Below, one piece after another: positions 1 to 64,000 of a stretch of 64,000 nucleotides of DNA. The notes beneath the pieces are model-generated. The model ran no database searches. It was not told the DNA's origin and was given only the letters and a program-made list of their open reading frames with translations. Position 1 is the stretch's first letter; each line of letters begins with the position of its first letter. The translations under genes and the position numbers were made by a program. The stretch is from Streptomyces phaeolivaceus (GTDB lineage: Bacteria; Actinomycetota; Actinomycetes; Streptomycetales; Streptomycetaceae), in assembly GCF_009184865.1 (NCBI RefSeq), contig NZ_CP045096.1, forward strand, positions 992,001-1,056,000, written 5' to 3'.

Positions 1-975
1 GCCCTGCGGACCCTCGCCGACCTCGAACTGCCTCCCGACGAGCTGCTCAGCCGCCTCAACGACATCGTCCACGAGCTCGGTCAGGACTCCTACGCAACCT
101 GCCTGTACTCCGTCTTCGACCCCGTCAGCCGTACCCTCTCACTGTCCCTCGCCGGTCACCCCCCACCGCTCGTCCTGCACCGTGATGGCACGGTCCACCG
201 CCCGGTCCTGGCCCCCGACCCGCCTCTGGGCGCGGCCGAACCGCCCTTCACTCTGCACGAACTGCAACTGCCACAGGAAAGCCTCCTGGCCTTCTGCACC
301 GACGGCCTTCTCGAAGCCTCCACCGGGGACCTCGAACAGGGACTGACCCAGCTCCAGCAGACTCTGGCCCGCGCCGCGGCCCTGACGCCCTGCTTCCCGA
401 ACGGAGACCCGGACACCACCTCCGGACACCTCGACGACCTGTGCGACCAGGTCCTCTCGGCGCTGCTCCCCGACCATGAACAAACCGACGACGACGCGGT
501 ACTCCTCATAGCCCGCACCATGCCCACGGCCACCGGCGACATCGCCACGTACAGCCTGCCCCGACATCCCCGGGCAGCCGCACAGGCCCGCCAACACGTC
601 CGCGAGCAACTGGCCGGCTGGGGACTGAACGACCTCGTCATGACCACCGAACTCCTGGCCAGCGAGCTCGTCGGCAATGTCGTCCGGCATGCCAAGGGCC
701 CCATACGCCTGCGCCTGCTGCGCAGCCGGACACTGATCTGCGAGGTCTACGACGGCAGCCTCACCACCCCCCGCATCCGCCGTGCCACATACACCGACGA
801 GGGAGGCCGAGGACTGCAGCTGGTAGCAGCCCTCTCCGACCGCTGGGGCGCTCGCTACCTCAGCGACGGCAAGTGCATCTGGGCAGAACAGAGCCTCCCG
901 CATCCGGCCGGCACAGCGGTCCCTGGCCGTCCACATAGCACTGCCCAGACAAGGCGCGCCGCGACAGACACATGA
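1..975 (+). CDS. SpoIIE-type PP2C phosphatase fused to HATPase anti-sigma domain (5' end outside window)
   Basis: The reading frame is open from base 1, so the N-terminus lies outside the window; 324 residues are visible. The first ~170 residues are the end of a PP2C/SpoIIE serine phosphatase domain, with the motifs AGHPPPLVL, CTDGLLE and DDDAVLLIA. An anti-sigma-factor-like HATPase domain follows, with the N-box ELLASELVGNVVRHA near residue 217-231 and a glycine-rich DEGGRGLQLV segment. In Streptomyces, such fusions usually combine an RsbU-like phosphatase and an RsbW-like kinase in partner-switching control of sigma factors, often behind PAS/GAF sensor domains. The sensor part and partner are not visible. 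Family assignment is secure; the signal is unknown. Confidence 0.9.
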   Translation, partial: ALRTLADLELPPDELLSRLNDIVHELGQDSYATCLYSVFDPVSRTLSLSLAGHPPPLVLHRDGTVHRPVLAPDPPLGAAEPPFTLHELQLPQESLLAFCTDGLLEASTGDLEQGLTQLQQTLARAAALTPCFPNGDPDTTSGHLDDLCDQVLSALLPDHEQTDDDAVLLIARTMPTATGDIATYSLPRHPRAAAQARQHVREQLAGWGLNDLVMTTELLASELVGNVVRHAKGPIRLRLLRSRTLICEVYDGSLTTPRIRRATYTDEGGRGLQLVAALSDRWGARYLSDGKCIWAEQSLPHPAGTAVPGRPHSTAQTRRAATDT

Positions 976-1174
976 CCGGAGAGCAACAAATGCCCAGGGG
1001 CTCCCTGGACGTCGACCAACCACGTCGGTCGCCGGTGGTCGTCACTGCTCGCGCATTCATCACCACGAGGCCATCAGAACCGGCGGCTCGCCGCCACCTA
1101 CTCATCCGACCCAGCGGCTACCGACGGCGGTCCTCCAACGAAGTCGGCAAGTGGACCACCCACCGCATTGGGGT
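976..1174. other. Intergenic gap, nothing recognised
   Basis: About 200 bases between the end of the phosphatase gene and the convergent end of the TetR gene. Short open frames exist, but none shows a ribosome binding site together with a recognisable protein. Confidence 0.5.
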
Positions 1175-1873
1175 CTAGTTCTTGCCGTCCGGGACGCCGG
1201 GAGTGACCAGCAGTTGGTGATGGAGCAGCTCGGTGAGCCATTGCTGGTATGCCTCATCGGACCATCCGCGTCCGTTGGTGGCGCGGAAGTAGAGCTCCAG
1301 GCTGCTCAGCATCAACCCGCGGTCGACGGCCTGCTGTTGGGTCAGGCCCGGCGCGAGCATGTCGGCGGCGGCCAGCGCGTCGATGATGGGTTCCAGCCAG
1401 GCCTGCGCGTTGCGGTCGCCCTGTTCTCGTAGGTCCAGGACAGCAGGGTCGCCACCGGCGTTGAGTGCTGCGGCCAGCACGTCCCGGCCGGTGGCGAACA
1501 GGGTGCGGTGCCATGCCGCGTACCACTCCAGCTTGCGTCGGGGGTCAGGCTCGGCCTCGATACGTGCGCGCCAGTCTTCACCGTCGGCCTCGGTTTCGAG
1601 GCGGCTCACCAGCTCGCGCATGATTTCGCCTTTGCTGCTGAACACGGCGTACACGGTTGGTGTGGCCACCCCGGCATGCTCGGCGATGAGCGCCACAGTC
1701 GTACCGGCGAACCCTCGTGTGGCGAACAGCTCACGGGCCGCGGCGGCAATGCGCCCACGCGTGTCGGCCGCACGCTCGTCGCGCAGTGCAGATCTGTACC
1801 GGCGCCGTCGCGCCGAGCCCGAAGAACCTGCCTGCCCGTCTCGTCGACCTTGCACATCACTCACGGTTGACAC
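1175..1873 (-). CDS. TetR-family transcriptional regulator
   Basis: A 232-residue protein. After a basic ~35-residue leader comes a typical TetR N-terminal helix-turn-helix: DTRGRIAAAARELFATRGF, then TTVALIAEHAGVATPTVYAVF, then SSKGEI. The ligand-binding half is variable, as is normal. It is divergent from the MFS transporter at 2314, the usual layout of a repressor controlling an efflux pump. The chosen GTG start (1873) lacks a clear Shine-Dalgarno sequence, and a later start just before the DNA-binding domain is possible. A 16-base sequence just upstream (1890-1905) also occurs at 46491-46506, beside the remnant of a similar TetR gene, so it is a good operator candidate. Confidence 0.88.
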   Translation of the reverse strand: MSTVSDVQGRRDGQAGSSGSARRRRYRSALRDERAADTRGRIAAAARELFATRGFAGTTVALIAEHAGVATPTVYAVFSSKGEIMRELVSRLETEADGEDWRARIEAEPDPRRKLEWYAAWHRTLFATGRDVLAAALNAGGDPAVLDLREQGDRNAQAWLEPIIDALAAADMLAPGLTQQQAVDRGLMLSSLELYFRATNGRGWSDEAYQQWLTELLHHQLLVTPGVPDGKN

Positions 1874-1905
1874 ACTAGCAGATATAGCACACTATATTGA
1901 AAGTA
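1867..1905 (+). promoter_or_regulatory. Promoter-like boxes with TetR operator half-site
   Basis: A TTGACA box (1867-1872) is followed 20 bases later by TATATT (1893-1898). The latter lies inside CACTATATTGAAAGTA (1890-1905), identical to 46491-46506. At the second locus the sequence continues into a full palindrome; here only one arm is kept. Reading: operator/promoter of the divergent TetR/MFS pair. The remainder of the 1906-2313 gap holds no gene I recognise and is less GC-rich near the MFS start. Confidence 0.55.
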
Positions 1906-2313
1906 GCTCGATAAGATGGAGTAGGCGGTGATCGTGATGCGCTTCGTCGACGGCCTGTACGCCCGCCCGCACCATCCGCGGCTCCGCTGTCGGCCGGCAG
2001 CCACCCAGCGTGCGGACCTAGCCCACGCGCTGAAACGGCACCCGAAGTCACCGTCGCGGTTGTTGCGCGGACACAGTGGACGGTTACGGGTCGACCGCCG
2101 AACCTGACCCACGACCCCAGGACGTCAAACACGGCCGCCCAAGAGCGGCTCGGCACCATCACCGGCGGCAATCTCTACGCGCCACGCGACAGGCGCCAAC
2201 TCGTCCGGCCAGCAAAACGGCAATTCCACCTCCCGAGGACCGGCCCGCTCGCCGCCTGTTGCACACAACCTGCATCGGCGATTCATACAGAATTAACAAA
2301 AAGGGGAATCCTA

Positions 2314-3774
2314 ATGGCTTCCACATCCACCTTTCCCGCCAGTGAAAAAGGTAAAGCGAAGCACAGAAAAGCAAAGCCGGACTCCCCGAACCCTGTGGGA
2401 AAAACGGTCATCATCGCTGTCCTCGGCGTGTTCGTGACCTACCTGCCCATCAACGGCGTAAGCGGCGCTCTCACCACCATTGCCCAGGCCACCCACGCGA
2501 ACACCACGGAATTGCAATGGGTGACCGATAGCTATGTGATTCCCATGGCGGCGGCAGTTCTGTCGGGCGGAGTTTTCGGCGACCTGTACGGGCGACGGCG
2601 CGTCTTCTCGATCGGATTGATACTCACGGCGATCGGTGCGGTCACCGCCGGGCTGGCGAGTCTGCTCGGCTCGGCCGCTGTTCCGACACTTTGGGCAGGT
2701 CAGGCAGTGTCGGGGCTGGGGGCAGGTTTGTTGCTGCCGACGACTCTCGCCTTGATTGCGCACGCAGTCCCCGATCCCCGTGCACGCGGGCGCTACATCA
2801 GTATTTGGGCGACCGGAATCGTGGGAGGTCTCGCTGCGGGGCCGTTGATTTGTGGCGCAATACTGGAATTCGCCGACTTGGGCTGGATATTTTTGCCCAC
2901 TGGCCTTCTTGCGGTGACGGCAGGAGTATTCGCACATTTTACGCTGCCCGAGTCGAAGAATGCGGTGGGTCGGCAGCTGGACTGGCCCGGGCAGATCAGC
3001 GCGACGATCGGTATCGCGTCCATCATCTTTGGTGTCATTGAAGGCGGGGCGCAGGGGTGGGGGTCGCCTGTCGCCCAGGCAGGCTTTGCCGTGGGCGCCG
3101 TGTCCGTCGCAGCTTTCATCTTGTCCGAGTTGCGATCCCCAGCTCCGTTGATGGACCTGCGTCTCTTCCGCTCGACGGGTTTCAGCGTGGCAGCATTTTC
3201 GTCGCTCATCGCCCTGTTCGCCATCGTGGGAATCACGTTTCTGCTGAGCCTGTACCTGGGCAGTGGGCAGCCTCGCTCCGCACTGGAGATCGGACTGAGG
3301 CTGATCTTCGTTCCAGGAACAGCCGCGCTGGTCAGCCCCTTCGCGGGACGCCTCTTGGGCATGGTCGAGCCGGTCCACGTCCTGACTGCCGGTCTGGTGA
3401 TCGGCGCGGTGGGAACACTGCTGCTCGCGAACATCGACACCTCAACGAGCTTCCCGGATCTTGCCTGGCGCCTGGCTGTGTTCGGCGTCTCCGTCGCACT
3501 GATGCTCACCTCGGGCACCGTGGTGTCGGTGAATTCGGCCCCCTGGCATCTGGCAGGTATGGCCTCCGCGGCCAGCACGGCGATGAGGCAGTTCGGTGGA
3601 GCGCTCGGTCCCGCCATCCTCGGTTCCATCTACGTGGGCCAACTGCACAACGGCGGTTCGGCAGCATCCGGGCTCAGGGCAGCGTTGCTGACGACCGGCG
3701 TGCTCTTGAGTACCGGCGTGGTGGGCTGCGTCGCTACGGTGCTCGTCTCTCGCCGCCGCTCGGCGGAGACCTAG
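2314..3774 (+). CDS. MFS drug/solute exporter, DHA2 (14-TMS, EmrB/QacA-like) type
   Basis: A 486-residue, strongly hydrophobic protein with a charged N-terminal tail (about 30 residues rich in K and S) and the length expected for 14 membrane helices. The loop-2/3 motif reads GDLYGRRR, and the helix-4/5 region GAGLLLPTTLALIAHAVPD is typical of DHA2 proton antiporters. It starts with ATG behind AAGGGG and is divergent from a TetR gene, so efflux under TetR repression is the likely role. The substrate cannot be told. A decayed fragment with the same N-terminal signature (VFVTYLAIRGASVALTT) lies at about 47.75 kb, suggesting a duplicated or laterally acquired module. Confidence 0.88.
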   Translation: MASTSTFPASEKGKAKHRKAKPDSPNPVGKTVIIAVLGVFVTYLPINGVSGALTTIAQATHANTTELQWVTDSYVIPMAAAVLSGGVFGDLYGRRRVFSIGLILTAIGAVTAGLASLLGSAAVPTLWAGQAVSGLGAGLLLPTTLALIAHAVPDPRARGRYISIWATGIVGGLAAGPLICGAILEFADLGWIFLPTGLLAVTAGVFAHFTLPESKNAVGRQLDWPGQISATIGIASIIFGVIEGGAQGWGSPVAQAGFAVGAVSVAAFILSELRSPAPLMDLRLFRSTGFSVAAFSSLIALFAIVGITFLLSLYLGSGQPRSALEIGLRLIFVPGTAALVSPFAGRLLGMVEPVHVLTAGLVIGAVGTLLLANIDTSTSFPDLAWRLAVFGVSVALMLTSGTVVSVNSAPWHLAGMASAASTAMRQFGGALGPAILGSIYVGQLHNGGSAASGLRAALLTTGVLLSTGVVGCVATVLVSRRRSAET

Positions 3775-4000
3775 TCGTGCAGGCCGACCATCACCGCAGG
3801 GTGTTGTCGTGCGGCCGCCACCGCCGCCCACAGCCTGGCGCCCTTCAGACCCACACACGTCTCGGGCCACATGGGCCGTCACTCCCACCGCACCACTGTT
3901 GCGCCTGGCAGGCCGCCGCCCGCGGCTCAACGCCTCGATCGGCGCCACCTTCAGACCTGATTCGGCACCCGGCCGACCAACCCATCAAGGAGAACACCGC

Positions 4001-4582
4001 ATGACTGACCTGAAGATCGCCATCATCGTCGGCAGCACCCGTCCCGGCCGCAACGGCAAGGCCGTCGCCGACTGGGTGGTGTCCCGCGCAGCGGCCCGCA
4101 CCGGCGCCGACTACGAGCCGGTCGATCTTGCCGACTACCCCCTGCCTCACCTGGACGAGGCCATCCCGCCGTCCATGGGCCAGTACGAGGACGAACACAC
4201 CAAGGCATGGGCGGCGAAGATCACCGAGTTCGACGGATACGTCTTCGTCACCCCCGAGTACAACCACTCCACCTCCGGCGTGCTGAAGAACGCGATCGAC
4301 TACCTGTACCGAGAGTGGAACAACAAGGCTGCCGCCTTCGTCTCCTACGGCTCCCTCGGCGGCGCACGGGCCAAAGAGCACCTGCGGGCCGTTGCCAGTG
4401 AACTGCAACTGGCCCACGTACGCCAGCAGCTGTCCTTCTCGCTGTTCACCGACTTCGAGGACTTCTCCGTCTTCAAGCCCGGCGAGCAGCACAGCGCCGC
4501 CGCCACCGTCTTGTTCGACCAGCTCGAGTCCTGGGCCCTCGCCCTCAAGACCGTCAGGGTCAGAGACCGCGTGGTGATGTGA
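4001..4582 (+). CDS. NADPH-dependent FMN reductase
   Basis: A 193-residue flavodoxin-fold protein: nucleotide loop GSTRPGRNGKAVADWV at the N-terminus, then TPEYNHSTSGVLKNAIDYL near residue 85-103, the flavin-binding signature of the NADPH-dependent FMN reductase family. Start ATG 4001 is preceded by AAGGAG. The 3' end overlaps the next start codon (TGATG), so translation is coupled to the SsgA-like gene. Likely role: FMN or quinone/azo reduction in the cytosol. The ~225 bases before it (3775-4000) carry no recognisable gene. Confidence 0.88.
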   Translation: MTDLKIAIIVGSTRPGRNGKAVADWVVSRAAARTGADYEPVDLADYPLPHLDEAIPPSMGQYEDEHTKAWAAKITEFDGYVFVTPEYNHSTSGVLKNAIDYLYREWNNKAAAFVSYGSLGGARAKEHLRAVASELQLAHVRQQLSFSLFTDFEDFSVFKPGEQHSAAATVLFDQLESWALALKTVRVRDRVVM

Positions 4583-5037
4583 TGGAGAACCTGGATGATC
4601 TCACTTCGGTGGTGTGCAGGATACTCGTCCACCTCCTTGTCGAAGATGGGGTGGACCAGCCCGTGATCGTTGATCTGCGATACAGCAGCGCCGATCCGTA
4701 TGCTGTGGTCATGACATTCCACCCGTCCCCTGACGCGAGGGTGCGATGGGTCATCGGTCGCGATCTCCTCCTGGGCGGACGGAATCGCCTCGTCGGCGTC
4801 GGTGACGTCCAGATCTGGCCGTCACAGCATGCCTCTCTGGGCAAGGTATGCATCGGCCTACGCCCGCGCGGGAACAAGGAAGCGGTTGTCGTAGTGGCCT
4901 CGGGGCGATCCCTTGACGCCTTCCTGCGGAGAACTCTGGCGGTGGTGCCGGTCGGCACCGAGGAACGTCATCTGGATATGGACGGAACCGTCCAGCAACT
5001 TCTCAGCGGCCCTGACAAGCCGGACATGACCCGATGA
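4582..5037 (+). CDS. SsgA-like (SALP) sporulation/cell-division regulator
   Basis: A 151-residue protein matching the SsgA/SsgB family in size and pattern: conserved DPYAVVMTFHPS near residue 39-50, WVIGRDLLLGG, and GVGDVQIWPS. SsgA-like proteins occur in morphologically complex actinomycetes and help position septa and peptidoglycan remodelling in sporulation. The start ATG overlaps the stop of the FMN reductase; a GTG three bases earlier is also possible. The coupling to an FMN reductase is unusual, and no functional link is evident. Which of the Ssg paralogues it matches cannot be decided by eye. Confidence 0.85.
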   Translation: MENLDDLTSVVCRILVHLLVEDGVDQPVIVDLRYSSADPYAVVMTFHPSPDARVRWVIGRDLLLGGRNRLVGVGDVQIWPSQHASLGKVCIGLRPRGNKEAVVVVASGRSLDAFLRRTLAVVPVGTEERHLDMDGTVQQLLSGPDKPDMTR

Positions 5038-5089
5038 AGGAACGGCTCGTGGTCTCCGTCGGCGACCACGTCACGGAAGGCTCGGCGGC

Positions 5090-6000
5090 ATCGCGCTACC
5101 CCCGACGATCCGCGATGCCTTCGCCGAGCGGGCGGTGCGGCTGCGGCCGGACGAGTGGGAAGGCGCCGATCAGCAGGTCGATGAACGCCTGGGCCGTCCG
5201 CGAACGGGCGGCCCTCGGTGTCCGTGATCAGCGAGACCTCCCACCACGCCTCCGGGCGCACGGCCGGAGGGCGACGGGGCGTGAGCCCGCGGCCATCGAG
5301 ACGCTCAGAACGCGAAGCCGCTTTTGTCCTTGACCAGTTCGAGCACCGTGGGGATACCGGGGTCTTCCACAGCGATCACCGACGCACCACGGCTGCCAGG
5401 AACAGCCGGTCCGCGCTGAACGGGGTCCCCCATCCGGAGGAAATCCCACGAAACTCTCGCCGCCGAGTTCAGCGAGCAGGACGACCCGGCGCCGGGTCAG
5501 CGGGTGGTCGTCCGGGCAGGCCGGCAAGATCGGCTCGGAGGTTATTGGGTGTGCCTTCAGGCCGGGCAGATAGTCGCCGGGCAGGGCGGCGAAGGCCAGA
5601 TCGAGCGTGCCGTCGAGCACACGGCGGCCAGTTCGACCACTCCGCCCATAACAGCGCTTGGGATGATCTGCACCTGCGGGTGTTCCTGGCGGTAACGAGT
5701 CAGCACGGCGGCAAGTCGATCAACGTCAGCGAGTGCGTCTGCCGAGCGGCACGGTGCCGCCCAGTCCGCCGTGCGCAGCAGCGACGGCGTCTCGGGCGGC
5801 ATCCACCGCGCTCAGCGCGCTACGCGCCTCCGCCAGCAGCACCCGCCCCGCATCGATGAGTTCGACGCGGTGGGTGGTGCGATCGAACAGCCGGCCGCCC
5901 AACTCCCGTTCCAGCGACCGAATGGAGACGGACAACGCCGACTGGACAAGGTGGAGGCAAGCCGCAGCACGGCTCGTTGCGGGCCTGCCAGGACTGCTGG
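5090..6000 (-). pseudogene. LysR-family regulator, multiply frameshifted
   Basis: Pieces of a whole LysR protein occur in order on the minus strand but in different frames. The HTH part near 5990-5780 has HLVQSALSVSIRSLERELGG and FDRTTHRVELIDAG. Next is an effector-domain start near 5730-5620 (LTRYRQEHPQVQIIPSAVMG). The effector core at 5620-5400 has LDLAFAALPGDYLPGL and CPDDHPL. The C-terminus is near 5235-5100 (PEAWWEVSLITD, then RTAQAFIDLLIGAFP). Combined length matches a ~300-residue LysR protein. At least three frame changes are needed and the first helix is poorly preserved, so the gene is dead unless the assembly is wrong. Confidence 0.8.
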
Positions 6001-6469
6001 TGGCCAGGATCTTCAATGGGGGCCTCGGTGGGCCTGACGACCGCGACGGCCACCGCGTACCTCGGTGAGCTGCATCGGCGGCATCGGTGTCGGTCCGCTG
6101 GCCGCAAGGCCGCTGGCCCTGTGACCGCGTGCACGGTGATGCTGGTTTTCGAGGTTGTCGTGGCACCCGCCGTGGTGGCCTGGCTGGTCACCATGCTCCC
6201 CTTGGCCGGACCGTCGGCCCTGGTCAGCGGCGTACTGATCACCCTGCGGCAGCGGACTCGCCCCCAGGGTGGCACACCCGACACCCTGTACGTCGGCCTC
6301 GCACCGCGCAGTGTCCTGCTCGCCTTGACGGCGGTCGATCTACCTCCGGATGGGCATCGTCGCCCTGCTCTCCGGTTTTCCTGACGCCGCGGCAGCTGTC
6401 GCTCATGTCGGCGTCTTCTGATGGCGGTCTCGGCCGGCCGCCGTACGTCCCGAGGCCGGGTAAGAGGCT
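6001..6469. other. Gap with weak hydrophobic open frame, possibly a decayed membrane gene
   Basis: Plus-strand frames between 6010 and 6422 contain hydrophobic stretches, such as VTACTVMLVFEVVVAPAVVA and, in another frame near 6345-6420, GIVALLSGFPD. They could be the tail of a lost membrane protein, but I could not assign a family. No functional gene is claimed. Confidence 0.25.
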
Positions 6470-7636
6470 TCAGCCCAAGGCCGCACGGCTCCGTGCGGCG
6501 GTTGCGCCGAGCGGCTTGGCCGGGCCGTCGTGGTGGATCGGGATGTGCGCGCCGGTCAGCGGCGCGCCGGTGCCGCCGCGCCGGGCGGCGACGACTTCGG
6601 CGGCGATGGACAGTGCGGTCTCCTCCGCGGTCCGCCCCCCGAGATCGAGGCCTATGGGAGAGCGCAGGCGTGCCAACTCCCCCACGGTGACTCCGGCATC
6701 GCGCAGACGCCGTTGGCGATCTTCGTGGGTGCGGCGGGAGCCCAGGGCCCCGATGTACGCGACCGGTAGCCGCAGTGCCAGCCGCAGGAGCGGGATGTCG
6801 AACTTGGCATCGTGGGTGAGCACACACAGCACGGTGCGTCCGTCCATGGCGGTCGCTGCGAGATAGCGGTGCGGCCAGTCGACGACCACCTCGTCCGCGT
6901 CCGGGAACCGTGCTCTGGTGGCGAACACGGGGCGGGCGTCGCACACGGTCACGTGGTAACCGAGGAACTTGCCGAGCCGCACCAGCGCCGAGGCGAAGTC
7001 GATCGCGCCGAACACGATCATGCGCGGTGCCGGAACGGTCGACTCGACCAGCAGAGTGAGCGGCCGTCCGCAGTACGAGCCGTCGGCCCCGACGGTGACC
7101 GTCCCGGTGCGCCCCGCGTCCAAGAGCGCTCGGGCCTCAGCGGCGGCCGTGCGGTCCAGTCCGGGGTGGGCGCCGAAGCCACCCTCGTACGAGCCGTCGG
7201 GGCGTACGAGAAGAGCGTGCCCCATCACCTCGGTCGGCCCGTCCGTGATCCGAGCCAGTGCCACGGCATCCCCCGCCTCGGCGGCGGCAAGCACCGTGGC
7301 GTACACGTTCCGTCCGGGAGTGTCCGAGCGGACCGGCGTGACGAGGATGTCGATGACTCCGCCGCAGGTCAGGCCCACGGCGAAGGCGTCGTCGTCGCTG
7401 TAGCCGAAGCGTGCCGACGTCGTCTCGCCGTCAGCCAGGGCCTGTTCGCACAACTCGTACACGGCCCCCTCCACGCAGCCGCCGGAGACCGACCCGATCG
7501 CCGTACCGTGGGCGTCGACGGCGAGCGCGGCGCCGGGTGGACGAGGCGTGCTGCCGCTCACCGCCACGACGGTGGCCACGGCGACGTCGCGTCCTTGCGC
7601 GATCCATGGGTGCAGGGCTTGGGCAATGTCCAGCAT
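6470..7636 (-). CDS. XdhC/CoxI family molybdenum-enzyme maturation factor
   Basis: A 388-residue protein. The N-terminal XdhC/CoxI domain has ATVVAVSGSTPRPPGAALAV, then GSVSGGCVEGAVYE and GLTCGGVIDILV. The C-terminal Rossmann domain has YIGALGSRRTHEDRQ and LRSPIGLDLGGRTAEETALS. XdhC proteins bind and sulfurate molybdenum cofactor before its insertion into xanthine-dehydrogenase-family enzymes. ATG at 7636 is preferred because GGAG lies seven bases upstream; TTG at 7648 is an alternative. It is the last gene of the CoA-ligase operon, 54 bases after the CocE-like gene, and plausibly matures the hydroxylase at 20.2-23.9 kb. Confidence 0.9.
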   Translation of the reverse strand: MLDIAQALHPWIAQGRDVAVATVVAVSGSTPRPPGAALAVDAHGTAIGSVSGGCVEGAVYELCEQALADGETTSARFGYSDDDAFAVGLTCGGVIDILVTPVRSDTPGRNVYATVLAAAEAGDAVALARITDGPTEVMGHALLVRPDGSYEGGFGAHPGLDRTAAAEARALLDAGRTGTVTVGADGSYCGRPLTLLVESTVPAPRMIVFGAIDFASALVRLGKFLGYHVTVCDARPVFATRARFPDADEVVVDWPHRYLAATAMDGRTVLCVLTHDAKFDIPLLRLALRLPVAYIGALGSRRTHEDRQRRLRDAGVTVGELARLRSPIGLDLGGRTAEETALSIAAEVVAARRGGTGAPLTGAHIPIHHDGPAKPLGATAARSRAALG

Positions 7637-7690
7637 GTCGTTCTCCAACCGGTTCCGGTCGAGCCGCGGATACGTCGCCGGTGGCGGGGT

Positions 7691-9403
7691 TCACAGAACG
7701 GGAAGCACCACGGCTGAAGGCCATTCGGGGCTCGAGTGGAGCGTGACGCGTCCGCCGAAGATCTCCGCCGGACGGTCCCGCGGATCGTCGTGCGACATGA
7801 AGACCACGGGTTTCTGACCCTCCGCCCGCTCGAAGTCCCGGCCGGCGATGGTCAGTTGCAGGCGGCTGCCTGCCGGGAGCCGCAGGCTGGTCGGCCAGAG
7901 CGAGACGGTCACCTCGTAGACCTCTCCAGGCACAAGGGGCTGTCGCTCGTCGTGGGTATGGAGAGGTTCCAGTTCGGTCGAGCGGTCGGGATCGAGCTTG
8001 CGCTGGGAGACCCGCAACCAGCCTTGCGTCAGCGGCGCGGCCGGGTCGACCGCGGCCAGGAACGTCACCTCCTCGCCATCGGGAGCGAACGCCTGGACCG
8101 TGATGAACAAGTCGGTGTCGGGGGTTTCACACGACAGCCAGAGCCGCGACGCGAGGGGCCCGGCGAGGGTCAGCTCCTCCTCCAGGGGGGCCGTCGAGAG
8201 GATCACAGCGTCCTCGAACGGCGAGTAGGAGGCCTGGGTGGGCCGCTCTGGTGCCGTCGGCGACAGCATGTTCTCGGCGAAGTCCAGGTGCAGGGACCGC
8301 AGGGTCGTGGAGGGCAGCGGCCAGTCCGAGCCTTCGACGATGTCGGCCCCGCCGTCGACGGTCCGGACCGCGACACTCACCCGCGACAGGTCGAAGTCGT
8401 TGTCGATCCCTTTCAGATGGCGGTCGAAGAAGGCCCGGAAGAGAGCGACCCGTTCGGGGGTGAAGAACGTGAAGAAGTAGGAGCCGTCTTCCACCAGAAG
8501 CCACTTCTCAGGTGAGGACAGCCCCTTCCAGCCGTTGATCGTCCCGCGTGACTGGAGCCCGAGCCCGCCCCAGTTCGCGACCACCAGCGCGGGCAGGTCG
8601 ATCGCCGCGAGATCGGCGGTCCGGGCCTGGTGCCACTCGTCGAGCAACGGATGGGCGAGAATCTCGCCGGGGTAGTCGACCCGGTTGCGGACCAGTTCCT
8701 CCTCGCTCAGCGGCGGACCGGTGTTGACCTCGCCGGTGTACATGTCGGGCAACGTGCAGGCGGGGTTGCCGTGCTGGTTGTTCTTCCCTTCGCGTTCCCA
8801 CCAGTGGGTGGTGAAGCCGCTGGAGTAGATGCCGTCGTTGTGGGTGCGGTCGCGGTAGAAGTCGTAGGTCCCCTGGCAGGGGATGATCGCCTTCAAACAG
8901 GGTGCTTTGCGCGCCGCGACCCGCCAGTTCGCCGCGGTGATGTAACCCAGCCCGACCAGTCCCACCGATCCGCTGCTCCACGGCTGCTCGCCGGCCCAGG
9001 CGATCGCGTCGCAGCAGTCGTCGATCTGCGCCGGCGAGTTCGGCTCCATGAAGCCTGCCGACTTGCCCGTGCCCCGCACGTCCATCTGCACCACGGCGTA
9101 GCCGTGACAGACCCACACCTCGGGATCTATGCACTCCCAGATCATGTGCTGCCCGGACGAGGCCTCGAGAACCTCCGGGTAGTGATCGAGCAGCACCTGC
9201 CAGACGGACGGGAACAGATTCCGGACGTGCACGTCCTTGCCGTACGGCGTCGCCGACACGATCACCGGGCAACGGCCGCCGTCGGCGGGCCGGTAGACGT
9301 TCGCCCGCAGCACGGCACCGTCGCTCATGGGGATGGCGACGTCGCGCTCGACCAGCATCTCCGGCCCACCGCTCGTTCCCGCTGCCGTTCCCGGCGCGCT
9401 CAT
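7691..9403 (-). CDS. CocE/NonD-family hydrolase-like protein lacking the nucleophilic serine
   Basis: A 570-residue protein with CocE/X-Pro dipeptidyl peptidase architecture. The N-terminal alpha/beta-hydrolase part has VIVSATPYGKD near residue 48 and VVQMDVRGTGKSAG near residue 105. A cap region and a C-terminal jelly-roll domain (PGEVYEVTVSLWPTSLRLPA, then GSRLQLTIAGRDFER) follow. The nucleophile elbow, normally GxSYxG, reads VGLVGLGYITAAN, so glycine replaces the catalytic serine. The gene overlaps the enoyl-CoA hydratase stop by four bases. In most relatives this family cleaves esters or amides; here it may be inactive, use another residue, or bind ligand only. The substitution is seen directly in the DNA (GGT). 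Confidence 0.85.
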   Translation of the reverse strand: MSAPGTAAGTSGGPEMLVERDVAIPMSDGAVLRANVYRPADGGRCPVIVSATPYGKDVHVRNLFPSVWQVLLDHYPEVLEASSGQHMIWECIDPEVWVCHGYAVVQMDVRGTGKSAGFMEPNSPAQIDDCCDAIAWAGEQPWSSGSVGLVGLGYITAANWRVAARKAPCLKAIIPCQGTYDFYRDRTHNDGIYSSGFTTHWWEREGKNNQHGNPACTLPDMYTGEVNTGPPLSEEELVRNRVDYPGEILAHPLLDEWHQARTADLAAIDLPALVVANWGGLGLQSRGTINGWKGLSSPEKWLLVEDGSYFFTFFTPERVALFRAFFDRHLKGIDNDFDLSRVSVAVRTVDGGADIVEGSDWPLPSTTLRSLHLDFAENMLSPTAPERPTQASYSPFEDAVILSTAPLEEELTLAGPLASRLWLSCETPDTDLFITVQAFAPDGEEVTFLAAVDPAAPLTQGWLRVSQRKLDPDRSTELEPLHTHDERQPLVPGEVYEVTVSLWPTSLRLPAGSRLQLTIAGRDFERAEGQKPVVFMSHDDPRDRPAEIFGGRVTLHSSPEWPSAVVLPVL

Positions 9404-10176
9404 GCCCCGAACCTGGCGTCGCGCTTGTTGATCAGGAACTCGTCGATCCCCTGCTTCGCGTCCGCCCGCGTCAGGGACAGCGCCTGGGCGATGCTCTCGG
9501 TGAACAGGCCGGCCTCGCTGGGCATCTCGCTGATCTGGCTGATCGCGTTGACGATCATGTAGTTGGCGATGGGGGCGTTCTCGCTGACCTGCTCGGCCAG
9601 TTCCAGGGCCTTGGCGAGGGACTCGCCCTCGGGCACGAGGTAGTGACTCAGGCCCAGCCGCTGCCCCTCCTCGGCGTCGACCTTGCGGCCGGTGAGCATC
9701 AGCTCGGTCATCCGGTCGGGTCCGAGGAGCCGCGAGACGTGGACGGTCCCGCCGCCGCCGAGAAAGAATCCGCGCCTGCCCTCGGGCAGGCGGAAGAACG
9801 TCGTGGTGTCGGCGACGCGGATCTGCGTCGCCGACGCCATCTCGAAGCCGCCGCCGATGACCGCGCCCTGGAGGGCACTGATCACGGGACGCCCGCAGTA
9901 CCGGATCGACTTGACGATCTCGTGGCTGGCCCGCGAGAAGAGACTGCTCTCGAACGGCTCCGACTCCCGGTGCTCGGCCAGGTCGAGCCCGGCGCAGAAG
10001 TGCTTGCCCTCACCCGTGAACACGACCGCCCGCACCGCGTCCGGGAGTTCGCTGAACGTATCCTTCAGGGAGTAGTACAGCTTCTGGGACAGGGCGTTGC
10101 GCTTCTCCGGCCGGTTCAGGGTGACGATGGCGATGGAGCCCTTGATCTCTGTGCGGACGAGCGGTTGTTCAGTCAT
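9400..10176 (-). CDS. Enoyl-CoA hydratase/isomerase (crotonase) family
   Basis: A 258-residue crotonase-fold protein: IVTLNRPEKRNALS near residue 16-29, oxyanion-hole segment GEGKHFCAGLDLAE near 57-70, and ALQGAVIGGGFEMASATQIR near 98-117. The ATG start at 10176 follows GAGGAA. It lies 88 bases after the acyl-CoA dehydrogenase and overlaps the CocE-like gene by four bases. In this operon it probably hydrates, isomerises or cleaves the unsaturated CoA ester made by the ligase and dehydrogenase. Whether it acts as hydratase, isomerase or lyase cannot be decided from the motifs. Confidence 0.9.
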   Translation of the reverse strand: MTEQPLVRTEIKGSIAIVTLNRPEKRNALSQKLYYSLKDTFSELPDAVRAVVFTGEGKHFCAGLDLAEHRESEPFESSLFSRASHEIVKSIRYCGRPVISALQGAVIGGGFEMASATQIRVADTTTFFRLPEGRRGFFLGGGGTVHVSRLLGPDRMTELMLTGRKVDAEEGQRLGLSHYLVPEGESLAKALELAEQVSENAPIANYMIVNAISQISEMPSEAGLFTESIAQALSLTRADAKQGIDEFLINKRDARFGA

Positions 10177-10264
10177 GACGTTCCTCTGTGATGTGCCGCC
10201 GCTGGTCGCGGACGGCGATCGTTGGGGGTGCGGGAGTGAGGGTCGGCCCGGCTGCGCCGCCGAC

Positions 10265-12052
10265 TCAGAACTCATGCTCGGGGATGGCCATGACGGCGCT
10301 CCCGCCGGCCCGGATCCGGATGGCGAGCGTCTCGATCTCGGGCAGCAGGTAGGAGCAGTAGAAGCGTGCGGTCCGCAGCTTGTTCTGGAGGAACGTCGGG
10401 TCCGCCGGGGCCCCCTGCAGACCCTTGTCCGCAGTGCCGGCCATCTTCGCCCACATGAACCCGAGGGAGAGGTACCCCACCATGTGCAGGTAGTCCAGCG
10501 ACACCGCCGCCATGCCTTCCGGGTCCCTCTTCCAGCGGGGGAGTTCCTCCTGTGTGAGCCGCACGACCGAGTCCAGGGCCTGTCGCAGCTCGTCGGTGAT
10601 GCCGGGCAGACCGGTCCCGTCGAGCAGGTCGAGCGTCTGCCGGATCGAGTCGAAGTACCGGCTCAGGGTCTGGGCGTCGTCGCCCACCACTTTGCGGCCG
10701 ATGAAGTCCATCGCCTGGATGCCGCTGGTTCCCTCCCCCAGCCGCAGCATCCGCACATCTCGCAGGTACTGCTCGGCACCGTTGTCCTGTATGAAGCCGT
10801 GTCCGCCGAAACACTGCAGCGCGATGTCGGTGCACTCGGATGCCTTGTCGGACAAGAACGCCTTGACCACGGGCGTGAGCAGCGAGACCAGTGCCTCGTG
10901 GGCCTCCTCCTCCAGTGGGTCGGGGTGAACCGCGGCGAGGTCCAGGTTCAGGCTCACCCAGAAACAGAAGGCCCGCCCGCCTTCGACCAGGGCACGCATC
11001 GTCATCAGCATCCGGCGTACGTCGGGGTGCACGATGATCGGATCGGCGGGCAGCTCGGGATGCTTGGGGCCGGTCACCGAGCGTCCCGCCAGGCGCTCGC
11101 GGGTGTAGTTCAGCGCGTTGCGGTAGGCCGCGTCCGATACGCCCACGGCACAGGCTCCGGTCGCCAGCCGCATGTGGTTCATGATGATGAACATGTTCGC
11201 CATGCCGCGGTTCGGGGCTCCGACGAGATAGCCGGTCGCACCGTCGAAGTTCGTCACGCAGGTCGGGCTGGCGTGGACGCCGAGCTTCTTCTCCAGCGAG
11301 CTGACGGAGAACCCGTTACGCTCACCGAGTTCGCCGTCGGGCCCCACGAGGTACTTCGGGACGAGGAACAGGCTGATCCCCCTGATCCCTTCCGGTGCGT
11401 TGGGCAGCCGCGCGAGGACGAGGTGGACGATGTTCTCGGTCAGGTCGTGATCGCCCCAGCTGTTGAACATCTTCGTGCCGGTGATCCGGAAGCTGCCGTC
11501 GGCGTTCAGCTCCGCCCGGGTCCGCAACAGACCCAGCGCCGTTCCGCAGTGGGGTTCCGTCAGCGACATCGCCGTCATCCACTCACCGGTGACGATCTTC
11601 GGCAGGTACCGGGCCTTGAGTTCGTCGGAGGCACGCCGGCTGATCACCTCGTACGCGCCCGGTGAGGTGAGTGGGGCCATGGCGAAGGAGAAATTGGCGC
11701 CGGCGAGTACCTCCTCGATGATGGTGTAGAGGAAGCCCGGCATGCCGTCGCCACCATCCTCGGTGCGACAGGTCAGCGAAGGCCAGCCGCCGTCGACGTA
11801 GCCACGATAGGCGTCGACGAAGCCGGGCGCGCACACGACACCGTCCGGGCCCAGTGTTGCGCCCACGCGGTCGCCTTCGGCGTTCCACGGTGCGATCTCC
11901 TTGGCTGCGAAATCGCCGAAAAGATCGATCGTGGACGAGACGAGGTCTTCGTCGACGTTCTCGAAACCGGAGAACTCCGTCAGGTGTCCCACGGCGAGGA
12001 CATCGTTGAGGACGAACTTCAGATCGTCCAGGGGAGGTTGGTAATCAGGCAT
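10265..12052 (-). CDS. Acyl-CoA dehydrogenase, long form (DmdC-like, ~600 residues)
   Basis: A 595-residue flavoprotein, longer than classical ~390-residue acyl-CoA dehydrogenases and matching the DmdC/long-form group with an extra C-terminal domain. Visible motifs are MSLTEPHCGTALGLLRTRAE and ITGTKMFNSWGDHDLTENIV (flavin contact), the Arg-rich ALQCFGGHGFIQDNGAEQYL, and LRLGEGTSGIQAMDFIGRK, whose Glu corresponds to the usual catalytic base. The ATG start follows AAGGA. It sits 44 bases after the CoA ligase and should oxidise the acyl-CoA the ligase produces, passing electrons to ETF. Confidence 0.92.
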   Translation of the reverse strand: MPDYQPPLDDLKFVLNDVLAVGHLTEFSGFENVDEDLVSSTIDLFGDFAAKEIAPWNAEGDRVGATLGPDGVVCAPGFVDAYRGYVDGGWPSLTCRTEDGGDGMPGFLYTIIEEVLAGANFSFAMAPLTSPGAYEVISRRASDELKARYLPKIVTGEWMTAMSLTEPHCGTALGLLRTRAELNADGSFRITGTKMFNSWGDHDLTENIVHLVLARLPNAPEGIRGISLFLVPKYLVGPDGELGERNGFSVSSLEKKLGVHASPTCVTNFDGATGYLVGAPNRGMANMFIIMNHMRLATGACAVGVSDAAYRNALNYTRERLAGRSVTGPKHPELPADPIIVHPDVRRMLMTMRALVEGGRAFCFWVSLNLDLAAVHPDPLEEEAHEALVSLLTPVVKAFLSDKASECTDIALQCFGGHGFIQDNGAEQYLRDVRMLRLGEGTSGIQAMDFIGRKVVGDDAQTLSRYFDSIRQTLDLLDGTGLPGITDELRQALDSVVRLTQEELPRWKRDPEGMAAVSLDYLHMVGYLSLGFMWAKMAGTADKGLQGAPADPTFLQNKLRTARFYCSYLLPEIETLAIRIRAGGSAVMAIPEHEF

Positions 12053-12096
12053 GACAGTCCTTTCCAGCTTCCTCCGACTCGGTTGCGGACAACCGT

Positions 12097-13701
12097 TCAG
12101 CCGGACTCGGTCACGGCTTCCCGAGCCGGTTCTCCCGCTTCGCGGAGCCGCCGGCGGTTCAGCTTGTTGGTCGCCGTCCTCGGCAACGACGACACGAAGT
12201 GGAACTTGCGCGGGCGTTGGTAGCCCGACAGTGGCGACGTGGCCATGAAGTCCTCCAGGGCCTTCGCCGTCAACGACGGGTCACCGGTCACCACGAAGGC
12301 GTGGACCTGCTGGCCCCACTCCGGATGCGGCAGACCGACGACTGCCGCCTCAGTCACGGACGGATGGCCCAGCAGCACCTCTTCGACCGCGTTGGGCATG
12401 ATGTTGATGCCGCCCGAGATGATCATGTCGTCGCTGCGGCCCTCAAGGAACAGGAAACCGTCCTCGTCGAGTCGGCCCAGATCGCCGGAACGCCACCAGC
12501 GGCGGCCGTCCTCGTCCACGTGGAACAGCTTCGCTGTCAACGCCTCGTCGCCCCAGACGCCCTCGCCCACACTCGGCGAGGTCGCCATCACCTCGCCCAC
12601 CTCGCCGACCGGCATCAGGTCATGGGCGCTGCCGCCCTCCCGGACGATGCGCACCTCGGTGTTGAGACACGGGCGTCCGACACTGTTGAGGCGTTCACCC
12701 CGCATGTCCTTGGCGACGTTGACGCTGACCATGCCGAACATCTCGGTGGAGCCATAGGCCTGGACGATGTTCGGCGACACCGTGTCCCGGATCCGCCGCA
12801 GTGTGGTGCTGTCCATCGGCTCCGCGGCGAACTGGGCCTGGACGACGCTGGCGTAGGTGTCCGCGTTCGAGTCCAGCGTCAGCAGCTTGCGCCACATGGT
12901 CGGGGTGAGGGACACGTGCGTGATCCGCTCACGCCGGATGGCGGCCAGGTATTCCGGCAGGTCGAACTTCTCCAGGAACACACAGCACGCGCCCGCGTTG
13001 AGGAACGGCACCCACGTCGCATAGCACCCCGTGAAGGCGGTGCTGTAGGGCACGATCACCCGTTGTCCCGGACGCAGGCCGGCGTAGATCCCCAGGGCGG
13101 TGCGTGCCGCGTCCACCGCACCCCGATGGCTGTGCAGGACCCCCTTGGGCAGCGACGTCGTCCCCGAGGACAGGATGATCACAGCGGGGTCGTCCTCGGC
13201 CGGTACCGGCAGGTCGTGAGCCGGCGCGAACCCTGCCAGGTCCCGCGGGACTTCCCGCCCCGACACCAGTGCCTCGGCGGAACCCGTGGCGCCGGATCGC
13301 AGCGGGATCCCCCTGAGCGGACCGGCGCACACCTCGCCCATCGCGGTCAGGGTCGGCGTGAGCGACGCGTCGTGCAGCACGAGGCCGATGTCGAACTTGT
13401 CGCACAGCCGCGCCAGGAGTTGCGCCGCCTCACGGGTATGGAAGACCACCGGAATCGCACCTGACCGCACCACCGCCAGCCACGCCACCAGGTGCACCGT
13501 CGAAGGCAGGGTCAGCAACCCCACGCGCATGCCGGGCACGACACCTTCGGCGCGCAGCAACGACACCATGCGGCGCGACGCCTCGTCCAGCTCACCGAAC
13601 GTCAACCGCGAGACGCTGTCCGCCGCGGCCTCGGAGTCGCGAAACACGCGCGCCACCCGATCGAACGCCGCACACACCGTCAACGGACTACCCGTCGACA
13701 T
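12097..13701 (-). CDS. Acyl/aryl-CoA ligase (AMP-forming)
   Basis: A 534-residue member of the ANL superfamily, with all core motifs visible: AVIILSSGTTSLPKGVLHSH (A3, phosphate loop), VQAYGSTEMFGMV (A5), WRSGDLGRLDEDGFLFLEGR (A7/A8) and the A10 lysine in TATNKLNRRRLRE. It activates a carboxylate with ATP and CoA. The ATG at 13701 is preceded by AAGGAG. It is the first gene of a five-gene minus-strand operon (ligase, acyl-CoA dehydrogenase, hydratase, CocE-like, XdhC), so it probably commits the operon's substrate. The benzoate/cinnamate/fatty-acid ligase subgroups cannot be separated by eye. Confidence 0.92.
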   Translation of the reverse strand: MSTGSPLTVCAAFDRVARVFRDSEAAADSVSRLTFGELDEASRRMVSLLRAEGVVPGMRVGLLTLPSTVHLVAWLAVVRSGAIPVVFHTREAAQLLARLCDKFDIGLVLHDASLTPTLTAMGEVCAGPLRGIPLRSGATGSAEALVSGREVPRDLAGFAPAHDLPVPAEDDPAVIILSSGTTSLPKGVLHSHRGAVDAARTALGIYAGLRPGQRVIVPYSTAFTGCYATWVPFLNAGACCVFLEKFDLPEYLAAIRRERITHVSLTPTMWRKLLTLDSNADTYASVVQAQFAAEPMDSTTLRRIRDTVSPNIVQAYGSTEMFGMVSVNVAKDMRGERLNSVGRPCLNTEVRIVREGGSAHDLMPVGEVGEVMATSPSVGEGVWGDEALTAKLFHVDEDGRRWWRSGDLGRLDEDGFLFLEGRSDDMIISGGINIMPNAVEEVLLGHPSVTEAAVVGLPHPEWGQQVHAFVVTGDPSLTAKALEDFMATSPLSGYQRPRKFHFVSSLPRTATNKLNRRRLREAGEPAREAVTESG

Positions 13702-13843
13702 AACTGCTCCTTTCGTACCCAGTCCGAACTGGGCGCCGGCCCGCAATCCGTCGCGGGCCGGCGGTTTCAGTGGATCCGGTCACTCCCGCGCGCCGGCCCG
13801 TCACCAACCGCCTGATCGCCGCGCCGCTCACTCCTCAGCCCTA

Positions 13844-13876
13844 CGGGAGAGGTCGCCAGCCCTCCGGGAGAGGTCG
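13844..13876. repeat. Direct repeat CGGGAGAGGTCG x2, 21-base period
   Basis: CGGGAGAGGTCG occurs at 13844-13855 and 13865-13876, exactly 21 bases apart (two helical turns), about 145-175 bases upstream of the CoA-ligase start. The phasing fits a regulator binding two sites on one face of the helix. The bound protein is unknown. Confidence 0.45.
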
Positions 13877-13910
13877 TTCCGCTCGTCGTCCATCGCTGCG
13901 CACACGGTTC

Positions 13911-15035
13911 TCACGCGGCCGCGGTGCCGCTCTCCCCGGGCAGGACCACCACGTTGACGAAGCCCCCCGGCCGCGACCCGACGAACTCGAAAGCCTCGTT
14001 GACCTCGGACAGGGCGAAGCTGCGGTGCTCCATGTACGACAGGTCGATCACGCCGGCGGCGATCATGGCGATCATCCGGTCGATCTCCGCCGCGTTGAAC
14101 CAGTTGGATCCCTTGGCGTGGACGTCCTGCATCAGCACCTCCATGTAGGTCTGCGTGACGTCACCCACGGCACCGCCCGCGACCAGGGCCGCACCTCCAC
14201 CGTCCTTGACCGCCCGCAGGAGCGCGCTGGTGCCACCGGCGTCGCCGCCCATGCCCAGGCAGTCGTACATCGCGTCGACGCCGATGCCGCCGGTGCGCTC
14301 CTTCGCCCAGGCCACGAGGTCGACTCCGTCCTCGGACGAGATCGTCTCGACGCGGCCGGGGGCCATCTGCCGCACCCGCTCCAGCAGTTCGCGGTTGCGC
14401 CCGACGCCCAGGATCTTCGTCGCGCCCATGCCGAGGGCGATCGCCACCGCGGCGACACCCAGCGTTCCCGTCACCCCGTTGATCAACAGGCTCTTGCCGG
14501 GGCCGAGGCCGGCCTTGAGGAGAGCGGCGAACGAGGTTCCGACGTATCCGAACCGCGAGGCCGTCAGCAGATCGATCGACTCCGGCAGGCGGGCGACCTT
14601 CGCCGCCGGGGACAGCACGTACTCCGACAGGCCGCCCAGCGGGTACTGGTTGATCAGCTGCCCACCGTGTTCCGTCGGCGCCATGTAACCGCGCAGGCAG
14701 CCGTATGGGCAGAGGTCGGTCCGCCCGCGCCGGCACTGGTGGCATGTGTTGCAGGTCAGCCACGGGTCGACGTAGACCCGCTCCCCCACCTCGAGATCGA
14801 TGACGTGCTCACCCACCGCCTCGACCGTCCCCGCCACGTCGAGCCCGAACACCGCGGGAAAGTCCTGCATCACGAACGGGGTGTAGCCATTGATGACGTT
14901 GAACGAGTTGGGCACGAGCGAGCAGGCCGCGACCTTGACCAGGACGTCGTTCGGGCCTGGAACCGGCTTGTCGGCCAAGCCGACCTCAAGCGGTTTGCCC
15001 GGGGCGACGAGACGGGCGACATTGATCTTTGGCAT
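13911..15035 (-). CDS. Zinc-dependent medium-chain alcohol dehydrogenase
   Basis: A 374-residue MDR protein. The structural-zinc lobe reads CNTCHQCRRGRTDLC (C-x2-C-x2-C-x7-C) near residue 95-109. The nucleotide fold has LLINGVTGTLGVAAVAIALG near residue 185-204. The active-site region contains FGLDVAGTVEAVGE. Probably an NAD(P)-dependent alcohol/aldehyde dehydrogenase. It lies 108 bases downstream of ligA-like on the same strand, so it may handle an alcohol or semialdehyde from ring cleavage. Its start ATG at 15035 lacks a strong Shine-Dalgarno sequence. Confidence 0.88.
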   Translation of the reverse strand: MPKINVARLVAPGKPLEVGLADKPVPGPNDVLVKVAACSLVPNSFNVINGYTPFVMQDFPAVFGLDVAGTVEAVGEHVIDLEVGERVYVDPWLTCNTCHQCRRGRTDLCPYGCLRGYMAPTEHGGQLINQYPLGGLSEYVLSPAAKVARLPESIDLLTASRFGYVGTSFAALLKAGLGPGKSLLINGVTGTLGVAAVAIALGMGATKILGVGRNRELLERVRQMAPGRVETISSEDGVDLVAWAKERTGGIGVDAMYDCLGMGGDAGGTSALLRAVKDGGGAALVAGGAVGDVTQTYMEVLMQDVHAKGSNWFNAAEIDRMIAMIAAGVIDLSYMEHRSFALSEVNEAFEFVGSRPGGFVNVVVLPGESGTAAA

Positions 15036-15079
15036 GGTCTGAACCTCACTGTTCGGGACCCCCTCACCCCTGGGCAGAC

Positions 15080-15111
15080 GCAGCAGTGTGAAGAGAAAGC
15101 AGCAGTGTGAA
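15080..15111. repeat. Direct repeat GCAGCAGTGTGAA x2, 19-base period
   Basis: GCAGCAGTGTGAA occurs at 15080-15092 and 15099-15111 in the gap between the ligA-like gene and the downstream dehydrogenase. It could be a regulatory pair or a small replication slippage product. Confidence 0.4.
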
Positions 15112-15143
15112 AAGAAGAGGGAAGGCCTGTTGCACCTTGCGGG

Positions 15144-15506
15144 TCAGGTGGAGATGTCGGGATGGGGCAGCGTGACGTGCGCCAGGCGGCGCGCGTACTC
15201 CCTGTGAAATCCCAGTGGTTCGTCGAAGTCGTGCTCGAAAAGCGCGATGAACAGCGTCACGGTGAGGAAGGGGTGGGCACCCAGGTGGAAAAGAGTGACG
15301 TAGTCGTGCGTGCTGAGCGCCTCCCGCTCGACGTCGTCGAAGGCGAGCCAGGTGCTGCGCTCGTCGTCGCGGGCGCCCAGGATCCGGTTGGCCTCGTGCT
15401 CCTCCCACCACGCGACGGTTCCGCGCGGGTCCTCGTGGTACCGCTCCGTCAGCTCGCTGTCCCGGTCAATGGTGAAGAGGAACTTGTTGACGAGATATCT
15501 GCTCAC
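15144..15506 (-). CDS. Extradiol ring-cleavage dioxygenase small (LigA-like alpha) subunit
   Basis: A 120-residue helical protein resembling the alpha subunit of protocatechuate 4,5-dioxygenase: YLVNKFLFTIDRD near residue 4-16, then WLAFDDVEREALSTHDYVTL and LFHLGAHPFLTV. It begins with GTG (15506), overlapping the stop of the LigB-like gene by four bases (GTGA), which fits obligate co-translation of the two subunits. LigA closes over the active site of LigB and helps position the catecholic substrate. Family call is good; the substrate (protocatechuate, gallate, a dihydroxypyridine or other) is open. Confidence 0.85.
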   Translation of the reverse strand: MSRYLVNKFLFTIDRDSELTERYHEDPRGTVAWWEEHEANRILGARDDERSTWLAFDDVEREALSTHDYVTLFHLGAHPFLTVTLFIALFEHDFDEPLGFHREYARRLAHVTLPHPDIST

Positions 15507-16366
15507 TGCGGGGCCCCTTCCGGGTACCACGTGAAGTAGGCCTCCATCGTGTGGTAGAGGTCGAGGGTGTCGACGTAGTCCGCCTTCGCGTTCTCCCCGG
15601 CGACACCCATCATGAGCATGAAGTCCATGAATCCGTGCGTGGCGTTGCCCGGCAGGTGCAGGCTGTCGAGCGTCACCTCTGAGAGGCATCCGTCGAAGTC
15701 GCCCGACGCGATCCAGTTGACGGCCTTGCGGTCGAACTCCGGGTCCGGTCCGTGCTCGCCGAACTGGCGGGGCCCGCCGAGTTCGAGCGACAGGTGGCCG
15801 GTCCCGATCACGGCCACCCGCAGGTTCTCCGGCCACGAGTCGATGATCTCCCGGATCGTCTCGCCCAGCCTGATGAACCGCTCCGGCCTGGGCAGCGGCG
15901 GCGCGAAGATGTTCGTGTAGATCGGTACGATCGGCAGATCCGCTTCTGGCCTCAGGGTGATGATCGGGCAGGTGATCGAGTGGTCGATCCGCAGCTCGTT
16001 GCTGAACGCGAGGTCGTAGCCCGCGTCGATCCCCTTCCGGAGGATGTGGGCCGACAGTTCCTCATGGCCCTGGAACTTCATGCGCGGAAGCCCGAACTCC
16101 CGTTCCTCGTTCCACCAGTTGGCGTCGTAGACGGGGGCTTTGCCGACGAGGAACTGGGGCATGTTGTCCAGCCACAGCTGGTGGAAGTGGTCCGCGCCGA
16201 CCATGACGAGCACGTCGGGGCGGGCCGAGGTCAGCGTCGCGCGGAACCGTTCGATTTTCGCGACCCACTCGTCGGCGAACGGCGGGCGGTCGGCTCCGGT
16301 GGCCGTGCTGGCCCGGTAGTAGAACGGATGGTGCGTTGAGGCGATCACTGCGCACACAGTCGCCAT
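15503..16366 (-). CDS. Class III extradiol ring-cleavage dioxygenase large (LigB-like beta) subunit
   Basis: A 287-residue LigB-fold protein. Candidate iron ligands and catalytic histidines are visible in ASTHHPFYY near residue 9-17, VMVGADHFHQLW near 54-65, and VIGTGHLSLELGG near 175. The C-terminal DTLDLYHTMEAYFTW carries acidic residues near the expected third ligand. It should open a catechol-type ring using Fe(II) and O2, adjacent to the hydroxyls. ATG at 16366 starts the subunit pair, with LigA-like translated from the overlapping GTG. It sits between two medium-chain dehydrogenases in a minus-strand operon. Confidence 0.88.
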   Translation of the reverse strand: MATVCAVIASTHHPFYYRASTATGADRPPFADEWVAKIERFRATLTSARPDVLVMVGADHFHQLWLDNMPQFLVGKAPVYDANWWNEEREFGLPRMKFQGHEELSAHILRKGIDAGYDLAFSNELRIDHSITCPIITLRPEADLPIVPIYTNIFAPPLPRPERFIRLGETIREIIDSWPENLRVAVIGTGHLSLELGGPRQFGEHGPDPEFDRKAVNWIASGDFDGCLSEVTLDSLHLPGNATHGFMDFMLMMGVAGENAKADYVDTLDLYHTMEAYFTWYPEGAPQ

Positions 16367-16478
16367 CGGAGTCTCCTCTAGGTGGGCATGATCAGGAGCA
16401 GGTCACAGTCCGTCCGGACCGGCTGGGTCGAGCGGCCACGGACCGCCCCGGTAGGTGGTTGCAAATGCGGCTGCACCG

Positions 16479-17495
16479 CTACGGACCGAACGTCACGACC
16501 TGCCGCGCGGACGCGGTACCGGTCTTCTGTGCGGACCAGGCCTCCGGCAGCCGGTCGAGCGGGACCCGCTCGAAGGCGACCTCCAGGCGGCCGGCCGCCG
16601 CGAGCTCGCCGATCTCGTCGAGCGCGGCCAGCAGCTGCTCGCGGGACAGGTCGTTGTTGGAGTAGCCGAGGATCTGCCGGGCACCTCCGCGTACGACGGA
16701 CGAGGCGAAGACCGCCTGGTCACCGGCCGTGGCGCCGAGATTCACCAGACGCCCCCGCGGCCGCAGACACAGCATGGCGGCCGCTGCCGGTTCCCCCCAC
16801 AGCCCGTCGAGCACGAGGTCGAACGGGTCGCTCGAAAGCTCGTTGATCCGGGCCGCCAGCTCGGCGGGGCTCTCGTCGTCCCGCATCTGCACGCAGTCGG
16901 CACCCAGGGACCGGGCCGCAGCCATGCTCCGGTCGGAGCGGCAGAGCGCCACGACGCGTTTCACGCCGCGTGCCCGGGCGAGCTGGATCGCGGACTGCCC
17001 GACCACACCGCCGCCGCCCAGCACCAGGACCGACTCACCGGCGACCAGTCCACCCGTCCAGGTCATCGCCATCAGAGCGGCGACCGCGGACAGGCCCAGG
17101 GCCGCGAGCAACCCGGGGTCGACGTCGTTGACCACCGGGAACACGTCCTCGTCCGGCACGGCCACCACTTCGCTGAGGGCGCCGTCGCCCGGCGCCATGC
17201 CGGCCCAGGTGCGGAACCAGACCAGGCCGCCCGCGTCCCCGGCCGGGCCGACGACCGCACCGACGCCCTGCACGCCCGGAACGTACGGCAGCGCGGGCGC
17301 GCCGAGGTACGCCCGACCGGAGGCGCAGAGCAGATCCAGTCGGCTGATCGGCGCCGCGAGCGTGCGGATCAGCGTGTGTCCCGGCGGGGTCGGTGGCAGG
17401 GCCCGGGACCGGACCACCGGCGCGGTCCTGTACTCCTCCAGGACACCGGCGCGGACCGTGATGCCGGGTGCCGCGCCCGGGCTGGTCACTCCCAT
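16479..17495 (-). CDS. Zinc-independent MDR / quinone-oxidoreductase-like protein
   Basis: A 338-residue medium-chain dehydrogenase/reductase. The Rossmann motif VLVLGGGGVVGQSAIQLARA is near residue 155-174; the family substrate loop AALGLSAVAALMAMT and C-terminal LGYSNNDLSREQLL are present. The structural-zinc cysteine cluster is missing, which favours the NADPH:quinone/enoyl reductase branch. ATG 17495 was chosen because the alignable domain begins just after it. It precedes the LigB-like gene by 112 bases and may reduce a quinone or unsaturated intermediate. Confidence 0.82.
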   Translation of the reverse strand: MGVTSPGAAPGITVRAGVLEEYRTAPVVRSRALPPTPPGHTLIRTLAAPISRLDLLCASGRAYLGAPALPYVPGVQGVGAVVGPAGDAGGLVWFRTWAGMAPGDGALSEVVAVPDEDVFPVVNDVDPGLLAALGLSAVAALMAMTWTGGLVAGESVLVLGGGGVVGQSAIQLARARGVKRVVALCRSDRSMAAARSLGADCVQMRDDESPAELAARINELSSDPFDLVLDGLWGEPAAAAMLCLRPRGRLVNLGATAGDQAVFASSVVRGGARQILGYSNNDLSREQLLAALDEIGELAAAGRLEVAFERVPLDRLPEAWSAQKTGTASARQVVTFGP

Positions 17496-17831
17496 ACCAG
17501 CCCCCCGACGGACAGGCCGGAAGGGCTCGTCAGGTCGAGGCGGAGCATGCGTCCCGGCATGAACACCCCGCACTGTTGATCCAACATAGCGGACATCGGC
17601 TCCACTCCCCAGGTCATTGAGGCGTCATTCTGTCCGCGCCAACTAAAAACCGTGGACCAGGTCGAACGGAAGGTTCCGTCCATCCCCCGATGTGTGCTGC
17701 GACTGAGCCGACGGCGCACGGTCCGGTGCCGAGTGGTCCGATTGCCCAGTTCCTACGATGCCGACTGGGCGATCAGCGCAATGACAGAGCCGACCGGGCG
17801 ACGCAGGGCCCGACACGCGCTCCGGAGGCGG
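17496..17831. other. Upstream region of the ring-cleavage operon
   Basis: A 336-base gap between the PucR regulator (same strand) and the quinone-oxidoreductase-like gene. No convincing gene. It must hold the promoter of the oxidoreductase-LigBA-dehydrogenase operon, if that is not a read-through product of the regulator gene. I could not pick out confident -35/-10 boxes. Confidence 0.4.
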
Positions 17832-19181
17832 TCAGCCCTGGCACAGGATCTCGTCGCCGAAGACGTCGGCGAGCACGAGCGCGGCGTGCAGGTCGAAGAT
17901 GTCGCCGGCGAAGTCGCGCCCCAGGCACTCTGCGGCCTTGTGCACGCGGGCCGATACGGTGTTCCGCGCGATGTGCAGCCGCCGCGCCGTCTCGTTCGGG
18001 CTCGAGTGCGCGTCGAAGTAGGTCTTCAGGGTGTGCCGAAGCTCGGCCGCCTGCCGGTCCCGCCCGAGCAGCCCGTCGAGTCGGCCGGCCACGAAGGCGC
18101 GTGCGCGCGGGAAGTCGGCTGCCATGAGCAGCACGACCTCCAAGTCCCGGTAGCGCCACAGAGCGGGTGGGCTGCTCACCCGCGCGCGCAGGTCACGGAC
18201 CTCGCACGCCTGCCGGAGGGTCGTCCGGAAACCGGCGACCCCGGCCCCGCGTCCTCCGACGGAGACCACGACCCCGCCCGGCAGGGACACCGCCGGGTCG
18301 ACGGCTTCGAGCCCTCTGCCGACACCGCCCAGCCACACCCAGACCTCGTCTTCCGCCGGATGCACGAGGCGCTGGAGGGACTGCGACGCCCTCGCTATCC
18401 GGTAGCCGAGCCTCCGCAGGTCCTCGGCGCCGACCGTAGAGCTACCGCTGCCGTCATGGGAGAGCACAACGGCCTGGTGAACCTGCTGGAGCGAGTACTG
18501 CAGCACGCCCTCGAACTCGTCGATCAGGCCGCCGCGCGGGGCGAGACTTCCCTCGTCCCGCGAGAGGAGGTCCTGTACGGCTCGTACGCGTGCGGCCGCC
18601 GGGCTGGCCGTGAAGCGGGCGTGCTCCTGGCTGTAGATCTCCGAAGCCGTCCTGGCGAACCGGTCCCAGTGCTGGAAAAGCCGTGCGGACACGGAGCGGA
18701 GGGAGGCCCCCCGGCGCTCAAGGGGAGCCAGTTGCTCACAGGCGGCCAGGAACACCTCGGACATGCAGGCGTGCCCGAGCCGGAGGCCGTTGACCAGTTC
18801 CTCCAGGGTGATCTCACCGTTCGCGCACTGGGTGATGTTGCGCTTCGCGTCGTCGGTGATCGCGGGAACGGCGCCGGCCCCGCTCATCTCCAGCAGGGCG
18901 CTGAGCGTGATCGACTCCGTGGCCGGGGGCAGGGTGGGGTCGTTGCCGAGGGGCGGGATGCCCTCCGAGAGCCGTGCGGCGACCTCGGCGCCGACCTGCG
19001 CGGCCCAGGCGACAGCACCCGGTCCGAGGCGGCGGAGCACGGTGTCGACCAGTTCCGGGTCGGCCACGGGTTCCGGAACGGGCATTGCGGGGTCGGGACG
19101 GAGTTGCTCCAACCAGTCCTCACGCACCGCCGGAGATCCGACGCGCGGAGATCCGACGCGCATGCCCGGGTCAGCAGCCAT
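17832..19181 (-). CDS. PucR/CdaR-family transcriptional regulator
   Basis: A 449-residue regulator. The C-terminal PucR helix-turn-helix is clear: LRHTLKTYFDAHSSPNETAR, then RLHIARNTVSARVHKAAECL. The N-terminal two thirds are a GGDEF-like/ligand region typical of PucR proteins and lack a recognisable XylR or PucR sensory domain. ATG 19181 is used; the first residues contain a duplicated VGSP unit (12-base DNA repeat near 19137-19160). It is divergent from the molybdenum hydroxylase operon (start 19528), so it probably activates that operon and perhaps the neighbouring ligBA operon. Confidence 0.82.
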   Translation of the reverse strand: MAADPGMRVGSPRVGSPAVREDWLEQLRPDPAMPVPEPVADPELVDTVLRRLGPGAVAWAAQVGAEVAARLSEGIPPLGNDPTLPPATESITLSALLEMSGAGAVPAITDDAKRNITQCANGEITLEELVNGLRLGHACMSEVFLAACEQLAPLERRGASLRSVSARLFQHWDRFARTASEIYSQEHARFTASPAAARVRAVQDLLSRDEGSLAPRGGLIDEFEGVLQYSLQQVHQAVVLSHDGSGSSTVGAEDLRRLGYRIARASQSLQRLVHPAEDEVWVWLGGVGRGLEAVDPAVSLPGGVVVSVGGRGAGVAGFRTTLRQACEVRDLRARVSSPPALWRYRDLEVVLLMAADFPRARAFVAGRLDGLLGRDRQAAELRHTLKTYFDAHSSPNETARRLHIARNTVSARVHKAAECLGRDFAGDIFDLHAALVLADVFGDEILCQG

Positions 19182-19486
19182 GTCCCACACCACCAGGTCG
19201 CATGTGCCCGCCCGCCCCGCGGTGGGAGCAGTGCCATGTGCGGGTGCGCTCCGCTCGGGCCGCGCCGTCGGAGCAAGGCGGTGCGAGGTCGAACCGTGCA
19301 CCTTGCCGGGGTCTCGGCACCGAGGTCCTGACCCCAGGAGGTCGGGGGATCTTTCCGCGCACCTTCTGCCTTGTCAAGGGTAGCCGCAGGCCTGGTCGGC
19401 GGCTAGGCGGGAGGCCGGCCGCGGTGGAGCCGCAGCCCAGCGCCCGGACCCGTGCACCTTGACGTCGCAGAGGCACCCTTCTAACG

Positions 19487-19516
19487 TCCTCTATGCAAAA
19501 CATACGATCCTCTATG
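19487..19516 (+). promoter_or_regulatory. Direct repeat TCCTCTATG x2, candidate PucR activator site
   Basis: TCCTCTATG occurs at 19487-19495 and 19508-19516, 21 bases apart, ending 12 bases before the ATG of the CoxG-like gene. It lies in the 346-base region between the divergent PucR gene and the hydroxylase operon. Position and two-turn spacing suggest a regulator site overlapping the promoter. No other feature was seen in this gap. Confidence 0.5.
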
Positions 19517-19527
19517 GCGGTCATTCG

Positions 19528-20241
19528 ATGAAACTAGCGTCCTCGTTCACGATTCCAGCCGCAGCCGACAAGGTTGTGACCCTGTTCCTCGACCCGACCA
19601 CGATGAGTTCCTGCATTCCGGGGTGCGAGGAACTGGTCCAGACCGACGAAACCCACTACAAGGGCAGCCTCGTCAACGAGGTCGCCCACGTGCGGTTCAA
19701 GGCAGGCTTCACAGCGGAGATCACCTCCCTGACGATGTCCGAGAACTCAGCGCAGCCGGCGGTGGTGAAGGCCGTCCTGCGCGGTGAGGACCGCCGTCTG
19801 GGCAGCACCATCCGGATGGATGCGACGCTCACCGTGACCCCGCAGGGTGCCACCGGTGACACATCCGAGGTGAGCTACGAGTTCGAGCTCGGTATCCGGG
19901 GCAAGCTGGGCCGACTCGGCGAGTCAGTGATCCGCCGCCGCACCGCGGAGGTGGAGAAGCACTTCGCCGAGGCCCTCACCGCCATCTGCACCGGCCGCCC
20001 GGTGCCGCAGAGCGGGAAGGGCGAGGGGGACAAGAAGCTCCGCGCAGTCCCGGCCACCCAGCCGGTCGACTCAGGCGGCCTGACGACGGCCCCGGTGCCG
20101 CAGCCGGCCGGCGCAGCCCGGTTCGCCGTGGCTCCGGTCGAGGAGCAGCCGCGCCAGAACTGGCTCGTGCTCGGCCTCGCCGTCGCCGCGTCGTTCGCCT
20201 ACGGCATCCTGGTCGGCGGGCGCAAGGGCGGCCGCAGGTGA
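19528..20241 (+). CDS. CoxG-like SRPBCC protein with C-terminal membrane anchor
   Basis: A 237-residue protein. Residues 1-150 form a CoxG/SRPBCC domain (FTIPAAADKVVTLFLDP, then SCIPGCEEL). A linker rich in Pro and Ala follows, and a single C-terminal membrane helix (LVLGLAVAASFAYGILVGG) ends in basic residues. CoxG proteins help recruit or mature molybdenum hydroxylases at the membrane. It is the first gene of a translationally coupled operon, its stop overlapping the FAD-subunit GTG by four bases. The anchor would place the hydroxylase at the inner face of the membrane. Confidence 0.87.
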   Translation: MKLASSFTIPAAADKVVTLFLDPTTMSSCIPGCEELVQTDETHYKGSLVNEVAHVRFKAGFTAEITSLTMSENSAQPAVVKAVLRGEDRRLGSTIRMDATLTVTPQGATGDTSEVSYEFELGIRGKLGRLGESVIRRRTAEVEKHFAEALTAICTGRPVPQSGKGEGDKKLRAVPATQPVDSGGLTTAPVPQPAGAARFAVAPVEEQPRQNWLVLGLAVAASFAYGILVGGRKGGRR

Positions 20242-21089
20242 CCGCCGTCCGCGTCCACCGCCCGGAGTCCCTCGAAGAGGCGACCTCCCTGCTCGGCGAG
20301 CTGGACGACGTGATGGTCTACGGCGGTGGCACCGCCATCCAGATCCTGCGCAAGCAGGGCCTGCTCTTCACGGAGGACTTCGTCGACATCGGGCGGGTTC
20401 CCGGTCTGCGCGACCTCACCGCCACCGCCGACGGCCTCACCGTCGGAGCACTGGTGCCCCTGCGCCGGGTGGAGACCGATCCGCAGGTGCGGCGGCTCGC
20501 TCCGCTCGCTGCCGAGACCTACGGGCAGGCCGCCCATCCCCGGGTCCGCAACACTGCGAGCTCGGGTGGCAATATCGCCCACGGCGACTACCGGCTCGAC
20601 CCGCCGACCGCGCTGGTCGTCCTCGACGCCACCGTCCACCTCGCCTCCGCCGCGGGCACGCGTGAGGTGTCGATCCGTGAGTTCTTCACCGACTTCCAGG
20701 AGACCGCCGTCGAGCACGGCGAACTGATCACGGCCATCACCGTGCCGCGCCAGCCCGAGGGCGCGCGGGGAAGCTTCGCCAAGATGCGCAGCCTCAGCGA
20801 GCACGACTGGCCCTGCGCCTCCGCAGCGGTCCTCGCGGTCCCCGACGGTGACTTCGTCGAGATCCGGATCGGACTGGGGGCCGTAGCCCCCACGACCGTC
20901 TACCTGGCCTACGACCTCACGCCGGACATGGACGAGCAGCAGGCCGTCGAAGCCGCCATCGACATCGCGAACTCCGCGATGGACCCGATCGCCGACATCC
21001 GGGGCAGCGCGTCGTACAAGGCGCACCTGGGCCGGGTCGCCGTCGAGGAGGCCGTCCGTCGCAGCCTGAAGGAGCTCCCCCGTGACTAA
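20238..21089 (+). CDS. Molybdenum hydroxylase FAD-binding (medium, CoxM-like) subunit
   Basis: A 283-residue FAD subunit of the xanthine dehydrogenase family: VMVYGGGTAIQILRKQ (first FAD loop) near residue 25-40, and AHPRVRNTASSGGNIAHGDY (second FAD loop) near residue 100-119. It carries electrons from the 2Fe-2S subunit to an acceptor. GTG start overlaps the CoxG-like stop by four bases, and its end overlaps the large-subunit GTG by eight bases, implying co-translation. Confidence 0.92.
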   Translation: MTAVRVHRPESLEEATSLLGELDDVMVYGGGTAIQILRKQGLLFTEDFVDIGRVPGLRDLTATADGLTVGALVPLRRVETDPQVRRLAPLAAETYGQAAHPRVRNTASSGGNIAHGDYRLDPPTALVVLDATVHLASAAGTREVSIREFFTDFQETAVEHGELITAITVPRQPEGARGSFAKMRSLSEHDWPCASAAVLAVPDGDFVEIRIGLGAVAPTTVYLAYDLTPDMDEQQAVEAAIDIANSAMDPIADIRGSASYKAHLGRVAVEEAVRRSLKELPRD

Positions 21090-23487
21090 GAACCTCCACA
21101 CCACACCGCGCGCCAAGACCCCGCCCGTCGAGGTGGAGCCCGCTGCCGACGAGCCCGATCCCCGCTACGGCGTCGGCGAGCGCCGCAAGCGGTTCGACGC
21201 ACTCGGCCGGGTGCGCGGCACCATCCGCTACACCGGTGACGAAGGCATCGCGCCCGGCACCGTGTTCGTCGGCGTCCATCGCAGCACGATGCCCCACGCC
21301 CGGATCGTGGCCGTGCACACCGAGGCGGCCCTCGAGATCGACGGTGTACTGGAGGTGGTCACCGGCAGCGACCTGTACAAGGTGCTCGGTGACCGCATCT
21401 ACACGGGCCCCGCCTTCGCCGACCAGCCGTGCCTCGCGGTCGACAAGACCCGCTTCGTCGGCGAGGCGGTCGCGGCGGTGCTCGCCACCGACCTCGCGAC
21501 CGCCCGCTCCGCCGTCGACGAGATATCCGTCGAGTACGAGGAGCTGCCACCCGTATACGACGTCGAGGACGCGCTGCGCGGCGACTCGTTCGTCCACGAA
21601 GAGCTGCGCCCGAGCTCGGTGTTCGCCGACCTCGCCCACCTGCACGGCGTGCGGGGCACGAACGTCGCCTACGAGTACCGGCAGGTGCTCGGCGACTCGG
21701 CCGCCGAGCACGCGCGGGCCGCGACGACCGTCTCCGCGACGACCTGGGCGCCGCCCACCCATCACGTGCCCATCGAGTTGCCGTCGACGACGGCGTGGGT
21801 CGACAGCGGCCGGCTGGAGTTGCTCTCCACCACCCAGACACCGTCGTACGTCCGGCAGACGGTTTCGGATCTGCTGGACCTGCCACTGTCCCGCGTGAGG
21901 ATCATGACACGGCCGCTGGGCGGCAGCTTCGGGTGCAAGATGTACGACCGTCTGGAGCCGCTGGCCGCAGCCCTGGCCTGGACCACGGGCCGCCGGGTCC
22001 GGATCGACGCGACCCGTGAGGAAGCGTTCCTGCTGACCACTCGGCACGGTGCCGAGGTGATCGGCTCGATGTCCGCGGACGCCGACGGCAACATCGTGGC
22101 CGTGAGCTCCGACGTGCGGTACGACACCGGTGCCTTCGCCGACGTCGGACCGCGGATCGCCGCCAAGTCGGGCCTGGTCGCGCCCGGGCCCTATCGGATC
22201 GCGAGCGTCGACGTGCGGTCACGCTGCATCTACACGAACAAGGTCTCGGCCGGCCCGTTCCGCGGCTTCGGCGTCCCCCAGGTCACGTGGTCGCACGAGA
22301 CCCTCGTCGACGAGCTCGCCCGCGAACTCGGGGAGGACCCCTACCTCTACCGCCGGCGCCATCTCCTGCGCGAGGGCGACATCGCCACCGTCGGTACGAA
22401 GATGCACAGCGCCGACTTCCTCACCTGCATCGACGAGGTCACCAAGGCGATCGGGTGGGACAAGCCCACACCGCAGGGCGACGGCCGGTGGGTGCACGGG
22501 AAGGGCGTCGCCGTGGGCATGAAGGCGGTCCTCACGCCGACCATCGCCAACGCCACGCTCAACCTCAACCAGGACGGCTCCGCGACACTGCTGATCAGCA
22601 CGGTCGACATGGGCCAGGGCAGCGACACGATCATGTCGCAGATCGCCGGCGAGGTCCTCTGCCTCGACAGCCGCCGCATCCACGTCGTCCGTGCCGACAC
22701 CGACGCGACCCCCTACGACACGATCACCGCGGGAAGCCGCTCGACCTACCACACGGGCAACGCCGTGCGGCTCGTCGCCGAGGCGATGCGGACCAAGCTG
22801 CTGGGCTTCGCGGCCGAGCAGTGGGGCGTGCCCGCGAGGGAGCTCGTGCTCGACGCACGGGGCGTGACCCACAAGAAGAGCGACAAGCTCGTCACACTGC
22901 CCGAACTGGTGCGTGCCAAGTTCGGCGCCCGCGGGGCGACGGTCACCACCTCGGAGAACTTCACCAGCTGGTGGGTGCCCTACGACCACGACACCGGCCT
23001 GTCGGAGAAGGTGACCGAGCACTGGTTCGCCGGTGCCGCGGCCGTCCGGATCGCGGTCGACACCTACACCGGGCGGATCCGCACCCAGCACCTCGCGATC
23101 GCGGGCGACGTCGGCCGGGCCATCAACCCGACGCTGGTCGAGCAGCAGCTGACCGGCGCGGCGGTGATGGGCATCGGACACACGTTGTTCGACGAGCTGG
23201 TCTTCGACCAGGGTCAGATCACCAACGCGACGCTCCTGGACTACCAGTTGCCCTCGATCAAGGACGTGCCCGAGAAGATGACCCCGATCATCGTCGAGAG
23301 CGCGCACCGCGAGGGGCCGTTCGGCGCCAAGGGCGTCGGTGAGACCACCATCCTGCCGATCGCCCCGGCCTACGCCGGCGCGGTCCGCGACGCCTGCGGC
23401 GTCCGCATCACGACCCTGCCCCTCACGCCGGAGCGGGTGCTGCACCACCTCGCGGCCTCTGAGAACGCCCGGAAGGCGAAGCGATGA
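21082..23487 (+). CDS. Molybdenum hydroxylase large (molybdopterin) subunit, xanthine dehydrogenase family
   Basis: An 801-residue molybdopterin subunit. After an N-terminal a/b-hammerhead domain (RVRGTIRYTGDEGIAPGTVF), motifs include PLGGSFGCKMYD, GPFRGFGVPQVTW (the substrate/Mo loop), VDMGQGSDTIMSQIAGEVL and the active-site glutamate in FGAKGVGETTILPIAPAYAG. The AYXCSFR loop of true form-I CO dehydrogenases is absent; the FRGFG loop matches hydroxylases of purines, N-heterocycles, aldehydes or aryl-CoA esters. It hydroxylates substrate carbon using water. The context (CoA ligase, LigBA, PucR) suggests an aromatic or heteroaromatic substrate. Confidence 0.92.
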   Translation: MTKNLHTTPRAKTPPVEVEPAADEPDPRYGVGERRKRFDALGRVRGTIRYTGDEGIAPGTVFVGVHRSTMPHARIVAVHTEAALEIDGVLEVVTGSDLYKVLGDRIYTGPAFADQPCLAVDKTRFVGEAVAAVLATDLATARSAVDEISVEYEELPPVYDVEDALRGDSFVHEELRPSSVFADLAHLHGVRGTNVAYEYRQVLGDSAAEHARAATTVSATTWAPPTHHVPIELPSTTAWVDSGRLELLSTTQTPSYVRQTVSDLLDLPLSRVRIMTRPLGGSFGCKMYDRLEPLAAALAWTTGRRVRIDATREEAFLLTTRHGAEVIGSMSADADGNIVAVSSDVRYDTGAFADVGPRIAAKSGLVAPGPYRIASVDVRSRCIYTNKVSAGPFRGFGVPQVTWSHETLVDELARELGEDPYLYRRRHLLREGDIATVGTKMHSADFLTCIDEVTKAIGWDKPTPQGDGRWVHGKGVAVGMKAVLTPTIANATLNLNQDGSATLLISTVDMGQGSDTIMSQIAGEVLCLDSRRIHVVRADTDATPYDTITAGSRSTYHTGNAVRLVAEAMRTKLLGFAAEQWGVPARELVLDARGVTHKKSDKLVTLPELVRAKFGARGATVTTSENFTSWWVPYDHDTGLSEKVTEHWFAGAAAVRIAVDTYTGRIRTQHLAIAGDVGRAINPTLVEQQLTGAAVMGIGHTLFDELVFDQGQITNATLLDYQLPSIKDVPEKMTPIIVESAHREGPFGAKGVGETTILPIAPAYAGAVRDACGVRITTLPLTPERVLHHLAASENARKAKR

Positions 23488-23942
23488 ACGAGATCACTCT
23501 GCGGGTCAACGGCACACCGCACAAGGTCGCAGTCGACGACACCACGGTGCTGCTCGACGCGCTGCGCCAGCGGATCGGCATCACCAGCACACGCGAGGGG
23601 TGCGGTGTCGGCGCCTGCGGTGCCTGCACCGTCCTCGCCGACGGCACGAGCGTGTCCTCCTGCCTGGCCTCGGCCGTGCGGTACGACGGTGTCCCGCTGA
23701 CCACCGCCGACGGGCTCGCGGAGGACGACCCCGTGGTCTCGTCCTTCGTCGACAGCGACGCGATGCAGTGCGGGTACTGCATCCCCGGTTTCGTGCTCAT
23801 GACCAAGGAGCTGCTGGCGGAGAACCCGACGCCGAGCGATGAGGAGATCGCCGATCACCTCGAGGGCAACATCTGCCGCTGCGCCACCTACCCGGAGATC
23901 ATCAAGGCCGTGCGGCTCGCGGCGGACAGGACCGCACCGTGA
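23484..23942 (+). CDS. Molybdenum hydroxylase 2Fe-2S (small) subunit
   Basis: A 152-residue iron-sulfur subunit with both clusters visible: plant-type ligands REGCGVGACGACTVL near residue 36-50 plus the Cys in SSCLASA, and the C-terminal cluster ligands QCGYCIPGF near residue 94 and GNICRCATYPEI near 130. ATG overlaps the large-subunit stop by four bases. It passes electrons between molybdopterin and FAD. Confidence 0.95.
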   Translation: MNEITLRVNGTPHKVAVDDTTVLLDALRQRIGITSTREGCGVGACGACTVLADGTSVSSCLASAVRYDGVPLTTADGLAEDDPVVSSFVDSDAMQCGYCIPGFVLMTKELLAENPTPSDEEIADHLEGNICRCATYPEIIKAVRLAADRTAP

Positions 23943-24715
23943 TCCTGGAACGCCCCTGGGGCTCCATGCACTACCTCGACGAAGGATCCGGTCCGCTCGT
24001 CGTCCTGCTCCACCCCCTCGCCGAGGCCGGTGAGTTGTGGCGCCGATGGATCGACGAACTGACGCCGCGTTTCCGGGTCGTCGCACCGGACGCCCGCGGG
24101 CACGGCGACTCCGTGTGGGACGGCACCGAGTTCTCGGTCCCTGATCTCGCCGCCGACGTCGCGGCCCTCGTCGACCACCTCGGCGCCGGGCCGGCCCGGG
24201 TCGCAGCGCTCTCCATGGGCGGTTGCACGGCGGTGGCCCTCGCGGTGCGCCATCCCCACCTCGTGCACAGCCTGGTGCTGGCCGACACGACCGCCGACTA
24301 CGGCCCGGGCAAGGAGACTGCCTGGGGCGAGCGGGCGGCAAAGGCCATCACGGTCCCACGCGAGCAGCAACTCGCCTTCCAGGTCGACCGCTGGTTCTCA
24401 CCACGCTTCCTCAAGCAGGACCCGGCCGAGGTCGAACGTATCTCCCGGATCTTCACCCGGACCGACTCCCCGGCGCACGCCGCGGCCTGCCGGGCCCTGC
24501 GCGCCTACGACGACTCCGCACGGCTCGGGGAGATCACGGCCCCCACCCTGGTGCTCGTCGGTGAGGACGACTACGCCACCCCGCCGGTTATGGCCGAGGC
24601 CCTGCACGCCGGCATCGCCGGATCGCGACTCCAGGTGCTTCCCGAGGTCCGGCACCTCAGCCTCGTGGAGAGCCCGCAGGCCCGGGCACTGGCCAGCGAG
24701 CACCTCGCCCCGTGA
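23939..24715 (+). CDS. Alpha/beta hydrolase, enol-lactonase-like
   Basis: A 258-residue alpha/beta hydrolase. The nucleophile elbow is AALSMGGCTAV near residue 89-99, the acid is in LVGEDDYATPP, and the histidine in EVRHLSLVE near the C-terminus. Overall pattern resembles 3-oxoadipate enol-lactonases and related ring-fission product hydrolases. GTG start overlaps the 2Fe-2S subunit stop by four bases, so it is the fifth coupled gene of the hydroxylase operon. Likely role: hydrolysing a lactone, ester or thioester intermediate of the same pathway. Confidence 0.85.
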   Translation: MILERPWGSMHYLDEGSGPLVVLLHPLAEAGELWRRWIDELTPRFRVVAPDARGHGDSVWDGTEFSVPDLAADVAALVDHLGAGPARVAALSMGGCTAVALAVRHPHLVHSLVLADTTADYGPGKETAWGERAAKAITVPREQQLAFQVDRWFSPRFLKQDPAEVERISRIFTRTDSPAHAAACRALRAYDDSARLGEITAPTLVLVGEDDYATPPVMAEALHAGIAGSRLQVLPEVRHLSLVESPQARALASEHLAP

Positions 24716-24894
24716 ACGTGACCGTCCCCGCCACGGATGCCGGGACGACAGGCGTGGCTCATCGCCGCCGCGATCGCCGGAAACGAGGTCACGGCGGCGA
24801 TTCGCTCCGCCGAACGGGGACTGTCAGCCCCCAACACCTCGACGACGAGGCGCGCACCAGTACCAGTCACACCACTCATCAACAAGGAGCAGTC

Positions 24895-25449
24895 ATGCCC
24901 ACCCGGATTCTCGCTCTGGTCGGAAGCCTTCGGTCCGGCTCGCACAACCGGCAGCTCGCTGAAGCGGCCGTCACGCACGCACCCGTCGGCGTCGAGGTGC
25001 AGATCTTCGAAGGACTGGCCGAACTCCCCTTCTACAACCAGGACATCGACACGCCGGGGAACGTTCCCGCCGCCGACGCGCTGCGCGCCGCGGCCGGGGC
25101 CGCCGACGCCCTCCTGCTGTGCGCACCCGAGTACAACGGCGCGATGCCGGCCCTGCTGAAGAACGCCATCGACTGGCTCTCACGTCCCTATGGCCAGGGC
25201 GCCATCAGCGGGAAGCCGGTCGGCGTCATCGGCGCCGCCCACGGACAGTACGGCGGCGTGTGGGCCCAGGATGATGCCCGCAAGGTTGCGGGCATCGCCG
25301 GTGGAGCTGTCGTCGAGGGCATCAAGCTCGCCGTGCCCTTCTCCGGAGACCGCTTTGACGCCACCCACGCGGCCAAGGACCAGGAAATCGCCGAATCCAT
25401 GCCCCGGATACTCACCGCCCTGGCAGACGTCTGCCTGACGGACGCCTGA
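24895..25449 (+). CDS. NADPH-dependent FMN reductase (second copy)
   Basis: A 184-residue flavodoxin-like reductase: ALVGSLRSGSHNRQLAEAAV at the N-terminus and CAPEYNGAMPALLKNAIDWL near residue 75-94. ATG at 24895 is preceded by AAGGAG. It lies 180 bases after the hydrolase gene on the same strand and is closed by a strong hairpin (25515-25553). It may supply reduced flavin or reduce quinones for the pathway. It differs clearly from the copy at 4001. Confidence 0.88.
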   Translation: MPTRILALVGSLRSGSHNRQLAEAAVTHAPVGVEVQIFEGLAELPFYNQDIDTPGNVPAADALRAAAGAADALLLCAPEYNGAMPALLKNAIDWLSRPYGQGAISGKPVGVIGAAHGQYGGVWAQDDARKVAGIAGGAVVEGIKLAVPFSGDRFDATHAAKDQEIAESMPRILTALADVCLTDA

Positions 25450-25514
25450 CGGCAAACCAGGCCGCGATGACCCGCCCCTCGCGGCGGTTGCTCTGCCCGG
25501 CCGCCCGATGACAG

Positions 25515-25553
25515 CCCACCGGTCCGGTTTCCCGGACAGCCCGGACCGGTGGG
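25515..25553 (+). terminator. Strong hairpin after FMN reductase
   Basis: CCCACCGGTCCGG (25515-25527) pairs perfectly with CCGGACCGGTGGG (25541-25553) around a 13-base loop, 65 bases after the FMN reductase stop. No T-run, as is usual in Streptomyces. Probable transcription end for the hydroxylase operon. Confidence 0.7.
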
Positions 25554-25624
25554 CACCGGCACCCGCAGGTCAGTGGCCCCGACTGACGCACATTCTGAGA
25601 AGCCGCCCAACACCCCCACCTGAA

Positions 25625-25641
25625 TGATCGATCATCGATCA
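25625..25641. promoter_or_regulatory. Perfect palindrome TGATCGA-TCA-TCGATCA
   Basis: A 17-base palindrome with 7-base arms, about 20-35 bases before the ATG at 25659 of the broken sigma-factor gene. It looks like an operator for a dimeric repressor. The regulator is unknown. Confidence 0.55.
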
Positions 25642-25658
25642 GTTCATGAGGAGATGCC

Positions 25659-26662
25659 ATGCAGACTCAAGAACCGGAGTTCCAAGGGACGACGCCCGAC
25701 GGGTTCGACACCGTCCGTGACGCCTCCGCGGCCGGCCCTCTCCAGCGCGGTGAGGGCGGTCCGTGCACCCGGGACACCGCCCAGATGCCGCGCTCGGCAG
25801 CCAGGGGCGTCTCATCGGGCACCGGTCGGCACCGCGGACGGTGCGCTGACGAGCCGTGTGACTTCGGCGGACAGACATACGTCGGACACGGCCGTCACCG
25901 CCGCCCTGCGCGACCAGGCCCGGCGTACAGAGTTCCCGATGGCCGCGATGACGTGTCGAGACATCCGGAGGCCGGCGCCGATGACCGCGAGAGTGAGCTG
26001 CGCCGGGAGACGCACGAGTCCGCCGCGGAGCACGACGCGCACTTCGCGCAGGCCCTGGATTTCCTGGACGGCATGTACTCGGCCGCGGTGCGCATGACGC
26101 GCGACCCGGCCGACGCGGAGGGTCTGGTGCAGGAGGTGTACGCGAAGGCGTACACCTCCTTCGGCCAGTTCCGGCAGGGCACCGATCTCAAGGCATGGCT
26201 CTACCGAATCCTCACCAGCACGTTCATCGACACCTACCGCACCATGCGACGGGAGCCCCAGCGCAGCCGGACGGAGGAGACCGACGACCGGCAGCCGGCC
26301 CGGGCCGGGTCGCACATGCCGACGGGCTGCGCTCCGCCGAGCGCCAGGAGCTCGACCTCCTGCCCGATGCGGATGTGAAGGCCGCGCTCCAGGCGATAGC
26401 GGAGGAGCCCCGGATCGCCGTCTACTTGGCGGACGTCGAGGGGTACACCCGCCAGGAGATCGCCGACATCATGGGCACCCCCATCGGCACGGTGGCCACC
26501 CACCTGCACCGGGGCCGGGGCCAACTGCGCGTGCTGCTGCAGGACTATGCGCGTGGGCGCGGGTCCGTCCCCCCGCGCGTGCCGCCCGTCAGCTCGAACC
26601 AGACCGATCCGCCGCGTCCGCGGGGTCTGTTGCCCGGAAGGGCGCCGGCGCGTCCGCGTTGA
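25659..26662 (+). pseudogene. ECF sigma factor (SigR/RpoE-like) with a one-base deletion
   Basis: From about 26030 one frame encodes sigma region 2: [38 protein letters not shown] and [18 protein letters not shown]. It changes frame at about 26330, just after [10 protein letters not shown]. The other frame continues with [20 protein letters not shown], then region 4: [20 protein letters not shown] and [20 protein letters not shown]. The two halves align end to end with SigR-type factors, so a single base is missing. The ~120 residues before region 2 resemble nothing I know. A disulfide-stress type sigma factor was probably lost; no anti-sigma gene is next to it. Confidence 0.82.
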
Positions 26663-26827
26663 GCAACGTCCCGCGGCCACAGCGCACACCTGCCGATGGA
26701 CATCCGCATCCAGCAGAAGGGCTTTCGACATGCTGCCACCGTCGTCCGGCGTGTCCGGTATCCATGTGGCACGCCAGTCGAGCGGATCGCCGAGCCGCCG
26801 TCGGCCACACGCCGTGGTGGAGGCATC

Positions 26828-27455
26828 GTGGCGGGCGACCGTCCGGGCGAGGCCGCCGCGCTGGCGGCGCTCGCATTCGCGGGGATGATGTGCGCCGTCC
26901 AGACGGCGCTCGTTCCGGTCCTGGCTGCCCTGCCGGCCCTGCTGCGCACCTCGTCGTCCTACGCGAGCTGGGCGATCACCGCGACGCTCGCAGCTCGTCG
27001 TCATGGTGGTGGGGCGGACTCTGCAGGGTTTCGTGATGGGGGCCATCGCGCTGGGTCTCAGCATCATGCGCGGGTGCGTCCTGCTCGTCGAACACGTCGA
27101 CTGGCACGTGCTCTTCTGCACCATGGCCGGCATCGGCCTGCTCGTCATGGCGCTGACGATGTGGGTGGTGCCGCAGTCCCCACCGTCTGCCCCGGGCGGC
27201 TTGGACCTGCTGGGTGCGGTGGGCCTGTCCGCCGGCCTGGTGGCGCTGCTGCTGCCGATCAGCAAGGGTGGCGACTGGGGCTGGGCGAGCACCATCACCT
27301 TGGGTCTGTTCAGCGCCGCGGTCGTGATCCTGCGGTCCTGGGGCGCCCTGGATCCCTCCCAGACAGCGGCGGCGAACGGTCTCAACAGCCTGATGCGCTC
27401 GATCGGCACCTCGGTGTCCAGCGCGGTCATCGGCACGGTGCTCGCCCATCCGTGA
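26828..27455 (+). pseudogene. MFS transporter remnant
   Basis: About 209 residues of a normally ~450-residue MFS protein remain. The first helix (AALAFAGMMCAVQTALVPVL) and ASWAITATLA are in one frame to about 26990. Then VVGRTLQGFVMGAIALGLSI, VLFCTMAGIGLLVMALTMWV and LGAVGLSAGLVALLLPISKG follow in another. The tail joins helix 7 (LGLFSAAVVILRSW) directly to AAANGLNSLMRSIGTSVSSA from near the C-terminus, so central helices are deleted. Confidence 0.8.
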
Positions 27456-27510
27456 TCGCATGCTCCGCCGGAGGGCCCCCCGGGTCAGCCGGGGTTGTGC
27501 ACGGAGGCAC

Positions 27511-28836
27511 TCACTCAGGCAGGGGTTTGCCCTTGGTCTCGGGGCAGAAGAGCGCGACGACGAGCCCCAGCACGTAGATGAGACCGACGGTGGTGGCCGC
27601 GATCCCGTAGCCGCCGAGCCGGGAGATGATGGCGCCCGCGGTCAGTGGGCCGAGGAACGCGATGAAGCGCGCGGCGTTGAACACGAACGCCGCACCGGTC
27701 GCCCGCAGGTGCGTCGGGTAGAACTCGGGCAGCCACACCGGCATCCAGGTGTACTGGCCCAGGGTGAAGAACCCGTTCACGACGAGGACGAGCACGATCA
27801 ACCGGAGATCGTGCGTCCACAGGAACAGCACCGGGGTGAGCACGAGCGAGGCGCCGAAATACAGCAGGACCGCGGGTCTCCGGCCGAACCGGTCGGCGAG
27901 GAAACCGAAGGCGATGTAGCCGGCGACCGCGCCGACGTTGTAGATCATGCCTGCCCGGCTCGCCCAGGCGGCGGCGTCCTGCCCGGAGTCGGACGCGAGG
28001 GAACCGACGTAGGCCGGCACCCAGGTGGAGACGCCCCACCAGCCGAGTGTGGTGGCCAGGGACATGAGCGAGCCGAGGATCGTCAGCATGCGCAGCTTCG
28101 GGTCGGACAGCACTTGGTACAGGGTCAGCCGGGTGAAGGACCGCTCCCCCGCGGTCAGTTCGTCGTCGCCACGCTCGCGCAGCTCGCGTCGGCGTTGATG
28201 TGCGGCGGTCCACTGCTCCGACTCGGGCACCTTCCGCCGCAGCCACAAAGCGAACAGCGCGGGCAGCACGCCGATCAGGAAGAGGTAGCGCCAGGAGTCG
28301 GCGCCGAGAGGGGCGATGAAGTACCAGCATGCCGAGGCGACGAAGAAGCCGAGTCCCAGTCCGCACTGCATCAGGCCGGCGGCCTTCGCCCGCGCGTTCT
28401 TCGGCCAGGTCTCGGCGACCAGGGCGGTGCCGGTGCCCCACTCGGATCCGAGCGCGAAGCCGGTGATGAACCGCAGCACCAGGAACGAGGTCCAGGACCA
28501 CGACAGCGCCGTGAGGCCGGTGAAGGTCGCGTACAGGACCATCGACGTCAGCAGTGCGCGGCGGCGGCCGAAGTAGTCGGCGAAGATCCCGCCCAGGATC
28601 CCGCCGAATCCCCAGCCGAGAAGGGTGAGGGAGATGGTCACGCCAGTGAGGAAGGAAACCTGGGTCGCCGACGCGGACGGGTCGAGCTGTCGCAGCACGA
28701 CGCCGGCGGTCAGAATGAGCGCGTAGGTCTCGAACCCGTCGAAAAGCCAGCCGAGATTGGCGGCGAACAGGGAGCGGCGCTGGGTGCGGGTCAGTGTTCC
28801 GGCCCGTGCGGTTCGGGCGGCGGCGATTTCGGCCAT
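27511..28836 (-). CDS. MFS aromatic-acid:H+ symporter (AAHS-like)
   Basis: A 441-residue transporter with about 12 predicted helices. The N-terminal helix reads FAANLGWLFDGFETYALILT, matching the acidic DGF/DGYD signature of aromatic-acid symporters. Loop-2/3 is GIFADYFGRRRALL, helix 4/5 region RFITGFALGSEWGTGTALVA, and the second loop FGFLADRFGRRPAV. ATG 28836 is preceded by AAGGAGA. Likely imports the acid degraded by the surrounding island. A palindrome at 28906-28920 lies upstream. Confidence 0.88.
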   Translation of the reverse strand: MAEIAAARTARAGTLTRTQRRSLFAANLGWLFDGFETYALILTAGVVLRQLDPSASATQVSFLTGVTISLTLLGWGFGGILGGIFADYFGRRRALLTSMVLYATFTGLTALSWSWTSFLVLRFITGFALGSEWGTGTALVAETWPKNARAKAAGLMQCGLGLGFFVASACWYFIAPLGADSWRYLFLIGVLPALFALWLRRKVPESEQWTAAHQRRRELRERGDDELTAGERSFTRLTLYQVLSDPKLRMLTILGSLMSLATTLGWWGVSTWVPAYVGSLASDSGQDAAAWASRAGMIYNVGAVAGYIAFGFLADRFGRRPAVLLYFGASLVLTPVLFLWTHDLRLIVLVLVVNGFFTLGQYTWMPVWLPEFYPTHLRATGAAFVFNAARFIAFLGPLTAGAIISRLGGYGIAATTVGLIYVLGLVVALFCPETKGKPLPE

Positions 28837-28905
28837 TGATGTCTCCTTTCGGGGCCGCTGACGACCCGGGAAACGAGGAGGCAACGGAGTCGGCGTCCTA
28901 TATCA

Positions 28906-28920
28906 AGGACGTCACGTCCT
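28906..28920. promoter_or_regulatory. Palindrome AGGACGT-C-ACGTCCT
   Basis: A perfect 15-base palindrome 70 bases upstream of the AAHS transporter start, in an AT-richer patch. The position suits an operator. It does not match the TGCGCATAGCGCA motif near the IclR genes. Confidence 0.5.
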
Positions 28921-29035
28921 GCATGAGAGACATTAAATTGAGGGTGTCAAGGCGGTCAAGAAGGCTGCAGCAACGCTGGGGACCACAGGCAGCCGGCGGA
29001 AGCACGGCATGGGATCGACCGGGGTTCCGCCGCTC

Positions 29036-29500
29036 TCAGCGGTGGAAGGCCGACGTGGAGCCGCAGAACTCGACGACGGGAAGGGCCTGACGCGGGGGTT
29101 CGGTGGCGGACACCACGCGCACCCGGGCCCCGGACACCACTCCCATCGGCGGGGCCCCCGTGACTTTACAGAAAAGGCTGAACCCCTCCTCCATGGTCAC
29201 GAAGCAGGTGTTGTGCAGGGTGATGTCGCGGCGAACGACCACTCCCCTGCCCGAGCCGCGTTCGCAGACCAGATCCGTGGAGCCGCAGGCACGGCAGAGC
29301 GAACGGCGGTAGTTGGGAGTACGGCACCAGCGACACCGCTGGAAGGTCAGCACGCCGTCGGCCGGTGGTGCGGTCGGCCCGGGAGCCTCGGGGGAATCCG
29401 TCTCAAGGGTGGCGGTGACCGGCTCGGCGATGGTGGCGCCGGTGGTCACCCCCTGTTCTTTCCCGGCCTTGACGTGTTGCCGGCCATCGATTCGCAGCAT
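29036..29500 (-). CDS. DUF35-type Zn-ribbon/OB-fold acyl-CoA-associated protein
   Basis: A 154-residue protein with a rubredoxin-like zinc ribbon (CRWCRTPNYRRSLCRACG: C-x2-C-x9-C-x2-C, residues ~56-73) followed by an OB-fold segment (GRGVVVRRDITLHNTCFVTM, then FCKVTGAPPMGVVSGARVRV). DUF35/ChsH-like proteins usually partner a thiolase or acyl-CoA hydratase. No thiolase is visible nearby; the neighbour is a CaiB CoA-transferase 37 bases upstream. ATG 29500 follows AGGAGA. Probably a CoA-ester-binding accessory subunit. Confidence 0.83.
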   Translation of the reverse strand: MLRIDGRQHVKAGKEQGVTTGATIAEPVTATLETDSPEAPGPTAPPADGVLTFQRCRWCRTPNYRRSLCRACGSTDLVCERGSGRGVVVRRDITLHNTCFVTMEEGFSLFCKVTGAPPMGVVSGARVRVVSATEPPRQALPVVEFCGSTSAFHR

Positions 29501-29537
29501 GACGCTCTCCTGCACTCGGTGCGGGGGTGGAGCCCGG

Positions 29538-30740
29538 TCAGGCCCCGTCGCCCGCTCGCGGCTTCGCCTGCCTCCGCTCGGCAAGCTCTCTCTTGATCTC
29601 GTCGTTGTGCTCGCCGAGGGTGGGCGGCGCGAGCATCTGCGTGGCGGTGGCGCCGTCGAAGCGGTGTGGGGGACGAATGTGCTCGACCAGCCCCTCGGTC
29701 GGGTGAAGCGCCGATATGACGACCCCGAGGTGCTGGAACTGCGGGTCCTGGATGGCCTCACTCGGCTCCAGGACCGGGGCATGCGGAACGTCCGCCGACG
29801 ACAGCTCCACGAGCCACTCGTCGCGAGGCCGCTTCGCGAACGCGGCCTGCAGCATCGCCCGGAGCTCGTCGTAGTTCGCGATCCGTGCGGCATGGGCCGC
29901 GAAGCGCGGGTCCTCGGCCAGTTCGGGAAGCCCCACCGCGTTGATGAGCCCGAGCCAGAACTTCGGTGGCGAGGACAGATGCAGGGCGATCAGACGGTCG
30001 TCCGAGCAGCGCATGGCATAGCTCTGCGAGACCGCTGCCCTGCCGTACGGCCCAGGATTCTCGCCCGTTCCGAAGAAGCTGGAGTACGGCTCGGCGAGGA
30101 AGTGCGCCATGGCCTCGATCATCGAGATCTCGACGAGCCCGCCGCCACCCCGGATACCGCGCCGCACCAGGGCCGCCAAGACGCCCTGGGCGGCGTAGAG
30201 CCCGGTGACCGCGTCGGCGACTGCCGGCCCGCTGATCCGGGGATCGGACCGGTCCAGGGTCAGGCTGAGCATCCCGCTGTAGGCCTGCGCAACCGTGTCG
30301 TATGCGGGGCGCGCCGCGTAGGGGCCGGTGCTGCCGAGGCCGCTGATGGCGCAGTACACGAGGTCCGGGTTGAGGGCCCGCAGCCGCTCGCTCCCGACGC
30401 CCAGTCGTTCCGCGGCGCCAGGCCGGAAGTTGTGTATGTAGACGTCGGCGGATTCGATCAGGTCATCGAAGACCGCACGGTCCTCGGCGTCCCGGGTGTC
30501 CAGGGTGATGCTGCGCTTGTTCCTGTTGACCGCGCGGAACGTGGGGGCGTACAGAGTGCCGTCGTAGGAGCGGAAGACGTCCCCCGTGCCGGGCCGCTCG
30601 ACCTTGATCACATCGGCGCCCATGTCACCCAGCAGGAGGGATGCGAGCGGGCCGGTGATGAAGGAGCCCTGTTCGACCACGCGCAGGCCCCGTAGGGGAA
30701 GGTCCGCGGGGTCGGGAGGTGCCGAGGATTCGCGTTCCAT
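29538..30740 (-). CDS. CaiB/BaiF family (type III) CoA-transferase
   Basis: A 400-residue type III CoA-transferase: VVEQGSFITGPLASLLLGDM near residue 20, GADVIKVERPGTGDVFR, RNKRSITLDTRD, and the catalytic-Asp region GRPAYDTVAQAYSG (here ARPAYDTVAQAYSG). It moves CoA between acyl groups. Upstream of its ATG are two copies of a cGCATAGCg palindrome (30756-30787), and it is divergent from an IclR gene. Together with the citryl-CoA-lyase-like gene at 32761 it could form a two-step CoA-transfer and cleavage route. Confidence 0.9.
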   Translation of the reverse strand: MERESSAPPDPADLPLRGLRVVEQGSFITGPLASLLLGDMGADVIKVERPGTGDVFRSYDGTLYAPTFRAVNRNKRSITLDTRDAEDRAVFDDLIESADVYIHNFRPGAAERLGVGSERLRALNPDLVYCAISGLGSTGPYAARPAYDTVAQAYSGMLSLTLDRSDPRISGPAVADAVTGLYAAQGVLAALVRRGIRGGGGLVEISMIEAMAHFLAEPYSSFFGTGENPGPYGRAAVSQSYAMRCSDDRLIALHLSSPPKFWLGLINAVGLPELAEDPRFAAHAARIANYDELRAMLQAAFAKRPRDEWLVELSSADVPHAPVLEPSEAIQDPQFQHLGVVISALHPTEGLVEHIRPPHRFDGATATQMLAPPTLGEHNDEIKRELAERRQAKPRAGDGA

Positions 30741-30755
30741 GACCGTACCCACTCT

Positions 30756-30787
30756 TTCGCATAGCGACCAACTTTTCGCATAGCGCA
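30756..30787. promoter_or_regulatory. Tandem IclR-type operator pair (CaiB side)
   Basis: TTCGCATAGCGA (centre 30762) and TTCGCATAGCGCA (centre 30781) lie 19 bases apart just upstream of the CaiB ATG. The same motif with the same 19-base pitch occurs before the citryl-CoA-lyase-like gene (32708-32741) and a third copy lies before the IclR gene. Confidence 0.65.
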
Positions 30788-30868
30788 CAGTACGAGGGCG
30801 TCCGAACTGACGTCAAGCAGGTCAAGGGGGCGAGAATGGCCCTGGTTGGCGCTGCGCGCTATCCTCAT

Positions 30869-30901
30869 TGCGCATAGCGCACAATGTCGCCGCGTAGCGG
30901 C
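30869..30901. promoter_or_regulatory. IclR-type operator (regulator side)
   Basis: TTGCGCATAGCGCACAA (30869-30885, centre 30876) is the best TGCGCATAGCGCA copy, 15-30 bases before the regulator GTG/ATG region. A degenerate CCGCGTAGCGG follows with centre at 30896. Its placement suggests autoregulation by the IclR protein at 30916. Confidence 0.65.
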
Positions 30902-30915
30902 CGAGGGGAGGGCCA

Positions 30916-31710
30916 ATGGGATCCGATCACGTCTCGTCGCTCGCGAAAGGCCTGGAGGTTCTCCAGGCCTTCAACAGGGAGCGGCCGGAACTGACCATCA
31001 GTGAGGTCGCCCGCATCATCGGGGTGACCCCCGCCGCGGCGCGCCGGTCGCTCCTGACACTCAAGGAACTGGGTTTCATCACCACCCACGGCAAGCGCTA
31101 CCTCCTGACCCCGCGCGTCCTCAGGCTCAGTGAGGCGTTCCTGTCGTCCGTGAGCATGCAGGAGGTCATGCACCAGTTCCTGCAGGAGATCGTCGACCGG
31201 ACCGGCGACAGCGCTTCCGTGGGCGTTCTCGACGGCGTCGACGTGGTGTACGTGGCGACCGTCTCCGTGAAACGGCCGTATCAACTGACTCCCACCGTGG
31301 GCACCCGGTATCCGGCGTACGCCTCTTCCCTGGGGCACGCGATCCTGTCCGCCTCCACGCCGGACGTCGTCGAGGACGTCCTCGCGCGATCCGAGCTCAG
31401 GCGCTACACCGACAAGACCCTGGTCGACCACCAGGATCTCCTGGCGGCGATCAAGCACGCCGCGACCAGCGGGATCGCCGGATCGAACGAACTCCTCACC
31501 TACGGCGTCATCTCGGTCGCCATGCCCATCCTCGACACGGACGGACAGGTGATCGCCGCCGTCAACTGCGCGACGACACCCACGGAGACGGGCTTCGACC
31601 AACTGCTCGAGACGCGGCGGAACCTGCTGGAACGAGCTCGCTTCCAGATCAGCGAGGCCCTCCGCCAGCACCCCGTACTGGCACACTCCGTCCGAGGACG
31701 CTCCCAGTGA
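30916..31710 (+). CDS. IclR-family regulator (PcaR/PobR-like)
   Basis: A 264-residue IclR protein. The winged helix-turn-helix is at residues ~5-65 (SLAKGLEVLQAFNRERPELT, then ISEVARIIGVTPAAARRSLL). The effector domain has SVGVLDGVDVVYVATVSVKR, ASSLGHAILSA and GIAGSNELLTYGVISVAMPI. It resembles the PcaR/PobR/CatR branch that controls aromatic-acid catabolism. It is divergent from the CaiB gene, with palindromic sites on both sides of the gap, so it probably controls CaiB, itself and the lyase/aldolase genes. Confidence 0.9.
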   Translation: MGSDHVSSLAKGLEVLQAFNRERPELTISEVARIIGVTPAAARRSLLTLKELGFITTHGKRYLLTPRVLRLSEAFLSSVSMQEVMHQFLQEIVDRTGDSASVGVLDGVDVVYVATVSVKRPYQLTPTVGTRYPAYASSLGHAILSASTPDVVEDVLARSELRRYTDKTLVDHQDLLAAIKHAATSGIAGSNELLTYGVISVAMPILDTDGQVIAAVNCATTPTETGFDQLLETRRNLLERARFQISEALRQHPVLAHSVRGRSQ

Positions 31711-31752
31711 AGCCGTGGCCAAACCTCCCTGTGTCCCGCGTACGGGATGTAG

Positions 31753-31770
31753 AGTCCTCTCACTAGGACT
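31753..31770. promoter_or_regulatory. Inverted repeat AGTCCT-N6-AGGACT
   Basis: Six-base arms at 31753-31758 and 31765-31770, 58 bases upstream of the second IclR gene and unlike the TGCGCATAGCGCA motif. It could be that regulator's own operator. Confidence 0.45.
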
Positions 31771-31827
31771 AACGCAAGCGGGCTCGACTCGGCAGCGTGG
31801 CGAGGAGGCCCGCGTCTAACAGGGAAG

Positions 31828-32640
31828 ATGCCCGTGCCTAACGAGGTTCCCGCTGTGAGCGCAGCGATCCGCATCCTCGAGCGCCTTGCCGCGGAATTGC
31901 CACGAGCCGTTTCGCCGACCGCCCTGGTGAACGAACTCGGGCTCAATCGTTCGACCTGCTACAACATCCTGACGACGCTGCAGCGCGCCGGCTGGGTCAA
32001 CAAGCTGGAATCCCGAGGCGGTTGGACACTCGGCCCCGGCCTGCTGGCCCTGACCGGGGTCAGCGACGACTCGGCCGTAGAGGTGGTCCAGGAGGAGATC
32101 GACAACCTCAGCCGCCGTCTCGGCTACGTCGTCTTCGCAGCCAGGCAGGACGGATCGGGGGGCTACACGGTCATCGCGGTGTCGGATCCCCGGCGAGGGG
32201 TGCGGGTCATCGTCGACGTCGGCGACCGCTTCCCGTTCTCCGCCCCGGCACTCATGCAGGCGACGTACGCCCATCGGCCGTTCGGTGACTTCCTCGCCGC
32301 GGCCCGCAGCCGGGCCGTGGAAAGGTTCACGGAACACACGGTCGTCGACCTCGACGAGCTGGCCAAGGTCTTCTCCGAAGTGCGCAGGCGCGGCTTCAGC
32401 ACGAGCGTCCGGCAGTTCAATCTCGCCCAGAGCGGTACCGCGGCACCGGTCTTCGACCGGGCGGGCAAGCCGCATCTGTCCGTGGGCACGCTGGCCTTCT
32501 CGAGCGAACTGGACGAGGGCAACATCGAGCCGGTCGGCCGGCTGATCAGTGCCACCGCGGGACGCATCACCGACCGCACCGGCGGTACGTACCCGCCCGA
32601 GGTCGAGAACGACGAACCCGAGGCGGAGCCGGCCTCGTAG
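31828..32640 (+). CDS. IclR-family regulator, second copy
   Basis: A 270-residue IclR-type protein: HTH at residues ~8-60 (AAIRILERLAAELPRAVSPT, then LVNELGLNRSTCYNILTTLQ), effector domain with GYTVIAVSDPRRGVRVIVDV and FSAPALMQATYAHRPFGDFL. It is only distantly similar to the neighbour at 30916, so it is not a recent duplicate. The ATG at 31828 sits very close to AGGGAAG, and GTG 31834 would be better spaced. It lies directly upstream of the citryl-CoA-lyase-like gene but is separated from it by two palindromic sites. Confidence 0.87.
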   Translation: MPVPNEVPAVSAAIRILERLAAELPRAVSPTALVNELGLNRSTCYNILTTLQRAGWVNKLESRGGWTLGPGLLALTGVSDDSAVEVVQEEIDNLSRRLGYVVFAARQDGSGGYTVIAVSDPRRGVRVIVDVGDRFPFSAPALMQATYAHRPFGDFLAAARSRAVERFTEHTVVDLDELAKVFSEVRRRGFSTSVRQFNLAQSGTAAPVFDRAGKPHLSVGTLAFSSELDEGNIEPVGRLISATAGRITDRTGGTYPPEVENDEPEAEPAS

Positions 32641-32707
32641 GCGAGCGCCCTGGCCATTGCCGCCGCCCGCCACCACCCCTCCCGCGCCTGGAGTACCTCC
32701 TGTACTC

Positions 32708-32741
32708 TTGCGCTAAGCGCAAAGCATGGCGCATAGCGCAA
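32708..32741. promoter_or_regulatory. Tandem IclR-type operator pair (lyase side)
   Basis: TTGCGCTAAGCGCAA (32708-32722, perfect palindrome, centre 32715) and TGGCGCATAGCGCAA (32727-32741, centre 32734) are 19 bases apart, 20-50 bases before the ATG at 32761. The sequence and spacing match the pair at 30756-30787. Confidence 0.7.
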
Positions 32742-32760
32742 GAGAGGGAGGGTGGAGGAC

Positions 32761-33528
32761 ATGGCTCGATCCACACACATGAAGACCTCGATGGCGGAGG
32801 TGACCCCCGACCGCATCGTCGTGCGCGGTCTCGACCTCGCGGACGAGCTGATCGGCCGGACGACCACCGCCGAGTTCTTCTACGTGCTCCTGACCGGGAG
32901 CCGACCGTCCGCGACGCAGGCGCGCATCCTCGATGCCTGCATCGTGGCGATCGGCGAGCACGGCCTGGTCCCCTCCGTACAGGCGGCGCGCATGACCTAC
33001 GCCTGCGCGCCGGAGGCGTTCCAGGGCGCCGTCGCGGCGGGTCTGCTGGGCGCCGGCTCGGTCGTCCTGGGCAGCTCCGAGACCACCGCGCGGGCGCTGA
33101 AGCAGATCGTCGACCTGGCAGCGGACGACGACCTGGACGGCGCGGCAAAGAGCGTGCTGCAACAGCTCAAGGACCAGGGCGCCGCCGCCCCGGGCGTCGG
33201 ACATCCGGTGCACAAGGCCGGCGACCCGCGCGCGGCGAGGCTGCTCGAGTTCACCGAGAGCCTGGGCGCCCAGGGTGTCCACACCAGCGCACTCCACGCC
33301 ATGACCCGAGCGGTCCCGCTCGTGTACGGCCGTGAGCTGCCGCTCAACGTGTCGGGGGCGATCCCGGCAGCCCTGCTCGACGTCGGGTTTCCCCTGCGGG
33401 CCATGAAGGGTGTCCCCCTCGTCGGCCGCACCATGAGCCTCGTCGCCCACCTGCTCGAAGAGATGGACTCGCCCATGGGATTCGGCCTGGCCTCGGCCGC
33501 CGAAGCCGCCGTCACCTACGAGCCCTAG
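32761..33528 (+). CDS. Citryl-CoA-lyase-like protein (citrate synthase fold, short form)
   Basis: A 255-residue protein of the citrate synthase superfamily lacking the long N-terminal region of true citrate synthases. Conserved parts include DRIVVRGLDLADELIGRTTT, APEAFQGAVAAGLLGAGSVV, the histidine-bearing GVGHPVHKAGDPRAARL near residue 142-158, and C-terminal GFPLRAMKGVPLVGRTMSLV. Short forms act as citryl-CoA lyases or similar C-C lyases. ATG 32761 has GGAGGG upstream. It is 19 bases before the RraA-type aldolase gene, so the two are probably co-transcribed under the tandem IclR sites. Confidence 0.83.
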   Translation: MARSTHMKTSMAEVTPDRIVVRGLDLADELIGRTTTAEFFYVLLTGSRPSATQARILDACIVAIGEHGLVPSVQAARMTYACAPEAFQGAVAAGLLGAGSVVLGSSETTARALKQIVDLAADDDLDGAAKSVLQQLKDQGAAAPGVGHPVHKAGDPRAARLLEFTESLGAQGVHTSALHAMTRAVPLVYGRELPLNVSGAIPAALLDVGFPLRAMKGVPLVGRTMSLVAHLLEEMDSPMGFGLASAAEAAVTYEP

Positions 33529-33547
33529 AGCCGCACGGAGAACATCG

Positions 33548-34039
33548 ATGACCACGCTGCCCCTTGTCCCGACCGCCGACCTCTACGACGAGCACGGCGC
33601 AGGCCTGGACTCCTGCGACACCCAGCTCCACCAGTACGGCGGCCGCCGCGTCTTCCGCGGAATCGCCACCACCATCCGCGTTCACGACGACAACATCCTG
33701 GTCAAGGAGGCGGTCGCCGAACCCGGCGCCGGCCGCGTCCTCGTCGTCGACGGCGGCGGCTCGTGCCACTCCGCGCTGCTCGGTGACAACATGGCCGTCA
33801 CGGCCGCGGCCAACGGCTGGGAGGGAATCATCATCCACGGCTCGGTGCGCGATGTGGCCGCGCTCCGCCAGGTGGACCTCGGCATCAAGGCCGTCGGGTC
33901 CAACCCGCGCCGCAGTGGCAAGGCCCGGACGGGCCTGCGGGACGTCCCCGTGAGCTTCGGCGGGGCAACCTTCTCTCCCGGCGACGAGGTCGTCAGCGAC
34001 GACGACGGGGTCGTTGTCCTGCCCGCGACGCGCGGCTAG
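33548..34039 (+). CDS. RraA-family 4-hydroxy-4-methyl/4-carboxy-2-oxoglutarate-type aldolase
   Basis: A 163-residue RraA-fold protein: TADLYDEHGAGLDSCDTQL, GRVLVVDGGGSCHSALLGDN near residue 62-81, WEGIIIHGSVRDVAALRQVD near 96-115, and FGGATFSPGDEVVSDDDGVV. In this family some members bind RNase E, while many bacterial ones are class II pyruvate aldolases that cleave the tertiary 2-oxo acids formed after meta-cleavage of protocatechuate or gallate. The GSVRD segment carries the Arg/Asp used by the aldolases. The link to LigBA and the lyase gene favours the aldolase role. Confidence 0.82.
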   Translation: MTTLPLVPTADLYDEHGAGLDSCDTQLHQYGGRRVFRGIATTIRVHDDNILVKEAVAEPGAGRVLVVDGGGSCHSALLGDNMAVTAAANGWEGIIIHGSVRDVAALRQVDLGIKAVGSNPRRSGKARTGLRDVPVSFGGATFSPGDEVVSDDDGVVVLPATRG

Positions 34040-34189
34040 CGACCCCCGTCGTCCCGCTGCGTCCCCGCCCACAGGCACGGGGCGCGGCCGGGGCAGCCCG
34101 ACCGCCCCGGGCGTCGGAGCAACTGACGGGCCGGGCAGTCGGATCACGGCGCTGACCCTCGGTGGCGAGGATGCCCAGGACGCGCCGCG

Positions 34190-36373
<2,184 letters not shown>

Positions 36374-36552
36374 GCCGGCCGGGGAACCCCGCGCCCGGAC
36401 CGATCTCGGTGTCTACCACCTGGATGCGAAGCCGGTGATTCGGGCCGTGAACTCCGGTTCCCCCTTGGTCGGGGCGGTCTTGGAGGGGGAACGATCGTGA
36501 CGGTCTCCCCCGCGGTCTGCGGGCCGGTACGAGATGGCGGCCCAACGGACGT

Positions 36553-36592
36553 GCGACCGTCCGCCCTGTCGACGACATCGGCGGACGGTCGC
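36553..36592. terminator. 13-base perfect hairpin between convergent genes
   Basis: GCGACCGTCCGCC (36553-36565) pairs with GGCGGACGGTCGC (36580-36592) across a 14-base loop, between the convergent aldo/keto reductase remnant and ABC ATPase gene. Best read as a bidirectional terminator. Nothing else is seen in the 300-base gap 36374-36673. Confidence 0.7.
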
Positions 36593-36673
36593 TTGATGCA
36601 CGGTGCGCAACGCCTCGCGTCATCGCCTCTCAGAAGCAGACAGACGCGTCACCGTCGCGCAACCTCGTGGCGT

Positions 36674-37450
36674 TCACACGCCCGTGATCTCGGCCGGATC
36701 GAGCCCTCGGGTGAGTTCCCGCCGAAGGTCGACCATGTCCATGGAGCTGAGATCCCGTGGCTGCGCGGCGTCGACCCGCACGTCGTGGATGACTTCAGCG
36801 GGACGAGAAGAGAGCACGACCACTCGGGTGCCCAGCGCCACGGCCTCTTCGACGTCGTGCGTGACGAAAACGATCGTCGTGCCGGTGCGTTCCCACAGCG
36901 TCACGAGATCGGCCCGGAGCTTCGTCCGCGTCTTGATGTCCAAGGCACTGAGCGGCTCGTCCATCAAGAGCATCCGCGGCTGAACCGCAACGGCTCGCGC
37001 GATGGCGACCCGCTGCTTCTCTCCTCCGGAAAGCTGATGAGCGGGTTTGCGGGAGACGTGACTCAGGCCGAGGAGACTGAGCTTCTCTTCGGCGACCTCA
37101 CGGAATTCTCGGCGGCGTCCCCTCATTCCCCTGAGGGTCATCCCCAGGACGACATTGTCGCGGGCCGACAACCAGGGGAGCAGACGAGGGCTCTGGAACA
37201 CGTAAGCGAGCTCCGACCAAGCCTCGTGAGGTGGTTTTCCGAAGACGGTGACCTCTCCGGCCTTGGGCGGTATCAGGTCACCCAGGATCCGCAAAGTCGT
37301 GGACTTACCGCAACCCGAGGCGCCGAGGACGCAGAGGAATTCGCCTTCCTGAACATCCAGATGGAAGTCGGACATGATCGTCTCAGACCCGAACTGGATC
37401 TGCATGTCCTCTATCCTCACCGCCAGGGCGGCGGTCTGAGTGGAAGTCAT
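36674..37450 (-). CDS. ABC transporter ATP-binding protein (SsuB/TauB/NrtD type)
   Basis: A 258-residue ATPase: Walker A CVLGASGCGKSTTLRIL near residue 40, Q-loop YVFQSPRLLPWLSARDNVVL, signature HQLSGGEKQRVAIARAV, Walker B RMLLMDEPLSALD, H-loop IVFVTHDVEEAVALG. The QSPRLLPW loop is typical of nitrate/sulfonate/taurine importers. The ATG overlaps the permease stop by one base, and it is the last gene of a three-gene operon. Confidence 0.92.
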   Translation of the reverse strand: MTSTQTAALAVRIEDMQIQFGSETIMSDFHLDVQEGEFLCVLGASGCGKSTTLRILGDLIPPKAGEVTVFGKPPHEAWSELAYVFQSPRLLPWLSARDNVVLGMTLRGMRGRRREFREVAEEKLSLLGLSHVSRKPAHQLSGGEKQRVAIARAVAVQPRMLLMDEPLSALDIKTRTKLRADLVTLWERTGTTIVFVTHDVEEAVALGTRVVVLSSRPAEVIHDVRVDAAQPRDLSSMDMVDLRRELTRGLDPAEITGV

Positions 37451-38301
37451 CAGTTGTTCCTCTCCTCGACAAGCGTTCCCGATCGCCGTGAAGCGAGTCT
37501 CCCGAGCGGATCGAAGACGAGATGGTCCACCACGAAAACAATGGTCACGACCGCCAGAATGGACGCGAAGACGGTCTCGGTCTGGAAATTCTGGCGGGCC
37601 TGGTTCATGACGAGGCCAAGACCGCGCTCGGCCCCGAAGAACTCCGCGATGATCGCCACCTTCCATCCGACCGAGAAGGAAAGTCGAGCGGCGGCCAGCG
37701 CGTAGGGGAACAGCAACGGCAGCTCAACCTTCAGGGCCACCAGATACCTTCGCCGTGTGAAGCTTCTCCCCATTTCGCGCAGCTCGGGGTCGATCGCTCG
37801 GAGCCCTTCGCGCAGGGTGACCATCGAAAACGGGAGGAGGATCAGCACGACGACGAAGACGACGGCGCCGTCGGACACACCGAGCCAGATGACGCCGAGG
37901 ATCGCCCACCCCACTGACGGGACCGCGTTGACGAACGGAAGCAGCCGAGAGCCGAAGAGGCCGTCCACGACGGGAAGGAGATGCGCGATGAGAGTCAGGA
38001 CGGCACCGATCGCCATCGCGATGACCACGGCCAGGACGATCCGGACCATAGAGATGAACGTCTGATCGGCGAGGTTCCCGATCAGCATCTCCTTGAGGGA
38101 CTTCGCCACCTCCAAGGGGGCAGGCAGCAGGTACTCCGGCTGGTTCTGGGCGGCGAAGTACCAGACGACGACGACCAGCAGTGGAACGCCATTGGCGAGG
38201 ACACGGCTCATGATGCGAGACCTGGCCGGCGGCCTCTTCGCTCCCCGGTCGGCCACCTTGCCCTCAACTGCTCTGGGCGCGCGCATGAGTGCCTTCGTCA
38301 T
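37450..38301 (-). CDS. ABC transporter permease (SsuC/TauC type)
   Basis: A 283-residue membrane protein with about six helices and a basic N-terminal tail. The ATPase-contact (EAA) loop reads LREGLRAIDPELREMGRSFT, followed by LKVELPLLFPYALAAARLSF, as in sulfonate/taurine/nitrate permeases. It overlaps the binding-protein gene by four bases and the ATPase gene by one, so the three subunits are translationally coupled. Confidence 0.9.
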   Translation of the reverse strand: MTKALMRAPRAVEGKVADRGAKRPPARSRIMSRVLANGVPLLVVVVWYFAAQNQPEYLLPAPLEVAKSLKEMLIGNLADQTFISMVRIVLAVVIAMAIGAVLTLIAHLLPVVDGLFGSRLLPFVNAVPSVGWAILGVIWLGVSDGAVVFVVVLILLPFSMVTLREGLRAIDPELREMGRSFTRRRYLVALKVELPLLFPYALAAARLSFSVGWKVAIIAEFFGAERGLGLVMNQARQNFQTETVFASILAVVTIVFVVDHLVFDPLGRLASRRSGTLVEERNN

Positions 38302-39320
38302 CGTACGACCACGTCCTGGATCTCAAAGGGCTTGGGGATGTCCCCGGTCTGGGCGGCCTTGTCCAGGAAGGACTGGGCGTCGGCGACCGCCCTGCCGTCG
38401 AGGTTGCCGAGGTAGTCGTAGACCGTCCCTTCACCCCACTGCGTGAGGATGAATCCCTTGGGGAGTCCGGTCTGCTCCGCCACGTCGACGGCGATCTTCT
38501 CGAGGTTCGCCTTCGCGTAGTCGATCGACTTGGTGAGCATGGCCTGGAAGGCCTGGTAGCAAGTCTCGTTCGCATCAACCTGGTCGGCAAGGGCCACGTA
38601 GGCCCCGCCGACGATGTTGTGACCGCCGGTCGCCTTTCGCCATTCGGCGTCGGTGTCCATGACGCGACGATGCTTGCCATCGGTGCCCAGGACGTACGCG
38701 GGAAAGCTGGTCACTGCCGCAGCGTCGACCCGTCCGCGGTCGAGGGCGGTGGTCAACTGGGCGGGGTCGAGCTCGACCCACTTCATGTCGCCGCCCTGCA
38801 GTTCCGCGTTGAAGCCGTAGTTCTCATGGAGGACGATCTGGTTGTTCAGCGTCGTCGTCGACCCGAAACTGGTGACGCCGATCTTCTTGCCGGCCAGGTC
38901 CTTGACGCTGTTGATGTCGCTGCCCTTCGGCACATAGATGCCGGGCGCACTCGGAGTGGGCTTGTTGTGGGACGCACGTCCCGAGGAGACAGCGAGGATG
39001 CGGAGGTCGATCCCCTTGCTCCTCGCCAGGGGGACGCCGATCAGAGACGATTCGATGACGTCGTACTGATCCGTTCCGACCGCTTGAATGAGCGCCGGGA
39101 TGGTCAGATAACTCACCTTCAGACCAGGGAACTTGGATGTGTCGATCTGATCGTGGCTGATCGCCCACAGCGCCGTGCGGCGGACGTCGTCATCGGCTAC
39201 GGCGATCTTGAAGTTGCGGCAATCGCCGGCGGCTCGTGCCGGTTCGCCGCCGCAGGCACTGAGCACTCCGCTCACGGCCGCCACTAGAGCGAGAACTGTT
39301 GCGATCTTCGTTTTTCCCAT
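38298..39320 (-). CDS. ABC transporter substrate-binding lipoprotein (NMT1/SsuA-like)
   Basis: A 340-residue lipoprotein with signal peptide and lipobox LVAAVSGVLSACGG (Cys ~23). The mature part has the NMT1/SsuA pattern: YDVIESSLIGVPLARSKGID, PGIYVPKGSDINSVKDLAGK and KKIGVTSFGSTTTLNN, then a second lobe with SIDYAKANLEKIAVDVAEQT. Likely substrates are sulfonates, taurine, thiamine precursors or small aromatic acids; the sequence cannot choose. No sulfonate monooxygenase is next to it. It is the first gene of the operon; ATG at 39320. Confidence 0.9.
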   Translation of the reverse strand: MGKTKIATVLALVAAVSGVLSACGGEPARAAGDCRNFKIAVADDDVRRTALWAISHDQIDTSKFPGLKVSYLTIPALIQAVGTDQYDVIESSLIGVPLARSKGIDLRILAVSSGRASHNKPTPSAPGIYVPKGSDINSVKDLAGKKIGVTSFGSTTTLNNQIVLHENYGFNAELQGGDMKWVELDPAQLTTALDRGRVDAAAVTSFPAYVLGTDGKHRRVMDTDAEWRKATGGHNIVGGAYVALADQVDANETCYQAFQAMLTKSIDYAKANLEKIAVDVAEQTGLPKGFILTQWGEGTVYDYLGNLDGRAVADAQSFLDKAAQTGDIPKPFEIQDVVVR

Positions 39321-39778
39321 TGCACCGTTCCTTACCCCTTACGTCGACACCGGGCCTCGCTGCCCGTCGACTGTGCCGGGAGCATCAGAATGGTGTGACC
39401 CCCACCTCACGTCAATACCTATTGTCTCCTCACCAAGACGAGAAGTCTCGGGTGAGCGACAACAGCGAGCGCCACGCATCCCGACAGTGACCCACCACGG
39501 GGCACCTCATCCATACGTCGGCAGCCGCCGACAACTTCAACTGCGAGCACATGCGCAAGCGGTCCGACGTGGGATGATCCACATGATCCCAAGGTCGAGA
39601 CCCATGAGTCCGTCAGAAGCAAACCCCTTTCGGCGCGGCCTCACATCACGACCCACAACGCGCGTCGTGACGGCGACCGAACCATTGACAGAAGCGTAAA
39701 AGTCCACGAATGTGTCATCCACGTCTCACCCATGAGACATTTTTCGGGCGGATCACAGATCCGGAAGGGACGGACCAC
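39321..39778. other. Intergenic region, divergent promoters expected
   Basis: 458 bases between the divergent ABC operon and the cupin gene. No convincing gene was seen. The part near 39410-39430 is AT-richer (ACCTATTGTCTCC) and may hold the ABC operon promoter. No palindrome stood out. Confidence 0.4.
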
Positions 39779-40318
39779 ATGGTCGCTCTCGTCAGACGCG
39801 TGGTAACCGGTCATCGGGACGGCAAGGCCGTCGTGCTCACCGACGGCCCGGCACCGACCGAGCACCAGTTCGAGTCGATCCCGGGGATGCTGACCTCGAT
39901 CCTGTGGGCAACGGACCCGATCCCCCGGGCCGACGTCGACGAGGCGGCACCGAAGGGCGTACTCGCGCACCCTGACCCAGGTCAGACGCGCTTGATCGTG
40001 GTCGAGTTCCCACCGGTGTCGGTCATGACCGCGGACGGGTTCGACCCCGAGGCAGCGGCGGCGGAGACCATTGAGCACCAGCCCGGCATGGCCGAGCGCT
40101 TCGAGACGGACAGCAGCGGCCTCCACCTCACCGACTCCGTCGACTACGGCATTGTCCTGAAGGGCCGGATCTGGCTCGAGCTCGAGGTCGGCGACCCGAC
40201 TCCCCTCGAAGCCGGTGACGTCGTCATTCAGCAGAAGACCCGGCATGCCTGGCGGAACCTCGGCACCGAGCCCGCCCGGATGGCCTTCATCCTGATCGGA
40301 ACAACTCCCGGTGACTGA
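39779..40318 (+). CDS. Cupin-domain protein
   Basis: A 179-residue protein whose C-terminal half is a single cupin barrel: VDYGIVLKGRIWLELEVGDP, then TPLEAGDVVIQQKTRHAWRN, and a last strand ARMAFILIG. The N-terminal half (RRVVTGHRDGKAVVLTDGPA) resembles that of small cupins found near dioxygenase or dehydratase genes. Metal-binding histidines are sparse, so catalysis is uncertain. ATG 39779 is chosen over an upstream in-frame ATG because GGAAGGGA lies at suitable distance. It is followed by a hairpin. Confidence 0.8.
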   Translation: MVALVRRVVTGHRDGKAVVLTDGPAPTEHQFESIPGMLTSILWATDPIPRADVDEAAPKGVLAHPDPGQTRLIVVEFPPVSVMTADGFDPEAAAAETIEHQPGMAERFETDSSGLHLTDSVDYGIVLKGRIWLELEVGDPTPLEAGDVVIQQKTRHAWRNLGTEPARMAFILIGTTPGD

Positions 40319-40360
40319 CGCCCTGACGGGCCGGGACACCACAACCTGCCCAACAGGACA

Positions 40361-40388
40361 GCTCCCTGCGGCACAGTGCGCAGGGAGC
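40361..40388 (+). terminator. Hairpin after cupin gene
   Basis: GCTCCCTGCG (40361-40370) pairs with CGCAGGGAGC (40379-40388) around an 8-base loop, 43 bases after the cupin stop. Confidence 0.65.
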
Positions 40389-40439
40389 GGGACCGGCCGG
40401 CACGGGCGACCTGGACTGCGCCGTCCCATGCCTTTCGTC

Positions 40440-40985
40440 GCTGCTTGCCGGGACTACGCCGGGATGGAAACCACGGTGCACTCGGCGTTCCGCGGTGATG
40501 GATGGGTGAAGCGGGCGTTGGGCGGGGACGTTGAAGCCCTCCTGGAAGGTGATGTCACCGCCGAGCGGCACCCGGACCACGTCGGCCTGCGAGGGCAGGC
40601 CGTCTCGGCGGCCGAAGGGGAGCTTGTACAGCACGGGGACCAGTGAGCCGGTGACCCAGGCCGCATCCCGGGTGAAGGCGAAGTCGTTGACGACCAAGCC
40701 TTCCGCAGCGAGCCGGTAGGTCGTGACGACTCCCCCGGTCGCCGGGTTGATCACCCAGGCAGTGCCTGCCTGCCCGCCCGCGACGAACAGACGGCCGAAG
40801 GTGTCGAGGGCGATGCCGGCCGCGCCTGCGCCCGGTCCGCGAGTGAGAAGCCGGCCTGTGCCGGTGTCGAGGTCGAGCTTGTACACGTCACCGTTTGCCA
40901 GAGAGGTGATGTACGCGGTGGGGCCGCTGCCGATCGCTATGCCCTCGGGGAAGAAGCCGGCGGGACTGGCGGCGTTCCGGCGCAT
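40440..40985 (-). pseudogene. SMP-30/lactonase-like gene, truncated and frameshifted
   Basis: The frame from GFFPEGIAIGSGPTAYITSL through LDLDTGTGRLLTRGPGAGAA, LFVAGGQAGTAWVINPATGG and VLYKLPFGRRDGLPSQADVV aligns with residues ~55-215 of the secreted lactonase-like protein at 46589. It lacks the signal peptide. Near 40530 it shifts frame: the next homologous stretch, NARFTHPSPRNAECTVVSI, is in another frame. The C-terminal third is gone. It is a dead relative rather than a second enzyme. Confidence 0.8.
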
Positions 40986-41010
40986 CCCGGCACGCGGGAC
41001 TCTTCGCAGG

Positions 41011-41793
41011 TCAGGTGGCCTTGAGCGTGCCACCGTCGATGACGTAGTCCGCACCGGTGACATTGCCGACTACATCGGACAGCAGGAACGCGATCAGTGA
41101 TGCCACCTCGTGGGGCTCGCTGATCCTGCCGGTGGTGATCGAGAACGCTTGCGGAATCTGCTCGAGGAACGCGGCATGCTCAGCGCCCGCGAGAGCGGCG
41201 ATCTTGCCGCCGAACCCGTCGGGGTCCTCCCAGACGGACGTGCGGACGACACCGGGCGACACGGTGTTGACTCGTACGCCCTGAGGGCCGAACTCCTCGG
41301 CCAGCGACTTGCCGAGGGCTGTCAGTGCCGCCTTGGCCGCGCTGTAGGCCACCGGACCCGCGGCAGGAAGCCTTGAGTTGACGGACGAGACGTTGACGAC
41401 CGAGCCGCGGTGCTCGATGAGGCTGGGCATGGCTGCCCTGGTGACGCGAACCGCACTGAGCAGGTTGAGGTCGAAGATGGCCTGCCATGCCGCGTCGTCC
41501 GTGCCAAGGAAGCCGACCGGCTCCAGCGCGTCACCTCCGCCGACGTTGTTCACCAACAGGTCGAGGCCGCCCAGCTCAGCGAGCGCCTGCTCCATGAATG
41601 CGCTCACCCCGTCGGCGGTGCTGAGGTCGGCCGACACGGGGACGGCTCCCGTTTCCTTCAGTTCGGGCGTGACCGTGCGGGCGGCGCCGACGACGCGGGC
41701 GCCCTCCGCGATGAGTGTCCTGACGGTTGCCAGTCCGATGCCTCGGCCGGCACCCGTCACGATTGCGGTCTTGGAGTCGAGGTTGAGCTTCAT
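41011..41793 (-). CDS. Short-chain dehydrogenase/reductase (SDR)
   Basis: A 260-residue classical SDR: TAIVTGAGRGIGLATVRTLI near residue 8-27, LVNNVGGGDALEP near 85, catalytic Ser in VVNVSSVNS and Tyr/Lys in PVAYSAAKAALTAL near 150. The C-terminus is GNVTGADYVIDGGTLKAT. ATG 41793 has GGTGGA upstream. It lies on the same strand as, and 78 bases downstream of, the TetR gene, which may control it. Substrate unknown. Confidence 0.9.
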   Translation of the reverse strand: MKLNLDSKTAIVTGAGRGIGLATVRTLIAEGARVVGAARTVTPELKETGAVPVSADLSTADGVSAFMEQALAELGGLDLLVNNVGGGDALEPVGFLGTDDAAWQAIFDLNLLSAVRVTRAAMPSLIEHRGSVVNVSSVNSRLPAAGPVAYSAAKAALTALGKSLAEEFGPQGVRVNTVSPGVVRTSVWEDPDGFGGKIAALAGAEHAAFLEQIPQAFSITTGRISEPHEVASLIAFLLSDVVGNVTGADYVIDGGTLKAT

Positions 41794-41871
41794 GATCCAC
41801 CAATTCTTTACCTGTGAGTACAAAATTTGGGCAGGGGTCGGCCAGTCGGCGGTTCGGTTCGGTTCGTGTGA

Positions 41872-42450
41872 TCAGAGGGCGTCGACGGTCGCGTCGATCA
41901 CCCTGGACAGGCGGTCCGGCCCGTCGGCGACGCGGGCCAGGATCCTCAGCCCGACGACACTGTTCAGCAGCAGACTCCCGAGGGCCTCGGGATCACGGTC
42001 GGATGCGATCTCCCCCGAACGCTGACCTTGCACGATCAGCTGACGGAACGCGTCTTCGGTTCGGTCGAACATCCGGCGGACCACCGCGGTCGCGGTCTCG
42101 CCCGTTCCCGCCAGTTCCGCAGCGGTGTTCACCGCCATACAGCCGCGACGGTCCGGGTCGGCCAGATCCATCTCCGCCAGGAGTCGCAGCATGGTGCGCA
42201 GCCGGTCCTTCACCGGACCTGTCTCGTCGAGCAACTGCGCCAGCAGTTCCGTCTGGTTGTCGCGGTAGCGACGCAGAGCCAGTTCGAACAGCGCTCGTTT
42301 GCTGCCGAAGGCGTTGTAGAGACTCCCCTTGCCCAGACCGAGTGCGTCGACCAGGTCCTGGGGCGTTGTGGCGGCGTACCCCTTCCGCCAGAACACCTCC
42401 ATGGCTCGCTCGACCGCGATGTCCGGATCGAACTGCTTCGGCCGTCCCAT
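41872..42450 (-). CDS. TetR-family regulator (AcrR/YafC-like)
   Basis: A TetR protein of 192 residues from MGRPKQFDPDIAVERAMEVF; an upstream start at 42468 would add six residues. HTH: KGYAATTPQDLVDALGLGKG, then SLYNAFGSKRALFELAL. The C-terminal part matches the TetR_C group with GCMAVNTAAELAG. An inverted repeat ACAG-N8-CTGT (42458-42473) lies directly upstream. It precedes the SDR gene, suggesting a small self-regulated TetR-SDR unit. Confidence 0.88.
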   Translation of the reverse strand: MGRPKQFDPDIAVERAMEVFWRKGYAATTPQDLVDALGLGKGSLYNAFGSKRALFELALRRYRDNQTELLAQLLDETGPVKDRLRTMLRLLAEMDLADPDRRGCMAVNTAAELAGTGETATAVVRRMFDRTEDAFRQLIVQGQRSGEIASDRDPEALGSLLLNSVVGLRILARVADGPDRLSRVIDATVDAL

Positions 42451-42457
42451 GGCCGGA

Positions 42458-42473
42458 ACAGTACGCATTCTGT
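42458..42473. promoter_or_regulatory. Inverted repeat ACAG-N8-CTGT, TetR operator candidate
   Basis: ACAGTACGCATTCTGT overlaps the extended start region of the TetR gene. Both GTAC quartets and the ACAG/CTGT arms are symmetric. Probably the autoregulatory site. Confidence 0.45.
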
Positions 42474-42580
42474 ACCTTCAGGTCAAGAAGCTGGACGCCG
42501 CCGTGCTCCGTCGAGGCCGGTGCGGTGTGCCTGGAAGGGCATCATCCGTGTGCGGCTGAGGAGCCACGGCGGTGTCTCCT

Positions 42581-44086
42581 TCAGACGGTCTGAGGGAAGC
42601 CGAGGTTGAGGCCGCCGTGGCTGGGGGCCCGCCAGCGGGAGGTGACGACCTTGCCGCGGGTGAAGAAGTGCACTCCCTCGGTGCCGTGCGCGTGCGTGTC
42701 CCCGAACAGGGAGTTCTTCCAGCCGCCGAAGCTGTAGTAGGCCACCGGCACGGGAATCGGCACGTTGATGCCGACCATGCCGACCTCGACCTCGTTGTAG
42801 AAGCGGCGGGCGGCTCCGCCGTCGTTGGTGAAGATCGCCGTCCCGTTGCCGTACGGGTTGGAGTTGATCAGTTCGAGGGCCTCGTCGTAGGAGTCCACCC
42901 GGAGTACGGACAGGACCGGCCCGAAGATCTCGTCCGTATAGCAGCTCATGTCGGTAGTGACGTGGTCGATCACCGTGGGGCCGAGCCAGAACCCGTCCCG
43001 GCCGCCGTCGGCGCGCACCTCGCGGCCGTCGACGACCAGGCTCGCGCCGTCCTGTTCGGCCTGGTCGATGTAGGAGGCGACCCGGTCGCGGTGCGCGGCG
43101 GTCACCAGGGGCCCCATGTCACAGCCCCGGGTGCCGTCGCCCGTCCTGACGGTCCGGGCCCGCTCGGCGATCTTCGTGACGAGTTCGTCGGCGACGGCGC
43201 CGACCGCCACCACGGCCGAGATGGCCATGCAGCGCTCGCCCGCCGACCCGAACCCGGCGTTGACCATGGCGTCGGCGGCCAGGTCCAGGTCGGCGTCGGG
43301 CAGGACGACGGCGTGGTTCTTGGCTCCGCCGAGAGCCTGGACCCGCTTGCCATTGGCGGTTCCCGTGGCGTACACGTACTGGGCGACCGGGGTGGAGCCG
43401 ACGAAGCTGACGGCCTTGACGGCCCGGTGGGACAGCAACTCGTCGACGGCGGTCTTGTCGCCCTGCAGCACGTTGAAGACACCGGCGGGCAACCCCGCCT
43501 CTGCCCACAGCGCGGCCAGCCACAGTGCGGCCGACGGCGCCTTCTCGCTCGGCTTGAGCACGACGGTGTTGCCGGCCGCGATGGCCACGGGGAAGAACCA
43601 CATGGGCACCATGGCGGGGAAGTTGAACGGCGCGATGACGCCGACCACGCCGAGCGGCTGCCGGGCCGAGTGCACATCCACCGCGGTCGAGGCGTTCTCG
43701 CTGAAGTCGCCCTTGAGCAGGTGCGGGATGCCGCAGGCGAACTCCACGACCTCCTGTCCGCGGGTGACCTCGCCCAGCGCGTCGGACAGGACCTTTCCGT
43801 GCTCGCTGGTGATGATCTCGGCGAGCTCGTTCTTGCGCTGGTTGAGCAGTTCGCGGAAGCGGAACACGATCGCTGTGCGCTTGGCCAGTGACGTGTCGCG
43901 CCAGGCCGGGAAGGCGGCCGCGGCCGCCTCGATCACCGCACGGGAGTCCGCCACGTCGGCCAGCGCCACCTCGCGCGTCACCGCGCCGGTCGCCGGATTG
44001 GTCACTGCGGCGGCACGTCCGCTGGTGCCGGGAAACGCCTTGTTGTTGACCCAATGGCCCATGCGTGCCAGGTCGCTGATCGCCAC
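42581..44086 (-). CDS. mmsA: CoA-acylating methylmalonate-semialdehyde dehydrogenase
   Basis: A 501-residue aldehyde dehydrogenase of the MmsA type: VGVIAPFNFPAMVPMWFFPV near residue 148-167, AFSFVGSTPVA-like loop AVSFVGSTPVAQYVYATGTA, VQALGGAKNHAVVLPDAD (Asn where ordinary ALDHs have the general-base Glu) and the nucleophile in FGSAGERCMAISAVV. The C-terminal SFGGWKNSLFGDTHAHG is typical. It converts malonate- or methylmalonate-semialdehyde to acetyl- or propionyl-CoA, in valine, inositol or beta-alanine catabolism. A divergent PucR-type gene is probably its regulator. Confidence 0.92.
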   Translation of the reverse strand: MAISDLARMGHWVNNKAFPGTSGRAAAVTNPATGAVTREVALADVADSRAVIEAAAAAFPAWRDTSLAKRTAIVFRFRELLNQRKNELAEIITSEHGKVLSDALGEVTRGQEVVEFACGIPHLLKGDFSENASTAVDVHSARQPLGVVGVIAPFNFPAMVPMWFFPVAIAAGNTVVLKPSEKAPSAALWLAALWAEAGLPAGVFNVLQGDKTAVDELLSHRAVKAVSFVGSTPVAQYVYATGTANGKRVQALGGAKNHAVVLPDADLDLAADAMVNAGFGSAGERCMAISAVVAVGAVADELVTKIAERARTVRTGDGTRGCDMGPLVTAAHRDRVASYIDQAEQDGASLVVDGREVRADGGRDGFWLGPTVIDHVTTDMSCYTDEIFGPVLSVLRVDSYDEALELINSNPYGNGTAIFTNDGGAARRFYNEVEVGMVGINVPIPVPVAYYSFGGWKNSLFGDTHAHGTEGVHFFTRGKVVTSRWRAPSHGGLNLGFPQTV

Positions 44087-44227
44087 GGTTTCCTCACCCT
44101 CACTCGATCACTCACAACAGACGGAGCCGACGCTCCGAGCAGGGCCGTCCGCCCGCCTGCTGCGAGGCTTCCAGAACCCGCTCCGACGATCTGTTCACCT
44201 GTGAGGGGAGTTCTTTACGATGCGTCA

Positions 44228-45826
44228 ATGCAGCCGAGCATCCGGGAAGTCCTCCAGCTGTCCGCCATGGCCGCGGGCCGGCCGCACCTCGTCGGCGGCC
44301 GCGAACACCTCGACCGCCCGGTTCGCTGGGTGCACATCAGTGATCTCACCGATCTCACCGACCTGCTGGAGGGCGGAGAACTCGTCCTGACCACCGGTCT
44401 TCCCCTGACCGAGGGCGCATGGCAGGCAGAGGCCTACCTGACCATGCTGGCCGCGCAGGACGTGGCGGGCCTCGTCGTCGAACTGGGCGCCCGTCTCGGC
44501 ACCGTGCCCGAGCATCTGGCGACCCTCGCCGACTCGCTCGCCCTGCCACTCGTGGCCCTGACCGACAGAATCCGTTTCGTCGAAGTCACCCAGCAGGTGC
44601 ACCGGCTGATCGTGGCCGACCAGTACGAGGAGGTCGAGTTCGCCCGCACCACCCACGAGGTCTTCACCTCGCTCAACATCGCCCGTGCCTCCACCACCGA
44701 CATCGTCACGCGCGCGGCACAGACCCTGGGCGCACCTCTCGTCCTGGAAGACGTCAGCCGACACGTGCTGGCCTACTGCGCGCTCCACACCCCGACCGCC
44801 GACCTCCTGCGCCAGTGGGCCGAACGCTCACGCCTCCACGACTCCGCGAGCACCCCAGCACACGGCTCCGCCTGGTCGGCCGTCCCCGTGGGCGTCGGCT
44901 CCGAACGGTGGGGCCGACTCGTCCTGCCCGCCCGGACACCTCACGCATCCCGCGCCCGCATGGTCCTCGAACGCGCCGCACAGTCCCTCCAGTTGCACCG
45001 GATGATCCAGCAGGAGCGCGACGCCCTCGTGGTCCAGGCGCTCGGCGGCCTCCTCGACGACCTGCTGAGCGGCCGGATCGGCGAGGAACCCGAGGCCATG
45101 GCCCGGGCGGCCGCCCTGGGTCTCACCCCGAACAACCAGTACGCCCCGCTGTCCGTGCGCGTCCCGCGGCGCCCCAACACCGACGCGTTGACGCAGGGGG
45201 AGGTCGACCGTCGTCTCCTGAACGCCGTCCGCCAGGCAGTGGCCGCCACAGGCGAGACCGCGATCGCCTCCATCCGCCGCGAAGGGACCGTCTCGGCGGT
45301 CATCTCGTGCGCGTCCAAGGGAGCCGATCACGTACTCGACGCCGTGTGCACCGGCCTGCGCGACCGACTGACCGGGCGAAGCGGCACAGACGGCTGGGCC
45401 GCCGGCACCGCACCCTCATCGTCCAGCCTCATCGGAGCGGCACAGGGTCTCGCCGAGGCAGAACACGTCGCCGACGTCGGCCTGACCATGCCCAAACCCA
45501 ACCGCCTCTACCGCTCAACCGATGTACGTCTACGTGGACTTGTCGCTCTCCTGCGCGACGACCACCGTGTCCAGAGGTTCGCGGAGACCGAACTGGGACG
45601 CCTGCTCGACCACGACACCCGCACCGGCGACAACCTCCTGGCCCTGCTGCGCACCCACCTCGACTGTTCCGGCTCGAAGACACACACCGCACGCCTTGCG
45701 GGCCTGAGCCGCCCCACCCTCTACAGCCGTCTGCGCTTCATCGAACGGATTCTGGGCGTCTCCCTCGATTCCGTCGAGTCACGCACCTCGCTCCACACCG
45801 CGCTCATGGTCATCGACGCCCGCTGA
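44228..45826 (+). CDS. PucR-family transcriptional regulator
   Basis: A 532-residue PucR protein. The N-terminal PucR sensory domain reads MQPSIREVLQLSAMAAGRPH, then VRWVHISDLTDLTDLLEGGE and LVLTTGLPL. The C-terminal HTH_30 is LLALLRTHLDCSGSKTHTAR, then LAGLSRPTLYSRLRFIERIL. ATG 44228 begins exactly where the family's domain begins. It is divergent from mmsA across 141 bases, so it is probably an activator responding to a metabolite of the mmsA pathway. It is unrelated in its N-terminal half to the PucR protein at 17832. Confidence 0.9.
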   Translation: MQPSIREVLQLSAMAAGRPHLVGGREHLDRPVRWVHISDLTDLTDLLEGGELVLTTGLPLTEGAWQAEAYLTMLAAQDVAGLVVELGARLGTVPEHLATLADSLALPLVALTDRIRFVEVTQQVHRLIVADQYEEVEFARTTHEVFTSLNIARASTTDIVTRAAQTLGAPLVLEDVSRHVLAYCALHTPTADLLRQWAERSRLHDSASTPAHGSAWSAVPVGVGSERWGRLVLPARTPHASRARMVLERAAQSLQLHRMIQQERDALVVQALGGLLDDLLSGRIGEEPEAMARAAALGLTPNNQYAPLSVRVPRRPNTDALTQGEVDRRLLNAVRQAVAATGETAIASIRREGTVSAVISCASKGADHVLDAVCTGLRDRLTGRSGTDGWAAGTAPSSSSLIGAAQGLAEAEHVADVGLTMPKPNRLYRSTDVRLRGLVALLRDDHRVQRFAETELGRLLDHDTRTGDNLLALLRTHLDCSGSKTHTARLAGLSRPTLYSRLRFIERILGVSLDSVESRTSLHTALMVIDAR

Positions 45827-45896
45827 CGCATTCGCGAGGCTCGCCGTTGCACAAGAACGGCCCGCCCACACCCTGCGGCTGCTTGCGCGGAGCGTT

Positions 45897-46120
45897 GTGG
45901 CCCACCTTCACCTGCCGCCTCACTGCCGCCGAGCGCGACTCACACGCCGACGCGAGCCCACGTGGGGAAGCCTCTACACCCCATCCCGAGCGCCCTATGC
46001 CCGCAAGCGGCACGTCGTGGTCGACACACTCGGCCTGCTACTGGGCGTGATGGTCACCGCCGCGGGCACCGGCGACCGCACCCGCCGGGCAGGTGGCCGA
46101 ACCGGATTGCCCGGCCCGAG
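45897..46120 (+). pseudogene. IS5-family transposase remnant
   Basis: A short stretch, RKRHVVVDTLGLLLGVMVTA followed by AGTGDRTRR, matches the central region of IS5/IS4-type DDE transposases, where it is normally preceded by KGR and followed by more DDE domain. Upstream and downstream sequence is degraded. No inverted repeats were identified. It lies between the PucR gene and the decayed TetR gene. Confidence 0.65.
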
Positions 46121-46177
46121 ACAGAACACGCGGCACCGGGGCGTCCCGCTGCTCGGCGATCCAACACCGCGAACTGT

Positions 46178-46474
46178 TCATGAGGCCCCACGTATGAAGG
46201 GGTCTCGTCGCCCACAAGCGTGCGGGCGACACACCATTCCCGTTTCCGCCAGGGGTCCCGTCAGGCGGTGCTGCAGGACCCCGGCGGGCGTCGTGATGGC
46301 CGCGAGACGGTACGGGGAAGCCGGGTTCCCCGAACAACTCACGGGCCGTGTCAGTGATCCGGGCTCGAGTGTCAGCCGCTCGTCGCGCAGGGTCGCGGTA
46401 CCGGTGGCGCTGGGCAGTGCCGGTGCTGCCTGCCTGTCGTCATGTTGTTCCTCGGTCTGGCTGATGTTTGACAC
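46178..46474 (-). pseudogene. TetR-family regulator remnant, related to the one at 1175
   Basis: Read on the minus strand, ATLRDER is followed in another frame by AADTRARITDTARELFGEPG, then again in the first frame by YRLAAITTPAGVLQ. These align residue for residue with ALRDERAADTRGRIAAAARE and TVALIAEHAGVAT of the intact regulator at 1175-1873. The rest of the protein is missing or unrecognisable. The upstream sequence also matches that of the intact gene (see 46485-46516). Confidence 0.65.
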
Positions 46475-46516
46475 TCAAGTGGCCATAGCGCACTATATTG
46501 AAAGTACTTTCATATA
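46468..46516 (+). promoter_or_regulatory. Promoter with complete TetR-type palindrome
   Basis: TTGACA (46468-46473), 20 bases, TATATT (46494-46499), then the perfect palindrome TGAAAGTACTTTCA (46499-46512) within a longer CTATA...TATAG symmetry. Bases 46485-46506 match 1884-1905 at 21 of 22 positions, including the same TTGACA-to-TATATT spacing. It drives or represses the lactonase gene at 46589. Confidence 0.65.
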
Positions 46517-46588
46517 GGGACTGCGATGCGCGCCTCCCGTGCCGGCCACCGTCCGGCCCAAGCATCTGAACCTGAAGGAATCTGGATC

Positions 46589-47584
46589 ATGAAACTGCCC
46601 ATTGCCCTGCCCGCCGGTCTGATCGCCGTGGCGCTGGCCGCCGCGCCGAGCGCCTACGCCAACGAGTCGTCCCCCTTCCTCGCTGGGAAGGCGCCCGCAG
46701 TGGCCGCCACTGCCTCCGCGCACCCGTCGCAGTGGCCGACGACCCTGCCGATGCCGAGAGGCGAGCGGCCCGAAGGCATCGTGATCAAGGGCTCCACCGC
46801 CTACGTCACATCCTTCGCGGACGGCACCATCTACCGCTTCGACCTGAGGACCGGGGAGCGGAAGGTACTCACCCCGGCAACCGGCGTCGGATCGATCGGC
46901 ATCATGCTCGACGGCAAGGGACGCCTCTTCGTCGCCGGTGGCTACGGCGGAGACGTCCGGGTGATCGACTCCCGCAGCGGCAATCTGCTGGCCACCTACC
47001 AGCTCGCCAAGGACACCTCGACCGCCGTCAACGACTTCGCGGTTCTCGACGGGGCCATCTACGTCACCGACTCCCTGTCCCCGAACCTGTACAAGCTGCC
47101 CCTGGGCCAGCACGGTGAGCTGCCCGAGCAGAGCCAGGTCAGGACCATCCCCCTCGAGGGCATGCCCTACAAGGGTGACGGCGACCAGGGCTGGAACGCC
47201 AACGGCATCACCCCCACCCCCGATGGCAAGGCGCTCCTGGTCATCCAGACCAACACCGGCACACTGTTCCGGGTGGACCCGGCCACCGGCCGGGCCACGC
47301 CGGTCGACGTCCATGGCGCGGACATGTCCTGGGGCGACGGCATGCGCCTGGAGGGCCGCACGCTCTACGTCGTGCGCAACACGCCCAACAAGCTGTCCGT
47401 CCTGCACCTCAACAAGACCGGTACTGAGGGCCGGCTCGCGCACGAGGTGACCGATCCCCGGTTCGACACCCCCACCACGGTCGCCCGCCACGGCAACACG
47501 CTCTACCTGACCAACGCCCACTTCTACTCCGCGGACCCCGCCAACACCGACTACGCCATCACGGCGATCCCGGACCCGGCCTGA
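46589..47584 (+). CDS. Secreted SMP-30/gluconolactonase-like beta-propeller protein
   Basis: A 331-residue secreted protein. Signal peptide LPAGLIAVALAAAPSAYA is cleaved about residue 24, followed by a six-bladed propeller with repeated PEGIVIKGSTAYVTSFADGT, GRLFVAGGYGGDVRVIDSRS, and PTPDGKALLVIQTNTGTLFR units typical of the SMP-30/NHL-like lactonases. ATG 46589 follows GAAGGAA. Likely a secreted lactonase or sugar-acid binding protein. It is flanked by a dead TetR gene and a dead MFS gene, so it may no longer be regulated. A related pseudogene lies at 40440-40985. Confidence 0.83.
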   Translation: MKLPIALPAGLIAVALAAAPSAYANESSPFLAGKAPAVAATASAHPSQWPTTLPMPRGERPEGIVIKGSTAYVTSFADGTIYRFDLRTGERKVLTPATGVGSIGIMLDGKGRLFVAGGYGGDVRVIDSRSGNLLATYQLAKDTSTAVNDFAVLDGAIYVTDSLSPNLYKLPLGQHGELPEQSQVRTIPLEGMPYKGDGDQGWNANGITPTPDGKALLVIQTNTGTLFRVDPATGRATPVDVHGADMSWGDGMRLEGRTLYVVRNTPNKLSVLHLNKTGTEGRLAHEVTDPRFDTPTTVARHGNTLYLTNAHFYSADPANTDYAITAIPDPA

Positions 47585-47589
47585 CACAC

Positions 47590-47625
47590 CTGCGGCGGCC
47601 AGGGCACACGACCCGGCCGCCGCAG
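47590..47625 (+). terminator. Hairpin after the lactonase gene
   Basis: CTGCGGCGGCC (47590-47600) pairs perfectly with GGCCGCCGCAG (47615-47625) around a 14-base loop, starting six bases after the stop codon. Confidence 0.75.
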
Positions 47626-47739
47626 ACCGCCCACCTCCCACGAACCGAGCCGGCCCAGCCCGGCCCAACGCACTCGCTCCAGCCGAGGAGGGCCCCGCCA
47701 GGCCCGCTGCCCCCTCGACCGCCGGCGGCCACCGTCCGC

Positions 47740-47937
47740 ATGCCGCCACCGACATCGGTGCCACCGTGCTCATCGCCGCCCTCAGCGTGTTTCGTCACCT
47801 ACCTCGCGATCAGGGGCGCCAGCGTCGCGCTGACCACCAGGGCCGGTGGCACGGCCCAGGCACAGCAGTTACTGATGGACGACTGGGGCGCGCAGCACGT
47901 CGGCGTGCACGGCCTTGACAACCTCCGGTGCGCCTAG
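47740..47937 (+). pseudogene. MFS transporter N-terminal remnant, related to 2314
   Basis: TDIGATVLIAALSV is followed, after a one-base shift near 47790, by FVTYLAIRGASVALTT and QQLLMDDWGAQHVGVHG. This aligns with VGKTVIIAVLGVFVTYLPIN and the following residues of the intact exporter at 2314. Only about 60 residues remain. Together with the dead TetR gene it marks a second copy of the TetR/MFS module. The rest of the gap 47626-47997 shows nothing recognisable. Confidence 0.7.
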
Positions 47938-47997
47938 CTAGGGCACACCTGTGCCGATCCCAGGGCACACCTGTGCCAAAACCCATGCGGAACCGCG

Positions 47998-48211
47998 ATG
48001 AACACATCTGCCAGACGGCGTCTCACCGCCGCAGTCCTGACCGTCGTCACCGTCACCGCCGGTGCCACCGCGTGCTCCTCCGGTGGGGGCGACACCTCCA
48101 CGAAGGCCGAGGACGGCGGCACGTACACGATCTGGGACCCGTACCCGCAGTACAACGGGGTCGGCGTCGCCGAAGGACGCGCTCGGCGCGGCCCAGTCCG
48201 CCGTCAAGTGA
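47998..48211 (+). pseudogene. Sugar ABC substrate-binding lipoprotein, ~1.1 kb internal deletion
   Basis: The N-terminus is intact: signal and lipobox VVTVTAGATACSSGGG, then GGTYTIWDPYPQYN. At about 48155 it jumps, in another frame, to GSASPKDALGAAQSAVK and stop, the usual C-terminus of such proteins. All of the ligand-binding domain between is missing. ATG 47998. Confidence 0.85.
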
Positions 48212-48230
48212 TCGGGACTCCGGCCCGCCG

Positions 48231-49215
48231 ATGAAGCACACGACACCTCTGCCGGACCGTCGGCGGGTGCCCGACCGGGACGGGGCGGCCACCGTCGCCG
48301 CCCCACCCCGGGCCAGCACCACGCCCCGGCGCCGTCCCGCCTCCCCGCAGTGGGCGGCCTGGACGTTCCTCGCCCCGGTCACCCTCTATCTGATCCTCTT
48401 CTACGCCTATCCGATCTAACGCAACGCCGATCTGAGCCTGCGCGACTACACCGTCCGCTCCTTCGTCCAGGGCGACGCCCCCTTCACCGGACTGGCCAAC
48501 TACCAGAAGGTCTTCGACGACCCGACGTTCGCTCCGGCTCTGCTGCACTGTCGTCTTCACCGTCGTGTGCCTGGTCGTCCAGTACGCGATCGGCCTGGCG
48601 CTGGCGGTCTTCTTCCACCCGCACTTCCGTCTCTCCGCCACCCTGCGCGCCCTGTTCCTGGTGCCCTGGCTGCTCCCGCTGATCGTGTCGGCCTCCACCT
48701 GGTCGTGGATGCTCAACAGCGACTCCGCCATCGTCAACGCCGCGCTCCACGCGATCGGCATCGGCCCCGTGAACTGGCTGACCTCGCCGTCCTGGTCGCT
48801 GACCTCGGTAATCATCGCGAACATCTGGATCGGCGTCCCGTTCAACCTGGTCGTGCTCTACAGCGGACTGCAGTCCATCCCGGCCGGCCTGTACGAGGCC
48901 GGCGCCCTCGACGGGGCGGGCCCCTGGCGGCGGTTCCGGAGCATCACCTTCCCGCTGCTGCGCCCGGTCTCCGCCATCACCCTCCTCCTCGGCCTCGTCT
49001 ACACGCTCAAGGTCTTCGACACCATCTGGATCATGACCAAGGGCGGCCCGGCGGACTCGTCCACCACCTTCGCCACCTGGTCCTACCAGCTCGGCTTCGG
49101 CAACCTGCTCCCCGCCTTCGGCCCCGGCGCGGCCGTCGGCAACCTGCTCGTCGTCGCGGCCCTGGCCTTCGGCCTGGTCTACGTCCGGGTCCAGCGAAAG
49201 CAGGCGCTGTCATGA
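48231..49215 (+). pseudogene. Sugar ABC permease (MalF-like), nonsense codon plus frameshift
   Basis: The frame from ATG 48231 runs through WAAWTFLAPVTLYLILFYAY to a TAA at 48416-48418, where relatives have a TAC (Tyr). The same frame continues RNADLSLRDYTVRSFVQGDA to LANYQKVFDDPTFAPALLH, then two bases are lost near 48548. VVFTVVCLVVQYAIGLALAV to the end (EAGALDGAGPWRRFRSITFP, the EAA loop) is otherwise intact. It ends four bases into the next permease gene. A free-standing C-terminal product of 216 residues is possible but unlikely to work. Confidence 0.88.
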
Positions 49216-50060
49216 CGCACGCGCGAACGATCCCCCGCCGACGCCGCTCTACCTGGGGAGAGTCAGCCATCGGCCTCCTGCTGACCGGGATCATGCTCTT
49301 CCCGGTCTACTGGATGCTCAACGTGTCCTTCACCCGCGACCAGGACATGCGCAAGAGCCCGCCCGACCTGTTCCCGGCCCACGCCACCTTCGAGGGCTAC
49401 CGGGCCGTGCTGGACGACCAGCCGCCCTACCTCGGTACGAGCCTCGTCATCGGCCTCGGCACCGTGGCGCTGACCGTGGCCCTGTCCTCACCCGCCGGCT
49501 ACGCGCTGGCCAGGCTGCGCCCACGCGGCGGCGGACTGCTCAACTTCGTGCTCCTGGCCGCCCAGATGATCCCCGGCATCATCATGGCGATGGGCTTCTA
49601 CGCCATCTACCTCCAGCTCGGTCTGCTCCAGTCCGTCCCCGGCCTGATCGTCGCCGACTCCACGCTGGCCGTCCCCTTCGGTGTCCTGATCTTCACCGCG
49701 TTCATGTCCGGCATCCCCGGCGAACTGCTCCAGGCCGCCAAGACGGACGGAGCGGGGCCGCTGCGCACCTTCTGGTCGATCGTGCTGCCGATGAGCCGCA
49801 ACGCCGTCGTCACGGTCTCCCTGTTCGCGTTCCTGTGGTCCTGGTCCTGGTCCGACTTCGTCTTCGCCAGCACCCTCGCGGGCGGCGGCGCCCACGAACC
49901 GATCACGCTCGGCATCCACCACTACATCGGCGACAACAACCAGCAGTGGAACGCCATCATGGCCACCGCCGTCGTGGCCTCCCTCCCCGCCGCGGTCATC
50001 CTCGTCCTCGCCCAGCGCTATGTCGCCGCCGGTGTGACCGCCGGCGCCGTCAAGGACTGA
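49212..50060 (+). CDS. Sugar ABC permease (MalG-like)
   Basis: A 282-residue permease with six helices. The EAA loop reads ELLQAAKTDGAGPLRTFWSI, then VLPMSRNAVVTVSLFAFLWS. ATG overlaps the preceding permease stop by four bases. This subunit looks intact, but its partners (binding protein and first permease) are broken, and no ATPase gene is adjacent (Streptomyces sugar importers often share MsiK). The system is therefore probably non-functional. Confidence 0.87.
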   Translation: MTHARTIPRRRRSTWGESAIGLLLTGIMLFPVYWMLNVSFTRDQDMRKSPPDLFPAHATFEGYRAVLDDQPPYLGTSLVIGLGTVALTVALSSPAGYALARLRPRGGGLLNFVLLAAQMIPGIIMAMGFYAIYLQLGLLQSVPGLIVADSTLAVPFGVLIFTAFMSGIPGELLQAAKTDGAGPLRTFWSIVLPMSRNAVVTVSLFAFLWSWSWSDFVFASTLAGGGAHEPITLGIHHYIGDNNQQWNAIMATAVVASLPAAVILVLAQRYVAAGVTAGAVKD

Positions 50061-50180
50061 CAACTGTCAAGGACAGACAGTGGACCGACCGCGCGCGACC
50101 TCGCTCACGAGCCGCCGCGCGAGCACCGTCGCCCCCGGCAGACCGCCGACCACCCCGCTCGAGAAACGAGTACCGCCCTC

Positions 50181-51806
50181 ATGCAGGCCGCCCCACCCGG
50201 CCCGGCCTTCTCCGTCCACGACATACCCTTCAGCACACACGGATCCTGGTTCGGCATCTCGCCCGTGCTGGCGGAGAAGACACGCGCCGAAGACCTCCAC
50301 CTCGTCTCGCACCAGAACGGCATGCACGCCGTCCTGCGCCTCGTCCCCCTCGACGCGGCGACGGGCGAGCGGGCGGAGACCGCTGTCCTGGCGACACCGA
50401 GCCGGCTCAGCTGGACCGGTACGGGCGGGCGTGTCGACCTCGCCTACGAGTCACCGGACACCGTACGCGTGCACGGCACAGGCCTCGGACTCGGTATCAG
50501 CGCGGTGGCATCCATCCTCACCCCCTTCAGCGGGACCTACTTCTTCCGCGACCCGGTGGACGTCTCCCACACGTTCACCTCGTACGAGACCGGCCGCCGC
50601 TACCGGATCACCGTGCTGTCCGGCACGGTCGCCGACGCGCACGGCGCCCAGGCGCTGGGCGTGGCCGACCGCGGAATCACCGTCACCGCCGGGACCGACG
50701 GAACGTGGGAGACAGTCATCGAGGAACTCGACAGCGCGCGGTCGCCCTACCGCTCGGCGGCGACGTTCGACGAGGTGACGCGGGCCGCGCGGCGGTCGTT
50801 CTCCGAGTTCGTCGACACGGTGGTCCCCTGGCGCTCGGACAGCGCGCCGGCCGCCGAACTCGCCGCCCATGTGCTGTGGTCGGCGACCGTGCGCCCGGCG
50901 GGTCTGGTCGGCCGGCCCGCGGTACTGATGTCCAAGCACTGGATGGACAAGGTCTGGAGCTGGGACCACTGCCTCAACTCCCTGGCCCTGGGGCCCGGTT
51001 CGCCCGGCCTCGCCTGGGACCGGTTCTCGCTGCCCTTCGACCACCAGGACGAGAGCGGCGCGCTGCCCGGCTCCGTCGCCCACTCGGAGGTGCTCCACAA
51101 CTTCGTCAAACCACCCATCCACGGCTGGGCCTTCGGCCACCTCAGGCGACGGCTCCCCGATCCGCCCACCCCGGAGCAGCTGACCGAGGCGTACGGCGGA
51201 CTGACCCGCTGGACGGACTTCTGGCTCACCGTACGGCGCGCCCCCGGCGCCTCGTTGCCCCACTATCAGCACGGCAACGACAGCGGCTGGGACAACGCCA
51301 CCACCTTCGATCCCGACCGCGTGGCCGTCACCGCCGACTTGACCTCGGTGCTGATCTTCCAGCTCGACGAACTGGCCCGGCTGGCCGCCGAACTGGGCTT
51401 CGACGACGATGCCCGTCGCCGCACCGAGACGGCCGACGCCCTTCAGGCCGCCCTGCTGGACGAACTGTGGGACGGCGAACGGTTCCTGAGCCGTCCGGCG
51501 CACGGCGGCACCCCCTCCGCGAGCGCCAGCCTCCTCGACCTGATGCCCATCGTGCTCGGCGACCGCGCGCCCCCCAAGGTCCACGACCGGCCGGCCGAAC
51601 GCATCGACACCCATCTCACCGCGTTCGGCCTGGCGACCGAGCACCCCGCCTCCCCGCACTACGGGCCCGACGGGTACTGGCGCGGCCCGATCTGGGCGCC
51701 TGCCACGGTACTCATCGAGGACGGCCTGCGCCGCGCCGGACACCAACACCTCGCGGACGAGGTCAGCGCCCGCTTCCGTGCGCCCGCCGAGGACAGCACC
51801 CCATGA
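50181..51806 (+). CDS. GH63/MGH1-like glycoside hydrolase, C-terminus replaced
   Basis: A 541-residue protein with an N-terminal beta-sandwich and an (alpha/alpha)6 barrel of the mannosylglycerate/trehalase-like (GH63, MGH1) type: KHWMDKVWSWDHCLNSLALG, HGNDSGWDNATTFDPDRVAV, and GYWRGPIWAPATVLIEDGLR with its acidic residues. It should act on an alpha-glucoside brought in by the neighbouring transporter. After ARFR the expected last ~40 residues are missing, replaced by APAEDSTP, which looks like the tail of a histidine kinase. ATG follows the permease by 120 bases. Activity is uncertain. Confidence 0.78.
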   Translation: MQAAPPGPAFSVHDIPFSTHGSWFGISPVLAEKTRAEDLHLVSHQNGMHAVLRLVPLDAATGERAETAVLATPSRLSWTGTGGRVDLAYESPDTVRVHGTGLGLGISAVASILTPFSGTYFFRDPVDVSHTFTSYETGRRYRITVLSGTVADAHGAQALGVADRGITVTAGTDGTWETVIEELDSARSPYRSAATFDEVTRAARRSFSEFVDTVVPWRSDSAPAAELAAHVLWSATVRPAGLVGRPAVLMSKHWMDKVWSWDHCLNSLALGPGSPGLAWDRFSLPFDHQDESGALPGSVAHSEVLHNFVKPPIHGWAFGHLRRRLPDPPTPEQLTEAYGGLTRWTDFWLTVRRAPGASLPHYQHGNDSGWDNATTFDPDRVAVTADLTSVLIFQLDELARLAAELGFDDDARRRTETADALQAALLDELWDGERFLSRPAHGGTPSASASLLDLMPIVLGDRAPPKVHDRPAERIDTHLTAFGLATEHPASPHYGPDGYWRGPIWAPATVLIEDGLRRAGHQHLADEVSARFRAPAEDSTP

Positions 51807-52411
51807 CCATCCGCGTCCTGGTCGGCGAGGCCGCCGACGGAGACGAGGTGGTCGCCCTCACCCGCGTCCACCACCCCGACATCGTCGTCATGGACATCCG
51901 TATGCCCGGCACGGACGGCCGGACCGCCACCTCTGCGATCTGCTCCGATCCCGTCCTCTCGGACACCCGCGTCCTCATCCTCACCACCTTCGAGACCGAG
52001 GAACACGTCGCCAGGGCCCTGCACGCGGGAGCCAGCGGCTTCCTGGGCAAGGACGTCGGCGCCGAGGGCCTCGTCGCCGGCATCCGCACCATCGCCGCCG
52101 GTGACGCCCTGCTCTCTCCCCAGGCGACCCGCAACCTCATCACCCGCTTCCTCACCGCCCCCCAGCCGGGCACCCACCCCGCGGCTCGGAAGAACCTGGC
52201 CGACCTCACCGACCGTGAACGCGAGGTCATGGCCCTGGCCGCCGACGGACTCACCAACGCGGACATCGCCGCGCGGCTCTACCTCAGCCCCCTGACCGTA
52301 CGTACGCACATCCACCACGCGATGGCCAAGCTCCACGCCCGCGACCGCGCCCAACTGGTCGTCATCGCCTACCAGACCGGCCTCGTCCAGCCGAACCCGC
52401 CGAGACCCTGA
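51803..52411 (+). CDS. NarL/LuxR response regulator missing the acidic pocket
   Basis: A 202-residue response regulator (usual length about 225-230). It begins MTIRVL and jumps to VGEAADGDEVVALTRVHHPD, where relatives have ~25 residues with the conserved Asp pair and helix 1. The phosphorylation site VVMDIRMPG (Asp31 here) and conserved FLGKDVG are kept. The C-terminal HTH LTDREREVMALAADGLTNAD, then IAARLYLSPLTVRTHIHHAM, is intact. ATG overlaps the glycosidase stop by four bases. Phosphorylation is probably lost; DNA binding may remain. Confidence 0.85.
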   Translation: MTIRVLVGEAADGDEVVALTRVHHPDIVVMDIRMPGTDGRTATSAICSDPVLSDTRVLILTTFETEEHVARALHAGASGFLGKDVGAEGLVAGIRTIAAGDALLSPQATRNLITRFLTAPQPGTHPAARKNLADLTDREREVMALAADGLTNADIAARLYLSPLTVRTHIHHAMAKLHARDRAQLVVIAYQTGLVQPNPPRP

Positions 52412-52418
52412 CCCGAGC

Positions 52419-53195
52419 GTGGTGGGTGCCAGGTCCGCGCCGACGCTGTCGACGGTCCTGCGATTCAATGCAGAAGTGGTGGACTGGGCCGAGATGCGTG
52501 ACTGCTGGTTCGAGGTTGATCGTGTTCCGAAGCTCTTGGAGCGGGTGGAACTCCACGACGATCCCGAAGCTTGGAAGGAGTTGGGTTGGCGCCTCGTCCT
52601 TGAGGATGACCTGGTGTCCCCGGCCAGTTTCGCCGCGCTGCCACGTCTGGTGTCCCTCGCGCCACGCAGCGCGCAGGCGCGCGGCCTGGCCGGGAGGATT
52701 CTGGAGCGCGCGGCCGGGCTGCACGGCTGCGACGATCTGCTGGCGGGCTGCGCCGGCGCGATCAAGGAGTTGCGTGGGGTGTTGGACCGGTACCTGCGGA
52801 CGCGGCCGGTCGACTACCTCGTGTCCTTCCGCGCCCTGCTCGCCGTCGACGAGGAGTACCACTGGGCGAACACCCTGGAGGGCTTCACGGACGACATCAA
52901 CCACGTGGACTGTCCCCACTGCGGCGTGGGAGTGACGACCGCCATCGGCGACTTCGGGCACTACTCGCAGGTGTGGGACGGAGATGAGGAGATACGACGG
53001 GACCTGCGGCCGGTGGCCGCCGAGCAACTCACCGGAACCGGCCGGTGGATGCATCGCATCGCTGTCCGCGATGGACAGGACGTACTCGCCGACGGAATCA
53101 CCTACCTGTTCGGCAAAGCGGAATGCCCTTGCTGTGCCAGCGTCTTCACCCTCGCGGACGAGTACACGTCCGCCAACCGTCCCGTCATGCGGTGA
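52419..53195 (+). CDS. Hypothetical protein with C-terminal CPHCG/CPCC zinc motif
   Basis: A 258-residue protein of no family I can name. The N-terminal two thirds are helical and rich in Leu/Arg. The C-terminal third has VDCPHCGVGVTTAIGDFGHY near residue 165 and KAECPCCASVFTLADEYTSA near 237, which together could bind one zinc ion. It starts with GTG eight bases after the response regulator stop, but shares no clear theme with it. Codon use is typical for the window. Probably a real gene of unknown role. Confidence 0.6.
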   Translation: MVGARSAPTLSTVLRFNAEVVDWAEMRDCWFEVDRVPKLLERVELHDDPEAWKELGWRLVLEDDLVSPASFAALPRLVSLAPRSAQARGLAGRILERAAGLHGCDDLLAGCAGAIKELRGVLDRYLRTRPVDYLVSFRALLAVDEEYHWANTLEGFTDDINHVDCPHCGVGVTTAIGDFGHYSQVWDGDEEIRRDLRPVAAEQLTGTGRWMHRIAVRDGQDVLADGITYLFGKAECPCCASVFTLADEYTSANRPVMR

Positions 53196-53357
53196 ACCAC
53201 CGCGATTCCGCAGCGCCCAGCGCCCTGACCGCGCCGAGCGGAGGTCGGGATCGAGGGGTTCGATCGTCGCGGAGCTGCTCAGGTTCCGTGGACGCACCGA
53301 GAACTGGGCCCGCGGCGTCGTGCGGGCCCAGTTCGATGCGACTGTTCCGACCGTCGG

Positions 53358-54370
53358 TCAGGACGACTGCGCGCTCTGGTACAGGTTCTGCGCGTCGGTG
53401 CCGAAGTACGGCCCGTACATCCGGTTGGGCAGGAAGTTGTACTTGAAGCTGTTCACCGAGGACAGCAGGCCGGTGCCCGTGGACTCGTTGAACTGGGTGA
53501 ACCAGGGGCCGCCGCTGGAGCCGCCGGTCATGTTGCAGTTGATGCCGTGGTCGTCGGAGAGCAGGAAGTCACGGTTCGTGGTGCCGCTGCAGTAGATGAA
53601 CCTCTCCCCGTCGTACGGGGCGGCGGCGGGGAACCCGAAGGCGTACATGGTCTGGTTGTAGCCGGTGTTGAAGGCCAGTCCCTGCCCGCCGACGACGTCC
53701 GTCAGCAGCCTCCCGTCCAGCGGGGCGACGACGGCCGCGCCGACGTCGTAGTTGATGTCCTCGCTCGCGGTCCACTGCGGTGTGGACATGGTCTTCGTGG
53801 CGCTCCATCTGCCGTACGGGGCCTGGCCGTCGTGGTAGCCGGGCACGAAGACCCAGTTGGTGTGCCAGGCGCCCTCCAGCTTCACACAGTGCCCGGCGGT
53901 GATGACGGTGCTCTTGTTGGCGCTGGTGACGGCGTTGCCGGAGCACGACGCCGTACGTCCCTGGTAGGTGAAGAACACCCGTCCGGCCGTGGAGACCACG
54001 GCGCCGCCGCCGGTCCAGGGCCCGCCGCTCTGGGGGAAGGCAAGCACCCCGACATCGGTGGGGGCGCCCGGAAGGGTGGGGCGACGGTCCTTTTCTCGCC
54101 CTTGGCGAGCGAGGGTGCCTTCACCCCGACGCGGTCCACGGGCAGCAGATCCAGCGGGGCGGCCCCACGCATCCGTTCCGTGGTCCAGAACGACGCGGGG
54201 TCCGCGGAGGCCGTGGCCGCCCCGGCGGGCGAGGCGACCACGCCGGTGCCGAGCAGCGCGGCGGCGCCGAGCAGGGCGGCGGCGCCGAGCAGGGCGGCGG
54301 CGCCGAGCAGGGCGGCGAGGACGGAGCGGGACTTGCGCGGGCGGCGGGCCCCGCGGCGTATGTCTGTCAC
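53358..54370 (-). pseudogene. Secreted trypsin-like serine protease, one-base frameshift
   Basis: GTG 54370 (after AAGGGAG) begins a signal peptide, [17 protein letters not shown], and a propeptide down to [13 protein letters not shown]. One base is then missing near 54084, and the protease continues in another frame as [20 protein letters not shown]. The His (VITAGHCVK), Asp (DINYDVGAAVVAP) and Ser (CNMTGGSSGGPWF) are all present in that second frame. The likely ancestral text at the break is a run of three C bases reduced to two. The C-terminus is complete to 53358. Confidence 0.85.
54248..54318. repeat. 18-base tandem repeat encoding LLGAAA units in a signal peptide
   Basis: Four units of GCCGAGCAGGGCGGCGGC (starts 54248, 54266, 54284, 54302; the first with one change) build the hydrophobic core of the protease signal peptide. 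Unit number is likely to vary between strains. Confidence 0.75.
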
Positions 54371-54672
54371 GCGTACTCCCTTTGCGGTGGGGGACGAGGA
54401 CGAACTCGCGCAACGCAGAGTGCCAGCCCACCCGCAAGTTCGACAGGTGCACGTCACGATGGGCGCAAATCAACCCCTGGCCGGGGAGGCGCACCCATGC
54501 GCACCCATCCGGGCGAGGAGGCGGGCACGGTTCTCGGAACAACCGCACATTGGTCGGGAAGGCGATGTTTGCGGCGGCCGATGAAGGTCACCTGGCCCGC
54601 ACGGGACCGACAGGCTCCGGGCGCGGACGACGTGCCCGGTACGCCACCGCTCGTACGACGAGAGGCAGATTC

Positions 54673-56190
54673 ATGACGGAGACTCCCCCTGTCACCACGA
54701 CCGATTCCGGCGCCCCGGTCGAGAGCGACGAGCATTCGCTCACCGTGGGGCCCGCCGGTCCGATCCTGCTGCAGGACGCGTATCTGATCGAACAGATGGC
54801 CCAGTTCAACCGGGAACGGATCCCCGAGCGCCAGCCCCACGCCAAGGGAAGCGGCGCTTTCGGGCACTTCGAGGTGACCCACGATGTCAGCGCCTACACC
54901 AAGGCGGCCGTCTTCCAGCCGGGAACCCGCACCGACCTGGTCACCCGTTTCTCGACCGTCGCGGGTGAGCGCGGCAGCCCGGACACCTGGCGCGACCCGC
55001 GCGGCTTCGCGGTGAAGTTCTACACCGCCGAAGGCAACTACGACATGGTCGGCAACAACACACCGGTGTTCTTCGTGAAGGACCCGATGAAGTTCCAGCA
55101 CTTCATCCGGTCCCAGAAACGCCGCGCCGACAACAACCTGCGCGACCACGACATGCAGTGGGACTTCTGGACGCTCTCCCCCGAGTCCGCCCACCAGGTC
55201 ACCTGGCTGATGGGCGACCGCGGCATCCCGCGGTCCTGGCGCCACATGAACGGCTACACCTCCCACACCTACATGTGGATCAACGCCGCCGGCGAGCGTT
55301 TCTGGGTGAAGTACCACTTCAAGACCGACCAGGGCATCGAGTACTTCACGCAGCACGAGGGCGACCAGATGGCCGCCGCCGACACGGACTACCACACCCG
55401 TGATCTGTTCGAGCACATCCGCGACGGCGACTTCCCCAGCTGGACCCTGCATGTGCAGGTGATGCCGTACGAGGAGGCCGCGAGCTACCGCTTCAACCCC
55501 TTCGACCTCACCAAGGTGTGGCCGCACGGCGACTACCCGCTGATCCCGGTCGGCCGTATGACACTCGACCGCAATCCGACCGACAACCACGCGGAGATCG
55601 AGCAGGCGGCCTTCCAGCCCAACAACCTCGTCCCCGGCATCGGTCCCAGCCCGGACCGCATGCTGCTGGCCCGGCTGTTCTCCTACGCGGACGCGCACCG
55701 CCACCGGATCGGCGGCAACTACCAGCAGCTTCCGGTGAACGCCCCCGTCGTGGACGTCCACACCTACTCCAAGGACGGGGCGATGGCGTACCGGAAAACC
55801 GCCGACCCGGTGTACGCCCCCAACTCCAAGGGTGGTCCCGCCGCCGACACCGCGCGCCACTCCCCGCCCAGCTGGGAGGCCGACGGCGCCCTCACCCGTA
55901 CGGCCTACGTCAGCCATGCCGAGGACGACGACTGGGGCCAGGCCGGCACCATGGTGCGCGAGGTTCTGGACGACGCCGCCCGCGACCGTCTGGTCGACAA
56001 CGTCGTCGGTCATCTCCTCAACGGCGTCTCGGAGCCCGTCCTGAAGCGGGCCTTCGAGTACTGGTCGAACATCGACAAGAGCATCGGCGACCGTATCGCC
56101 CAGGGCGTACGCGCCAAGGCGGGCGAGAAGGATCCCAAAGCCGCCGAGCAGGGCAGTCCCGCCCGGCGCGGCATGCAGGACAAGGCCTGA
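54673..56190 (+). CDS. Monofunctional heme catalase
   Basis: A 505-residue clade-3-like catalase. The active-site His is in [20 protein letters not shown] near residue 55, Asn in [18 protein letters not shown] near 135, and the proximal Tyr in [20 protein letters not shown] near 345. NADPH-type region [14 protein letters not shown] is present. ATG 54673 follows AGGCAG. A Fur-type catR repressor, often next to catA in Streptomyces, is not visible here. The ~120 bases upstream show no obvious inverted repeat. Converts H2O2 to water and oxygen. Confidence 0.93.
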
Positions 56191-56429
56191 GCACGACGAC
56201 CTGACGAACCGACCCCCACGGTCACCCACGGTCACGCATGATCACGGTGGGTTTCCGCACAGCTCCGGCGTCGGCTCCGACGCCGGCTCCGACGCCGTGC
56301 CGGCTTCGCCGACGCGGAGACGCACCGATTCACGCACCGATTCACCCACCGATTCCGGTCCGATCAGCAGGAGGTCGACGCGCACCACCCTGACACGCCT
56401 TCAAGATGGTCCCCTCCCGCCTCGGTGTG

Positions 56430-56665
56430 CCGCACTGCGCGCCGGTGTCGGCCGAGGAGGATCTCATCCGCGCCGCCTACGTGCTCAACGCGGGCGAGAA
56501 GGACGCGATCCTGGTCGGGCAGGGTGCCCGCGGTGCCCGTCAGGAGGTGTTGGCGGTCACCTACCGGCTCGGCGCGGGAGTGGCCGAGGCGCTGCTCGGC
56601 AAGGACGCCCTCGACGACGACCTGCCGTACGTCACCGGCTCCATCGGCCCGCACATGGTCGGCCT
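56430..56665 (+). pseudogene. Pyruvate-oxidase-like (TPP enzyme) fragment
   Basis: A ~80-residue fragment reading VLNAGEKDAILVGQGARGAR, then LGAGVAEALLGKDALDDDLP and YVTGSIG, matches the central FAD-adjacent domain of pyruvate dehydrogenase (quinone)/TPP-dependent oxidases. Start and end of the gene are both missing; the frame then runs into the CGGGTCA repeat. The gap 56191-56429 has short tandem repeats of CCGATTCAC type and nothing else. Confidence 0.8.
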
Positions 56666-56703
56666 GCGCCACCCCTTCGAGGTCGACCTGGTCGGCGGCT
56701 TGA

Positions 56704-56738
56704 CGGGTCACGGGTCACGGGTCACGGGTCACGGGTGA
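56704..56738. repeat. CGGGTCA tandem repeat, five units
   Basis: Five 7-base CGGGTCA units (last one CGGGTGA) at the junction between the oxidase fragment and the TetR remnant. It probably arose by replication slippage at a rearrangement point. Confidence 0.8.
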
Positions 56739-56745
56739 CCGGCCA

Positions 56746-57060
56746 TCAGTCACCGCGCAGATAGCGGGTGACCATGTCCACCAGCTCGTTCTCGAACGTC
56801 TCGACCGGAATCGTGCGCGGACGTCCGGGTGCCGGCCGAGGAGTTCGCGGACCTGTTCGACGCGGTCCCTTCCGTGTCGTTCGATCGCGTCCAGCAGGTC
56901 CTGGGAGAACGACGCCTCCTCGATCATGACCCGCAGCAGCTGCGGGTCATCACGGTGCTCCTGGAACACCCGCTCCAGCCACTCCCGCCACCGGGCCCGC
57001 GCCACCACCTCGGCCCGTTCGCCACCGTCCGCCCTGGCCTGACCAACTCCTCGCTCTCCG
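56746..57060 (-). pseudogene. TetR-family regulator, C-terminal remnant
   Basis: ARWREWLERVFQEHRDDPQL, LRVMIEEASFSQDLLDAIER and HPDVRARFRS form a TetR ligand-domain segment. After about 56830 the frame shifts and continues RTIPVETFENELVDMVTRYL followed by RGD and stop at 56746. The DNA-binding half is absent. It lies directly next to the oxidase fragment. Confidence 0.75.
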
Positions 57061-57169
57061 CCTGGAGTTCCTCCTCGGCGGTACCGCCGCCGGCCCCGCG
57101 TCCCACAAGAGAGGTCATGGGCGCTCCGGCACCTCGGCTCGCTGCGAACTGCCGCGCTCGGGCATGCGT

Positions 57170-59011
57170 TCAGCGAACAGTCGAGGCGTTGGATGTGTCG
57201 GAGGCTTCCGTGCGGGGCGCCTCCGTGGCGGGCTCCGCCGCGTCCGGCTTTTCTGAGTCCGGCTTTTCTTCGTCGGACTTTTCTTCGTCGGGCTTTTCCC
57301 CGTCCGGCGTCTCGCAGGTGATCTCGTCGCGTGGGGTGTAGTGGGTGTGGAACGGCTGCCGCTTCACTTCCTTGCCGTCGTTGTAGAAGACCCGGTCGAC
57401 GGTGACGTCGAAGCCCTCCAGCGGGGTCTGGGGCACACACTTCTCGTCGGTGCTGACCTTCTTCGCCGGGGGTTTGACGTCGGTCCGGGGGCCCTTCTCC
57501 GACTTGATCTCGTCGTACTTCTTGGTGCCGATGAAGCTGACGGTCACCGACGTGTCGGTGGCCTCGGCCTGGATGTACACCGCGTTGCCGGAGTCGTTGG
57601 TGAACCGGAGGTCGAGGCTGCCCCAGGCGACCGTGGCCTCACGGCCCTCCGGGTAGCGCTCGATGTAGAAGGAGTGGGCGCCGTACTCCACGGGCTCGAC
57701 GCCGGCGAAGTACATCGCGTTGAACACGGTCGTGGCCACGGCGGAGACCCCGCCGCCGGATGCCTTGGTGAACTGGTCGTCGAGGATCATGATGCCCTCG
57801 ACGAAGCCGTTGGCCTTGGTGCGTTCGCCCACGGTCCGGTTGAAGCTCCAGGTCTTGTCGGGCATGACGACGGAGCCGTTGATGAGCTGGGCGGCCCGCC
57901 CGATGTTCTTCGTGCGGTACGCGGCCGGTTCGAAGTTGACCGTGAAGGACGACATCTTCTCCGTCAGCCCGAGCCGCGCCGCGTTCTCGCGGGTCACCTC
58001 CGGCTGGATCCGTCGCACGGCCACTTCCCCGGTACGGGCGCCGGCGCCCGTTTCGGTGAGCAGCGGCAGCACGGCCTTGCCCAGCGCCTTGTCGGTGACC
58101 TGTACGCCGGTCCGGGCGTCGTCGGCCACCACGGCTCGGTCGCCGTCCAGCCGTAGTTCGGCGTTCTCGGCCTTGGTGGTGATGTCGTCCAGGGGGCCGG
58201 CGACCGCGGGTGCCGAGCGCAGGCCCTTGCCGTCCAGCGTCGGTATCAGCCTGCCGGAGTCGTCCGGCCGCATCGTCAGGTACTCGCCCACGACGGCCGG
58301 AGTGACCGTGAACTGTCTGCCGCCCGCGGTGAGCGTGACGGGTCCCGACATGGCCGGCCGCGCGAACTCGCGCACCGCCCGCCGCACCTCCTCGGCCGCC
58401 ACCTTCGGCTCGGTCTCGCGGGTGGGCAGCGCCGTGACCGTGTCCGCCGCGCCGTGGAGGAAGGAGGTCCGCAGGGTGCCGACCGCGGCGTCCACGTCCA
58501 GGGCGTGGCCCCGGTGCGGTGCGACCTGCTCGACCTGGCCGTCGTCGAAGGTCACGGCCCCCTCGCGGACCTTCTGGTCGAGGTTCCGCGCCAGCTTCCC
58601 GAGAACGGTGCGGGCCTTGTCCTCGTCGACGCGTACGACCGGCTCGATGTCACCCCCCGACCGGAAGAACCCGCCGACCACGCCGACCGGATCCGAGGCT
58701 GTGCGCGTCGCCCTGTCGACGGTCCCCTCGGCGTCGAAGGTGAGTCCGGCCTGCCGCGGGTCGACGGTCCCGGCGCGGTCGCCGACCGTCACGGCCAGCT
58801 CCCGTGAGCCGGCCACCGCCAGGTGTGCGTCCAGCTTGCGGATGGCCTCGGTGCGGCTGAGGCCACCGATGTCCACGCCGCGCACGGTCGTACCCGCTTC
58901 GATCTCACCGCCCGTGACCAGCAGCGCGGCCAGATACAGGCCACCGAGGCCGACGGTCAGCACACCGCCCGTCAGGGCAAGGGGCGGCACGGAGGCTATT
59001 CGAGGGCGCAT
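57170..59011 (-). CDS. VanW-family protein with membrane anchor
   Basis: A 613-residue protein: single membrane helix near residues 10-33 (LALTGGVLTVGLGGLYLAAL), two or three PG-binding-4-like repeats (GAVTFDDGQVEQVAPHRGHA, DDARTGVQVTDKALGKAVLP), then the VanW domain with NIGRAAQLINGSVVMPDKTW, FNRTVGERTKANGFVEGIMI and GGGVSAVATTVFNAMYFAGV. The tail is an EKPDEEKSDEEKPDSEKPD charged repeat. VanW proteins occur with glycopeptide-resistance clusters and elsewhere in actinomycetes, with unknown chemistry, probably in cell-wall maintenance. No van genes are near. ATG follows GGGAGA. Confidence 0.88.
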   Translation of the reverse strand: MRPRIASVPPLALTGGVLTVGLGGLYLAALLVTGGEIEAGTTVRGVDIGGLSRTEAIRKLDAHLAVAGSRELAVTVGDRAGTVDPRQAGLTFDAEGTVDRATRTASDPVGVVGGFFRSGGDIEPVVRVDEDKARTVLGKLARNLDQKVREGAVTFDDGQVEQVAPHRGHALDVDAAVGTLRTSFLHGAADTVTALPTRETEPKVAAEEVRRAVREFARPAMSGPVTLTAGGRQFTVTPAVVGEYLTMRPDDSGRLIPTLDGKGLRSAPAVAGPLDDITTKAENAELRLDGDRAVVADDARTGVQVTDKALGKAVLPLLTETGAGARTGEVAVRRIQPEVTRENAARLGLTEKMSSFTVNFEPAAYRTKNIGRAAQLINGSVVMPDKTWSFNRTVGERTKANGFVEGIMILDDQFTKASGGGVSAVATTVFNAMYFAGVEPVEYGAHSFYIERYPEGREATVAWGSLDLRFTNDSGNAVYIQAEATDTSVTVSFIGTKKYDEIKSEKGPRTDVKPPAKKVSTDEKCVPQTPLEGFDVTVDRVFYNDGKEVKRQPFHTHYTPRDEITCETPDGEKPDEEKSDEEKPDSEKPDAAEPATEAPRTEASDTSNASTVR

Positions 59012-59036
59012 GGGTCTCCCGGACCGGGGATCGGTA

Positions 59037-59237
59037 GGCGGTGCACTCGCGGTGCGCTCGGCGAGGCGGTGCGCTCGATGAGGCGGTGCGCTCGGCGAGG
59101 CGGTGCCACGGACGGAGCAAGCACCTCAAGTTACCCATAACGGGCGACGAGGGCGTATGTCGCAGATCACTTCCGTCGCCGCGCCCCGCCCCTGTCCCTG
59201 TCCCTGTCCCTGCCCCCGTCCCCGTCCCCACCCCCGC
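59037..59237. repeat. Low-complexity intergenic repeats
   Basis: Two repeat runs in the 59012-59276 gap. GCGGTGCGCTCGGCGAG-type units (about three, 59052-59106) give way to CCTGTC/CCCGTC hexamers (59189-59237). They carry no gene. They may be expansion-prone spacers. Confidence 0.6.
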
Positions 59238-59276
59238 CAGCCCTGGGCGTGCGATCGATATAGCCGTACATGTCGC

Positions 59277-59300
59277 GGTATCACCGGTACCATCGATACC
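59277..59300 (+). promoter_or_regulatory. 24-base operator abutting a leaderless toxin-antitoxin start
   Basis: GGTATC-ACC-GGTACC-ATC-GATACC: outer arms GGTATC/GATACC are inverted repeats and the middle GGTACC is itself a palindrome. The operator ends at base 59300 and the antitoxin ATG begins at 59301, so there is no ribosome binding site. TACCAT (59288-59293), seven bases before the ATG, fits a -10 box for a leaderless transcript. Binding here would directly block transcription start. Confidence 0.7.
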
Positions 59301-59597
59301 ATGGCGGATCCCAAAGCGATGAGTCTGCGCTTCCCCGACCCCGAGCAGCGGGCCGCCATCGCGGCTGCCGCGAAGCAGGCCGGGGTCAGCATGCAGGAGT
59401 ACATCCTCTCGGCGGCCTACGACCGTGCGACCGCCGTGGAGCGGCGGTTCCTGGAGGGCTTCGGTGCCTCCACGGCCCGCAGCGGCGCCGCCTTCGCGGC
59501 CGGGTCCGGCACCGTGGATCCGAGCGCCGAGCAGCGGGCGGCCGAGCGGCAGGCCCGGCAGGAACTCGACGCCCGGGAGCGAGGCCGCGTCACATGA
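59301..59597 (+). CDS. Ribbon-helix-helix antitoxin
   Basis: A 98-residue protein with an N-terminal RHH/Arc-type DNA-binding segment: MSLRFPDPEQRAAIAAAAKQ, then AGVSMQEYILSAAYDRAT. The C-terminal tail is rich in Ala, Glu and Arg, as in antitoxins that wrap their toxin. The last four bases overlap the toxin ATG. It probably binds the operator immediately upstream. Cytoplasmic; a leaderless start is likely. Confidence 0.83.
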   Translation: MADPKAMSLRFPDPEQRAAIAAAAKQAGVSMQEYILSAAYDRATAVERRFLEGFGASTARSGAAFAAGSGTVDPSAEQRAAERQARQELDARERGRVT

Positions 59598-59977
59598 CCC
59601 CGCCGCGCCCCGTCCCGCTCGATGTCACGTTCCTGCTGCACGCCGCCGAGCGCCTCGACGGTGGCCCACGGATCGACGACTACGGACCGTTCTACGCCGC
59701 TGTCGCCCGGGTCAACGCCAAGGCGTTGGAGCACGACATGTACGGATCCCCGTACCTCAAGGCCGCCGCACTCCTGCAGACCCTCGCGAAACTGCCGTGC
59801 CTGGAACACTCCAACGCGGCCTTCGCCTGGCACGCCACCGAGGCCTATCTGATCCTCAACACCCGCGCCCTCGACTACCCGCCGGAGGCGGCCGTCGCGC
59901 TCGTACGCGACGCCGCCTCCGGAACGCTCGGCGTCGCCCGGATCGCCCGTCGGCTGCGCGACTGGAGCGCCGCGTAG
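59594..59977 (+). CDS. Fic/Doc-fold toxin-like protein with altered active site
   Basis: A 127-residue helical protein in the toxin position of a Phd/Doc-like pair. The core helix reads LLQTLAKLPCLEHSNAAFAW, where Doc/Fic proteins have a HxFxx(D/G)N(K/G)R motif: His is Leu, and the KR pair is AA. The surrounding pattern (helical repeats, SPYLKAAALLQTLAK) still fits Fic/Doc. Related Streptomyces proteins called Fic-type toxins share this kind of loss, so it may be a family with another mechanism. The stop lies in a GC hairpin (59968-59986). Confidence 0.72.
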   Translation: MTPPRPVPLDVTFLLHAAERLDGGPRIDDYGPFYAAVARVNAKALEHDMYGSPYLKAAALLQTLAKLPCLEHSNAAFAWHATEAYLILNTRALDYPPEAAVALVRDAASGTLGVARIARRLRDWSAA

Positions 59978-60014
59978 TACGCGGCGAACCGGGGACCGTG
60001 GGAACAGGCGACTG

Positions 60015-62039
60015 TCAGGACGGGCCCAGGATCGCCGAGGTGCGGGGGTCGGGGAGTGGGTCGGTGGCGCGGGGTGTGGCGGGGACGAAGACCGGGGCGT
60101 CCTGCTGGTAGAAGATGTCGATGTCCGCCTCCTCGCCGCCGACGATGAGGGTGTCCCACGCGCCGCTCTCCTGGAGCGTCCGCAGGGTCGAGGGCGCCAA
60201 CGCGGCAAGGTGGGACCGCAGTTGCTCATCGTCGGGCAGGCCCGGCAGGCGTTCCGCGAGGCGCTCGCGGATGGACCGCATACGGTCCAGCAGGATCTCC
60301 ACGTCGGCCCCCGACGCCCCAGCGGACGCCGAGCCCCCGGCAGCCGACCCGGCAACCCGGGGCGCCGGCCCGGCGCCTCCGGCGGCAGGCCGGGCAACTC
60401 CGGCCGCCGGTCCCGCCGGTCCCGCCGTAGCCTCCATGCTGCGGTCGATGATGTCCTTGATCGCCCGGGTCACGCCCCGCTCGTCCGTCGTGACCATCGC
60501 GTTCCACGCGCGGCTCTTGTGGCGGTACTGCAGCATCGACATGGCCGCCTCGTGCCGGATGAAGTCCGCGTCGCGCAGCGGGCGGCCACGCCAGACGCGG
60601 CTGAGGGAGCGGGCCAGGGAGACGGCCGAGGCGAGGCCGCTGTTGAGACCGCGGCCGGGCCAGAAGTGGATGGCGTTGGCCGCGTCGCCCAGCAGGAAGC
60701 CGTACGTCCCGGGGCGGTCGGCGGTCGGGCGGGTCAACTGGGCGGTGAACCTGGGGCGTTGCACCATGTCCAGCCGGAACGACGTGATCGCGCTGAGGTC
60801 GTCCTCGTCGACGCCGAACAGCCGCAGCCCCTCCTGGATCCGCTTCCACAGCGGCGAGCCGCGCAGCAGCGCCGGCAGGAACAGCGTCCCGTGCGTCGGG
60901 CAGACGAACTCGTTGTCCTCGTGCCGGCTCATCACACACGGCCGGGCCGCGATGCACTCCTCGAAGACCTGCCGCACCGGGTCGATACCGATGACGTTGC
61001 GCGCCTCCTCACGGGTCAGCCGCATGTTCAGGAAGCCCTCGCCGCGCAGCGAGTTGAGCAGGAAGCGGTTCTGCGCCACCGTGAGCAGCACGCTCATCGG
61101 GTCCGAGAGCCGGGACTTGACCCGCAGCCCCAGGATCACGTCCTGGAGGTGCTCCCCGTCGAGGGAGTAGATGGTGGCGTCGGCCGCGCCGAAGCGGTCC
61201 GCGAAGTGCTCGCGGGTGCGGGACCGGCCGCCTTCGCAGATCACCAGCACATGGTCGCGGGCGATGAGGTGCCCCTGCTCCACCGGGTCGAACTTCTTCG
61301 GCACCAGACGGATCGCGGGCTTGCTGTTGGCCAGTTCCAGCAGCCGGTCCTCGATGTAGGCGATGCGGATGTTGCGGGGCGGGCGCCCGTCCACGGAGTC
61401 GGGTCCCAGCGGCCACATCTCGGAGAACTGGCCGCCGTCCCCGAACAGCGCCATCCGGATCTCCTCTGACAGGGCCAGATACTGCCGGCTCTGGACGGTG
61501 ACGACCTGCTGGCGCCGCACGTTGCCCTGGGTCTCGTCCTTCCAGACCACGGTGGTGCCGTCGCGGACCCACCGGCCGTCGTGGACGGTGACCGAGACCC
61601 GCCCCGGGAGCGCGTCCTCCAGCAGCAGCGCGAAGGCGAGGCCGACCGGGCCGCCGCCGGACACCGTGACCCGCAGCACACCTGGGTTCGCGGCGGCGTC
61701 GGCACGGGGCAGGGCGAGCTGGGAGAGGTCCATGACCGTCTCCACGGCCTCCTGCGTCTCGAACAGGAAGGTCTCGTCGCCGATACGGATGGTGTCGCCG
61801 GGCGTCAGCTCGTGCCGGGTGACGCGCAGCTCGTTGACGTACGTTCCGTTCCTGCTGTCGCGGTCGCGGAGCACGTACGCGCCGTTCTCGGTGACGATCT
61901 CGGCGTGGAACCGGGAGGCGCTGACGCTGACGATGACGACGTCGTTGTCGCTCTTGCGCCCGAACGTCAGCGGAGCGTCGCCGAGGACGACGCTCTGACC
62001 GGCGAATGGACCGCTGCGTCCCACTATGACCGACAGCAC
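60015..62039 (-). CDS. FHA domain fused to FAD-dependent monooxygenase
   Basis: A 674-residue fusion. Residues ~1-95 are an FHA phosphothreonine-binding domain with all marks: FGRKSDND (27-33), SVSASRFHAE (38-47) and DRDSRNGTYVN (59-69). From ~122 an FAD fold starts (VTVSGGGPVGLAFALLLED; GxGxxG at 128-133), continues with a substrate region, and ends the FAD fold with FLLGDAANAIHFWPGRGLNS near residue 455. An Ala/Gly/Pro linker and a helical tail (ILLDRMRSIRERLAERLPGL) follow. GTG start at 62039 follows AAGGAG. It lies 55 bases after the Ser/Thr kinase, so the kinase could recruit or regulate the oxygenase by phosphorylation. Confidence 0.85.
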   Translation of the reverse strand: MLSVIVGRSGPFAGQSVVLGDAPLTFGRKSDNDVVIVSVSASRFHAEIVTENGAYVLRDRDSRNGTYVNELRVTRHELTPGDTIRIGDETFLFETQEAVETVMDLSQLALPRADAAANPGVLRVTVSGGGPVGLAFALLLEDALPGRVSVTVHDGRWVRDGTTVVWKDETQGNVRRQQVVTVQSRQYLALSEEIRMALFGDGGQFSEMWPLGPDSVDGRPPRNIRIAYIEDRLLELANSKPAIRLVPKKFDPVEQGHLIARDHVLVICEGGRSRTREHFADRFGAADATIYSLDGEHLQDVILGLRVKSRLSDPMSVLLTVAQNRFLLNSLRGEGFLNMRLTREEARNVIGIDPVRQVFEECIAARPCVMSRHEDNEFVCPTHGTLFLPALLRGSPLWKRIQEGLRLFGVDEDDLSAITSFRLDMVQRPRFTAQLTRPTADRPGTYGFLLGDAANAIHFWPGRGLNSGLASAVSLARSLSRVWRGRPLRDADFIRHEAAMSMLQYRHKSRAWNAMVTTDERGVTRAIKDIIDRSMEATAGPAGPAAGVARPAAGGAGPAPRVAGSAAGGSASAGASGADVEILLDRMRSIRERLAERLPGLPDDEQLRSHLAALAPSTLRTLQESGAWDTLIVGGEEADIDIFYQQDAPVFVPATPRATDPLPDPRTSAILGPS

Positions 62040-62094
62040 GGAAACTCCTTCGGAGAGGCCAAATTAGTTCGATTATGTACGGTGTGTCGCCCTA

Positions 62095-63804
62095 TCACTC
62101 ACTGTTCGCACGGCAAGTCACCGAAAAAGAAACCGAGTTGGACTTGGCGTCGAACGGCGACCGGATCTCCACCGCCATCCCGCTGCTCAACGTCCCCTCC
62201 TGCGCGTACGTCGACAGCCGCACCGTCTCCCTCTTGGTGGTCTCGTCGCCCTCCCGGAACGCCAGAGTCCGCCACTCCCGGTCCACCACCGACCCGTTCT
62301 CCGAGACCCACCGGTAGGAGAACTGGACCGGCCGTTGGGACGTCTTGAACGTCGCCGTGAACCACGGTGCCCGGCCGTCCGCCGGCGGGCAGCTCCCGTC
62401 GTACGTGGTCGCACCGCCCGTCACCGTCACCGACACGGGCTGCGCCGCGTTCCCGCCGGTCCCCGTCCCACCGTCCTCGTCGCCGTCCCGGCCCACGAGC
62501 GCGTACGTCAGCCCACCACCGAGCAGAGCCAGCACGGCCGCCGCCGCTCCCATCAGATACCCGGTACGACGGTTGCGCCGCCCGGGGGCGGGAGTGGGGG
62601 CGGAGGTGGGAGTGGGGGTGGCAGTGGGGGCGGCGGTGGGGGCGGATACGGAAGCGGAGCCCTTGTCGGGTCCGAAGCCGGGGTCGGGCACCGTGATCGG
62701 TGGTCCGAACCCCGCCCCTCCAGGAGGAGGCCCGAACACCCCCAGCGGCGCGGACCTGACGGACACGGGCGTGGAGGCAGGCGTGGAGGCGGACGTGGGC
62801 GCGGGCGCGGGCGCGGTGGTGGGGAGTTCCTCAGCGGTGGTGACATCGGCGGTCACCAAGGCGGTGACGGAGTCCGTGGCGTCGGAGCCCGTGGCATCGG
62901 AGCCCGTGGCATCGGCGAGTGTGGCGTCGGCAGAGGCGTCCTCCCGTGACGGGAGCGCCGACTCCCCGGCGATCAGGCCGAGTTGGCGCCCGGCCTCCTC
63001 CGCCGTCATCCGCTGATCGGGGTCCTTGTGCAGCAGCCCTTCGATGACCGGTGCGAGCGGCCCGGCGCGGTGCGGCGGCGGCAGCTCGTCGTCCACGATG
63101 GCGCGCAGCGTGGCCAGGGCCGTCGTCCGACGGAACGGCGAACGGCCTTGTACGGCCATGTAGAGCAGGGCGCCCAGCGACCACAGGTCGGACGCGGAAC
63201 CCGGGGTCCGGCCCAACGCCCGTTCCGGCGCCACGTATTCGGGCGAGCCGACCACCTCACCGGTCATCGTCAGCGGTGAGTCGCCCTCGACGGTGGCTAT
63301 CCCGAAGTCGGTCAGCACGACCCGGCCCTCGTCGGCCAGCAGGACGTTGGCGGGCTTCACATCGCGGTGCAGCACTCCCGCGCCGTGTGCCGCGCGCAGT
63401 GCCGCCAGCACTTCGGCGCCGATGCGCGCGACCTCTTTGGGCGGCAGGGCGCCCCCGGAGCTGATGGCATCGGCCAGGGAGCGGCCCCGGACCAGTTCCA
63501 TGACGATCCACGGCCGGCCGTCGAAGGTGACGACGTCGTAGACGGACACCACCCCACGGGCGTTGACCCGCGCCGCCGCCCAGGCCTCCCGCTCCAGCCG
63601 GGCGTACAGCTGCGCGCTGCGCTGCGCGGGCAGTTCCGCGGCGGCACGGACCTCCTTGACGGCCGCCTCGCGGCGCAGCACCTCGTCGAGAGCGCGCCAC
63701 ACCGTGCCCATGCCGCCCTCGCCGAGTACGGACAGCAGTCGGTACCGGCCGGCGACCAGCCGTTCGCCACCGCCGTCCGGCGAGGCCGCGTCCTGGTTGG
63801 GCAT
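62095..63804 (-). CDS. Membrane Ser/Thr protein kinase with extracytoplasmic sensor domain
   Basis: A 569-residue PknB-type kinase: glycine loop LGEGGMGTVWRAL (27-39), catalytic Lys50, HRDVKPANVLL (146-156), TDFGIATVEGD (165-175), APERALGRTPGSASDLWSLG. A long Ala/Pro/Thr-rich linker (residues ~290-410) leads to one membrane helix (~415-437, GYLMGAAAAVLALLGGGLTY). The outer ~130-residue domain has two Cys (GSCPP and VTCRANSE) that could form a disulfide and a beta-sandwich-like pattern (PVQFSYRWVSENGSVVDREW). No PASTA repeats. ATG 63804 is followed by the FHA-FAD gene in the same operon. Confidence 0.88.
   Translation of the reverse strand: MPNQDAASPDGGGERLVAGRYRLLSVLGEGGMGTVWRALDEVLRREAAVKEVRAAAELPAQRSAQLYARLEREAWAAARVNARGVVSVYDVVTFDGRPWIVMELVRGRSLADAISSGGALPPKEVARIGAEVLAALRAAHGAGVLHRDVKPANVLLADEGRVVLTDFGIATVEGDSPLTMTGEVVGSPEYVAPERALGRTPGSASDLWSLGALLYMAVQGRSPFRRTTALATLRAIVDDELPPPHRAGPLAPVIEGLLHKDPDQRMTAEEAGRQLGLIAGESALPSREDASADATLADATGSDATGSDATDSVTALVTADVTTAEELPTTAPAPAPTSASTPASTPVSVRSAPLGVFGPPPGGAGFGPPITVPDPGFGPDKGSASVSAPTAAPTATPTPTSAPTPAPGRRNRRTGYLMGAAAAVLALLGGGLTYALVGRDGDEDGGTGTGGNAAQPVSVTVTGGATTYDGSCPPADGRAPWFTATFKTSQRPVQFSYRWVSENGSVVDREWRTLAFREGDETTKRETVRLSTYAQEGTLSSGMAVEIRSPFDAKSNSVSFSVTCRANSE
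62580..62645 (+). repeat. G-rich repeat (G4-prone) in kinase linker DNA
   Basis: The plus strand has repeated GGGGGCGG, GTGGG and GTGGGGG blocks over ~65 bases, encoding on the minus strand the Thr/Pro/Ala-rich kinase linker. Four or more G-runs with short loops make a G-quadruplex plausible. Confidence 0.5.
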
Positions 63805-63922
63805 GAAGGTCAACTCCCCTGTCTCTGCGAACCGTCCGCGGCAACACGATGAATGCTTCGAGGTTCCAGGCATGCGCAGGGTATCGGCCGGACCGGAGAT
63901 GCTGAATGTCCGTGCGGAGGCG

Positions 63923-64000
63923 TCAGTTGACGCCAGTGACCTCGAACAACACCGTCTTGCCGCCCCGTTGATTATGGCCGGGCATCAAGCCCGATGCCAG
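63923..64000 (-). CDS. C-terminal end of an unidentified protein (5' part outside window)
   Basis: An open minus-strand frame reads LASGLMPGHNQRGGKTVLFE and ends VTGVN and stop at 63923. The GGKTVLFEV ending resembles the C-termini of Streptomyces ATP-binding anti-sigma-like proteins, but 25 residues are too few for assignment. The 63805-63922 gap holds no other gene. Confidence 0.45.
   Translation of the reverse strand: MASGLMPGHNQRGGKTVLFEVTGVN

Follow-up and report, generated by a model that had tools for sequence, protein, structure and literature searches.

GarA and OdhI are stand-alone FHA proteins that act on metabolic enzymes and carry a phosphorylated tail at the N-terminus, and PknB reportedly recruits GarA through the activation loop of the kinase. 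The pknH and embR genes of M. tuberculosis are adjacent. In the locus studied here an enzyme is fused onto the FHA domain, unlike in GarA/OdhI, and the likeness to PknH-EmbR, in which EmbR is described as phosphorylated by PknH (PMC6213207), consists in a kinase with an FHA-domain effector. Our FHA domain matches that of EmbR by sequence and by structure, but EmbR is a transcription regulator. Another close described system is Rv1747 of M. tuberculosis, which is presented as an FHA-ABC transporter with the kinase PknF adjacent upstream (PMC3908365), that is, as a membrane kinase adjoining, from the upstream side, a protein in which FHA is fused to a working domain, as in our locus. In Rv1747 two FHA domains are joined to an ABC transporter, whereas here a single one is joined to a flavoenzyme; with a flavoprotein fold in place of the transporter, the pair would work like the PknF-Rv1747 type but is not an Rv1747.

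The window, i.e., the whole analysed stretch of 64,000 nucleotides of Streptomyces phaeolivaceus DNA, contains the following features.

62095..63804, minus strand: transmembrane Ser/Thr protein kinase gene (Pkinase E 3.7e-45, Pfam)
62992..63744, minus strand: kinase catalytic domain (aa 44-294 of the 592-aa frame)
62490..62562, minus strand: transmembrane segment, approximate, placed by eye; GRRNRR precedes it
62098..62508, minus strand: outer (extracytoplasmic) beta-sandwich domain, its first residues being part of the membrane segment
62040..62094, minus strand: intergenic gap of 55 bp, carrying the ribosome-binding site GAAGGAG
60015..62039, minus strand: FHA-flavoprotein fusion gene (674 aa, GTG start)
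61752..62039, minus strand: FHA domain (aa 1-96 of the fusion protein)
60405..61697, minus strand: group A flavoprotein monooxygenase-like domain (aa 115-545)
60105..60332, minus strand: conserved C-terminal helical segment (aa 570-645), ending in GGEEADIDIFYQ
60018..60104, minus strand: C-terminal tail with the short motif P[VI][FYH][VAI], specific to the kinase branch

The gene order on the minus strand is thus the kinase, 55 bp, and then the FHA-flavoprotein as a single 674-aa protein, and both genes described by the sequence-only reading, a membrane kinase and, 55 bp on, FHA and FAD monooxygenase in one protein, were confirmed. The kinase starts at ATG 63804 with GGGGAG ahead of it, in a frame open from 63873. 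No terminator-like site was found in the 55-bp gap, which is weak evidence (shuffles give 0.9), and a single transcript for the pair is not certain, because the distances between tandem kinase and FHA-flavoprotein matches are 73-633 bp outside the nearest kin.

The catalytic domain of the kinase has the activation loop DFGIATVEGDSPLTMTGEVVGSPEYVAPE and is followed by a long, threonine-rich inner linker; the membrane orientation is our assumption, taken from the positive-inside rule and not computed. The outer domain was correctly described as non-PASTA: Pfam shows no PASTA in the kinase, and the score with NF033483 (PASTA kinase) is 233.6 bits against a cut-off of 450. Two cysteines of this domain are invariant (66/66). 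A sequence comparison with the PDB gave no match at E 1, and the structure model (pLDDT 79.5) gave only general Foldseek matches, mostly to beta sandwiches and none with E < 0.001. A match to the outer domain is present in 179 of 295 same-genus genomes, beside the FHA gene in only 30 of these, and the domain is therefore not special to the pair.

The FHA-flavoprotein was found in 45 of the 295 Streptomyces genomes, 31 of a close branch and 14 of a distant one. S. avermitilis is among the species with a member of the family. The kinase adjoins it in 30 of the 31 close-branch genomes (21 tandem, 9 divergent) and in none of the 14 distant-branch genomes. Among the named loci, a set that overlaps with the genome set, the corresponding values are 47/49 in the close branch versus 0/22 in the other branch; L040 has retained the enzyme but not the kinase, and the pair also occurs in L077, a locus labelled Actinoallomurus. 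The distant branch carries the fusion without the kinase, and fusions occur in other genera too (Nocardiopsis, Microbispora, and Micromonospora among the matches listed); the fusion is thus distributed more widely than the pairing. The earlier expectation of a conserved kinase neighbour therefore stands for the close branch, in two gene orders, so that the pair is not a peculiarity of this genome, and fails for the distant branch, where the fusion does not depend on the kinase.

The same distribution bears on the explanation that the FHA-flavoprotein answers to many cellular kinases, the neighbouring one being just one of these, and that the two genes are adjacent mainly because they are useful and were transferred together, which we consider rather unlikely. 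Loci with the fusion and without the kinase are common, the source genome contains about 49 kinase genes (50 kinase-domain matches), and distant-branch L059 is flanked on both sides by kinases, a different one upstream and a further one downstream. Seven giant Streptomyces plasmid records carry the FHA-flavoprotein gene, and in the two of the seven that were viewed the pair is present and lies near IS elements. On the other hand, in the kinase branch only the kinase is widely kept, also after the orientation flip, and this upkeep counts against joint transfer because joint transfer alone does not demand it.

The divergent gene order forms one clade both in the kinase tree and in the FHA-flavoprotein tree; most simply, the pairing was gained once, flipped once, and then kept. 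Distances of the two proteins correlate (r = 0.865, 43 pairs; 0 of 2000 permutations as high). The correlation with the kinase domain is r = 0.457 for the FHA domain alone and r = 0.870 for the flavin domain. Shared descent and joint transfer would also account for the linkage and for the agreement of the trees.

Around the FHA-flavoprotein gene, no neighbour but the kinase is widely shared: the second-largest cluster of neighbours is present in 10 of 72 loci, and other neighbours recur mainly among close relatives, e.g., in the Microbispora loci. With only the kinase kept so broadly, synthesis of the substrate by a local pathway is improbable. The Pfam scan of neighbours covered 20 proteins, 19 of them encoded at 15 of the 22 distant-branch loci and the other at L040, and included, among others, a rhamnogalacturonan lyase (in the sister loci L065 and L071), amidase, MFS, P450, sigma factor, and cupin/AraC proteins, with a kinase in L059. 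On the 20 neighbours scanned, a shared local pathway was rejected. Patchy spread (45 of 295 genomes) and occurrence on plasmids would also be expected of a phage-defence or conflict system, and 34 PADLOC models match the kinase, with PD-T4-6 kinase models making up most of those listed. These matches, however, appear to reflect the kinase fold in general, no PADLOC family is matched by the FHA-flavoprotein, and no defence genes were recognised among the 20 Pfam-scanned neighbours, which makes a defence role highly improbable.

The FHA domain is canonical, as had been proposed, and its phosphothreonine site is intact: the eight residues that we take, from the FHA family, to form this site (G27, R28, S42, R43, H45, N64, G65, and T66) are invariant in 70 of 70 sequences, the residue counts leaving out L051 and L076. 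Its best solved relatives by sequence and model include the GarA/OdhI, EmbR, and Rv1747 FHA domains, GarA/OdhI being the closest. Columns that differ between the kinase branch and the other branch were counted by region: FHA domain, 5 of 96; linker, 0 of 18; FAD domain, 11 of 424; C-terminal part, 2 of 86. None of the phosphothreonine-site residues is among the five FHA columns, which gives no support to an FHA site specialised for the kinase.

The closeness to GarA/OdhI, together with the tail motif P[VI][FYH][VAI], which occurs in the kinase branch alone (49/49 vs. 0/22), would suit an internal switch, in which the kinase phosphorylates the flavoprotein and FHA folds back on the site as in GarA/OdhI. 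Yet the GarA match begins at profile position 3, leaving almost no sequence before FHA for a site of that type; the tails of the divergent group mostly lack the threonine that FHA requires (10 of 13 listed), and a branch-only tail is confounded with descent. We thus regard such a switch as quite improbable.

The overall fold of the flavin domain, by structure comparison of the model, is that of group A flavoprotein monooxygenases. The GxGxxG dinucleotide motif near its start (G128, G130, and G133) and D452 of the GD motif are present in 70 of 70 sequences. The domain is distant in sequence from all enzymes of known structure (33 PDB sequence matches). Identity to group A monooxygenases is 14-23% among the matches listed, with no close characterised member; the enzymes compared were 3-hydroxybenzoate 6-hydroxylase, kynurenine 3-monooxygenase, UbiH, tetracycline destructases, and p-hydroxybenzoate hydroxylase. 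The motif GDAANAIHFWPGRGLNSG is, to our eye, reminiscent of MICAL; the PDB sequence and listed structure matches are other group A monooxygenases, and a MICAL-type assignment, absent from the 33 PDB sequence matches and the 50 structure matches listed, was provisionally set aside. A profile search with the flavin domain in 296 genomes of the phylum returned only four same-genus members at E 1e-4, and a single-sequence search gave matches at 5e-5 to 9e-4 in 11 further genomes. Protein searches covered the best 120 of 1100 and the best 120 of 1186 matches, a depth at which distant relatives of the flavin domain are not seen; among the 240 matches listed, FHA is absent, according to precomputed domains, in four short proteins (P0119, P0159, P0220, and P0238).

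The distance from solved enzymes is compatible with a flavin domain that is no longer catalytic and instead senses redox state or a ligand and reports to the kinase, as is the usual aspartate-glycine motif, which reads glutamate-glycine in most sequences (E269 in 63/70, D in 7/70; G270 in 70/70). Signalling would then run from the flavoprotein to the kinase. However, the flavin domain is strongly conserved throughout, in its flavin motifs and in the stretch on the substrate side as well, which fits catalysis at least equally well, and we consider the sensor unlikely.

Overall, we consider it probable that the two genes form a phospho-signalling module of a membrane kinase and an FHA-flavoenzyme output, best read as a kinase-FHA effector pair of the PknF-Rv1747 type in which the output is new. 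Adjacency of the kinase and a built-in phosphate-reading domain suggest that the kinase probably acts as a switch for the enzyme or sets its position. In such a module, the membrane kinase would autophosphorylate on threonines of the activation loop or of the threonine-rich inner linker; one such phosphothreonine would be bound by the partner's FHA domain, and the flavin enzyme would be drawn to the kinase with a change in its activity or place; the kinase may phosphorylate the enzyme too. The output would be the flavin enzyme, presumed from its fold to be a group A monooxygenase, and an oxidation at the membrane may result. The distant-branch FHA domain must have other partners, because no such kinase is nearby, and the paired FHA domain may, like it, have other partners as well.

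More tentatively, and with slightly less than even confidence, we propose that a receptor-type Ser/Thr kinase gates a flavoprotein monooxygenase through a built-in phosphothreonine reader, converting an outside signal into oxidation without transcription. We know of no FHA domain in group A flavoprotein monooxygenases. In the literature searched by title and abstract, mostly outside subscription journals, we found no description of an FHA-flavoprotein monooxygenase fusion or of a flavoenzyme output for membrane Ser/Thr kinases. If the proposal is true, a kinase-gated oxygenase would represent an output class new to bacterial kinases, and its origin would lie in an older FHA-oxygenase that was captured by a single sensor kinase, after which the two genes spread together as a cassette.

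To our knowledge, Streptomyces have dozens of Ser/Thr kinases with few known substrates. This kinase gains a linked, co-inherited candidate partner with an assayable enzymatic output, and natural controls exist on both sides: relatives of the enzyme that lack the kinase, and kinase relatives that lack the enzyme. If the link is real, phosphothreonine signalling would control an oxygenase directly.

Both genes expected from the sequence-only reading, a kinase gene and, 55 bases on, a gene for a protein with FHA and flavin parts, are present in the window. The genome that holds them is 10.2 Mb long and contains 50 kinase-domain matches, and the closest relatives among the matches listed belong to Streptomyces. 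The pair comprises the following features.

Window 63804 (ATG) to 62095 (stop), minus strand: kinase gene, frame open from 63873.
Window 62039 (GTG) to 60015, minus strand: FHA-flavoprotein gene, 674 aa, with its own ribosome-binding site.
FHA-flavoprotein residues 1–96: FHA domain, at the extreme N-terminus.
FHA-flavoprotein residues 115–545: flavin domain.
FHA-flavoprotein residues 570–645: conserved helical end, with a short tail after it.

The region of the pair yielded no terminator-like site, a result of low weight (shuffled sequence gives 0.9). In the paired kinase, a PknB-like catalytic domain is combined with an inner linker rich in threonine, a single membrane segment (assigned by eye), and an outer domain, which is not PASTA, as had been proposed from the sequence alone. 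The outer domain is modelled as a beta sandwich (pLDDT 79.5), and its two cysteines are kept in 66/66 relatives compared. The activation-loop pattern TxTG is found in 59 of 61 kinase rows, in paired and unpaired kinases equally, indicating that this loop is not peculiar to the pair; two paired rows carry TMAG. The nearest solved FHA domains include GarA/OdhI, EmbR, and Rv1747.

Downstream of the flavoprotein gene, at a distance of a few kb, lies a catalase gene (window 53968–56190, plus strand), which was not seen among the conserved neighbours in the neighbour-cluster comparison of loci. At 59103–59977 (plus strand), a TacA1-like ribbon-helix-helix frame (match barely above the cut-off) shares four bases with a 127-aa frame that has no Pfam match, and the two look like a toxin–antitoxin pair. 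At 56406–57440, a weak minus-strand TetR C-terminal match, under the cut-off and with the DNA-binding part unmatched, is overlapped by plus-strand frames and may represent a broken regulator gene.

Of 295 same-genus genomes, 45 contain the flavin part, and by identity these 45 divide into a close branch (≥80%, 31 genomes) and a distant branch (72–75%, 14 genomes). The association with the kinase extends beyond this genome in the close branch but not in the distant one: among the matches listed, the gene is accompanied within 5 kb by a kinase sharing this outer domain in 30/31 close-branch genomes (21 tandem and 9 divergent; the exception is genome G574, apparently the same record as L040) and in 0/14 distant-branch genomes. 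The 71 named loci, which overlap with the genome set, so that the two counts are not independent, give 47/49 for close-branch loci (33 in tandem, 13 in divergent order, plus L037, whose contig stops within a divergent kinase) and 0/22 for distant-branch loci. From the 50 kinase matches, we estimate that about 2% of randomly chosen sites would have a kinase within roughly 2 kb. Besides the pair genes, the biggest neighbour cluster reaches 10/72 loci, and further neighbours are common to close relatives.

Two close-branch loci have no kinase. In L040 (5720–7783, Streptomyces bambusae), the kinase's usual place upstream is taken by a protein-arginine deiminase family gene. L051 (8001–9698, Streptomyces fumigatiscleroticus) encodes the only close-branch flavoprotein without an FHA domain, lies on a long branch of the FHA-flavoprotein tree, and has no kinase found within 8 kb upstream; joint loss of reader and writer would fit pairing, and a decayed gene or an assembly fault is possible. 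All kinase-branch proteins (49/49; 48 loci plus the window, L051 excluded), including that of the kinase-less L040, carry the motif P[VI][FYH][VAI] in their tail, vs 0/22 others; from its sequence distribution, the motif is a candidate docking element, confounded with descent.

Several further loci were recorded. In L059 (5291–13438, Sphaerimonospora mesophila, distant branch), an 844-aa kinase gene lies directly upstream of the FHA-flavoprotein and another kinase match downstream (11852–12649), possibly an independent kinase association. In L076 (8001–9728), adjoined by a divergent kinase, nothing in the FHA part matches the first 82 residues, possibly through frameshift or decay. In the genome that contains the window, other FHA matches (near 0.36, 3.88, and 5.12 Mb of G000:C2) have kinase matches no more than about 5 kb away; kinase–FHA neighbours thus recur in this genome.

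A tree of the FHA-flavoprotein, built from 72 rows by a quick method with SH-aLRT support and rooted at the midpoint, gives the close branch as a single clade (support 100), within which the divergent order is a single clade (support 99); the nearest outgroup row, L052, is without kinase. Divergent kinases also form one clade in a tree of 61 kinase rows, from which four short paired kinases and one short core fragment were omitted, and 17 of 18 kinases from elsewhere in genomes form another. The exception, L112 (G516:C2:11677776), clusters with a paired kinase, is distant from the one FHA-flavoprotein match of G516, and may be an orphan remaining after loss of an enzyme copy. The simplest account, which depends on the root, is that the kinase was gained once beside a pre-existing FHA-flavoprotein, followed by one flip and a few losses.

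Distances of kinase and FHA-flavoprotein correlate (r = 0.865, 43 pairs, 0/2000 permutations), which, as a control by a third conserved neighbour is absent, indicates joint descent and not contact; against the kinase domain, the FHA domain alone gives 0.457 vs 0.870 for the flavin domain. The FHA-flavoprotein gene is also found on giant plasmids of Streptomyces, in seven records that represent five named species or strains; in both of the two records inspected, a kinase is directly upstream with an IS element nearby. An eighth record with the gene, from Nonomuraea and 11.85 Mb long, appears to be a chromosome. Both pair genes of L077, labelled Actinoallomurus spadix, are near the Streptomyces versions, and this record is possibly misnamed.

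Three observations speak against control based on pairing: the distant-branch fusion operates in the absence of this kinase; the residues of the FHA site do not vary between the two branches; and outer-domain matches are mostly away from the enzyme (at least 179/295 genomes, beside it in 30, among the matches listed). A kinase with an adjacent FHA effector is an already known arrangement. PMC4238996 describes products of kinase-adjacent genes as substrates of those kinases, and PMC1262709 treats a genome in which kinases and FHA genes cluster. For a flavoprotein monooxygenase as the FHA effector beside a kinase, our searches in an open-access library found no description; of the matches listed that have a name, databases label the majority "FHA domain-containing protein" and some hydroxylase-like oxidoreductase or hypothetical protein. 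Signal sensing by this outer domain and an oxidation at the membrane as the outcome are guesses. By analogy with kinase–FHA effector modules of the PknF–Rv1747 type, we infer that a phosphothreonine of the kinase would recruit or gate the flavoenzyme, which would be the output of the module.
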